From Deltaproteobacteria bacterium (GTDB taxonomy: Bacteria > Desulfobacterota > DSM-4660 > Desulfatiglandales > HGW-15), in contig JAGUZM010000487.1 in the NCBI GenBank assembly GCA_020060805.1, positions 1-34,056 on the forward strand: 34,056 nucleotides of DNA, in the 5' to 3' direction. The translations under genes and the position numbers were made by a program. Shown here piece after piece: positions 1-34,056 of the stretch. The notes under the pieces are model-generated. The model saw only the letters and a list, made by a program, of their open reading frames with translations, had not been told where the DNA came from and did no database searches. Numbering within the stretch: position 1 is the first letter of the stretch; every line of letters starts with the position of its first letter.

Positions 1-693
1 GGATGAGTCCCTCATCGGCAAAGCTGAAGTAGCTGTTCTGGCCGATTATGACATGATCGAGGATCTGGATCGTCAGGAGCTGGGCGGCCCATACAAGGTC
101 TCTTGTCAGCTTCCGATCCTCCTGGGAGGGGTTCGGGTCTCCTGATGGATGGTTGTGAACAAAAACGAGAGCCGCCGCTTTGTGCTCAAGGGCTTGGGCG
201 ATGATCTCTCTCGGATAAACGGCACTCCCCGTCAAAGTCCCCTGGAAGACATCCTGATCCGCGATGAGTTCGTTTTTGCGATTCAGGAAGAGCACCTTAA
301 AGACTTCTCTTTTCAGTTCGCGCATGGAATAGAAGAGGTAATCGAAAACCGCCTTGGATGAGCGAAAGAACTCCTTGTCTCTGGCCCGGTCCTTGAGGTA
401 GCGAGCGGCCGCCTGATGCACCAGATTCAGGTAAAGGGCATTCTTGGGCCCAATCCCCTGATCCGGGTCAACTGATCCACGGGGGCGGAAAGCACCCTGG
501 AAAGAGTCCCGAATTTGCTCAGCGCTTCCCTCGCCTGAGGCTTGACATCCTTTCGGGGTGTAGCCAAGGTGAGGAGGAACTCCACGACCTCCTCGTCGGA
601 GAACCTTTCAAGCCCCCCTTCCAGGAACTTGTCTCTGAGCCGTTGACGATGGCCTTCGCCCTTCTTCTGCCAGTACTCTTTATCCACGCTCAT
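1..693 (-). pseudogene. radC: RadC family protein (JAB/MPN domain), frameshifted and cut by window edge
   Basis: RadC-family proteins have an N-terminal helix-hairpin-helix-like region and a C-terminal JAMM metal-binding domain; their cellular role is debated. The chosen start is the ATG at 693-691, because GGAG lies 8 nt upstream; an upstream in-frame ATG at 789 has no such support. The N-terminal part (GHRQRLRDKF, RIRGLGP) reads normally to about position 449. There the frame breaks into RMPFT and a stop. Reading continues one frame over as KNALYLNLVHQAAARYLKDR, through AVYPREI, to the JAMM motif VHNHPSGDPNPSQED at about 110-155. The simplest explanation is one missing base in the GGGCCC tract at 446-451. 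This could be a real inactivating mutation, a sequencing error or a tolerated frameshift. The last ten or so residues lie beyond position 1. Confidence 0.8.
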
Positions 694-786
694 AGGAGGC
701 GCTCCACTTGAAGGTCCGTGTAAACACCGAACGTCGAAAGGCTCTGGTTGTAGCACAACCGATGGGGCGTTGTTTCCGTTTGAACT

Positions 787-834
787 CAACCCTTCGGCTA
801 CCCCGTGCTCTTGGCCGGGGCATGCTCAGGGTTG
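787..834. repeat. REP-like imperfect palindrome
   Basis: The outer arms CAACCCT (787-793) and AGGGTTG (828-834) pair perfectly, as do the inner arms CCCCG (801-805) and CGGGG (816-820). The sequence resembles the dispersed palindromes carrying CCTTCG and GCTCAGGG that are common between bacterial genes. No second full copy was noticed in this window. Confidence 0.45.
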
Positions 835-938
835 ACCCGAAGCGTCTATTTTTACTTGAGTGTCGTCGAAGGGTCAACAAAAAGGCGGAGGAAGATGGGG
901 AATTCTCTTCTTGAAGCTTCATGTTTCGGTGGTGTATG

Positions 939-966
939 TTGACATTCTAATGCCCTTATTTTTCAT
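939..966 (+). promoter_or_regulatory. Possible sigma70 promoter for mutL
   Basis: A perfect -35 TTGACA (939-944) is followed after 16 bp by a weak -10 TTTCAT (961-966). It lies about 78 bp before the mutL start. The -35 is convincing and the -10 is not. Confidence 0.35.
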
Positions 967-1043
967 GCGGGAGCGGACGAGGGAAGCGGGTGCGGAATCG
1001 GTTTTTTTCAGGGCGCCTTGGAGTTTTTCCATAAAGAGGGCCG

Positions 1044-2762
1044 ATGATGACTCTCATTCGAATTCTTCCTGAAAAAATCGCCTCCCAGATCGCTGCGGGT
1101 GAAGTGATAGAAAGACCTGCCTCCATCGTCAAAGAACTGATGGACAATAGCATTGACTCAGGGGCTGAGAGCATTTTTGTAAAGATCGAAAAAGGGGGAA
1201 AACAGCTGATCAGGGTCATCGACACCGGCTGCGGCATGACAAAAGATGATCTCTTGCTGTGCCTGGAGCGGCACGCGACGAGCAAGATCAGCGACCTGAA
1301 GGACCTTTTTTCCATCGAGACTCTCGGGTTCAGGGGAGAAGCCCTCCCCAGTATATGCGCGGTTGCCGAGCTTGAGATCACATCACGCGTCACCGATCAG
1401 CTGATCGGGCACCGGCTGAAAGCCTGGGGCGGGCGATTGAAGTCCATCGATGAGGCGGGAGCGCCTGCGGGCACGACGGTTGAAGTGAGAAAGCTCTTTT
1501 TCAACACCCCTGTGAGGAAAAAATTCCTCCGTTCTGATAAAACAGAGACGGACCAGGTCGTGGATGTCTTCTCGAGGATAGCCCTTCCTTTTACCAACAT
1601 CCATTTTCGTCTGGACGCCGGAGAGAACACGATCCTGAACCTGGCTTCCTCAGAAAATGAAACCAATCGCCTCGCAGCGCTTTTCGGCCGTCATTTGGCT
1701 GCATCCCTGATCAAAACCGAAGAAAAGGGAGAGGGCTACACCATACGGGCCTATTTGAGCCCTCCCGAACAGAGCAGGATGAAGGGTGACCGGGTCCTCC
1801 TCTACGTGAATCAGAGAAACATCAGGGACCGGCTCCTCTTCCATGCGGTCATGGAAGGCTACGGTCAGCGCCTGATGAAGGGACGGTATCCTCAGACGGT
1901 GATCTTCATCGAGATGGACCCTTTCCTCGTGGATGTGAACGTTCATCCCACGAAGCAGGAAGTTCGCTTCCACCAACCTCACGTGATTCACCGAGCCTTG
2001 TCGGCGGTCGTGGATAGGGTTCTCAAGCCCTCCTTCCCGGTGGGCGATGAAAACATGGCCGCTCCCCGGTACGAGGCGCAGGGGCAGGCGTCGGTATTCA
2101 GCGATCATCGGATCATGTCAGAGCCTGCTCATGACTACCTGCGGGTGCCGCCATCTGAGATGGTTCTCAGGGAGGAGCCCGGTGCAGGAGAGATTCAAAT
2201 TCTCGGGCAGCTTCGAGATACCTACCTGATCTGCCGGGTGAAAGACGGCCTGCTGATGGTGGACCAGCATGCGGCGCACGAGAGGATCATTTATGAGACC
2301 CTGAAGAAGGCTTTTGGAGACGCCAAAATAGAACGGCAGGCGTTCTTGATACCGCCCAAGCTGGAGTTTTCCCTTAAGGAGGCCAGGCTCATCGATCGCA
2401 GACGGGATGAGCTTCTGATGCTGGGGCTGGAAATAGAGCCGTTTGGAGGAGGCACCATCATTCTTAGGTCGGTTCCATCGATTCTCGTCAAGGCCGATTG
2501 GGAACCTTTTTTTCGGGATCTTGTTCCTCTTTTGGAAGAAGAGTCGGAAGTCAAGAGTGAAAAGGCGATGGACAGGCTTCTGACGGTCATGGCGTGTCAC
2601 GGCGCGATCAGAGCGGGACAGCGGCTGTCCGGGCAGGAGATGGCGGCGCTCTTGAGACAGTTGGAAACAATGGATATGCCGACCCATTGCCCCCATGGAA
2701 GGCCCGTTTTCAAGAAGTTCAGCTTCTATGAGATCGAGAAGATGTTCAAAAGGGTGGTCTGA
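1044..2762 (+). CDS. mutL: DNA mismatch repair protein MutL (endonuclease type)
   Basis: MutL couples mismatch recognition by MutS to strand incision. The N-terminal GHKL ATPase is clear: QIAAGEVIERPAS, the catalytic Glu in KELMDNSID (the next acidic residue is Asp rather than the frequent Glu), DTGCGM and GFRGEALPS. NVHPTKQEVRF marks the transducer domain. The C-terminal domain carries the endonuclease metal motif DQHAAHER with the later Glu (Asp at residue 407), plus ACHGAIRAG and CPHGRP. Known biology says such MutLs nick DNA themselves and occur in species without Dam/MutH-directed repair. The length (572 aa) is normal for the family. Two adjacent ATGs (1044 and 1047) are possible starts, preceded by AGAGGG. 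miaA follows after 65 nt, a common mutL-miaA order. Confidence 0.97.
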   Translation: MMTLIRILPEKIASQIAAGEVIERPASIVKELMDNSIDSGAESIFVKIEKGGKQLIRVIDTGCGMTKDDLLLCLERHATSKISDLKDLFSIETLGFRGEALPSICAVAELEITSRVTDQLIGHRLKAWGGRLKSIDEAGAPAGTTVEVRKLFFNTPVRKKFLRSDKTETDQVVDVFSRIALPFTNIHFRLDAGENTILNLASSENETNRLAALFGRHLAASLIKTEEKGEGYTIRAYLSPPEQSRMKGDRVLLYVNQRNIRDRLLFHAVMEGYGQRLMKGRYPQTVIFIEMDPFLVDVNVHPTKQEVRFHQPHVIHRALSAVVDRVLKPSFPVGDENMAAPRYEAQGQASVFSDHRIMSEPAHDYLRVPPSEMVLREEPGAGEIQILGQLRDTYLICRVKDGLLMVDQHAAHERIIYETLKKAFGDAKIERQAFLIPPKLEFSLKEARLIDRRRDELLMLGLEIEPFGGGTIILRSVPSILVKADWEPFFRDLVPLLEEESEVKSEKAMDRLLTVMACHGAIRAGQRLSGQEMAALLRQLETMDMPTHCPHGRPVFKKFSFYEIEKMFKRVV

Positions 2763-2827
2763 TCCTTGGGCACCGAGAGCGTCCGGGGGAGGGGACTGGC
2801 GGCTGACCCACAAGGTACCCATATTCC

Positions 2828-3757
2828 GTGGATGAAGAAAAACAAAAGATCATGGTCATCACGGGGCCGACGGCTTCCGGGAAGAGCTCTCTAGCCGTCG
2901 AATTGGCACGCCGATTTGACGGTGAGATCGTGAACATTGATTCCATGCAGGTCTACCGGGGCATGGATATCGGAACGGCAAAGCTATCCCCGGAAGAGCG
3001 GAAGGGGATCCCGCACCATCTGATCGATGTGGTTGACCCGGATGAGCCGTTCAATGCCGCCATCTTCAGGTCCCTGGCCATCCCGATCCTGGAGGATATG
3101 ATTTCAAGGGGCAAAACAAGCTTTGTCGTCGGAGGAACGGGTCTTTATATCAAGGCGCTCCTGGGCGGCCTTCTCCCATGCCCTCCAGCGAGCGAATCGC
3201 TCCGTGAGGATTTACGGCAGCAGCTGGAGCGGCATGGTCCCGAGTTCCTCCACAGGGAGTTGGAAAGGCTGGATCCTGAGACCGCCCGCAGGATCCATCC
3301 CCATGACCGCACGAGGATCATGCGCTCCCTTGAGATCATGATGCTCAGGAAGGAGCCCCTTTCAAAGTCGGTGCAGAAGCACGGCTTTCGAGAGAGGCCT
3401 TTTCGAGCGATGAAAATTTGTTTGCAAACCGACCGGGAGGACCTTTATCATCGGATCAACGAGCGAAGCCAAGGGATGATGGAAAAAGGTCTGATTGAGG
3501 AAACCCGGTCTTTGTTGGACAGAGGGTATTCGCCTGACCTGAAGGCCATGAAATCCCTTGGCTACAGGCATGCCGTTGGGTATCTTATGGGAAAGTGGAG
3601 CAAGGATGAGACCCTAGGTCGGCTTCAAAGGGACACCCGGAGATACGCAAAGCGGCAGATCACCTGGTTCAGAGCGGACAAAGAGATGATCTGGTGTGAG
3701 CCAGGGGAAGAGGAAGAGATTGCCCTCATGGTTGCCCGATTTCTTCGGCCATCTTAG
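2828..3757 (+). CDS. miaA: tRNA dimethylallyltransferase MiaA
   Basis: MiaA transfers a dimethylallyl group from DMAPP to N6 of A37 in tRNAs reading UNN codons. The protein (309 aa, usual length) has the P-loop GPTASGKS, the DSMQVYRGMDIGTAK substrate-binding segment, HHLIDVVDP and GGTGLYIKALLGG. The C-terminal part contains TRRYAKRQITWFR, which contacts tRNA in the family. The start is GTG at 2828, the only sensible start just before the P-loop; the ATG a few bases later is out of frame. A weak AAGG lies upstream. It is likely co-transcribed with mutL and the exported-protein gene 17 nt downstream. Confidence 0.96.
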   Translation: MDEEKQKIMVITGPTASGKSSLAVELARRFDGEIVNIDSMQVYRGMDIGTAKLSPEERKGIPHHLIDVVDPDEPFNAAIFRSLAIPILEDMISRGKTSFVVGGTGLYIKALLGGLLPCPPASESLREDLRQQLERHGPEFLHRELERLDPETARRIHPHDRTRIMRSLEIMMLRKEPLSKSVQKHGFRERPFRAMKICLQTDREDLYHRINERSQGMMEKGLIEETRSLLDRGYSPDLKAMKSLGYRHAVGYLMGKWSKDETLGRLQRDTRRYAKRQITWFRADKEMIWCEPGEEEEIALMVARFLRPS

Positions 3758-3774
3758 GGGCAGAGGCAGGTTTC

Positions 3775-4605
3775 ATGAGAAAGATCTTTCTGTTATCACT
3801 TATCCTTGTTGAATTCATCCTCGTCTCATCGGGTTCCGTCTACGGGAGAAACTATGTTCAATATTCAGGGAAGGGAAAGATAGACTGGTCCAACGGCATT
3901 GTTGAGGCGATCGGGATGGCTTATCCCCCGGCAAACCCCTTTAGCCCTTCCCAGGCAAGAGCCCTGACGAAAAGTGAAGCAGAGACCCAGGCGAGACGCC
4001 ACCTCTTTGATATCATCGGCGGAATAAACGTTGATTCCAAGTCCACGGTAAAAAATCACTCAGAGGACAAGAGCTTCCCCTTTCCTGAGATCCACGGCCT
4101 GATCAGGAGAGCGAATGTGGTGGACACGGCCTATTTGGATAACGGCAGCGTGAAGGTGATCGTATCGATGAGTTTGACGGGGCCTTTTGCCCGGCTGTTG
4201 CTGCCGAAAAATATCCTGACCATCGACACGGTACGACAACCCCAGGAGGGGAACAGGAAGGAAGGTGGGTACACAGGCCTGGTCGTGGATTGCCGCGGGC
4301 TCCCCTTGAAGCCGGCGATGGTGCCGGTGATTCTTGACGAGGACGGTCACGCGATCTATGGATCCGCCTACGTGAGCAGGGAGCATGCCGTCCGGATCGG
4401 GGTGGCTGCCTATGCCCGTGATCTGGCCTCAGCCCTGAAGCACCCCCGTGTCGGCCCCAAAGCGCTGATTATCAAAGGGATCAAGGTAGCGAAAACGAGA
4501 GAATCAGACGTGGTCATCAGCAATGCGGACGCCGCCAAAGTGAAAGGGACTCCGACAAACCTGAACCTCCTTCGAGAGTGCAAAGTCATCATTGTTTTAG
4601 ATTAG
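3775..4605 (+). CDS. Exported LPP20-like protein of unknown function
   Basis: This 276-residue protein has an N-terminal signal peptide (MRKIFLLSLILVEFILVSSG, then a likely cleavage near VYGRN). There is no lipobox cysteine, so it is probably periplasmic or outer-membrane associated. The segment GKGKIDWSNGIVEAIGMAYPP followed by a region rich in KSEAETQARRHLFDIIGG resembles LPP20-type exported proteins, in which short alpha-helical A/E-rich segments follow a small beta start. The C-terminal half contains TGLVVDCRGLPLKPAMVP and ends in a short hydrophobic strand (VIIVLD). The ATG has GGGGCAGAGGCAGG upstream. It lies 17 nt after miaA and 95 nt before a lipoprotein gene, suggesting an envelope-related transcription unit. 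The family assignment is by resemblance only. Confidence 0.8.
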   Translation: MRKIFLLSLILVEFILVSSGSVYGRNYVQYSGKGKIDWSNGIVEAIGMAYPPANPFSPSQARALTKSEAETQARRHLFDIIGGINVDSKSTVKNHSEDKSFPFPEIHGLIRRANVVDTAYLDNGSVKVIVSMSLTGPFARLLLPKNILTIDTVRQPQEGNRKEGGYTGLVVDCRGLPLKPAMVPVILDEDGHAIYGSAYVSREHAVRIGVAAYARDLASALKHPRVGPKALIIKGIKVAKTRESDVVISNADAAKVKGTPTNLNLLRECKVIIVLD

Positions 4606-4700
4606 AAAAGAATTCTGCTTCGCAGGCTTGCATTGGAAACCTGCGGGATGTCCTGATGGCCGTGCTGGAGGATTGAAGCCAAGGCTGGGAGGCAATGGGT

Positions 4701-5897
4701 ATGAAGAAGTCTTGCCCCGGATTGAGATTAGGGGTGATCGTCGCCCTATCGTTGGTATGGATGTCGTGGGCCGGCTGCGGGCCACGAGTCGTCGGATATC
4801 CTGAGAGTGTAATCGATACCACGGAGCACCATGTTTACAACGGGTTCATGTTCATCAAGATGGAGAGGGTTGACGACGCGCAGAGGGAATTTGAAAGGGC
4901 CCTGAGCCTTACGCCCAAAAGCCCGGCCGCCAACCGGGGGATGGGAATCGTGTACGGCACCAAAAAGGATTTCCGTTCAGCCTTCCACTATACGGACTGG
5001 GCTGTGAAATATGCTGAAACAAAGCATGAAAAAGCCATGGCCTACGCCGCGATGATGAGCCTTCACACCCTGCAGAGGGGGGAAGGGTGGATGGGCAAAG
5101 TGGAAGAGGCCTACCGCCAGGCTATCACAGCGTCGAACGAATTGCCGGATCCTTACTTTCAGCTGGGGATAGCCTACAAGCAGGCATACCGTCTGGGGGA
5201 GTCCAAACTCGCTTTCGAGAAAGTCACGGAGATGAGCAGATCTCTGGTCTTTGAGGCTCAAGAACAGCTGAAAGCCATCCAGAAACTGGAGAAGGCCATG
5301 CCCGGGTCAGTCATCGGGAAAGGGATTGCTCTTCTGGATCGCATCACGAGGGCAGATACGGCTGCCCTGCTCATCGGGGAGACTCGGATAATCGAAATCC
5401 TAAGGGCGGTGGAGGCGCGCAGGACCGGGCGCCCCTCTCCGAGTGAGGACAAAGCCGCTTCATTGCCCCCGGATGTGGTGAATCATCCGATGAAGGATGC
5501 CATATCCGGCGTTGTTGAAATGAACATTCAGGGCTTGAAGACGTTCAACGACGGGACTTTCAGGCCTGACGACTACTTGAGACGGGCGGACTTAGCCATG
5601 GTGGTGGCCGATGTTGTCACTCGCGGTGATGGCGCCTCTCTGGGTCAAAAAACGCAGGGGGCGGCTTCGCCGTTCAGGGACGTGAGGGCTGACGCACCGT
5701 ACTTCCACGCCGTCATTGTGGCTTCTGTCCGGGCGAGGCTGATGGAGGGAGAGGGTGGCATTTTCAACCCCATGGGAACGCTTTCGGGCGTGGATGCGCT
5801 CCTGATCCTGAGGAGCGCGGAAGAAAGAGCCAAGAGCCCCTCACAGCGCTCCGAAGACAGGGCTCCGGCAACCGTTGGCAGCGGAGCAAGAGGATGA
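4701..5897 (+). CDS. TPR lipoprotein with C-terminal SLH-like module
   Basis: The N-terminus is a lipoprotein signal ending in the lipobox WAGC (Cys26 from the chosen start). I chose the ATG at 4701 over 4695 because GGGAGG lies 8 nt before it and only 2 nt before the other. Residues about 45-200 form TPR-like helices (NGFMFIKMERVDDAQREFERAL, DPYFQLGIAYKQAYRLGESKLAFEKV). Residues about 255-390 look like S-layer homology repeats: LKTFNDGTFRPDDYLRRADLA and FRDVRADAPYFHAVIVA. SLH modules normally bind cell-wall polymers or, in some diderms, peptidoglycan. A lipid-anchored TPR scaffold with SLH could tether outer membrane to cell wall; that role is inference. pgsA starts 4 nt downstream, so the two are probably translationally linked. 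Confidence 0.85.
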   Translation: MKKSCPGLRLGVIVALSLVWMSWAGCGPRVVGYPESVIDTTEHHVYNGFMFIKMERVDDAQREFERALSLTPKSPAANRGMGIVYGTKKDFRSAFHYTDWAVKYAETKHEKAMAYAAMMSLHTLQRGEGWMGKVEEAYRQAITASNELPDPYFQLGIAYKQAYRLGESKLAFEKVTEMSRSLVFEAQEQLKAIQKLEKAMPGSVIGKGIALLDRITRADTAALLIGETRIIEILRAVEARRTGRPSPSEDKAASLPPDVVNHPMKDAISGVVEMNIQGLKTFNDGTFRPDDYLRRADLAMVVADVVTRGDGASLGQKTQGAASPFRDVRADAPYFHAVIVASVRARLMEGEGGIFNPMGTLSGVDALLILRSAEERAKSPSQRSEDRAPATVGSGARG

Positions 5898-5901
5898 TGC
5901 C

Positions 5902-6468
5902 ATGACCATTCCCAATATCGTCACGGCCGCCCGAATTATCATGGCGCCGATCTTTATCATCTTTCTGATCAACGACCAGCTCACCTCCGCCCTGATTGTG
6001 TTTTTGGTGTGCGTTGCCAGCGATGGGGTGGACGGAATGATCGCGAGGCTTTTCAACCAGAAGAGCAAGCTCGGAAGCTACCTGGACCCACTCGCCGATA
6101 AGTTGTTGTTGGTGACGGCGTTCGTTGTCCTCGCTGTCAGGGAGTATCTGCCGGCCTGGTTGACGGTGATGGTCATCAGCAGGGACGTTCTGATTCTGTT
6201 GGGCGTCCTTGTCCTCATTCTGAATGGGTTCAACGTCAATATCAAGCCTACGGTACTGAGTAAGCTGAACACCTGTTTTCAGTTTACGACCGTGATAGCC
6301 GTACTCTCAAAAGCTTTTCTCCCGTTTCCCGGGGCATTCTATTCCGTCCTGTTCTACACCACTGCGATTCTGACGGTCAGTTCCGGGTTGGACTACATGC
6401 GCTACGGTTTCAGGATCGTGGGAGAGGGATCAACCAACAGCAAGGAGAAAAGCCAAAAGTCAGGGTGA
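5902..6468 (+). CDS. pgsA: CDP-alcohol phosphatidyltransferase, probably phosphatidylglycerophosphate synthase
   Basis: This enzyme class joins CDP-diacylglycerol to an alcohol; PgsA uses glycerol-3-phosphate to make the phosphatidylglycerol precursor at the inner membrane. The signature DGMIAR, then GSYLDPLADK, matches the family motif DG-x2-AR-x8-G-x3-D-x3-D, with all acidic residues present. The N-terminus MTIPNIVTAARIIMAPIFI is typical of PgsA, and several hydrophobic helices follow. The length is 188 aa. The start is ATG 5902, with AGAGG 8 nt upstream; an earlier TTG at 5875 would add an atypical acidic extension. The substrate could also be another alcohol, but PgsA is most likely. It is the last protein gene before tRNA-Val. 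Confidence 0.9.
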   Translation: MTIPNIVTAARIIMAPIFIIFLINDQLTSALIVFLVCVASDGVDGMIARLFNQKSKLGSYLDPLADKLLLVTAFVVLAVREYLPAWLTVMVISRDVLILLGVLVLILNGFNVNIKPTVLSKLNTCFQFTTVIAVLSKAFLPFPGAFYSVLFYTTAILTVSSGLDYMRYGFRIVGEGSTNSKEKSQKSG

Positions 6469-6481
6469 AGGCCAATTCGGC

Positions 6482-6508
6482 TTGACATGAAAGCCCTGAA
6501 CTGTTAAT
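6482..6508 (+). promoter_or_regulatory. Possible promoter for tRNA-Val
   Basis: A perfect -35 TTGACA (6482-6487) is followed by GTTAAT (6503-6508) after only 15 bp. The end of the -10 lies 19 bp before the tRNA, which suits a short tRNA leader. The spacing is short, so confidence is limited. Confidence 0.4.
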
Positions 6509-6527
6509 GGAGTATGAACGTTTTTTT

Positions 6528-6602
6528 AGGCACGTAGCTCAGGGGGAGAGCACTACCCTGACACGGTAGGGGTCAAGAGTTCAAATCTCTTCGTGCCTAC
6601 CA
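6528..6602 (+). tRNA. tRNA-Val (anticodon GAC)
   Basis: A 75-nt cloverleaf folds by eye. The acceptor stem is AGGCACG with CGTGCCT, the D arm GCTC/GAGC, the anticodon stem CTACC/GGTAG with loop CTGACAC (anticodon GAC, valine) and the T arm AAGAG/CTCTT with TTCAAAT. A discriminator A and an encoded CCA follow. The first pair is A-U. Confidence 0.96.
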
Positions 6603-6619
6603 GATGGGATGGGAGGGTT

Positions 6620-6643
6620 CTGAAAAGGAAAGCCCCTTTTCAG
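6620..6643 (+). terminator. Hairpin downstream of tRNA-Val
   Basis: CTGAAAAGG (6620-6628) pairs perfectly with CCTTTTCAG (6635-6643) around a 6-nt loop, 18 nt after the tRNA. No T tract follows, so it may be a processing or end-protecting hairpin rather than an intrinsic terminator. Confidence 0.4.
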
Positions 6644-6685
6644 GGCCTAAGAAGCTCCGGTTCTACCAGGGCTTTCACTAGAGAC

Positions 6686-6723
6686 AGCCGGGAACCTGTG
6701 GTGTGAACCCAAGGTTCCCGGCT
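6686..6723. terminator. Perfect 12-bp hairpin between tRNA-Val and convergent lipoprotein gene
   Basis: AGCCGGGAACCT (6686-6697) pairs perfectly with AGGTTCCCGGCT (6712-6723), with a 14-nt loop. It sits between a plus-strand tRNA and a minus-strand gene ending at 6811, as expected for a shared transcription barrier. Neither side has an immediate T tract. Confidence 0.5.
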
Positions 6724-6810
6724 GATCGATGCAATAGGGAAAAAAGAAAAAACCTGCAATAACTCTTCAGGGCCCCGGTTTCAATGCTGCGGGATGGCCG
6801 AGGCCGGTGT

Positions 6811-7341
6811 CTAGGCACCCTTGATGACGAGGGTCTTCACCATCTTCTCGAAGGTCCTGATATCTTCCTCAGTGTATTTGCTCACGTCAGCGTTGTAACG
6901 GATACCATAAAACCACTCTCCCAGAAGAAATCCGTAGAGCATGGTCTTGAACCTGTAACCGTCCTTGACCCGATAAGTGAAGACCGCCTTGAATCCATCG
7001 TAATTGTTGATCTTGGCGGGACTTGTTTCAAGAATCCGTAGGTCGAGAACACCGGGGTCTGAGGCGATTTCGAGCAAGAACAAATCAGAGACTTCCCGCG
7101 GCGTCATTCGAGACGAAAGGGTCTTTCTTGCGTTGGGGAACTCCTGGCTCACATGGCGCTGCTGAATGAAAATGTATTGGTCAAACGGGCCCTCTTTGGA
7201 GTACATGGAGCAATCAGAGACGTTTAACTTGGTCCAGTGCTCCGGGGCCTGAACGACAAAATTATCGGGCGTTTTGTTGGGGCCTGCCGTGACACAGGCA
7301 GCCAGGAAGACGAGCAGAAATACCCACAAGAACCTTTTCAT
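6811..7341 (-). CDS. Lipoprotein of unknown function
   Basis: This 176-residue protein starts at ATG 7341-7339, preceded by AGGAGGT at ideal spacing; upstream in-frame starts lack a ribosome site. The signal MKRFLWVFLLVFLAAC is a textbook lipobox with Cys16. The mature part (TPDNFVVQAPEHWTKLNVSD, EVSDLFLLEIASDPGV, YRFKTMLYGFLLGEWFYGIRYNA) has alternating hydrophobic strands resembling small PsbP/Mog1-like folds, which bind no known common ligand. I do not recognise a named family. It is monocistronic, transcribed away from its neighbours, with a near-consensus promoter about 150 bp upstream. Confidence 0.88.
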   Translation of the reverse strand: MKRFLWVFLLVFLAACVTAGPNKTPDNFVVQAPEHWTKLNVSDCSMYSKEGPFDQYIFIQQRHVSQEFPNARKTLSSRMTPREVSDLFLLEIASDPGVLDLRILETSPAKINNYDGFKAVFTYRVKDGYRFKTMLYGFLLGEWFYGIRYNADVSKYTEEDIRTFEKMVKTLVIKGA

Positions 7342-7492
7342 ACACCTACCTCCTGTATTCAATGATGCAAGCGGTCTCTGCATAGATTGCTTCTGCCAGA
7401 GGCGGTGCAAGAATCATGCTAGCCCCAACGTATTCAATAAGTGAAAAGATATCAAGTTTTTATCATGCTCTTGGGGATACCCCTGAAAAGGA

Positions 7493-7521
7493 TGTATACG
7501 GAAGTATCCGCTTTCTGTCAA
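7493..7521 (-). promoter_or_regulatory. Sigma70 promoter for the minus-strand lipoprotein gene
   Basis: On the minus strand a perfect TTGACA (7521-7516) and TATACA (7498-7493) are separated by exactly 17 bp. The leader to the ATG at 7341 would be about 145 nt and contains an AGGGGTATCCCC palindrome near 7473-7484. Confidence 0.65.
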
Positions 7522-7651
7522 GAATAAGCTCAAAAACGGCAGATTATGTGGGAACGTCGTAGACAAATATCGAAAAGGAAAGTCGAAGATCGCAACAAAA
7601 TGTTACGGTTCACTCCACCGAGGAAAATGATGGATTCCCTTACGTTTTGGC

Positions 7652-7679
7652 TTGACATCCTTGGGAAAATTTCTACATT
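7652..7679 (+). promoter_or_regulatory. Possible promoter for the 73-residue lipoprotein
   Basis: TTGACA (7652-7657) is followed by TACATT after 16 bp or CATTAT after 18 bp. The leader would be about 120 nt and would run through the hairpin at 7691-7714. Confidence 0.45.
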
Positions 7680-7690
7680 ATGTCAAGTAA

Positions 7691-7714
7691 AGCGCCGCGG
7701 GTGCTCTTTTTTTT
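7691..7714 (+). terminator. Terminator-like hairpin with T8 tract in the leader
   Basis: AGCGCC (7691-7696) pairs with GGTGCT (7700-7705, one G-T pair) around GCG. Eight T residues follow at 7707-7714. It lies between the candidate promoter and the small lipoprotein gene, so it could act as an attenuator. Confidence 0.45.
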
Positions 7715-7804
7715 CTGGCCCGGGGCAAGAGATACGGTTCGGGGTAAGGTTGGTTGTGCGGAGGCTTTGATTCGTAATATTTTTTGTGATAGAAGGAGGG
7801 TGTC

Positions 7805-8026
7805 ATGAAGAAGTTAGTGATGTTGGTTGCTTTGGCTGCGTTCCTTTTCGGCTGTGGTGCATCGGCCACTCAGTCCGAATTCTGGAAGCATGATACGATG
7901 TACAGGACGAATGACCATATGATGTTCAGCTGGTCCGGGTACTCCAGCCCCACCAGAGACCATCAGAAGAAATCTATGGACCAGGGCTGGTGGGGAATTG
8001 AGATTCCTTACATCCCGGCAAGGTAG
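7805..8026 (+). CDS. Small lipoprotein of unknown function
   Basis: The 73-residue product starts at an ATG with AGAAGGAGGG upstream. The signal MKKLVMLVALAAFLFGC is a lipoprotein signal (Cys17). The short mature part is polar and rich in His, Trp, Tyr and Met (SEFWKHDTMYRTNDHMMFSW, DQGWWGIEIPYIP). I recognise no family. A strong intrinsic terminator about 65 bp downstream makes it a single-gene unit, probably well expressed. The ribosome site, lipobox and terminator together support a real gene. Confidence 0.85.
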   Translation: MKKLVMLVALAAFLFGCGASATQSEFWKHDTMYRTNDHMMFSWSGYSSPTRDHQKKSMDQGWWGIEIPYIPAR

Positions 8027-8091
8027 ACGAGGTTTCTTCGCTTACGAGGTTCAACCGGCCAGGTATCTTTCACAAGGATTTGCGCATCTGT

Positions 8092-8124
8092 AGGGGGTGC
8101 TCAGGGAGCACCCCCTAATTTTTT
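8092..8124 (+). terminator. Intrinsic terminator of the small lipoprotein gene
   Basis: AGGGGGTGCTC pairs with GAGCACCCCCT around a short loop and is followed by AATTTTTT. This is a classic rho-independent terminator. Confidence 0.88.
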
Positions 8125-8191
8125 CAGGGTTTCACTGGCCGGGGCATCGCCGCAAGGGGAAGTGAAAGAGACCGTTATTCCCCTCCTTATG

Positions 8192-8257
8192 GCCAGTTTT
8201 GAGATTTTTGTTGACTTTGAAACAAAAATAAAGAATAAAAAGGCACTCATAACTGGC
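8192..8257. promoter_or_regulatory. Inverted repeat bracketing a putative thrS promoter
   Basis: The arms GCCAGTTTTGAG (8192-8203) and CTCATAACTGGC (8246-8257) are inverse copies with 11 of 12 matching bases. Between them lie TTGACT (8211-8216) and AATAAA (8234-8239), spaced 17 bp, a plausible sigma70 promoter. The layout suits a repressor operator, but no regulator is identified. Confidence 0.45.
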
Positions 8258-8485
8258 TGTTACCACAAGAATTAAATCCAATATGGGGTTCCAGGGATTC
8301 CTGTGATGGACTAAAAGGACCTAAAAGGCCTGTTCAGGGTGTCAAGTTTGCTGGGTGTCTCAGAATCGAAGACAGGGTGTCGGTGAGCGAAACAGGTTCG
8401 TAACATTGAACTTAAGATTGCATTGAGGCATCTGAGGTGGTTTAGCTTAGGCTTTGGATGCCTTGTTTGTTTTGGAACTGAAGAT

Positions 8486-10399
8486 ATGGGAAGTCTAAGT
8501 GCACACATCAAGGGTCAACCTTCCAAGGAGATCGTCGGCGATTCCTTGAAAGGGGTTGATGTACTCCGTCATCTCGGCGTCAAGGACCTGGAGAGGGTGG
8601 CTGCTGTGAAGGTGAACGGCGAAAGCCGGGACCTGTCATCCACCGTGGAGCCCGGAGCTGAACTCGAACCCATCCCGATCGATTCGGAAGAGGGTCTGGA
8701 CATCCTGAGGCACAGCACGTCCCATGTGATGGCCATGGCTGTGAAAGAACTCTTCCCGGGTGTGAAGGTCACCATCGGCCCAGCCATCGAGACCGGTTTC
8801 TACTACGATTTTGACTACGAGAGGCCCTTCAAAGAGGATGATCTACCCAAAATCGAAGCCAAAATGCAAGAGATCATCGATGCAGATCACCCCTTCATCA
8901 GGAAGGAAATGAAAAGCGGCGAGGCGATCGCCTACTTCAGGTCCCAGGGTGAAGAATACAAGGTGGAACTCATCACCGACCTTGGGGCGGAGAAGGTATC
9001 TCTTTACACCCATGGGAGCTTTACGGACCTTTGTCGTGGCCCCCATCTTCCATCCACGGGGAAGATCAAGGCATTCAGCCTGACCAAAGTGGCGGGCGCC
9101 TACTGGCGGGGAGATGAAAAAAGGGCGATGCTGAGCCGTATTTACGGCGTGGCCTTTGCTGATCGGAAAGACCTGAAAGCGTACCTCAAGAGGCTTGAGG
9201 AAGCGAAGAAGAGGGATCATGTGAAATTGGGGGCCCAGCTCGGGCTTTTCAGCACCTATGAGGAAATCGGAGCCGGTATGGTGGTGTGGCACCCCAAGGG
9301 AGGAATGCTGCGACACACCCTGGAGGAGTTCGAGATCCAGGAGCATTTGAAGCGCGGGTATGAACTCGTAAAAGGGCCTCAGATCCTCAAAACGGAATTG
9401 TGGAAGAAGTCCGGCCACTTCGAAAATTACCGCGAGAACATGTACTTTACGGAAATCGAGAGCCAGTCCTACGGGATCAAACCGATGAACTGCCTCTCTC
9501 ACATGCTCATATACAGCTCGAGCATCAAGAGCTACAGGGATCTTCCCAAGCGATATTTCGAGCTCGGACTCGTGCACCGGCATGAGCGCTCCGGTGTTCT
9601 TCACGGGCTGCTGCGGGTGAGGGAATTCACACAGGACGATGCGCACATCCTGTGCGCCCCTGAGCAGCTTGACGGCGAAATCAAGGGCGTCCTTGATTTT
9701 GTCCGAGACATGATGGCCGTTTTCAACTTCGAGTATGAGCTGGAAATCAGCACCCGCCCGGAAAAATCGATCGGATCGGACGAGGATTGGGAACGGGCGA
9801 CCCATGCCCTCATGAGAGCGATGGAAGATCATCGTTTGCCCTACAAGGTGAACGAGGGAGACGGGGCATTCTACGGGCCGAAGATCGATGTGAAGCTGAA
9901 AGACGCCCTGGATCGACGTTGGCAATGTGCGACCATTCAGTGCGATTTCACGTTGCCGGAGCGATTCAACCTTTTCTATATCGACAGAGAGGGACAAAAG
10001 CGCCGACCAGCGATGATCCACAGGGTTATCCTGGGCGCCCTGGAAAGATTCATCGGCGTCCTGATCGAACATTACGGAGGCGCCTTTCCAGTATGGCTGG
10101 CGCCGGTTCAGGCCGCTATCCTGACGGTGACTGACAGAAATATCCCATTTGCGGAAAAGGTCTTGAAATCCATGGAGGAACAAGGCATAAGGGCCGAGGG
10201 TGACTTCCGAAACGAGAAGCTCACCCTGAAGATCAGAGAGGCCCAACTCCAAAAGATCCCTTACATGCTGATCGTTGGGGACAAGGAGTCACAAAATGAA
10301 GGGGTGACTCCACGGTTGAGGAGCGGGGAGAATCTCCCCATGATGAAACCAGGGGAATTCATTCAGCGCATTCGGGAAGAATCTAAACAAAGGAGGTAG
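8486..10399 (+). CDS. thrS: Threonine-tRNA ligase
   Basis: ThrS charges tRNA-Thr in the cytoplasm. The order is a TGS domain (about residues 1-60), an editing domain with HSTSHVMA and a later [10 protein letters not shown], a class II catalytic core and a C-terminal anticodon-binding domain ([16 protein letters not shown] onward). The zinc-ligand Cys is in [10 protein letters not shown], where many ThrS have MNCPGH, so the two residues after Cys differ. Motif 2 is [21 protein letters not shown], and the late His lies in [16 protein letters not shown]. The ATG at 8486 gives 637 residues, the normal length; an upstream TTG at 8423 would add an unsupported hydrophobic extension. The gene heads the translation operon, and the infC ribosome site overlaps its stop region. 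Confidence 0.96.
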
Positions 10400-10403
10400 G
10401 AAC

Positions 10404-10919
10404 ATAGGCAAGAAGAGTGATGAAGTTAATGTGAACGAGCGAATCCATGCCAGGATGGTGAGGCTTATCTCCTTGGATGGGCAACAACTTGGCATCATGC
10501 CCACCCTGCAAGCCCTGGAGACAGCGAGGCAAGAGGGGTATGACCTGGTGGAGGTCTCCCCCACCTCTGACCCGCCCGTATGCAAGATCATGGATTACGG
10601 GAAGTACAAGTACCAGGCGAGCAAGAAGCTGCAGGAGGGCAAGAAGAAGTCGAAGGCTTTCCAGATCAAAGAGATCCGGTTGAGGCCGCGCACCGAGGAG
10701 CATGACCTGGGGTTCAAGATCAAGAGCCTGAAAAAATTCCTGGAAAAAAAGGATCGGGTAAAGGTCACGGTCATGTTCAGGGGCAGGGAGTTGACGTACT
10801 TGGACTCTGGAATGAAGCTTCTTGAGAGGATCGCTCAGGAGGTCGCGGACATGGGCACGGTAGACCAACCGCCCACAAGGGAGGGGTGGCGTATGACGAT
10901 GGTCCTTGTCCCGAAATGA
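10404..10919 (+). CDS. infC: Translation initiation factor IF-3, ATA start
   Basis: IF-3 binds the 30S subunit and enforces start-codon and initiator-tRNA fidelity. The protein matches the family in order: VNERIHARMVRLISLDGQQLGI, then DLVEVSPTSDPPVCKIMDYGKYKY, then the C-terminal domain with IKEIRLRPRTEEHDLGFK, VKVTVMFRGREL and MVLVPK. A perfect AAGGAGGT (10390-10397) sits 6 nt before an in-frame ATA at 10404-10406, whereas the GTG at 10431 has no proper ribosome site and would remove nine residues. Non-canonical infC starts (AUU, AUA, AUC and others) are well known, and IF-3 represses its own translation through them. The 171-residue length fits. The ribosome site overlaps the last codons of thrS. 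Confidence 0.93.
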   Translation: MGKKSDEVNVNERIHARMVRLISLDGQQLGIMPTLQALETARQEGYDLVEVSPTSDPPVCKIMDYGKYKYQASKKLQEGKKKSKAFQIKEIRLRPRTEEHDLGFKIKSLKKFLEKKDRVKVTVMFRGRELTYLDSGMKLLERIAQEVADMGTVDQPPTREGWRMTMVLVPK

Positions 10920-11089
10920 GACCGATTTCATAAAACGAACGCTGAGGGAGAAAGCCCTTTTTCTTTGCGAACAGCCATGGCCTGAGCCGCCGGGTGAAAT
11001 CATTAGCCTGTCAAGATCTCAAGGGAGCCATGGTTTCGCAAGAAAGGAGAGGTTTTTTTATTTGTATTTGCCATACGGAGGACGATGAC

Positions 11090-11287
11090 ATGCCTAAGTT
11101 AAAAACCAAACGGGGAGCTGCGAAGCGGTTCAAGACAACCGGCACCGGAAAGATCTTGAGAAGCAAGGCCTTTTCGAACCATATTCTCACGAAGAAGACT
11201 ACCAAGAGAAAGAGAGGCCTGCGCAAGTCGGCTCTCGTGGATTCCGCGAACAAGAAGAGTATCATAAGGCTCATTCCTTACATCTGA
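11090..11287 (+). CDS. rpmI: 50S ribosomal protein L35
   Basis: L35 is a small basic protein of the large subunit. The 65-residue product beginning [20 protein letters not shown], with [26 protein letters not shown], is unmistakable. The start is ATG 11090, with GGAGG 8 nt upstream; an upstream in-frame ATG at 10994 would add unrelated leader residues. About 170 nt separate it from infC, enough for a regulatory leader, and rplT follows. Confidence 0.96.
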
Positions 11288-11359
11288 CGGGAAAGCGGGA
11301 GCCGTCCTCAGGAGAAATACCGGGGACCAAAAGAAAATCCCGTCCATGAAAGCTGTCAG

Positions 11360-11398
11360 GGGACGATTCTCCGTTTGCCGCACTGCGGGGAACGTCCC
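11360..11398 (+). promoter_or_regulatory. Strong hairpin between rpmI and rplT
   Basis: GGGACG (11360-11365), a bulged A and TTCTCCG (11367-11373) pair with CGGGGAA (11386-11392) and CGTCCC (11393-11398). This gives 13 base pairs including one G-T, with a 12-nt loop. It ends 38 nt before the rplT start. L20 autoregulation through RNA structures in this operon is known in other bacteria, so a translational operator is plausible. ATTTT after the stem is too short for a good terminator. Confidence 0.5.
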
Positions 11399-11436
11399 GA
11401 TTTTACACGATGACATTTCACCAAAGAGGTTGACCA

Positions 11437-11781
11437 ATGCCAAGAGTAAAACGAGGTTTCAAGGCGAGACACAGACGAAACAAAGTACTGAAGGCAGCGA
11501 AGGGTTTTCGAGGCCGTCACAGCAAGATTTATAAGACGGCCCTTGTCACGCTGAGCAGGGCAAGACAGTTTGCTTACCGGGACCGGAGGGCGAGAAAGAG
11601 GGATTTTAGAAAGCTCTGGATCGTCCGCATCAATGCAGCAGCGCGAGAGCACGGGATTTCCTACAGCCAGTTCATGGCAGGGCTCCACAAGGCCGGCATC
11701 GATCTGGATAGGAAGGTGCTCGCAGAGATGGCTGTCCATGACCGTGCGGCCTTTGCCAAAGTGGCGAGCATGGTGAGGTAA
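11437..11781 (+). CDS. rplT: 50S ribosomal protein L20
   Basis: L20 binds 23S rRNA early in 50S assembly and in several bacteria represses its own operon. The 114-residue basic protein has [54 protein letters not shown] and [21 protein letters not shown], all typical. An AGAGG lies upstream of the ATG. It is preceded by the hairpin at 11360-11398 and followed after 83 nt by pheS. Confidence 0.97.
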
Positions 11782-11864
11782 GACATTGACGTCTGGTTGT
11801 ATGTATGCGCTCAGGGCATGTCAGGCTCCTGCCTGATGTTCGCGGCAAGGTGAATCGAAAAACG

Positions 11865-12872
11865 ATGAGAGAGCAGATTCTCGAATTGGAAAAGGAAGCG
11901 CTTCAAGAGCTGGAAGCTGTTTCTGATCTTTCCGGTCTCGATAGATTCCGCATTGCTTACCTTGCTAAGAAAGGCCGCTTGACCGCTTTGCTGAAGGACA
12001 TAGCCAGCTTACCGGCGGAGGAAAGGCCCGAGGCGGGAAAGCTCGCCAACTCTTTCAAGAGAAATCTTACGGAACGCTTTGAAGGAGCCCGGAGAAGACT
12101 GCTTGCAAAGGAAGAGGAACCTCTTTCTTCTCTCGACATCACCTTGCCGGGCCGAGAACCGGCCCGGGGGCACCTTCATCCCATCACGCAGGTGATGCAG
12201 GAGATTTGCCATATCTTCGGCAGAATGGGATTCCGGGTGGTCAAAGGCCCTAATGTTGAGCTCGATTACTACAATTTCGAAGCCCTCAACATTCCGAAGG
12301 ACCATCCCGCAAGGGACATGCAGGATACTTTTTACATCTCGGAAAATGTGGTCCTGAGGACGCACACTTCGCCCATGCAGGTCCGTACCATGGAGGAACA
12401 GCCCCCTCCTGTGAGCGTCATCGCTCCCGGCAAGGTTTACCGAAGGGACTCAGACATCACCCACACGCCCATGTTCCATCAGGTTGAAGGGCTCCTGGTC
12501 GATAAGGGTGTGACTTTTGGGGACCTGAAGGGGACCTTGACCAGCTTCGTTCATCAGATGTTCGGGCTGGATACGGCCCTGCGCTTCAGGCCGAGTTTTT
12601 TCCCGTTCACAGAGCCAAGCGCAGAGGTGGACATCCGCTGCGTCATCTGCGGGGGTATCGGTTGCCGCACCTGTTCCAACACGGGCTGGCTGGAAATCCT
12701 GGGATCTGGAATGGTTGATCCCGAGGTTTATCGCTTCGTCGATTACGACCCCGAGGTGTATTCCGGTTTTGCCTTCGGCATGGGCATCGAGCGGGTCGCC
12801 ATGCTGAAATACGGCATCGACGACATCCAGCTCTTCTTCAGGAACGACATCCGTTTCCTGAGGCAGTTCTGA
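11865..12872 (+). CDS. pheS: Phenylalanine-tRNA ligase alpha subunit
   Basis: PheS is the catalytic subunit of the alpha2-beta2 enzyme charging tRNA-Phe. The order is an N-terminal coiled coil (about 1-85), then the class II core with [62 protein letters not shown] and the [10 protein letters not shown] motif 3. A Cys cluster typical of bacterial PheS is present ([17 protein letters not shown]). I chose ATG 11865 because it gives the family-like start [13 protein letters not shown] (335 aa). An in-frame GTG at 11850 and ATG at 11805 are alternatives with no better ribosome site. pheT follows after a 133-nt spacer filled by an octamer repeat array. Confidence 0.95.
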
Positions 12873-12877
12873 AAGAC

Positions 12878-12977
12878 TGGAGTCATGGGGTACTGGAGTG
12901 ATGGAGCAGTGGGGTAATGGGTAAAACAAGGAAAAGGCAAGATCAGCACTCCGACACTCCATTACTCCAATACTCCA
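12878..12977. repeat. Octamer-period repeat array arranged as an inverted pair
   Basis: The left arm is a run of 8-bp units of the form TGGRGTNN (TGGAGTCA, TGGGGTAC, TGGAGTGA, TGGAGCAG, TGGGGTAA) from 12878, with a shorter unit ending at 12924. The right arm (12946-12977) holds four similar units on the opposite strand (TGGAGTAT, TGGAGTAA, TGGAGTGT, CGGAGTG). The arms can form a long hairpin between pheS and pheT. Confidence 0.75.
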
Positions 12978-13005
12978 GCGTTTGCAGCTCGGAGCGCCTC
13001 TTCTC

Positions 13006-15420
13006 ATGCGTGTAAGTCTGAACTGGCTGAAAGAGTATGTTGAAATCACCATGGGCCCGGATGATCTGGCTCAACTCCTGACCATGTCCGGACTGGAGGT
13101 GGAGCAGAAGGAGCCCCTGGGACAATCCCTCCAGGCCGTGCTCGCAGGGCGAATCCTTTCCATCAAGCCTCACTCCCATGCAGACCACCTGTCTATCTGC
13201 CGAATGGATACGGGGAGCGGGGAAGTCCAGGTTGTGTGCGGAGCCAAGAATATCAAGCAAGGCGACATGGTTCCCATCGCTCTTCCTGGGACTATGCTGC
13301 CGGGGGGAGTGAAAATCGAACAAACCGTTCTGAGGGGCGAACCTTCCGTGGGCATGCTCCTGGCGGAAGATGAAATGGGCCTGACCGATGACCACGAGGG
13401 GATCATGATCCTTCCCTCTGATGTCAGACCGGGCACTCCCGTCACGGAAGCGCTGTCCCTTGAAGACTGGGCGTTTGAGATAGGGCTCACCCCCAACAGG
13501 CCCGACTGCGCATCCGTCATCGGCATCGCGAGAGAAATTGCTGCCCTCACCGGGCAGAAACTGAGAAGACCCGAGACGGAAGTTGCAGAAGGGAAAAAGG
13601 CGATCGAGGATCTTACGAGCGTCACCATCGTTGACCCGGATGGGTGCCCCAGGTATGCCGCAGGCATGATTCTGGGTGTTTCCCTGAAACCGTCCCCGTT
13701 CTGGATGAGGCAGAGGCTCCATGTCTCTGGTGTGAGAAGCATCAACAACGTGGTGGACGTCACCAACTACGTTCTTCTGGAAATGGGGCAACCCCTTCAC
13801 GCTTTCGATTATGAACGTCTTCTCCAGAACAGGATCGTGGTTCGCCGGGCGGTTGAAGGGGAACGCTTTACGACGCTTGACGGCAAAACACACGGACTGA
13901 ACAAGGACAACCTGATGATTTGCGACGGTGAGAGACCCGTTGCCCTTGCAGGAATCATGGGCGGTCTCAATTCAGAAATCTTCGCCGGATCCAAGAGCGT
14001 GCTCATCGAGAGCGCTTATTTTGACCCGAGGACCATCAGGAGGGGGGCCAAGAGGCTCGGGATCTCGACAGAGGCCTCTTACCGGTTTGAGAGAGGGGTG
14101 GATATCGAGGGAATCCCTGCTGCTCTGCGAAGATCGATGATGCTGATTGCGCGGCTTGCTGGAGGGGAGGTGGTTCGCGGGGTCGTCGACAACTATCCCA
14201 AGCCTCAGAAGTCTCGTCTGATCGATTTCAAAGTGGAAAAAGCAAACCGCTTCCTCGGAACCAGCCTCTCCCGCGAGATCATGGCCCGATATCTGAGGGC
14301 GCTCGAGATGGGCGTGGAAACAGTCGACGACCAGACCCTTCGGGTTTACCCGCCCTCGTTTCGCGTTGACATCACGAGGGATTGGGATCTCATGGAAGAG
14401 GTCGCAAGGCTGGAGGGGTATGACAATATCCCGGTAACCGCGCCTCCCATTAAGCCGAGTGAGCACGGGGATGCCCCGGAGCTCATCGCGAGCGAGAGAA
14501 TCAGGGATGTGATGGTCGGCATGGGTTATACGGAGATTATCTCGTACAGCTTTGTATCCGACGATTCTGCGGACCTCCTCGGCGTTGAGGCAGATAGTCC
14601 CCTCAGGTCTTACGTGAAACTCCTGAACCCCCTGACGAGCGATCAGTCCGTCATGAGAACCTCCCTGTTACCCGGATTGTTGGGCGCCGTTAAAACCAAC
14701 ATTTCCCACGGGGAAAGAGACCTCAAGCTGTTTGAATGGGGGAAATTGTTTGTCCAGAGGGATCAAGAGGAGCTGCCCGAGGAGAGGCACTGCCTTTGCG
14801 CGGTCATCACAGGGTTGGCCAACCCGAAGGAATGGTACCGGGAAGAGAGGCCGGTTGACTTCTATGATATCAAAGGCTCCCTTGAGGCTCTTCTCAAGGC
14901 CCTGGGGTTGAGGGAGTATCAATTCCGGTTGGGTAAGACCCCCTCTTGGTATGAGCAGAGCGCAAGCTGTGTTATGGATGTCGCAGGGGCAAGGGTCGGA
15001 AACTTGGGGCAACTGTCCCAAGGGGTCCTGAGTAAATTCGACCTGGACGCGGAAGCGGTTTATTTATTTGAGTTGGACGGGACGCTCTTTCTGGAAAAGA
15101 TCACCGGTAAGAAGCATTTCGAGTCCCTGGCCAGGTACCCGGCCGTCCTGAGGGACATTTCCCTGGTGGTGAATCGCCGGGTGGATAGCGGTACGGTTCA
15201 GGGTATCATCAGGCGCGTGGGGGGCGAACTGGTCGAATCGGTAACACTCTTTGACGTTTACGAGGGAGGTAAAATGGAGCCTTCTGAAAAGGCTCTCGCC
15301 TTTAGGATATGCTACAGGTCCAAAGAACGGACTCTGGACGGCAAGGAAGTGAACCGCCTTCACGAAACCATTGTCGGTCAGATAGGGGTGGAGACCGGTG
15401 GACGACTCAGAGAAGGGTAG
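13006..15420 (+). CDS. pheT: Phenylalanine-tRNA ligase beta subunit
   Basis: PheT is the non-catalytic subunit that binds tRNA and edits Tyr-tRNA. The protein starts MRVSLNWLKEYVEI, followed by a tRNA-binding OB domain (about 40-150, with CGAKNI and ALPGTMLPGG) and the B3/B4 editing region (FEIGLTPNRPDCASVIGIAREIAAL, NVVDVTNYVLLEMGQPLHAFDY). The B5 domain and a catalytic-like fold with GYTEIISYSF come next. An FDX-ACB C-terminal domain (FESLARYPAVLRDISLVV) ends the protein. At 804 residues it is normal length. ATG 13006 fits the family start, with GGAG 11 nt upstream; an earlier in-frame start at 12982 adds MQLGAPLL. The 3' end overlaps the MerR gene by 23 nt. Confidence 0.96.
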   Translation: MRVSLNWLKEYVEITMGPDDLAQLLTMSGLEVEQKEPLGQSLQAVLAGRILSIKPHSHADHLSICRMDTGSGEVQVVCGAKNIKQGDMVPIALPGTMLPGGVKIEQTVLRGEPSVGMLLAEDEMGLTDDHEGIMILPSDVRPGTPVTEALSLEDWAFEIGLTPNRPDCASVIGIAREIAALTGQKLRRPETEVAEGKKAIEDLTSVTIVDPDGCPRYAAGMILGVSLKPSPFWMRQRLHVSGVRSINNVVDVTNYVLLEMGQPLHAFDYERLLQNRIVVRRAVEGERFTTLDGKTHGLNKDNLMICDGERPVALAGIMGGLNSEIFAGSKSVLIESAYFDPRTIRRGAKRLGISTEASYRFERGVDIEGIPAALRRSMMLIARLAGGEVVRGVVDNYPKPQKSRLIDFKVEKANRFLGTSLSREIMARYLRALEMGVETVDDQTLRVYPPSFRVDITRDWDLMEEVARLEGYDNIPVTAPPIKPSEHGDAPELIASERIRDVMVGMGYTEIISYSFVSDDSADLLGVEADSPLRSYVKLLNPLTSDQSVMRTSLLPGLLGAVKTNISHGERDLKLFEWGKLFVQRDQEELPEERHCLCAVITGLANPKEWYREERPVDFYDIKGSLEALLKALGLREYQFRLGKTPSWYEQSASCVMDVAGARVGNLGQLSQGVLSKFDLDAEAVYLFELDGTLFLEKITGKKHFESLARYPAVLRDISLVVNRRVDSGTVQGIIRRVGGELVESVTLFDVYEGGKMEPSEKALAFRICYRSKERTLDGKEVNRLHETIVGQIGVETGGRLREG

Positions 15421-15751
15421 CGGTCCCGTAACGATTCCCGAAGGGAAGCGGTATTTTCGGATCGGCGAGGTGAGCAGGATAGTCGGCGTGGAGCCCTATG
15501 TCCTCAGGTACTGGGAAAGCGTTTTTCCTCAGATTCATCCTGCCAGGGCGGATACGAACCAAAGAACCTACCAGAGAAAAGATCTGGATACGATCATGGA
15601 GATCAAAAGGCTTTTGTACGAAGAAAAGCTCACCATCCGGGGCGCCCGGCAAAGGCTGAAGGAAAAGGGACAAACCAGGAGCCCGGCGGACATGGCCTGG
15701 ATAGAGGACATCAGAAAAGATCTCGAAAACATTCTCAGAGGTCTCAGGTAA
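15398..15751 (+). CDS. MerR-family transcriptional regulator
   Basis: MerR proteins bind DNA as dimers between promoter elements through a winged helix. Residues about 18-85 carry the domain: YFRIGEVSRIVGVEPYVLRYWE, then QRTYQRKDLDTIMEIKRLL and a helix EEKLTIRGARQRL. The remaining 30 residues are a short helix (WIEDIRKDLENILRGL), probably for dimerisation. There is no effector domain or metal-binding cysteine pattern, so this is the small MerR type seen after pheT in many Deltaproteobacteria. The GTG start at 15398 lies inside pheT, so the genes are translationally coupled. Its target is unknown. Confidence 0.92.
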   Translation: MDDSEKGSGPVTIPEGKRYFRIGEVSRIVGVEPYVLRYWESVFPQIHPARADTNQRTYQRKDLDTIMEIKRLLYEEKLTIRGARQRLKEKGQTRSPADMAWIEDIRKDLENILRGLR

Positions 15752-15830
15752 ACGTCGAGGGAGAGCCCTGTCCTGAAGCCCTGAGACGGCGGGATGAAGG
15801 GTTTCGTACCGGGGGAGCTAAGGAGGCTGA

Positions 15831-16571
15831 GTGGGCCTTGAGGGTCACACCGCTTTGATTACCGGCGCCGGTCAGGGCATAGGCCGGGCCTGCGCTGAGG
15901 TTTTTACGGATCAGGGTGCGGCGCTTGTCTTGATCGACAAGAACCCGGAGACTCTGGAGGAAGTTGCCCGCGTGTGCAAGGAGAAAACCGACCGCATCCT
16001 TCCGCTTGCCTTGGATCTCACGGACCTGGAGCTTCTCGGAAAAGAACTGGATGGGGTTTCTTCATCCTTCGAAGTGGATATCCTTGTCAACAATGCCGGC
16101 TTTGATAAACCTGGGACCACCGGCAAGATCGACAGGGAGGCTTTTGAATCCGTGTTGGGCATACATCTGAGCGTCCCCCTTTTCCTGATCCAGCGTTTTC
16201 TTCCTGCCATGAGGTCAAGAAAATGGGGAAGGATAATCAATGTGAGCTCCATTTACGGGATTATCGGCGGCAAAGGGGAAGTAGCCTATTCCGCTGCGAA
16301 AGCAGGGCTCATCGGTCTCACCAAATCGGTGGCAAGAGAGGCCGGCAAGGACAACGTCACGGTCAACGCGGTGCTTCCCGGTTTGACTCGCACGCCCACC
16401 ATAGAGAGCGCCATGGCAGAAAAGTTCAAGCAACAGATCATCAACGATACGCCTCTTGGCCGGATAGCCGAGCCGGAAGAGGTGGCGAAAGTGATTGCCT
16501 TTCTTGCTTCCGAAGATGCATCATTTATCACGGCTGTTGCGCTTCCTGTTTCAGGGGGTTGGGGAATATAA
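15831..16571 (+). CDS. SDR-family oxidoreductase (3-oxoacyl-ACP/acetoacetyl-CoA reductase-like)
   Basis: Classical short-chain dehydrogenases reduce or oxidise carbonyls with NAD(P)H. The protein (246 aa) has the Rossmann motif TGAGQGIG, DLTD, NNAG, the catalytic Ser in NVSSIYG and the YSAAK Tyr-Lys pair, ending PVSGGWGI. An acidic residue after strand 2 (LVLIDKNPE) suggests NAD preference, by family rule. The start is GTG 15831, with AGGAGG 4 nt upstream. It lies downstream of merR after 79 nt and upstream of an amino-acid transporter with its own promoter, so a link to that substrate is only possible. FabG-like or hydroxyacyl-CoA dehydrogenase roles are both open. Confidence 0.9.
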   Translation: MGLEGHTALITGAGQGIGRACAEVFTDQGAALVLIDKNPETLEEVARVCKEKTDRILPLALDLTDLELLGKELDGVSSSFEVDILVNNAGFDKPGTTGKIDREAFESVLGIHLSVPLFLIQRFLPAMRSRKWGRIINVSSIYGIIGGKGEVAYSAAKAGLIGLTKSVAREAGKDNVTVNAVLPGLTRTPTIESAMAEKFKQQIINDTPLGRIAEPEEVAKVIAFLASEDASFITAVALPVSGGWGI

Positions 16572-16581
16572 AAAAGCTCAG

Positions 16582-16665
16582 GGTACAAGGTGCAAGGTGC
16601 AGGGTTGAGGGGGAGCCCCATTTCTTCTGCATCTTGTGCAGTGTGCCTCGTCCTGCGCACCCTGG
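16582..16665. repeat. Heptamer-period repeat array with degenerate inverted arm
   Basis: Four 7-bp units run in phase: GGTACAA, GGTGCAA, GGTGCAG and GGTTGAG (16582-16609). A degenerate period-7 series on the opposite strand follows (about 16629-16663: GGTGCGC, AGGACGA, GGCACAC, TGCACAA, GATGCAG). The array starts 11 bp after the SDR stop codon and ends 10 bp before the livJ promoter. Confidence 0.6.
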
Positions 16666-16674
16666 TTTTAGCTG

Positions 16675-16703
16675 TTGACACCCTGTGGCGTTTTTCCTAT
16701 ATT
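16675..16703 (+). promoter_or_regulatory. Near-consensus sigma70 promoter of the liv operon
   Basis: TTGACA (16675-16680) and TATATT (16698-16703) are separated by exactly 17 bp. Transcription would start near 16710, giving a leader of about 145 nt before livJ. The leader opens with ACTGAAAG (16709-16716), which pairs with CTTTCAGT (16755-16762). Confidence 0.75.
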
Positions 16704-16853
16704 AACGCACTGAAAGTAAAGCGTTTTTAGGATACCCCTGATCTTCGGTAAAACCTTTCAGTTTGAAGAAGCTTGGCTTTTTTGCCTTGTCGGATGGCAA
16801 CGTGTTTGTATGGGTCTATGAAACGAGCGAACCTAAAGAAGGGAGGGTTTATG

Positions 16854-18080
16854 ATGAAGAGAAGGTCGACGGTATGGACGGTGATTTTGGGGAGCCTTCT
16901 GGTATCGACACTACTGATGGTTCCTCTTCAGGCAGATGCGCGAAACATCAAGGTGGGGATCATTGATTGCTACAGCGGGCCCCCGGCAGTCTACGGGAAT
17001 GACGCCCTGAACGGGTTTAAGCTCGCCCTGGAGGAGATCAACAAAAAAGGCGTCCTCGGAGGGAAGATCGAATTCACGACAAGGGACACGAAATTCAAGG
17101 TGGACATCGGCCTCAACATGGCCAAGGAACTGGTCATGAGAGAAGAAGTTGATGTTCTGGTAGGCACCATCAACAGCGGCGTGGCCCTGGCGGTCTCCGA
17201 TGCCGTGTCAAAGAAGGAAAAAGTGCCCTTCATCGTCTGGATATCCAAAGATGAAAAAATCACGGGTGCTGCCGGCCACCGGTATGTCTTTTCAACGGCC
17301 GACAATACCACCCAGGGAGGGAAGGCCGGTGGTGTGGGTCTTGCCAAGAAACCGTTCAAGAAATACTGGATAGCGGGTGATGATTACTCCTACGGGCACG
17401 CCATCGCGGATTCGGCGTGGAGAAACCTGAAGGCCCTGAAGCCGGACGTGGAAAAGATAGGGGAATCGTGGTGGAAAGTCGGCGAGCCCGACCTCGTCCC
17501 TTATTTCACCTCCATCATGGCGGCCAAACCCGATGCGGTCATCTTCTGCACCGGCGGCGCCAGCATGACGAATGCCCTGAAAGCCCTGAAATCCACTGGC
17601 ATGGCGGCGAAGATTCCTTCCTGGATCCATACGGCCATCGATCATGCTGTTCTCAAACCTCTCGGGGCGGAAGCACCCGAGGGAGTGATGGGGACGATCC
17701 AGTACCTCTTCTACTATCCTGAAACGCCCGAGAACAAGGCCTTTGTGGACGCATTTCAGAAGGCCTACGGAAACCCGCCCGGATTCCCGGCGTTCAACGC
17801 CTACCTGACGGCCCATTACATCGCCGAAGGATTCAAGAAAGCCGGAAAGATCGACCGGGAAAAATTCGTGGACGCCCTGGAGGGTCTGAAGGTCAAGAGC
17901 CCTGTGGGCGGCACCGTGGAGATGAGAGCCTGCGACCATCAAGCCGTGTTCCCGATGTATTTCGGCGTTACCAAGAAAGTCCCCCAGCATGATTTCGTCG
18001 TTGCCAGCGAGATCACGACCCTGAAGGGCGATGATGTTTTGCCCACATGCGAGGAAATCAAGCAATCCCGGCAGAAGTAG
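16854..18080 (+). CDS. livJ: Periplasmic substrate-binding protein of a branched-chain amino-acid-type ABC transporter
   Basis: This is the periplasmic receptor of a Liv/HAAT ABC importer. A signal peptide (MKRRSTVWTVILGSLLVSTLLM, cleavage near ADA) precedes a Peripla_BP_6 fold: IKVGIIDCYSGPPAVYG, EEINKKGVLGGKIEFTTRDTK, ELVMREEVDVLVGTINSG and GDDYSYGHAIADSA. The length (408 aa) is normal. The second of two ATGs (16854) has the better spacing to GGGAGGG. It leads livH-livM-livG-livF behind a strong promoter. The ligand cannot be read from sequence: family members take leucine/isoleucine/valine, amides, urea or aromatic acids. Confidence 0.92.
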   Translation: MKRRSTVWTVILGSLLVSTLLMVPLQADARNIKVGIIDCYSGPPAVYGNDALNGFKLALEEINKKGVLGGKIEFTTRDTKFKVDIGLNMAKELVMREEVDVLVGTINSGVALAVSDAVSKKEKVPFIVWISKDEKITGAAGHRYVFSTADNTTQGGKAGGVGLAKKPFKKYWIAGDDYSYGHAIADSAWRNLKALKPDVEKIGESWWKVGEPDLVPYFTSIMAAKPDAVIFCTGGASMTNALKALKSTGMAAKIPSWIHTAIDHAVLKPLGAEAPEGVMGTIQYLFYYPETPENKAFVDAFQKAYGNPPGFPAFNAYLTAHYIAEGFKKAGKIDREKFVDALEGLKVKSPVGGTVEMRACDHQAVFPMYFGVTKKVPQHDFVVASEITTLKGDDVLPTCEEIKQSRQK

Positions 18081-18144
18081 ATTCATGAAGCAGGGAGGAA
18101 GCCCTCCTCCCTGCCTCCGATTTCCGGAAAGGTGAGGGAGCATC

Positions 18145-19023
18145 GTGACTGACCTCGGTGCGTTGGGAAGTCAGTTTTTCGTCGGCCTCAGTCGCGCCAT
18201 GATTTTGTTCGTCGTCTGTTCTGGGCTGAGTTTTGTCCTCGGCGTGCTGCGAGTCCCCAACGTGGCGCACGGTTCTCTGTACATGATCGGCGCTTTTTCG
18301 GCCTACAGCATCACAAAGCTCCTCCCCGGCCCGGCGGGTTTCTGGCTAGCCTTGATCCTGGCGCCCCTGGTGGTGGCCCTTGTCAGTTTCGTGGCGGAAA
18401 GGGCCCTGTTCTGCCGTCTCTACCAGCGGGAGCACTTGATGCTCCTTCTTTTCACCTTTGCCCTGAGCTTGATTCTGGGTGACCTTGTCAAAATCGTTTG
18501 GGGTGCGGAGTACAAATCCATCATGGCTCCCGCTCTTTTCAACGGATCGGTGAGCGTGCTGGGCGCATCCATCCCGCGGTACAATTTTTTTCTCCTCGTG
18601 GTCGGGCCTTTGGTCGCCGTGGCGTTGTGGTTTTTTACGACCAAGACCAAGATGGGAAAGATCGCCAGAGCCGCGGCAGTGGACAGGGAGATGGTGGGAG
18701 CGGTGGGGATCAACGTGAGCTGGGTTTTCGCCTTTGCCTTTGTCCTGGGGTGTTTCCTGGCCGGCCTGGGCGGTGCCCTGGTTGCGCCCACGGTCAGCAT
18801 CACCCTGGGCATGGACCACAACCTCATCATCGAGGCCTTCCTGATTGTCACCATCGGGGGTCTCGGCAACATGTGGGGTGCCATGGTGGGGTCCTTGATT
18901 TTCGGGCTGACCCAGGCTTTCGGGGTCCTGTTCTGGCCTCAATTCGCGATCGTCTTTCCCTACATGGCGGTCGTCATCGTCCTGATCTGGCGTCCCAGGG
19001 GGATGCTCAAATCGGTCTGGTGA
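18145..19023 (+). CDS. livH: Branched-chain amino-acid-type ABC permease LivH
   Basis: This inner-membrane permease subunit has 292 residues and about eight hydrophobic segments. Typical LivH features are VLRVPNVAHGSLYMIGAFSAY near the N-terminus and GMDHNLIIEAFLIVTIGGLGNMWGAMVGSLIFG near the C-terminus; the latter interacts with the ATPase. The start is GTG 18145, with GGTGAGGGAG upstream. It lies 64 nt after livJ and 13 nt before livM. Confidence 0.93.
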   Translation: MTDLGALGSQFFVGLSRAMILFVVCSGLSFVLGVLRVPNVAHGSLYMIGAFSAYSITKLLPGPAGFWLALILAPLVVALVSFVAERALFCRLYQREHLMLLLFTFALSLILGDLVKIVWGAEYKSIMAPALFNGSVSVLGASIPRYNFFLLVVGPLVAVALWFFTTKTKMGKIARAAAVDREMVGAVGINVSWVFAFAFVLGCFLAGLGGALVAPTVSITLGMDHNLIIEAFLIVTIGGLGNMWGAMVGSLIFGLTQAFGVLFWPQFAIVFPYMAVVIVLIWRPRGMLKSVW

Positions 19024-19036
19024 TGAGGAGTGAATC

Positions 19037-19975
19037 TTGGGAAAAAGCGACCTGAACCTGAAAGTTCTATGGCTCCCGACGCTGATCCTGGTTCTCCTGG
19101 TCTTCTTGCCGGCCTTTCTTCCCCGGTTCTACACCTATATCCTGGCCGTCATTTTTGTGACAGCTCTTTTGGCCATGAGCCTTAACATGGTGGTGGGCCA
19201 CGGCGGCCTGTTCCAGTTCCATCACGGCGTTTTCTACGGCGTGGGGGCTTATGCCTTCGCCCTGATGCTCACCAAAACCGCGCTGCCGATGTGGCTCTGC
19301 TTCATCGTTTCGCCCCTGATAGCAGCGGCCGTGGGTTTGCTGATCGGGTGGTTCTGCGTGCGGTTGACGAGTTTGTATTTCGGCATGCTACAGATTTCGC
19401 TGGGATCTCTCATCTGGGCGATTGCCTTTCGATGGTATGACCTGACCCACGGCGACGACGGCCTTCACGGCGTCCCTATTCCCGATTCGATCGCCTCCAC
19501 GTCAGGGGCCTACTATTTCATCCTCCTCTTTTCGGTCCTCTGTCTGATGGCCATGTACATCATTCACCGGTCTCCCTTCGGTACAACCATGCAGGCCATC
19601 CGGGACAATCCTGCACGGTGCTCGGCTGTGGGGATCAACGTGAGGCGGCACCAACTCACGGCGATCGTGATCGCCACGTTTTTCGCGGGCGTTGCGGGTG
19701 TTCTGTTCGTGGTCCTGGAACACTCCGTGTTCCCGGATCTGCTTTTCTGGGTCCTCTCCCTGGAGATCTTCATCATGTGCCTCCTCGGGGGCTGGTTCAC
19801 CTTCGCAGGCCCGATTCTGGGAGCCGCCATCACGGTGTTATTGAGGACCTTCGTCGGCATCTACACGGAGTACTGGACCATGATTCTCGGGATCCTCCTC
19901 ATCCTTCTGATTTTCTTCCTGCCAGAAGGCGTCATGGGATTCATCGGAGAAAGACTCCTGTCTCGAAAAAGGTGA
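19037..19975 (+). CDS. livM: Branched-chain amino-acid-type ABC permease LivM
   Basis: This second permease subunit has 312 residues. Family features are LNMVVGHGGLFQFHHGVFYGVGAYAFAL, LTSLYFGMLQISLGSLIWA, the coupling segment TTMQAIRDNPARCSAVGINVRRHQL, and LEIFIMCLLGGWFTFAGPILGAA. The start is TTG 19037, with GAGGAG about 6 nt upstream; no ATG fits before the first membrane segment. The rare start may lower its yield relative to neighbours. livG begins 3 nt after its stop. Confidence 0.92.
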   Translation: MGKSDLNLKVLWLPTLILVLLVFLPAFLPRFYTYILAVIFVTALLAMSLNMVVGHGGLFQFHHGVFYGVGAYAFALMLTKTALPMWLCFIVSPLIAAAVGLLIGWFCVRLTSLYFGMLQISLGSLIWAIAFRWYDLTHGDDGLHGVPIPDSIASTSGAYYFILLFSVLCLMAMYIIHRSPFGTTMQAIRDNPARCSAVGINVRRHQLTAIVIATFFAGVAGVLFVVLEHSVFPDLLFWVLSLEIFIMCLLGGWFTFAGPILGAAITVLLRTFVGIYTEYWTMILGILLILLIFFLPEGVMGFIGERLLSRKR

Positions 19976-19978
19976 ACG

Positions 19979-20722
19979 ATGCTGCAAGTGGAAAAAGTCT
20001 CCAAGTCCTTCGATAAATTCCTGGCCGTGAACGGGGCGGATCTCTTGGTTGGAAAGGGTCAATTGGTGGCGGTGATCGGTCCGAACGGCGCAGGAAAGAC
20101 CACCCTTTTCAACATGATCACAGGCCAGCTGAAGCCGGATCGGGGCAGGGTGGTGTTGAACGGCGAGGAGATCAGCACTCTGGCAACCCACGAGATCTGC
20201 AGGCGGGGCATCGCCCGTTCCTTCCAGATCGCGAACATCTTCCATCGCCTTACGGTGTTCCGGAATGTCCAGGTTTCCGTCCTATCAGAGCAGAGAAAGA
20301 GCAGCAACATCGTGAGGCCCGCTCATGCCATGGCGGTTGAGGAGACCAACAGGATTCTGAAAAGCGTGGGGCTTCTGGACAAAGCCGATCACGTTGCCGG
20401 TTCCCTTTCCCACGGGGACCAGCGAATCCTGGAGATAGCCATCGCTCTGGGCAATCAACCTCAAATGCTCGTTCTCGACGAGCCCACGGCAGGCATGTCG
20501 CCCGATGAAACTCAGGCGACGATGACGCTGATCAAGAGGCTTGCCGAAACCCAGGGCCTGACCATCGTCTTCTGCGAGCATGACATGGATGTGGTTTTCA
20601 ACACCGCCCAGAGCATCATGGTCATGCACTACGGAAAGACGATCATCCAGGGAAAGCCTGAGGAAGTCAGAGAAAACAGGGCTGTTCAAGAAGCCTACCT
20701 TGGAGGCGAGGAGGATGCTTGA
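19979..20722 (+). CDS. livG: Branched-chain amino-acid-type ABC ATPase LivG
   Basis: This cytoplasmic ATPase has Walker A GPNGAGKT, the Q-loop region RSFQIANIF, an ABC signature degenerate as LSHGDQR, Walker B MLVLDEP and switch His in CEHDMDVV. LivG proteins commonly have LSHGEQR or LSYGQQR at the signature, so this variant is ordinary. It has 247 residues and pairs with LivF as the ATPase heterodimer. Its last 8 nt overlap livF, implying coupled translation. Confidence 0.94.
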   Translation: MLQVEKVSKSFDKFLAVNGADLLVGKGQLVAVIGPNGAGKTTLFNMITGQLKPDRGRVVLNGEEISTLATHEICRRGIARSFQIANIFHRLTVFRNVQVSVLSEQRKSSNIVRPAHAMAVEETNRILKSVGLLDKADHVAGSLSHGDQRILEIAIALGNQPQMLVLDEPTAGMSPDETQATMTLIKRLAETQGLTIVFCEHDMDVVFNTAQSIMVMHYGKTIIQGKPEEVRENRAVQEAYLGGEEDA

Positions 20723-21410
20723 AGTAGACGGGATTCATACTTACTACGGTTTGAGCCATATTCTGTTCGGCGTCTCCTTGGAAGTGGACGCCGGCCAGGT
20801 CGCCTGTCTTCTGGGAAGAAACGGGGCTGGGAAAACCACGACCCTGAAAAGCATCTTAGGAATCGCCCCGCCGAGGCAAGGCCGTGTGCGATTCAAAGGG
20901 GTGGATGTTACGGGCGAAGAACCCTTTGTCATGGTGAGGAGAGGGATCGGTTATGTCCCGGATGATCGGAGGATCTTCGCTGACCTCACGGTGGGAGAAA
21001 ACCTGGAGATCGCCGCAAGGCGGGAAAAGGGCAGAGAGTACTGGGATAAGAAAAAGGTATTTGAATTGTTTCCTCCCCTGGAAAGGCTCGATCACCGGCG
21101 GGGGGGGTTACTCAGCGGGGGAGAGCAGAAGATGCTGGCCATCGGGAGGGCCCTCATGGGGAACCCTGAATTCCTTCTCCTGGATGAGCCGACTGAGGGC
21201 ATCGCGCCTGTGCTGGTTCGCGCCTTTGGCAAGACCATTGTGCGCCTCAAGGAAGTCGGCCTGACCGTGCTCATCGCCGAACAGAACGTCAAGTTTACCC
21301 TCAAGCTGAGCGACAGGGGTTACATCATCGACAACGGCCGAATCTGCTACCAGGGGACGGTCAAGGAACTCGTGGAGAATGAAGAGGTGAGAAGGACCTG
21401 TGGCATTTAG
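20715..21410 (+). CDS. livF: Branched-chain amino-acid-type ABC ATPase LivF
   Basis: This is the second ATPase subunit, 231 residues. It has Walker A GRNGAGKTTT, RRGIGYVPDDRRIFADLTVGENL, signature LSGGEQKMLAIGRAL, Walker B LLLDEPTEG and switch region IAEQNVKF. The ATG at 20715 lies inside livG and has GAGGAGG directly upstream; longer in-frame starts read out of the livG sequence and are spurious. It closes the operon; a heptamer array follows immediately after its stop codon. Confidence 0.95.
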   Translation: MLEVDGIHTYYGLSHILFGVSLEVDAGQVACLLGRNGAGKTTTLKSILGIAPPRQGRVRFKGVDVTGEEPFVMVRRGIGYVPDDRRIFADLTVGENLEIAARREKGREYWDKKKVFELFPPLERLDHRRGGLLSGGEQKMLAIGRALMGNPEFLLLDEPTEGIAPVLVRAFGKTIVRLKEVGLTVLIAEQNVKFTLKLSDRGYIIDNGRICYQGTVKELVENEEVRRTCGI

Positions 21411-21414
21411 AGAA

Positions 21415-21439
21415 CAGGAGTCAGGAGCCAGGAGTCAGG
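21415..21439. repeat. CAGGAGT heptamer array after livF
   Basis: The 7-bp units CAGGAGT, CAGGAGC and CAGGAGT, then a partial unit, lie in phase starting 5 bp after the livF stop codon. No inverted arm was found. Confidence 0.55.
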
Positions 21440-21487
21440 GAAAAGGAGTCCGTTGCAGAGCGATCTGCAGGCTGGGTCTTTGCCTCA

Positions 21488-21522
21488 ATGATGAATGATC
21501 AATGTTAGATGACGGATGAGGG
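21488..21522. repeat. ATG-phased heptamer array before the cupin gene
   Basis: Five 7-bp units each begin with ATG: ATGATGA, ATGATCA, ATGTTAG, ATGACGG and ATGAGGG. The repeat explains the extra in-frame ATG at 21509, so it is not evidence for an earlier cupin start. Confidence 0.5.
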
Positions 21523-21532
21523 ACAACTGTTT

Positions 21533-21856
21533 ATGAACCATTTTGTTATCAAAGAGATGAACCCCCGAACCCCTGCGCCGGGTGTGGAAATGCGGGTGAT
21601 CCACGGCGACAGAATGACCATGGTTTTCTATCGACTTCAGCCGGGGGCAGGGGTGCCCGTCCACGCCCATCCCCACGAGCAGATCGGCACTGTGCTGAGA
21701 GGTGCGATTGAGCTGACGGTGGGCGAAGAAAAAAGAAAAGTCCTCGAGGGAGAGGCGTACCTCGTGCCTCCCAACGTCATCCACGGAGGCCGGTGCGCTG
21801 AGCTTCCCTCTGAGATCATTGAAGTTTTCTCCCCTCCCCGGGAAGATTTTCGCTAA
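21533..21856 (+). CDS. Small cupin-domain protein
   Basis: The 107-residue single-domain cupin has the metal-binding pattern HAHPHEQIGTVLRG (two His and a Glu) and the second-motif His in VPPNVIHGG. Such proteins are metal-dependent sugar or small-molecule binders or enzymes; no substrate can be assigned. ATG 21533 is the start because the earlier in-frame ATG at 21509 belongs to a heptamer repeat. A GAGGG lies about 10 nt upstream. It follows the liv operon by 122 bp and may not be in the same transcript. Confidence 0.86.
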   Translation: MNHFVIKEMNPRTPAPGVEMRVIHGDRMTMVFYRLQPGAGVPVHAHPHEQIGTVLRGAIELTVGEEKRKVLEGEAYLVPPNVIHGGRCAELPSEIIEVFSPPREDFR

Positions 21857-22253
21857 TATCACCTCTCACAAATTCGTTTAATAAGTCCCTGGTGCGGCCC
21901 CGCCCGCCCGGAGATGGGCTTTCACGCCGACCCCAGGGGGGTTGGTCTCTTCAGAGCCGCAACCACCTCCCCAGCCTACCAACCGGCGCCGAAAAGTCAT
22001 AGGGTTACGGCAGTAGCCCCAGAGAGGTAACGCTCCGACTGGCTTGGAGGGAATGCGCCTACCCCGGAAAAGACTTGATATCATGGGGGCGGTTGACGGG
22101 ATGAGTCCATTTCCGGTTGCGGACTCGAAAGAGACCACCCTCCGGGGTCGGCCGAGAAAGAAATTTCGGGTGGGGCTGCGACGGAATTGATCAACGAACT
22201 TCTGAGACACGATACTGGGCAACGACACCATCGAAAACCGGGAACGCTTTTTT
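21857..22253. other. GC-rich hairpin-rich intergenic region, possible structured RNA
   Basis: This convergent spacer lies between the cupin and the response-regulator gene. From about 21892 it begins GTGCGGCCCCG and holds several stable hairpins. Among them are GACCCC/GGGGTT (about 21932-21951), GGGTTAC/GTAGCCC with a GGCA loop (about 22003-22020) and GAGTCC/GGACTC (about 22103-22128). The GTGCG start suits a bacterial group II intron 5' end, but no domain V or reverse transcriptase is present. A 169-codon antisense reading frame here looks non-biological. Confidence 0.35.
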
Positions 22254-23606
22254 TCAGGGCTTTTCAGGGAAGATGTTGATTTTGGATAAAAGGGTGTTTC
22301 GGTGAATGCCCAGGATTTCCGAGGCTTTTTTTCTGTTCCCGTCCACGCTGTCCAGGACCTCTTGAATATACTGCTGCTCAAAGTCATCCACCGCTTCCTT
22401 GAGGGTCACGCCTTTGATCTTTGCCTTGGCGATGCTGAAGGTGGAGATGTCACTGAGCTGTATCTCAGGCCCTTTCGAGATGGTAAAAGATCGCTCTACC
22501 AGGTTCTGGAGTTCCCTCACGTTTCCCGGCCAGTCATATGCCGCGAGCGCTTCAGCTGCCTCTGAAGAGAATTTCTTGAGTGGTTTTCCGCTTCGCTTCG
22601 CGTTTAATCCCAGGAAATGGTCGAGAAGAAGGGGAATGTCTTTTCTCCTCCCCCGCAGAGGGGGCAAGTGAATCGGAAATACGTTGAGGCGATAGAACAG
22701 ATCTTCCCTGAACCGGCCGCTTCCGATCAGTTCCCGAAGGTCCTTGTTGGAGGAAGCGATGAACCGGATATCGACCTTAATCACCTTGGTGGAGCCGATT
22801 CTCTCGAATTCCTTTTCCTGGATGGCCCTCAGAAGCTTCGCCTGCATGCTTATGTCCAGCGTGTCGATGTCATCCAGGAAAACGGTCCCTTTGTTGGCGA
22901 TTTCCAGCTTGCCCAAGGTTGTCCTCACAGCGCCGGTGAAAGCGCCTTTATGGTACCCGAATAGGGTGCTCTCCATCAGGGTCGGAGGAATCGCGGCGCA
23001 AGCCAGAACGACAAAGGGCTGATGTTGCCTGGGGCTGAGCTTGTGAATCGCCCTGGCAAAGAGCTCCTTGCCGGTTCCGCTCTCCCCCTGGATCAGAATC
23101 GCGCTGTCGCTTCCGGCAATGGTCGAGATGATCTCGAAGATCTTCATCATCCTCTCATCTTGGCCGATGATCTCTTCTGAGGGATGGTATCGCTCCAGCT
23201 CGTTCCTGAGGTAAGCCAATTCCTTGATAAGACTTCGTTTCTCGAGGGCGCGCTTGATGATGTTGATCACCTCATCCACGATAAACGGCTTGATGATGTA
23301 CTCGTATGCTCCCAGCTTGATGGCTCTGACCGCGGTTTGAACGTCTTTCACGGCAGTGACCATGATCACCTCCGGGTGTGGATCGATTGCCTTGAGTTTC
23401 TGGAGCAGGTCAAGGCCGTTCACGTCCGGGAGAAGAATATCGAGAAGAATCAGGTCAACGGTATTTTGCGTCAGGGCCTCGATCGCCTCTTTTCCCGTCT
23501 CTGCCAGCAGCACATGGTAGTTGTCTTTGAGCACCATTTTGAATGACTGCCTGATGCCGTTTTCGTCATCCACGACAAGGATGGTTCCCTGTTTGTCCGT
23601 GACCAT
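22254..23606 (-). CDS. Sigma54-dependent response regulator (NtrC family)
   Basis: NtrC-type regulators are phosphorylated by a histidine kinase and use ATP to remodel sigma54 RNA polymerase. The receiver (about 8-122) has VVDDE, phospho-acceptor Asp56 in LLDILLPD, MVTAV and IIKPF. The AAA+ domain (about 145-370) has Walker A GESGTGKE, the sigma54-contact loop KGAFTGA, Walker B GTVFLDDIDTL and the arginine-finger region GRFREDLFYRLNVFPIHLPPLR. A Fis-type helix-turn-helix ends the protein (NRKKASEILGIHRNTLLSKI). The length is normal at 450 aa. The start is ATG 23606-23604, with GAGGAAC upstream. No kinase is adjacent; the nearest, at 27174, is an open candidate partner. Targets are unknown. 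Confidence 0.96.
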   Translation of the reverse strand: MVTDKQGTILVVDDENGIRQSFKMVLKDNYHVLLAETGKEAIEALTQNTVDLILLDILLPDVNGLDLLQKLKAIDPHPEVIMVTAVKDVQTAVRAIKLGAYEYIIKPFIVDEVINIIKRALEKRSLIKELAYLRNELERYHPSEEIIGQDERMMKIFEIISTIAGSDSAILIQGESGTGKELFARAIHKLSPRQHQPFVVLACAAIPPTLMESTLFGYHKGAFTGAVRTTLGKLEIANKGTVFLDDIDTLDISMQAKLLRAIQEKEFERIGSTKVIKVDIRFIASSNKDLRELIGSGRFREDLFYRLNVFPIHLPPLRGRRKDIPLLLDHFLGLNAKRSGKPLKKFSSEAAEALAAYDWPGNVRELQNLVERSFTISKGPEIQLSDISTFSIAKAKIKGVTLKEAVDDFEQQYIQEVLDSVDGNRKKASEILGIHRNTLLSKINIFPEKP

Positions 23607-24269
23607 TGCAGGTTCCTCGGAAGGCTTTCAACGCGAAGCACGATTCCCAAAAACCGTTCTCAGGGCGCCGAGTCGGAGGCCCTGATTCCGGAAAAACATT
23701 TTCCACAATTTGCCTGACGAAGGCAAACAAGAAAAATCAGGCCCCTATTGGAAGGGTGAACGGCAGCCAATTCGGGTTGTCGGGCAGACTCCTGGAGGGG
23801 ATTTTTGTAAGTCCGGCGGGCTGTCAAAGGACCTTTACAAAAGGATATTCCTATGGTAGGATTAATATCCGATTTCAAGGTGTTATGGGTCCGCTCGCCA
23901 AGCGGGTTTTATCCTCCAGGCGAGTAAGGGAAATGGGTTTCAGCGATACGTCACCAGTGGCGGACTAGTCATGGAATTTCAGATACATGAACGAAATGCG
24001 CTGCTCCTCTACCTCGAATCCCTTCTCTCCGATTCCTCCGACTCACTGTCCAATTTTTGTTTTCGTCCCTAAGGTCTGTTGAAAAGACTCGGCACAAGCG
24101 TGTGCTCATGGAGAATAGTCATCAGGAATGCATGGCCCATCAAAGAGCAAATGGATATCTCGCAATGAACGACGCTAGGCAGAGGGCATTGGAAGGCTTT
24201 CCCAATCTTGGAAAAATGTAGCAAATCAAAATACTTAGTTCCGAGGCACCCTGCGGAGGGAAAATCGAG
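23607..24269. other. 663-bp divergent intergenic region with several hairpins
   Basis: No protein gene is convincing here. Structures include TTTGCC/GGCAAA at about 23709-23727, TTTTGTAAGTCC/GGAC-TTACAAAA with a 2-nt bulge at 23803-23842, GGATATT/AATATCC at 23843-23870, and CCGCT/AGCGG followed by GTTTTAT near 23891-23911. A 33-codon reading frame at 23971-24072 lacks a ribosome site. The region separates the response regulator from the acyltransferase gene and should carry promoters for both. Confidence 0.5.
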
Positions 24270-25232
24270 ATGAAGGTCAGTTCTTTTTTGCAAACAAGGC
24301 CCAATCTTTTTGCCTGCCAGGTACTCGGTTGGCGACTGACATCACACTACATCCATCTCATGGGGCATCTGTATTTTCGTGTGAATAAACAAGAGAAACG
24401 GAAGGTCGAAGGGTCCATCCAAATGGCCCTTGGTGTAAGCAAAAGCCGCAAGGAGATCGCGGAGCTGAAAAGACAGGTCTTGCTGGGGCTTCTCGACCAC
24501 TACTACGAAAAGGTTTTCAATGCCTACTCTTCGGTGGGGGAACTGCGGTCGTTCCTGCGGGACAACGTTGAAGGTGAAGGTCTGGAGTCCCTGGATGCGG
24601 CCCTGAGCAAAGGGAGGGGGGCGCTTTTCGTGACAGGTCACTTCGGGGGGGTGGAGTTCATCCCCGGTTACCTCGCCGTTTGCGGTTACCCGGTGACGAT
24701 CCTGGTGCGGTTCTCCTCACAGCTCTTGCGCAACAAATCGCTCTTGAAGGCTGCGAAATTTCACGCAAAAATCATTGATGTAGACAAAACCCAAAACATC
24801 CTTAAAGCCATTTCCGAGAACCTGAAGGAAAATCGCATCGTCGTGACCCAGTGCGATGAGATTGACGAATGGAAACCCATGAGAAACGGCACCCGGTGGT
24901 TCCTCGGAAAGTGCATCAACCTGGACAGGACTATTAATGTCGTGCTCAGGCGGAGCGGGGCTGCCGTGGTTTTCGGGATCATGGAGAGGCAACACAAGCA
25001 GCAATACAAACTCATCATGTCATCTCTGGAGGAGCTGAGGAAGGCCTTCGGCCTTCCTGGCGATGCTTCTCCCAGTGCAGCCGTACTCAAGCTTCTGGAG
25101 CAGCACATCTACGCGCACCCCGACCAGTGGTACCAGTGGGGCAAGTATTTTGGAATCGTAACAAGACCCATTTATTTCATTGAGTTCGAAAGGCGCAAGT
25201 CCCTGCCTTACCTGGAGCCTGCCACAGTTTGA
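24270..25232 (+). CDS. LpxL/HtrB-like lysophospholipid or lipid A acyltransferase
   Basis: Members of this family move acyl chains onto lipid A precursors or lysophospholipids at the inner membrane. The 320-residue protein has the catalytic H-x4-E motif in GHFGGVE (His124, Glu129), preceded by ALSKGRGALFVT. Later family-like segments are NRIVVTQCDEIDEW and GAAVVFGIMER, with a C-terminal DQWYQWGKY. The N-terminus lacks a strong single membrane anchor. LpxL proteins act on LPS, but distant members work in other lipid pathways, so the substrate is not assigned. It lies 375 bp upstream of the radical SAM gene on the same strand. Confidence 0.85.
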   Translation: MKVSSFLQTRPNLFACQVLGWRLTSHYIHLMGHLYFRVNKQEKRKVEGSIQMALGVSKSRKEIAELKRQVLLGLLDHYYEKVFNAYSSVGELRSFLRDNVEGEGLESLDAALSKGRGALFVTGHFGGVEFIPGYLAVCGYPVTILVRFSSQLLRNKSLLKAAKFHAKIIDVDKTQNILKAISENLKENRIVVTQCDEIDEWKPMRNGTRWFLGKCINLDRTINVVLRRSGAAVVFGIMERQHKQQYKLIMSSLEELRKAFGLPGDASPSAAVLKLLEQHIYAHPDQWYQWGKYFGIVTRPIYFIEFERRKSLPYLEPATV

Positions 25233-25607
25233 TTCCCCCGTTGACCCCGTAAGGTTCGTTTCTTCGGCTTGGAAAGCGGCACCCTGCACAAAGGGGACAG
25301 CCCGATTGAAATCGCTCCTCACCGGATCATTTTCCTCCTGAAGCATATCATCAGGACCGTGTTTCTAGCCGGCGCTTCGGATGACCGGCTCGTGGTTGGA
25401 CGGTCTTATCAGCCTAGTTGGTCATAGATTTTCCGGTTTTCTGATTGATTTCCGTATAAAAAGCTTAGTAAAATATAAAAGAAATTATTTTAGGAGGCGG
25501 AAAGGAAGGTTGATGCCCCGTGGTTTTTTATGCCACCTCTCCTCGAATTCTTTGAGAGGCCGGGATAACCAAAACCAAAGGGCGAGGAAAACCGAAAAAA
25601 GATCTCC
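25233..25607. other. Spacer before the radical SAM operon
   Basis: This AT-richer spacer contains no convincing large gene. It holds a promoter candidate (25445-25474), a strong AGGAGG at 25492-25497 and a possible 32-codon ORF (25513-25611). A longer reading of that frame from 25381 is less likely because it has no ribosome site. Confidence 0.5.
25445..25474 (+). promoter_or_regulatory. Possible sigma70 promoter of the radical SAM operon
   Basis: TTGATT (25445-25450) and TAAAAT (25469-25474) are separated by 18 bp in an AT-rich stretch. A transcript starting near 25480 would carry the small ORF at 25513 first. Confidence 0.5.
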
Positions 25608-25611
25608 ATGA
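25513..25611 (+). CDS. Possible small leader ORF upstream of the radical SAM gene
   Basis: The frame encodes 32 residues (MPRGFLCHLSSNSLRGRDNQ and a basic tail). AAGGA lies about 6 nt before its ATG. Its stop codon TGA overlaps the ATG of the radical SAM gene (ATGA), the classic arrangement for translational coupling, while the radical SAM gene itself has only a weak AAAAGATC upstream. It could be a leader peptide that drives coupling, a small peptide substrate, or chance. There is a single Cys and no typical RiPP leader. The call rests only on position and ribosome site. Confidence 0.3.
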   Translation: MPRGFLCHLSSNSLRGRDNQNQRARKTEKRSP

Positions 25612-27146
25612 TTCTTTTCATAGAGCCTATCTCCAAGAACATTGACATGTATGTCCCAGCCTATCCGTTACCCATTCTTGAGATAGCCAGCTTCGTCAGT
25701 TCCCATCTTCCCAGCGTCGATATCGGAGTCATTTCCGTCCCCGTGGACTATGGGCTGCCGATCACCCCTCAAGGTAAAGCCCAGATACACGAAGAGCTTA
25801 TCAGGGACATTCTGTCCTACAAACCCAAGGCTGTCGGCATTTCCTGCACAGCCATCGCCCAGGCGGAAGAGACGATTCAAATCTGCGAACTCATCAAGGC
25901 GAGGAATCCCGATGTCATCACCTTCTTGGGCGGATATTTCCCCACTCTCTATTATGAAGAGATATTCATGCGAACCTCGGCAGTGGATCTCATCGTAGCC
26001 GGTGAAGGTGAAGAGCCGGCCTTAAGAATCGTCGAGTCTCTGGTCGCTGGAAAAAGCCCGTTCAACCATGGTATCCCCAATCTCGTATGGAAAGATAACA
26101 ACCATCTCAACAAGACGAGAAACGGGAGAGCCTTTGATCTTCGGGGAAAGACTTTCCTCGATTTGAAACTGCTCAAATCTCAGAAAAGTTATGATATACT
26201 GCCTTACGCGTTCAGCCGAGGATGCCCCTACCATTGCGGTTTTTGCATGGAAAAGTACATTCGCCCTGTCAGGAGAGAGGTCCCGCAGGAGATCATTTGG
26301 GGAGATCTCTCCAATTTGGTGCGTCATAGCAGGGCTCATACCCTGCTGATCAGTGATGCCCTTTTTATGTCCTTTAAGCTCCTTCCAACGCTGAAAGCCC
26401 TGGGGATGAAAATCAACTTTGAAACCCGGTGTGATGTCATAGATCCCCGTATCCTATCTGAGATTGCGGATGTGTGCGGCATCCTTGCCCTAGGGTTTGA
26501 ATCAGCGAGCTACGAGACACTGAAGAGGATGAACAAGGTCAAGGACAGGTCTCATTACGAAAAGTATGTTTCAGGCACCGCAGAGGTATTCCGTCAGGCG
26601 GTAAGGATGGATATCCCGGTGGTCGTATTCATGATCGCGGGATACCCGGGGGACACGGAGGAGGATCTGAAAAGGAGCCTTGAGTTTGTCGGAAGTTTGG
26701 CAAAAATCAAGGGCGAAGGAGGTTATGTTTTCAAGATCGGCGAGTGTCGGGTTTATCCGAAGACAAAGCTTCATGAATTTGCATCAGCGATGCCTGACAC
26801 GATCTTTGAAGATAATGGCGTGTTCGGCGAAAATATCGTGAGAGTGCCTTCCAAACACTTGAATTTTGAAACGGTGCTTTCTTACATGAATCAAATATTC
26901 AACCTATCGCACACCACCCCTAAACTGCAGGACGCCATCACGAAGACCATGCCCCTTTTCCGCATACCTGCCAAGGGCCTGTCTGACGGCATGCTCCCCG
27001 ACATTTGCTTCAGGGACAGGGAAAGGGGTATCCTTAAGGCTCACGGCGACAACCTGTCACGAATCAGAAAACTCGTCCCGGCGTTGAGAGAAAAATATCA
27101 GGAATGGCTTCCAGGTATAAGGCAAATGCGTTCGCTGGAAGTCTGA
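25608..27146 (+). CDS. B12-binding-type radical SAM protein
   Basis: Radical SAM enzymes use a [4Fe-4S] cluster to make a 5'-deoxyadenosyl radical; members with a cobalamin-binding N-terminal domain often methylate or rearrange unreactive carbons. The N-terminal part (about 1-175) has the Rossmann-like pattern LEIASFVSSHLPS, KPKAVGISCTAIAQAEETI and ITFLGGYFPTLYYEE typical of this domain. It lacks an obvious DxHxxG cobalamin ligand, as in many family members. The cluster Cys triad is SRGCPYHCGFC (Cys206, Cys210, Cys213). GFESASYETLKRMNK and VVVFMIAGYPGDTEEDL follow, as in the family. The length is 512 aa. The kinase gene starts 27 nt downstream. The substrate is unknown. Confidence 0.88.
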   Translation: MILFIEPISKNIDMYVPAYPLPILEIASFVSSHLPSVDIGVISVPVDYGLPITPQGKAQIHEELIRDILSYKPKAVGISCTAIAQAEETIQICELIKARNPDVITFLGGYFPTLYYEEIFMRTSAVDLIVAGEGEEPALRIVESLVAGKSPFNHGIPNLVWKDNNHLNKTRNGRAFDLRGKTFLDLKLLKSQKSYDILPYAFSRGCPYHCGFCMEKYIRPVRREVPQEIIWGDLSNLVRHSRAHTLLISDALFMSFKLLPTLKALGMKINFETRCDVIDPRILSEIADVCGILALGFESASYETLKRMNKVKDRSHYEKYVSGTAEVFRQAVRMDIPVVVFMIAGYPGDTEEDLKRSLEFVGSLAKIKGEGGYVFKIGECRVYPKTKLHEFASAMPDTIFEDNGVFGENIVRVPSKHLNFETVLSYMNQIFNLSHTTPKLQDAITKTMPLFRIPAKGLSDGMLPDICFRDRERGILKAHGDNLSRIRKLVPALREKYQEWLPGIRQMRSLEV

Positions 27147-27173
27147 CGAACCCACCCGAGATTCCAGGACAAA

Positions 27174-29177
27174 ATGGAAAAGGAAGTAAGCTGCATCAAT
27201 ACCAAAGCCGTCTTTGAGTACCTCAAAGAGAAGTACCCCGGGGACTGCTCTTCCATTTTGCACGACCTTGATCCGGAGATCAACGGACTTCCGAAGCCTG
27301 TCGAGTTCCTCAAAGACCCCAACAACTGGGTTTCATGCAGGGTTGCATCCGAGCTCTACAAAAGGGCGGCACGCCTCATGGCCGATGAGCGGGTCGCGTA
27401 CCAGATCGCAAGGTTCGCTGTGGAAAGAGCTTCCCTCGGCTATGCTCAGCGGATAGTGGTAAAAGCGTTTTGGTCCCACAAGACAGCGCTCAAGCATGCC
27501 CAAAGGATCAATGATAAATTTAACCGGAACAAGAAAGTTGAACTGGTTGAAATAAAGCGTAACGGGGCAGTGGTGAGGCTTCATTGGGATACAAGGATGG
27601 GGGTGTCCAAACACCTCTGCTTCATGAACCAGGGAACGTACACCTACCTTCCTCTAATCTGGGGCAGTAGGCCTTTGACCTTGGAGGAAGTCTGTTGCAC
27701 TTTTGAGGGTGCGCCGTACTGCGAATATCACTTGAGGTGGCCGGCCAGAAACATCATCCATGAGATTTCTTCCAGATTCTTCACGAGCAAAACCGTCCTG
27801 ATGGAAACTGTGAAGGAAATGGAGGCTGACAAGAAGATCATTGAGCAGAAGTATGAAGAGGTCACCAGACTGAATCTCGAACTGAATCAGAGAATCAGGC
27901 AGTTGACGGCGATTCAGGAGACAGGGAAGGCGATCGTTTCCGTGCTGGAACTGGACCATGTTCTCCAGGTCATCATGAACCTCTTGTCCACGGTGTGCAA
28001 AATCAATCGGGCTGTCATCATGCTCGTCAACGAAGAGAAGGGGTGTCTTGAGTACATGTATGGGATTGGCTTGGAAGGGGGGGTTCCTGAACGGATCGTG
28101 GAGTACAAGGTGCCGGTTGACCGGGTGAGCAACCTGTTCGCGAGGGTGGTCAACACGGGCCGTTCGGAATATATCCCCGAGATTAGCACCTCGAACTTGA
28201 AAAAGGACAATGTGATTCTCACACACGGAAAACCTTTATCCGCTTTTGTGGTCCCCCTGATCAGCAGGTCAAAGGTCATAGGCGTCCTTGCCACTGACGC
28301 TGTTGACGGGACAGGTGTGCCCAAGGAAACGAGGGAAACCTTGGAGATTTTCGCTCCTCAGATCGCCATCGCTATCGAAAACGCAAAGCTCTACAGCAGT
28401 CTCCAGGAGAGAATAACGGAACTCAAACGATCGCAGGCTCTCTTGAGCAGAGCGGAAAAACTATCTTTCCTGGGAAACCTCGCTGCCAGGCTTGCCCACG
28501 AAATCAAGAATCCCCTGACCGCCATAGGCACGTTCATCCAGTTGCTGCCAAGCAAGTACAACGACGAGGAATTCAGGGAGGAATTCCATAAAATAGCGAT
28601 GGAAGAGACGATGAGAATGAACAACCTGATTACGGAATTGCTCGACTTGGTGAAACCGAGGGAATCCCATTTTGCCTTCGGTAATCTCCATGAGCTCATC
28701 GATAAAATGATCCTCCTTGTATCCCCTCAGAGCAAGGCGAAGAAAATTGAAATCATCCGCGAATTCGATCAGGGGGTGGGGGAGGTTTGGATGGATTCGG
28801 AAAAGATCAAGCAGGTGGTCCTGAATCTCCTTTCCAATGCCCTGGATTTCACGCCAACCAACGGGAAGATAGAAATAGGGACGAGGAGGAGCGAAGATCC
28901 GGGAAAAGGGGACTTCGTAAGGATTGAAGTGAAGGACAACGGGGTCGGCATACCTGCATCCATCATGGACAAAATTTTCGACCCCTATTTCACAACGAAA
29001 CACAAGAGCAGCATGCACAGCGGGACAGGGCTGGGCCTTTTCATCGCATATCAACACGTGCGGGATCATTCGGGGACGATTGAAGCGAAGAGCAACATGA
29101 ATGAAGGAGCGACTTTCGTCGTCACCCTCCCTCTTTCTCCAGACCAGCCATCCTCGCCCGAGAAAGCCCTCCAATGA
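27174..29177 (+). CDS. Soluble sensor histidine kinase with V4R-like and GAF domains
   Basis: The 667-residue protein has no membrane segment, so it should sense a cytoplasmic signal. Residues about 30-195 resemble the V4R/heme-NO-binding-type sensor fold, including EEVCCTFEGAPYCEYHLRW. A coiled coil near 210-240 leads into a GAF domain (about 245-410). The kinase core has the H-box HEIKNPLTAI (His442), N-box NLLSNALDF, G1 DNGVGIP, F-box FDPYFTTK and G2 GTGLGLFIAYQ, all intact. No receiver is fused. It follows the radical SAM gene by 27 nt and its stop overlaps the enolase-superfamily start by 4 nt. It may signal to the NtrC-type regulator at 22254, but that is inference. Confidence 0.92.
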   Translation: MEKEVSCINTKAVFEYLKEKYPGDCSSILHDLDPEINGLPKPVEFLKDPNNWVSCRVASELYKRAARLMADERVAYQIARFAVERASLGYAQRIVVKAFWSHKTALKHAQRINDKFNRNKKVELVEIKRNGAVVRLHWDTRMGVSKHLCFMNQGTYTYLPLIWGSRPLTLEEVCCTFEGAPYCEYHLRWPARNIIHEISSRFFTSKTVLMETVKEMEADKKIIEQKYEEVTRLNLELNQRIRQLTAIQETGKAIVSVLELDHVLQVIMNLLSTVCKINRAVIMLVNEEKGCLEYMYGIGLEGGVPERIVEYKVPVDRVSNLFARVVNTGRSEYIPEISTSNLKKDNVILTHGKPLSAFVVPLISRSKVIGVLATDAVDGTGVPKETRETLEIFAPQIAIAIENAKLYSSLQERITELKRSQALLSRAEKLSFLGNLAARLAHEIKNPLTAIGTFIQLLPSKYNDEEFREEFHKIAMEETMRMNNLITELLDLVKPRESHFAFGNLHELIDKMILLVSPQSKAKKIEIIREFDQGVGEVWMDSEKIKQVVLNLLSNALDFTPTNGKIEIGTRRSEDPGKGDFVRIEVKDNGVGIPASIMDKIFDPYFTTKHKSSMHSGTGLGLFIAYQHVRDHSGTIEAKSNMNEGATFVVTLPLSPDQPSSPEKALQ

Positions 29178-30325
29178 GAATCGAGGAAGTAAGGATTCAC
29201 AAAATAAGGCTCCCCTTTAGGGCTGATTTTACCCATGCTCTTGCCAGGAGTGCCTTGGCTGAAAACGTCGTCGTGGAGATAAGGGGGGAAAACGACAGGG
29301 TGATCGGGTATGGCGAGTCCGCTCCCCGACCATACGTGACAGGCGAAACCGCGGACAGCGCCCTCAAATCCATTGAACGTTTGGTGAGTGAAAAAACCTT
29401 TCCCTGGGATCTGAGGGGGATTTCTCAGGTATGGGGCTTTGTGGACAGCCTGCCCGGTGGGAAAGACCAAAATGCGGCGATCTGTGCGATCGAGGGAGCA
29501 TTGCTTGATAGTTTCAGCCGTTTACAAGGCCGTTCGCTCATCGAGTATTTCCCCCATGATCATTTGTCCGAAAGCGTTCAGTACGGCGCCGCTGTCCCGA
29601 TCGAGGAGCCCGAGAGAATAGCCGAAACCTGCAGGGCGGTGAAAAACATGGGTATTCGTCGGCTGAAGGTGAAGATGGGCAGGGAATTTTACCAAAACAG
29701 GTTGATCCTCGAAGCGGTTCAACGTGTTTTCGAGTATGACTGCGATCTCAAAATCGACGTCAACGGCGCATGGCCCCTGGAAGCTGCCCTCCAACACCTG
29801 CCGCTGATCGAAGGTTACAGAGTAAGAGTTGTTGAGCAGCCAATGGTACCCGAGGACCTGGATATCGTCGATTTTGCCCCGAGGGTGAAGGCTTGGGGTG
29901 TTAAGTTGATGGCTGATGAGTCGGCGTGCTGCCTGTCAGAGGTGGCGAAAGTGGTCCATGAAGGCCACTACGATATGATCAATGTGAGGTTGTCGAAGTG
30001 TGGCGGGTTCAGGAGGTCTCTCCGGATCGTGAACTACTTGCGGGAGAAAAAGGTTGCCTTCCAGGTTGCATGCCAACTCGGCGAATCAGGCATTCTTTCC
30101 GCAGCAGGGCGGATATTAAGCCTTCTTTGCAATGATGCCGTTTACCATGACGGCTCGTATGACGAGTTTTTGCTGGCGCAAAATACCACGGAATCCCATG
30201 TATCCTTTGGGCTGAAGGGGATGGCCGGGCCATTGGGAGGAGTTGGCCTCGGGGTCAAAGTGGATGGGCGGAATCTGGAACGGTTGAGCGATCCCGGCAC
30301 GAGAGTCCGACTCAGAAGGCCATGA
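29174..30325 (+). CDS. Enolase-superfamily enzyme, muconate-lactonizing subgroup
   Basis: Enzymes of this subgroup abstract an alpha proton next to a carboxylate; members include muconate cycloisomerase, o-succinylbenzoate synthase and dipeptide epimerases. The 383-residue protein has every active-site element: K165 and K167 (RLKVKMG), metal ligands D195 (DVNGAW), E221 (VEQP) and D248 with E249 (MADES), and the opposite-face K275 (RLSKCGG). The segment GESGILSAAGR is near the C-terminal barrel end. The DxD motif used by many Ala-Glu epimerases to bind the amine is not evident; HDGSYDEFLL stands in its place. The substrate is therefore open. ATG 29174 overlaps the kinase stop (ATGA), so kinase and enzyme are co-translated. 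Confidence 0.88.
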   Translation: MRIEEVRIHKIRLPFRADFTHALARSALAENVVVEIRGENDRVIGYGESAPRPYVTGETADSALKSIERLVSEKTFPWDLRGISQVWGFVDSLPGGKDQNAAICAIEGALLDSFSRLQGRSLIEYFPHDHLSESVQYGAAVPIEEPERIAETCRAVKNMGIRRLKVKMGREFYQNRLILEAVQRVFEYDCDLKIDVNGAWPLEAALQHLPLIEGYRVRVVEQPMVPEDLDIVDFAPRVKAWGVKLMADESACCLSEVAKVVHEGHYDMINVRLSKCGGFRRSLRIVNYLREKKVAFQVACQLGESGILSAAGRILSLLCNDAVYHDGSYDEFLLAQNTTESHVSFGLKGMAGPLGGVGLGVKVDGRNLERLSDPGTRVRLRRP

Positions 30326-30402
30326 AATTGAGATGATGAACAAAGACTTGTGATCCGCCAGATTCCGTCGTACCTTTTCCCTGCTGCAGGAACACACCCC
30401 AA

Positions 30403-30544
30403 AGGCTGTTCGACAACCTGATCAAAGCCCCTTTTTGTCATTTCGACCCCTCTGGAAAACAGGGGGAGAAATCTTAAGAATCCGGAAATCTAGAATACCA
30501 AGATTCCCCGGCTAAAGCCTCGGAATGACGTTGTCGGACAGCCT
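30403..30544. repeat. Nested long inverted repeat, MITE-like
   Basis: Outer arms AGGCTGTTCGACAAC (30403-30417) and GTTGTCGGACAGCCT (30530-30544) match at 14 of 15 positions. Inside them are GTCATTTCGA/TCGGAATGAC (30437-30446, 30520-30529) and AATCTT/AAGATT (30470-30475, 30500-30505). The CATT-CGA and GAAATCTT words are typical of dispersed palindromic repeats seen in many environmental bacteria. It carries no transposase gene. Confidence 0.7.
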
Positions 30545-30628
30545 CCTGAGCGCTTATTTCTCCTCCCTTCATTCAAAAAGCAGCTTCATCCGCACCCAAG
30601 AACACCTCAAGGTGTCGGGAAAAAAACG

Positions 30629-30657
30629 TTGAAAAATCAGGCAAAAAGCGGTAAAAT
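30629..30657 (+). promoter_or_regulatory. Sigma70 promoter for the HAMP-pseudopilin pair
   Basis: TTGAAA (30629-30634) and TAAAAT (30652-30657) are spaced 17 bp, each one base from consensus. The leader to the ATG at 30744 would be about 80 nt. Confidence 0.65.
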
Positions 30658-30743
30658 ACCCCTGAATCGCAAATGGATCAGATTCTCTGCCCAGCCAAGG
30701 ATCAGCAAAGACTCCTTTCCTGAGAGAGGGGGAACGCGTTGGT

Positions 30744-31382
30744 ATGAAACTCCGCAGAAAACGCTACCTTATTGATAAGAAACTTCAATTGAGGCTCTTG
30801 GTTTACAACATCATTTATTTTCTGATCATCGTTTCCGTCATCGGCGTCGGGCTGTTTCTGCCTCTCGTTATCGAGCTTTCAGACGGAAACCTGGATATTA
30901 TGCAACAGGGCGTCGTGGCGGACAAGATCCTCTACCTGCATTCCAGGCTGGGGCCGGTGTTGCTGGTTATTTTCTTGGTGTTTGGCGTCCATTCCTTGCT
31001 TGTCTCGCACAAGATCGCAGGACCTCTATACCGATTCCGGGCGACGTTTCAGCAAGTCGCCGAAGGAGACCTCTCCAAGGTCATCGGCATTCGGAAAGGC
31101 GATTTTCTCCTGAACGAGCAGGCCAAAATCGAGGAAATGATTTCAGCTCTCCGGGCGAAATTGAGCATCGTGAAGAGGGAGCAGGCGGTCATAGAACGGG
31201 TGGTCAATCAGCTCGGCCAGGAGTCCGCTCAGAGCGGCGACTTGAAGAGGAGCATTGCAGCGCTCGAAGAGTGCAATTCGCGCCTCAAGAAGGAGTTGGA
31301 GTACTTCAGGTTGACGGACATGGATGTGGTCAACGTGAGAGATGCAGGCAAGATATTCAATCCGGATGATCAAGGGAAATGA
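30744..31382 (+). CDS. Membrane protein with HAMP-like domain and coiled coil
   Basis: The 212-residue protein has two membrane segments (about 20-42 and 70-90) separated by a short periplasmic loop. A HAMP-like stretch follows, with HKIAGPLYRFRATFQQVAEGDL and KGDFLLNEQAKIEEMISAL. The rest is a predicted coiled coil ending NVRDAGKIFNPDD. HAMP domains normally relay signals into methyl-accepting or kinase modules, but no such output domain is present, so it may act through a partner. The stop overlaps the pseudopilin gene by 4 nt (ATGA). GAGAGGGGG lies upstream of the ATG. Its function is unknown. Confidence 0.86.
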   Translation: MKLRRKRYLIDKKLQLRLLVYNIIYFLIIVSVIGVGLFLPLVIELSDGNLDIMQQGVVADKILYLHSRLGPVLLVIFLVFGVHSLLVSHKIAGPLYRFRATFQQVAEGDLSKVIGIRKGDFLLNEQAKIEEMISALRAKLSIVKREQAVIERVVNQLGQESAQSGDLKRSIAALEECNSRLKKELEYFRLTDMDVVNVRDAGKIFNPDDQGK

Positions 31383-31999
31383 TGAAACGACGGAGCACGT
31401 TGATGCGCATATTTCATCAGGGGCGGCGGCACGGCAGCAGCCTTGGCGGGTCGAAGGGCTTTACGATTTTTGAGCTGATGGTTGTTCTCGCCATCGTGGC
31501 GACTCTGGCGAGCATCGCCATATCCGCTTACGCCAAATTCATCGAGAAAACCAAAATCATCAGGACGATTGCCGATATCAAGCACCTGGAGAGCCTCCTT
31601 GAGGATTATTACAACCAGAATGACCAATACCCTGACAGCCTGGATGAGCTCGGCAAGGGAACATCTAAAGATCCCTGGGGGAACCCTTATCAATATGTGA
31701 ATATCACCACTTCCCCGCACCAGGAATGGAGAAGGGACAGGAACAACAAGCCCATCAACACCCAGTATGATCTTTACAGCATGGGGCCGGACGGCGATTC
31801 TCAGAAGCAGGTGAACGGGGCAAAGGGCCGGGATGACATCATTCGAGCCTGGGACGGTTCGTTTATCGGGTTGGGTAAAGCCCTGGATGAACTCTGGGAG
31901 AAGGGCCAGGATAAAGACAAGGAGGACAAGCCCCCCAAGGACGAAAAGCCCCCCAAGGACGAAAAGCCGCCAAAGGACGAGAAACCGCCCAAGAAATAA
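31379..31999 (+). CDS. Type II/IV pseudopilin-like protein with Pro-Lys-Asp repeat tail
   Basis: The prepilin motif is clear: after SKG comes FTIFELMVVLAIVATLASIA, with Glu5 of the mature protein and a long hydrophobic helix. DPWGNPYQY and YDLYSMGPDGD follow, as in GspG-type major pseudopilins. The last 25 residues are PPKDEK repeats encoded by an 18-bp tandem unit. Three starts are possible: ATG 31379 (overlapping the HAMP gene stop), ATG 31382, and ATG 31403, which has GGAG 7 nt upstream and would give a 19-residue leader. No other secretion genes are present. It may be assembled by a distant type II secretion or type IV pilus machine. Confidence 0.9.
   Translation: MMKRRSTLMRIFHQGRRHGSSLGGSKGFTIFELMVVLAIVATLASIAISAYAKFIEKTKIIRTIADIKHLESLLEDYYNQNDQYPDSLDELGKGTSKDPWGNPYQYVNITTSPHQEWRRDRNNKPINTQYDLYSMGPDGDSQKQVNGAKGRDDIIRAWDGSFIGLGKALDELWEKGQDKDKEDKPPKDEKPPKDEKPPKDEKPPKK
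31931..31996 (+). repeat. 18-bp tandem repeat in the pseudopilin gene
   Basis: The unit encodes PPKDEK. Two copies (31931-31948 and 31949-31966) are identical, the third (31967-31984) is diverged at third positions, and a partial fourth ends at the stop. Such arrays can change copy number by slippage and alter tail length. Confidence 0.75.
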
Positions 32000-32371
32000 A
32001 TTCCCCCAGGGAATACGCGAGTAACACAGCTGTATCAGTCCCTCAACATTTTCGCTCTCCCCGCGGTCCCTCTCCTCATAAGTACGACCGCGTGATCGCT
32101 ATATTGTTGTCCCGCCGGTATCGAGGACCTCGGACGCCGTTGGAGAGGCAGGACTGCCACCCCAAGCCAGGCAACTTCGCTTCTTTCCGGTCGATGAGGC
32201 TATATCTGAATCCGAGGTGTCATCACATGGGCTGTGGATATGATATCTATCGGTCATGACTTGTTGCAGAGCACGCTGACAGATCCTTTGCGTTTAGACA
32301 GGGAGTGGAATAAGATCTAGGTTGGGATGTGCCGTAAAAGAGCTTCCTTGTTCCATCTCAGGTGACCAAGC
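32000..32371. other. Intergenic region before the MFS gene
   Basis: This 372-bp spacer shows no credible gene. A weak promoter candidate, TTGCGT-17-TAAGAT (32288-32316), lies about 55 bp before the MFS start. A CCGCGGT/ACCGCG partial palindrome sits near 32060-32090. Confidence 0.4.
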
Positions 32372-33607
32372 ATGTCAAAGCCGTGGGTCGTCTTTATCCT
32401 CGCTTCGTCGAACTTTTTTCTTTCCCAGTTCTACCGTGCCACGAATGCGGTCATCTCTCCCCAACTCCTGAACGACCTCAGTCTTGACACCGAGGGTCTT
32501 GGGCTTCTGTCGGCGGCCTTTTTTTACAGCTTCGCCCTGGCGCAGCTTCCGATCACCGTGCTTCTTGACAGGATAGGGCCGAGGCGGATGATGACAGCCC
32601 TCTCCGCCCTCGGAATCATCGGCATCCTCCTGTTCTCCGCAGCGGACAACCTCGCTATGGGCCTGGCGGGCCGCCTCCTCTTGGGGATCGGCATGGCGTG
32701 CAACCTCATGGGAACCCTGAAACTTCTGACCCTCTGGTTCCCGCCATTCAGGTTTGCGACACTCTCGGGAATCGTTTTCTCCATCGGGTTTGTGGGGAAC
32801 ATTGCGGCGACCACGCCCTTCGTCTTGATGGTCAATCTCATGGACTGGAGAGCGGCGCTCCAGGTCATCGCAGCAGTGAACCTCATCCTTATCTTCGTTT
32901 TCTACGTTGTCGTTCGGGATCAGCCGCAAGAGAGGGCCTCTTCCGCTGAAGGAATAAGGCAGCAGGACTTCAGGGATTCCCTGAGCGGTCTGCGTCAGGT
33001 TCTAAGAAAGAGAGATTTCTGGATCATTTCTTTCGGGACTTTTTCCAGTTACGGCACCTTTTCGGCGTTTCAGGTGCTCTGGGCCGGCCCTTACCTCATG
33101 GAGGTCATGGGCTATTCGCCCGAGGAAGCGGGCAATATCATTCTCCTTGCCAACGTCGCGCTCATCCTCGGAAGCTCTTCGTGGGGCCCGATATCAGACA
33201 GGGTTGTCGAAACACGCCGGTGGATCGTCGTGTTCGGCCACGTGCTCCTCGCCCTCGTCGCCCTCACCATGGCGATGCTCCCGGGTGAGACCCCTTTTGC
33301 CGTCCTGGCCGTGCTCTTCTTCGGCTTCGGGCTCTTCAGGACGACGGGCATTTTGATGTATCCGCAGATCAAGGATCTGGTGCCTCTCCGCCTGGCGGGA
33401 ACGGCAATGACGGGAATAAACTTTTTTTCCATGTTTGGTTCGGCGGTCTTCTTGCAGGGTCTGGGGAGCCTCATGCAGGCGGCGTACCCCCAGGCGTCCC
33501 GCGGCCCGGAGGCATTCCGGCTGGTATTCATCCTCTGCTCCGGGTTTCTTCTCTCTGTTTCTTTGCTGTATATGTTGACCAGGGAGCGAAGAGAAGGTGC
33601 GCCATAG
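32372..33607 (+). CDS. MFS transporter
   Basis: The 411-residue protein has about twelve hydrophobic segments, the normal Major Facilitator topology. The loop after helix 2 reads LLDRIGPRRMMTALSALG, matching the MFS motif A pattern (G-x-x-x-D-R-x-G-R-R) with LDRIGPRR. A central polar loop (about 185-215) divides the two halves. NVALILGSSSWGPISDRVVETRRW is the matching loop of the second half. GGTGA lies upstream of the ATG. The substrate is not evident. It converges on the TRAP permease gene, with only 3 bp between the stops. Confidence 0.9.
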   Translation: MSKPWVVFILASSNFFLSQFYRATNAVISPQLLNDLSLDTEGLGLLSAAFFYSFALAQLPITVLLDRIGPRRMMTALSALGIIGILLFSAADNLAMGLAGRLLLGIGMACNLMGTLKLLTLWFPPFRFATLSGIVFSIGFVGNIAATTPFVLMVNLMDWRAALQVIAAVNLILIFVFYVVVRDQPQERASSAEGIRQQDFRDSLSGLRQVLRKRDFWIISFGTFSSYGTFSAFQVLWAGPYLMEVMGYSPEEAGNIILLANVALILGSSSWGPISDRVVETRRWIVVFGHVLLALVALTMAMLPGETPFAVLAVLFFGFGLFRTTGILMYPQIKDLVPLRLAGTAMTGINFFSMFGSAVFLQGLGSLMQAAYPQASRGPEAFRLVFILCSGFLLSVSLLYMLTRERREGAP

Positions 33608-33610
33608 GAT

Positions 33611-34056
33611 TTAGCTAGCTCTCTTTCTGATCTTCTGCAGAAACGCCACGAGGGCGATCAGGGAGATGCCGATCACGTCGTACAGGGCAACGGGATAGAT
33701 GAGAATCATTCCTGCTGCGAGGAGCATCAGCCGCTCGTAAAAGGTCGTCTTCTTCAAGAACCAATTCTCCACAGCACCGGCGATCGCGGTGAGGCCCAAA
33801 AAGGAGGTGACGATAGTCCAAACCACGTCCAAGGGCGGGCCCTTCAAAAGGATACCGGCTCCTTTGGGGTGCAGGGTGAACATGAAAGGAACGATGAATG
33901 CGGGTATCGTGTATTTCCACGCGTACAGAGTCGTCTTGTAAGGGTTTCCGCCCGTGAGGGCGGAAGCGGCAAAACAGGAAAGGGCCGTGGGAGGAGATAC
34001 CTCCGAGAGGATGGCGTAATAGAATACGAACATGTGGGCCGCATAGTCAGGGACCC
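33611..34056 (-). CDS. TRAP transporter permease (TAXI/DctM-type), C-terminal part
   Basis: TRAP permeases import organic acids using ion gradients. The visible 148 residues begin before the window edge (VPDYAAHMFVFYYAILSEVSPP). ALSCFAASALTGGNPYKTTLYAWKYTIPAFIVPFMF is typical of the C-terminal half of the large membrane subunit, especially fused TAXI-type permeases. Four or five hydrophobic segments follow and the protein ends FLQKIRKRAS. The 5' end is beyond position 34056, so length and any fusion to the small subunit cannot be judged. A matching solute-binding protein is not in the window. Confidence 0.85.
   Translation of the reverse strand, partial: VPDYAAHMFVFYYAILSEVSPPTALSCFAASALTGGNPYKTTLYAWKYTIPAFIVPFMFTLHPKGAGILLKGPPLDVVWTIVTSFLGLTAIAGAVENWFLKKTTFYERLMLLAAGMILIYPVALYDVIGISLIALVAFLQKIRKRAS

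Follow-up and report, generated by a model that had tools for sequence, protein, structure and literature searches.

Why should a soluble sensor kinase be encoded between a radical SAM protein and an enolase-superfamily enzyme, and what might it sense? This question is raised by a locus in the 34,056-nucleotide stretch of deltaproteobacterial DNA analysed here (the window). The initial annotation described the radical SAM (rSAM), kinase and enolase-superfamily (ENO) genes as one operon, and suggested that the kinase may respond to a substrate or product of a pathway employing both enzymes, perhaps one that modifies a lipid or peptide.

Organization of the locus

The coordinates previously assigned to the rSAM, kinase and ENO genes were exact (Table 1). 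Recomputation of the spacing, 27 nt from rSAM to kinase and −4 nt from kinase to ENO, agreed with the tight packing claimed for them, and the terminator scan revealed no plus-strand site between 25608 and 30325. The presence of an LpxL-like acyltransferase (AT) just upstream was confirmed by a match to PF03279 (45.7 bits). The gene order of the proposed three-gene operon was kept, but its borders were too narrow, as the system also includes AT and an NtrC-type response regulator encoded divergently. The proposed start of the unit, 25445, coincides only with a weak sigma70-like match (25445-25474), and such matches were no commoner at this place than in shuffled sequences. The AT-rSAM gap was 375 nt, versus about 30-160 nt in most relatives; its sequence had no repeat elsewhere in the genome and contained no Rfam element, a tRNA being the sole Rfam match in the window. 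The PP-loop ATPase gene of related loci was absent from the window.

Table 1. Features of the AT-rSAM-kinase-ENO locus in window coordinates
Feature	Position	Strand	Basis or comment
NtrC-family response regulator	22254..23606	-	Receiver, sigma54 AAA+, HTH_8 (Pfam); divergent
LpxL/HtrB-like acyltransferase (AT)	24270..25232	+	PF03279; first gene of the conserved operon
AT-rSAM gap, 375 nt	25233..25607	+	Single copy in genome
B12-binding radical SAM protein (rSAM), accessory, 512 aa	25608..27146	+	Pfam B12-binding and Radical_SAM
Soluble V4R-GAF-HisKA-HATPase_c sensor kinase, 667 aa	27174..29177	+	Pfam GAF, HisKA and HATPase_c
V4R-type sensory domain (predicted), aa 1-190	27174..27743	+	Alignment A1, XylR spacing, model, Foldseek, homologue L048
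Predicted zinc-site residues C149; E172; C175; C183	27618-27620; 27687-27689; 27696-27698; 27720-27722	+	Alignment A1
GAF domain, aa 260-402	27951..28379	+	Pfam
HisKA and HATPase_c kinase core, aa 434-655	28473..29138	+	Pfam
Enolase-superfamily enzyme (ENO), MLE-subgroup type, 383 aa	29174..30325	+	Pfam MR_MLE_C

Conservation of the gene set

The order rSAM-kinase-ENO was found in 20 distinct loci from several families, which argues against a chance arrangement and shows that it extends far beyond close relatives. The stable core is formed by the LpxL-like AT, the V4R sensor and ENO, usually with the divergent NtrC-type response regulator, and AT precedes the kinase or ENO gene in most loci. 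The rSAM and PP-loop genes are present in some loci and missing in others. Most AT-ENO loci are devoid of rSAM, and mapping it onto the ENO tree gave at least 10 changes, which led us to consider it optional; of the parts emphasized originally, the kinase and ENO were retained as core, whereas the radical SAM gene was reassigned as accessory. Strain NaphS2 carries an AT-kinase-ENO-PP version lacking rSAM. The AT-V4R-ENO linkage reaches into Spirochaetales, where an ENO-PP-V4R set is followed by an M28 peptidase gene.

In a phylum sample of 395 genomes, the V4R sensor domain was detected in 54; in the order, it was detected in 35 of 85 genomes. ENO was present in 44 genomes, 43 of which also encoded the sensor, at a distance of 6 kb or less in 33 cases; the Fisher's test applied to this co-occurrence counts related genomes as independent. 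In about 11 genomes the sensor was detected but no ENO reached the cut-off applied, which counts against the explanation favoured below. Distance correlation was higher for V4R-ENO (r=0.69) than for kinase-ENO (0.54), values compatible with co-evolution in which shared descent was uncontrolled, so that they were not used as evidence. A single-protein ENO search of genome contigs gave no matches.

Sensory domain of the kinase and its probable partner regulator

No transmembrane region was evident in the kinase, which contains HisKA and HATPase_c domains with the phospho-acceptor His motif HEIKNP. Its N-terminal region had no match to Pfam V4R, the only hit being a sub-threshold one to Arabinose_bd (E=0.005), and a profile search of the PDB with alignment A1 returned only noise. 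One of its distant homologues, L048, scores 38.9 bits against PF02830, above the cut-off of 31. The four residues of the predicted zinc site, C149, E172, C175 and C183, are invariant in the 41 homologues of alignment A1, and their spacing (+23, +3, +8) is identical to that of XylR. The AF2 model of the domain had a pLDDT of 88; in Foldseek searches with this model the best matches were H-NOX domains (TM 0.59-0.66), and PoxR was matched at 0.44-0.47 (probability 1.0). Because Pfam missed the domain but homologue L048 and the predicted fold support the relationship, we call the kinase N-terminus V4R-type, by homology and modelled fold, rather than a Pfam member; the earlier label of a soluble V4R-GAF kinase was upheld by these data together with the zinc-site spacing. 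An H-NOX heme sensor was considered and rejected: the fold fits, but no proximal His is conserved in the aligned helices, and H102 is kept in only 2 of 41 sequences.

The three-Cys one-Glu zinc site of V4R sensors has been described, and all characterized V4R sensors named in that work bind phenols (PMC10715001). The one-component regulators MopR, DmpR/CapR, PoxR and XylR and the PcrS kinase of Aromatoleum aromaticum share the V4R fold and the Cys-Glu-Cys-Cys spacing (PMC10715001), although the sequence identity of the window domain to these sensors is very low. An NtrC/sigma54-type output is common to the aromatics sensors and to this locus, in which the response regulator is a separate protein, as in PcrSR. 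In contrast to the phenol sensors, the window sensor is linked to an acyltransferase and an enolase-type enzyme rather than to phenol catabolism and, unlike in those sensors, domains of its type occur joined to hybrid-kinase and HD-GYP modules too. The outputs of the V4R domain varied (kinase, hybrid kinase-REC, HD-GYP) beside ENO or elsewhere in ENO-bearing genomes. This exchange of outputs next to ENO indicates that the link to the enzymes lies with the sensor domain and not with its output.

The NtrC-type response regulator is the probable partner of the kinase; its orthologues are 61-75% identical and lie divergently beside AT or the kinase gene in many loci. Sigma54-like sites (TGGCAYRN4TTG) were found upstream of AT in 13-14 loci, with 28 such sites over all loci versus about 5 expected. 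Upstream of AT in the window no such site was found, which also counts against the favoured explanation. Identity of the pair with the PEP-CTERM system PrsK-PrsR was rejected (regulator, 420 versus 502; kinase, 97 versus 300).

Enzymes encoded at the locus

The HX4E motif of AT (H124-E129) is invariant among its homologues, and the best score of AT against lipid A acylation equivalogs was 36 bits (cut-off 281). In ENO, the relevant residues are K165/K167, D195, E221, D248, K275, E304 and D326; the KxK motif, three metal ligands and second catalytic Lys are present in ENO and most homologues. In six homologues D248 and K275 are replaced (variants C248/R275), so that the chemistry may differ among copies, which counts against the explanation favoured below. 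The best curated families and structures for ENO were of N-acyl-Glu racemase, dipeptide epimerase and OSBS types. The catalytic layout (KxK, D, E, D, K) is shared with dipeptide epimerase 3jva, the best PDB match, as well as with DgcA (N-acetyl-D-Glu racemase) and N-acylamino acid racemase/OSBS, and a C-terminal acidic residue occupies the position of the DxD of dipeptide epimerases. Unlike known MLE-subgroup enzymes, ENO falls below every curated cut-off (88-90 bits versus 343-500 for the L-Ala-D/L-Glu and dipeptide epimerase models) and has conserved motifs of its own, GESGILSAAGR and DGSYDxFLL.

The rSAM protein shares the B12-binding N-domain, the CX3CX2C cluster motif (C206/C210/C213) and the overall fold with class B cobalamin-dependent methylases (MgmA, CysS, TokK, TsrM; PhpK family). 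It reached none of the NCBIfam equivalogs (PhpK, 77 bits versus a cut-off of 600), and we infer that it is a putative B12-dependent methylase, adding a methyl group.

ENO relatives adjoin GH3/OlsH-like ligases in 11 loci and OlsI-like hydrolases in 7; those of Omnitrophota, Auribacterota, Binatia and Planctomycetota have one or both as neighbours, and locus L265 combines GH3, hydrolase, AT and ENO. OlsH-OlsI is an ornithine-lipid pathway of planctomycetes, and the operon described in S. acidiphila contains OlsG, with ENO unmentioned (PMC12493201). The GH3 proteins adjoining ENO score far below the OlsH cut-off, and the GH3-linked ENOs are just 30-36% identical to the window ENO, a point against the favoured explanation. 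The window genome differs from the OlsH-OlsI pathway in having no GH3, and its acyltransferase is LpxL-like; the lack of GH3 and of an OlsB-type N-acyltransferase in this genome leaves no evident source for an N-acyl group, which counts against the favoured explanation. The aminolipid pathways of D. alaskensis and roseobacters, also considered as a match for the locus, involve different genes. Of the lipid and peptide products suggested originally, these neighbours favour a lipid or acyl-amino-acid, whereas the peptide was disfavoured by the lack of a conserved small precursor ORF inside the operon.

Discussion

The explanation we favour, tentatively and as somewhat short of an even call, is that AT and ENO make an acyl-amino-acid-type molecule that is sensed by the V4R kinase. 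AT would add an acyl chain, and ENO would act on the alpha-carbon of a head group resembling an amino acid, by racemisation, epimerisation or elimination. The outcome would be a molecule of acyl-amino-acid or aminolipid type, to be methylated by the B12 radical SAM enzyme in lineages having it. The cytoplasmic V4R domain may bind this product or a precursor and signal, by way of GAF and the kinase core, to the NtrC-type regulator, and the latter would act with sigma54 to control the operon. In sulfate-reducing and related bacteria, the sensor gene nearly always has those of AT and ENO for neighbours, so that the sensor probably reads the small acylated molecule that they make. The original idea that the kinase reads a substrate or product of its neighbours is thus supported by output swapping next to ENO and by the co-occurrence in 43 of 44 genomes, the ligand itself being inferred.

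The phenol ligands of the characterized V4R sensors would favour a rival in which the kinase, like MopR, DmpR and PcrS, detects an aromatic or hydrophobic compound from outside and switches on the operon, so that membrane lipids are remodelled in response by enzymes that do not make the ligand. H137 and W138 are mostly kept in alignment A1 (34 and 35 of 41), AT is a membrane-lipid-type enzyme, and NaphS2, which carries AT-kinase-ENO, is a naphthalene degrader. We consider this unlikely, though of real weight: the phenol-binding His of MopR, which sits on the preceding helix, is not matched by any conserved His in alignment A1, the cluster contained no recognisable catabolic genes, and a general xenobiotic sensor would not need to be tied to ENO and AT across the phylum and into Spirochaetales while its outputs change. 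Envelope housekeeping, with ENO as a murein-recycling epimerase of L-Ala-D/L-Glu type, AT as an LPS acyltransferase and the kinase as an envelope-stress sensor, all merely co-regulated, would fit the epimerase 3jva match and the M28 peptidase of Spirochaetales. This seems improbable, as the clusters had no recognisable murein-recycling genes and AT scores far below the curated LpxL equivalogs (36 bits versus about 280). Moreover, aminolipids are indicated by the GH3/OlsI-like neighbours found in other phyla, and sensing is by a V4R domain located in the cytoplasm.

Two further readings are still harder to sustain. Retention of the neighbourhood mainly through vertical descent on a slow-moving chromosome segment, with no shared pathway, would agree with the PheS-PheT and branched-chain transporter surroundings common to some loci. 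It is contradicted by loci that are rearranged yet still linked: AT, ENO and V4R recur in quite different surroundings, phyla and arrangements (divergent in L151-L157), while rSAM and PP vary, and we regard it as very improbable. Least probable of all is a RiPP-type maturation of a ribosomally made precursor, with rSAM as methylase and ENO as epimerase. The weak matches of rSAM to the RiPP methylases ApyD and rSAM_ocin are outweighed by its absence from most AT-ENO loci and by the lack of a Pfam-detectable precursor-binding domain; a RiPP cluster was rejected when a search for small ORFs conserved between loci inside the operon yielded no precursor peptide.

A bolder extension of the favoured acyl-amino-acid explanation, based on genetic linkage and output swapping, is a widespread and hitherto undescribed class of self-produced signals, made by AT and ENO and varied by lineage through rSAM and the PP-loop ATPase, with the V4R domain as receptor; we find this doubtful but conceivable. 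The interchangeable outputs of this receptor would be the kinase with its NtrC regulator, the hybrid kinase and the HD-GYP c-di-GMP phosphodiesterase.

The literature search agreed with the initial annotation in finding no paper joining these parts, and no described system with an AT, ENO and V4R sensor make-up. V4R sensors of known ligand have been described for phenol breakdown; here the zinc-site fold is genetically bound to a biosynthetic enzyme pair across the phylum and beyond, with the output domain exchanged. The cultured strain NaphS2 makes tests possible on the AT-kinase-ENO-PP version. If the sensor reads the product, receptor and synthase would form a pair open to testing, a large branch of the enolase superfamily would gain its first function, and there would be a way to study how sulfate reducers not yet cultured perceive themselves or their own membranes.

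Conservation and layout of the operon

Three genes, encoding a B12-binding radical SAM protein (rSAM), a sensor kinase (HK) and an enolase-superfamily enzyme (ENO), had been proposed to form a single transcript. ORF calls confirmed their positions and spacings exactly (27-nt rSAM-HK gap, 4-nt HK-ENO overlap), and domain searches identified B12-binding and radical SAM domains in rSAM, GAF, HisKA and HATPase_c in HK, and an enolase C-terminal domain in ENO. The initial annotation had named intervening terminators as evidence against its proposal; a terminator-like scan of the + strand (25608-30325) revealed none. The window is one entire contig (C332) of a MAG with 91.6% completeness and 7.9% contamination. 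Contamination is an unlikely explanation of the locus, since same-family relatives carry the same genes, some of them alongside PheS-PheT and branched-chain transporter genes, as in the window.

Features of the contig and of related loci
Feature	Location	Strand
NtrC-type response regulator	22254-23606	-
LpxL-like acyltransferase (AT)	24270-25232	+
rSAM	25608-27146	+
HK	27174-29177	+
ENO	29174-30325	+
MITE- or REP-like repeat (161 bp)	30395-30555
Membrane protein of unknown family and GspG-like pseudopilin (overlapping genes)	30744-31999
Second, PhpK-like B12 radical SAM gene	L144:9363-10949
Second, PhpK-like B12 radical SAM gene	L146:5431-7002
ENO - PP-loop ATPase - V4R-GAF-HD-GYP - M28 peptidase (Spirochaetales MAG)	L268:8560-14218
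Divergent ENO	L051:4554-5660

When the genus, family and order were searched, orthologues of ENO (42-58% identity) and of rSAM (54-64%) were recovered in an identical arrangement. The rSAM-HK-ENO order extends beyond close relatives, being found in 20 distinct loci, including Desulfobacteraceae/Desulfobacterales MAGs, Eth-SRB2 and RBG_13_43_22, and AT-HK-ENO without rSAM is about equally common (e.g., G001, G012, G024 and NaphS2, the last being G053/L230). Gene comparison across the fetched surroundings gave a consensus layout of a divergent NtrC-type regulator followed by AT, an optional rSAM, HK, ENO and an optional PP-loop ATPase; individual gaps are approximate because gene starts follow a simple longest-ORF rule. 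A tree of 102 ENO proteins implied at least 10 gains or losses of the rSAM neighbour and 12 of the PP-loop neighbour, some of which may be contig ends. In some AT-HK-ENO operons the PhpK-like gene lies in tandem with the first radical SAM gene; the L146 copy scores 308 bits against TIGR04479. No described system of this make-up was found in the literature searched. The operon is a conserved sensor-enzyme module, undescribed in that literature and built from known protein families; the original observation stands, and its interpretation was partly right.

Just 3′ of ENO, the repeat has 13 matches in the genome, and visual inspection showed an imperfect inverted sequence at its ends (GGCTGTTCGACAAC...GTTGTCGGACAGCC), which an exact-seed repeat finder missed. 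The pseudopilin has a proline/lysine-rich repeat tail (KPPKDE), and the membrane protein/pseudopilin pair recurs near the same operon in a same-genus genome (L071).

Regulation of the operon

Sigma54-like sites (TGGCAYRN4TTG) lie directly 5′ of AT in about 13-14 of the 32 loci tested, with 28 observed against about 5 expected in the 0.94 Mb of these loci. The site is absent from the window itself, where AT and rSAM are 375 nt apart, a wider gap than in relatives. Judged from these sites, regulation by the NtrC-type protein has good support at the family level but is unproven in the genome of the window.

The V4R sensor domain and its linkage to the enzymes

Residues C149, E172, C175 and C183 of HK were invariant in 41/41 aligned N-termini, and XylR of pWW0 has the same four residues with identical spacing (+23, +3, +8). 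The zinc site of phenol sensors consists of three Cys and one Glu (PMC10715001), which HK matches in residues and spacing at the sequence level. The AlphaFold model of the domain was confident (pLDDT 88), with H-NOX domains as best structural matches, followed by PoxR and MopR; H-NOX-type heme binding is unlikely, since no proximal His is conserved in the 41 N-termini. Although Pfam gives no V4R assignment for this HK, the V4R label of the initial annotation was right in kind, given the residue spacing, the structural matches and a distant homologue (L048) that passes the Pfam V4R cut-off.

Among 395 genomes sampled across the phylum, 44 encode ENO (E<=1e-38), 54 the V4R sensor domain (E<=1e-10) and 43 both (Fisher p = 6e-46, which ignores shared descent, so that the counts weigh more than the p value). 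The two lay within 6 kb in 33 of these 43 genomes, and several others were split over short contigs. Sensors merely 25-45% identical still adjoin AT and ENO, often divergently (L151, L152, L154, L157, L048, L117, L118). The same V4R-GAF sensor, adjacent to ENO or elsewhere in ENO-bearing genomes, takes different outputs: a kinase in the window, hybrid kinase-receivers (L150, L154, L048, L226) and HD-GYP phosphodiesterase domains (L158, L160, L267, L268). The Spirochaetales locus shows that the module extends beyond Desulfobacterota, here with an output of c-di-GMP type. Output domains vary, and it is the sensor that stays linked to the enzymes.

Mainly because outputs are exchanged while the sensor stays linked, we infer that what it detects is a product or substrate of these enzymes. 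The main rival reading is sensing of outside aromatics.

Enzymes and putative chemistry of the module

The catalytic layout of the MLE subgroup is retained in ENO (K165xK167, D195, E221, D248, K275). The closest curated families were N-acetyl-D-Glu racemase, o-succinylbenzoate synthase and dipeptide epimerases, all with scores far under every cut-off, and the closest solved structure was a dipeptide epimerase. In six homologues (L045, L046, L048, L057, L110, L117), nearly all adjoining a PP-loop gene, Cys takes the place of metal ligand D248 and Arg that of catalytic K275, substitutions that may change active-site chemistry. The divergent ENO of L051 and its relatives (L050, L052, L053) substitute Leu for K167 and Glu for D195, and are partnered by a WbuX-like N-acetyl sugar amidotransferase in place of AT and V4R. 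L074, L222, L072 and L215 contain ENO - PP-loop (- ENO) clusters that lack both AT and the V4R sensor; cysE/cysK or NifU/NifS genes lie near those of L074 and L222, perhaps reflecting sulfur chemistry.

The predicted fold of rSAM (moderate confidence, pLDDT 78) resembles cobalamin-dependent methylases, which makes methylation its likely role. OlsH-related GH3-family ligases adjoin ENO relatives (30-36% identical) in 11 loci from Omnitrophota, Auribacterota, Binatia and other genomes, and OlsI-like hydrolases do so in 7 loci from Planctomycetota, Omnitrophota and Auribacterota; L265 (Abyssobacteria) combines GH3, hydrolase, LpxL-type AT and ENO in one locus. In one planctomycete, ornithine lipids are made by OlsH and OlsI, and the authors of that work suggested that other GH3 proteins use other amino acids (PMC12493201). 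This neighbourhood points to chemistry of an acyl-amino-acid type. Neither GH3 nor an OlsB-type enzyme was found in the genome of the window, so that the first acylation would have to be performed by AT itself or by something unrecognised. In the mechanism proposed here, the sensor would detect the module's own acylated product.
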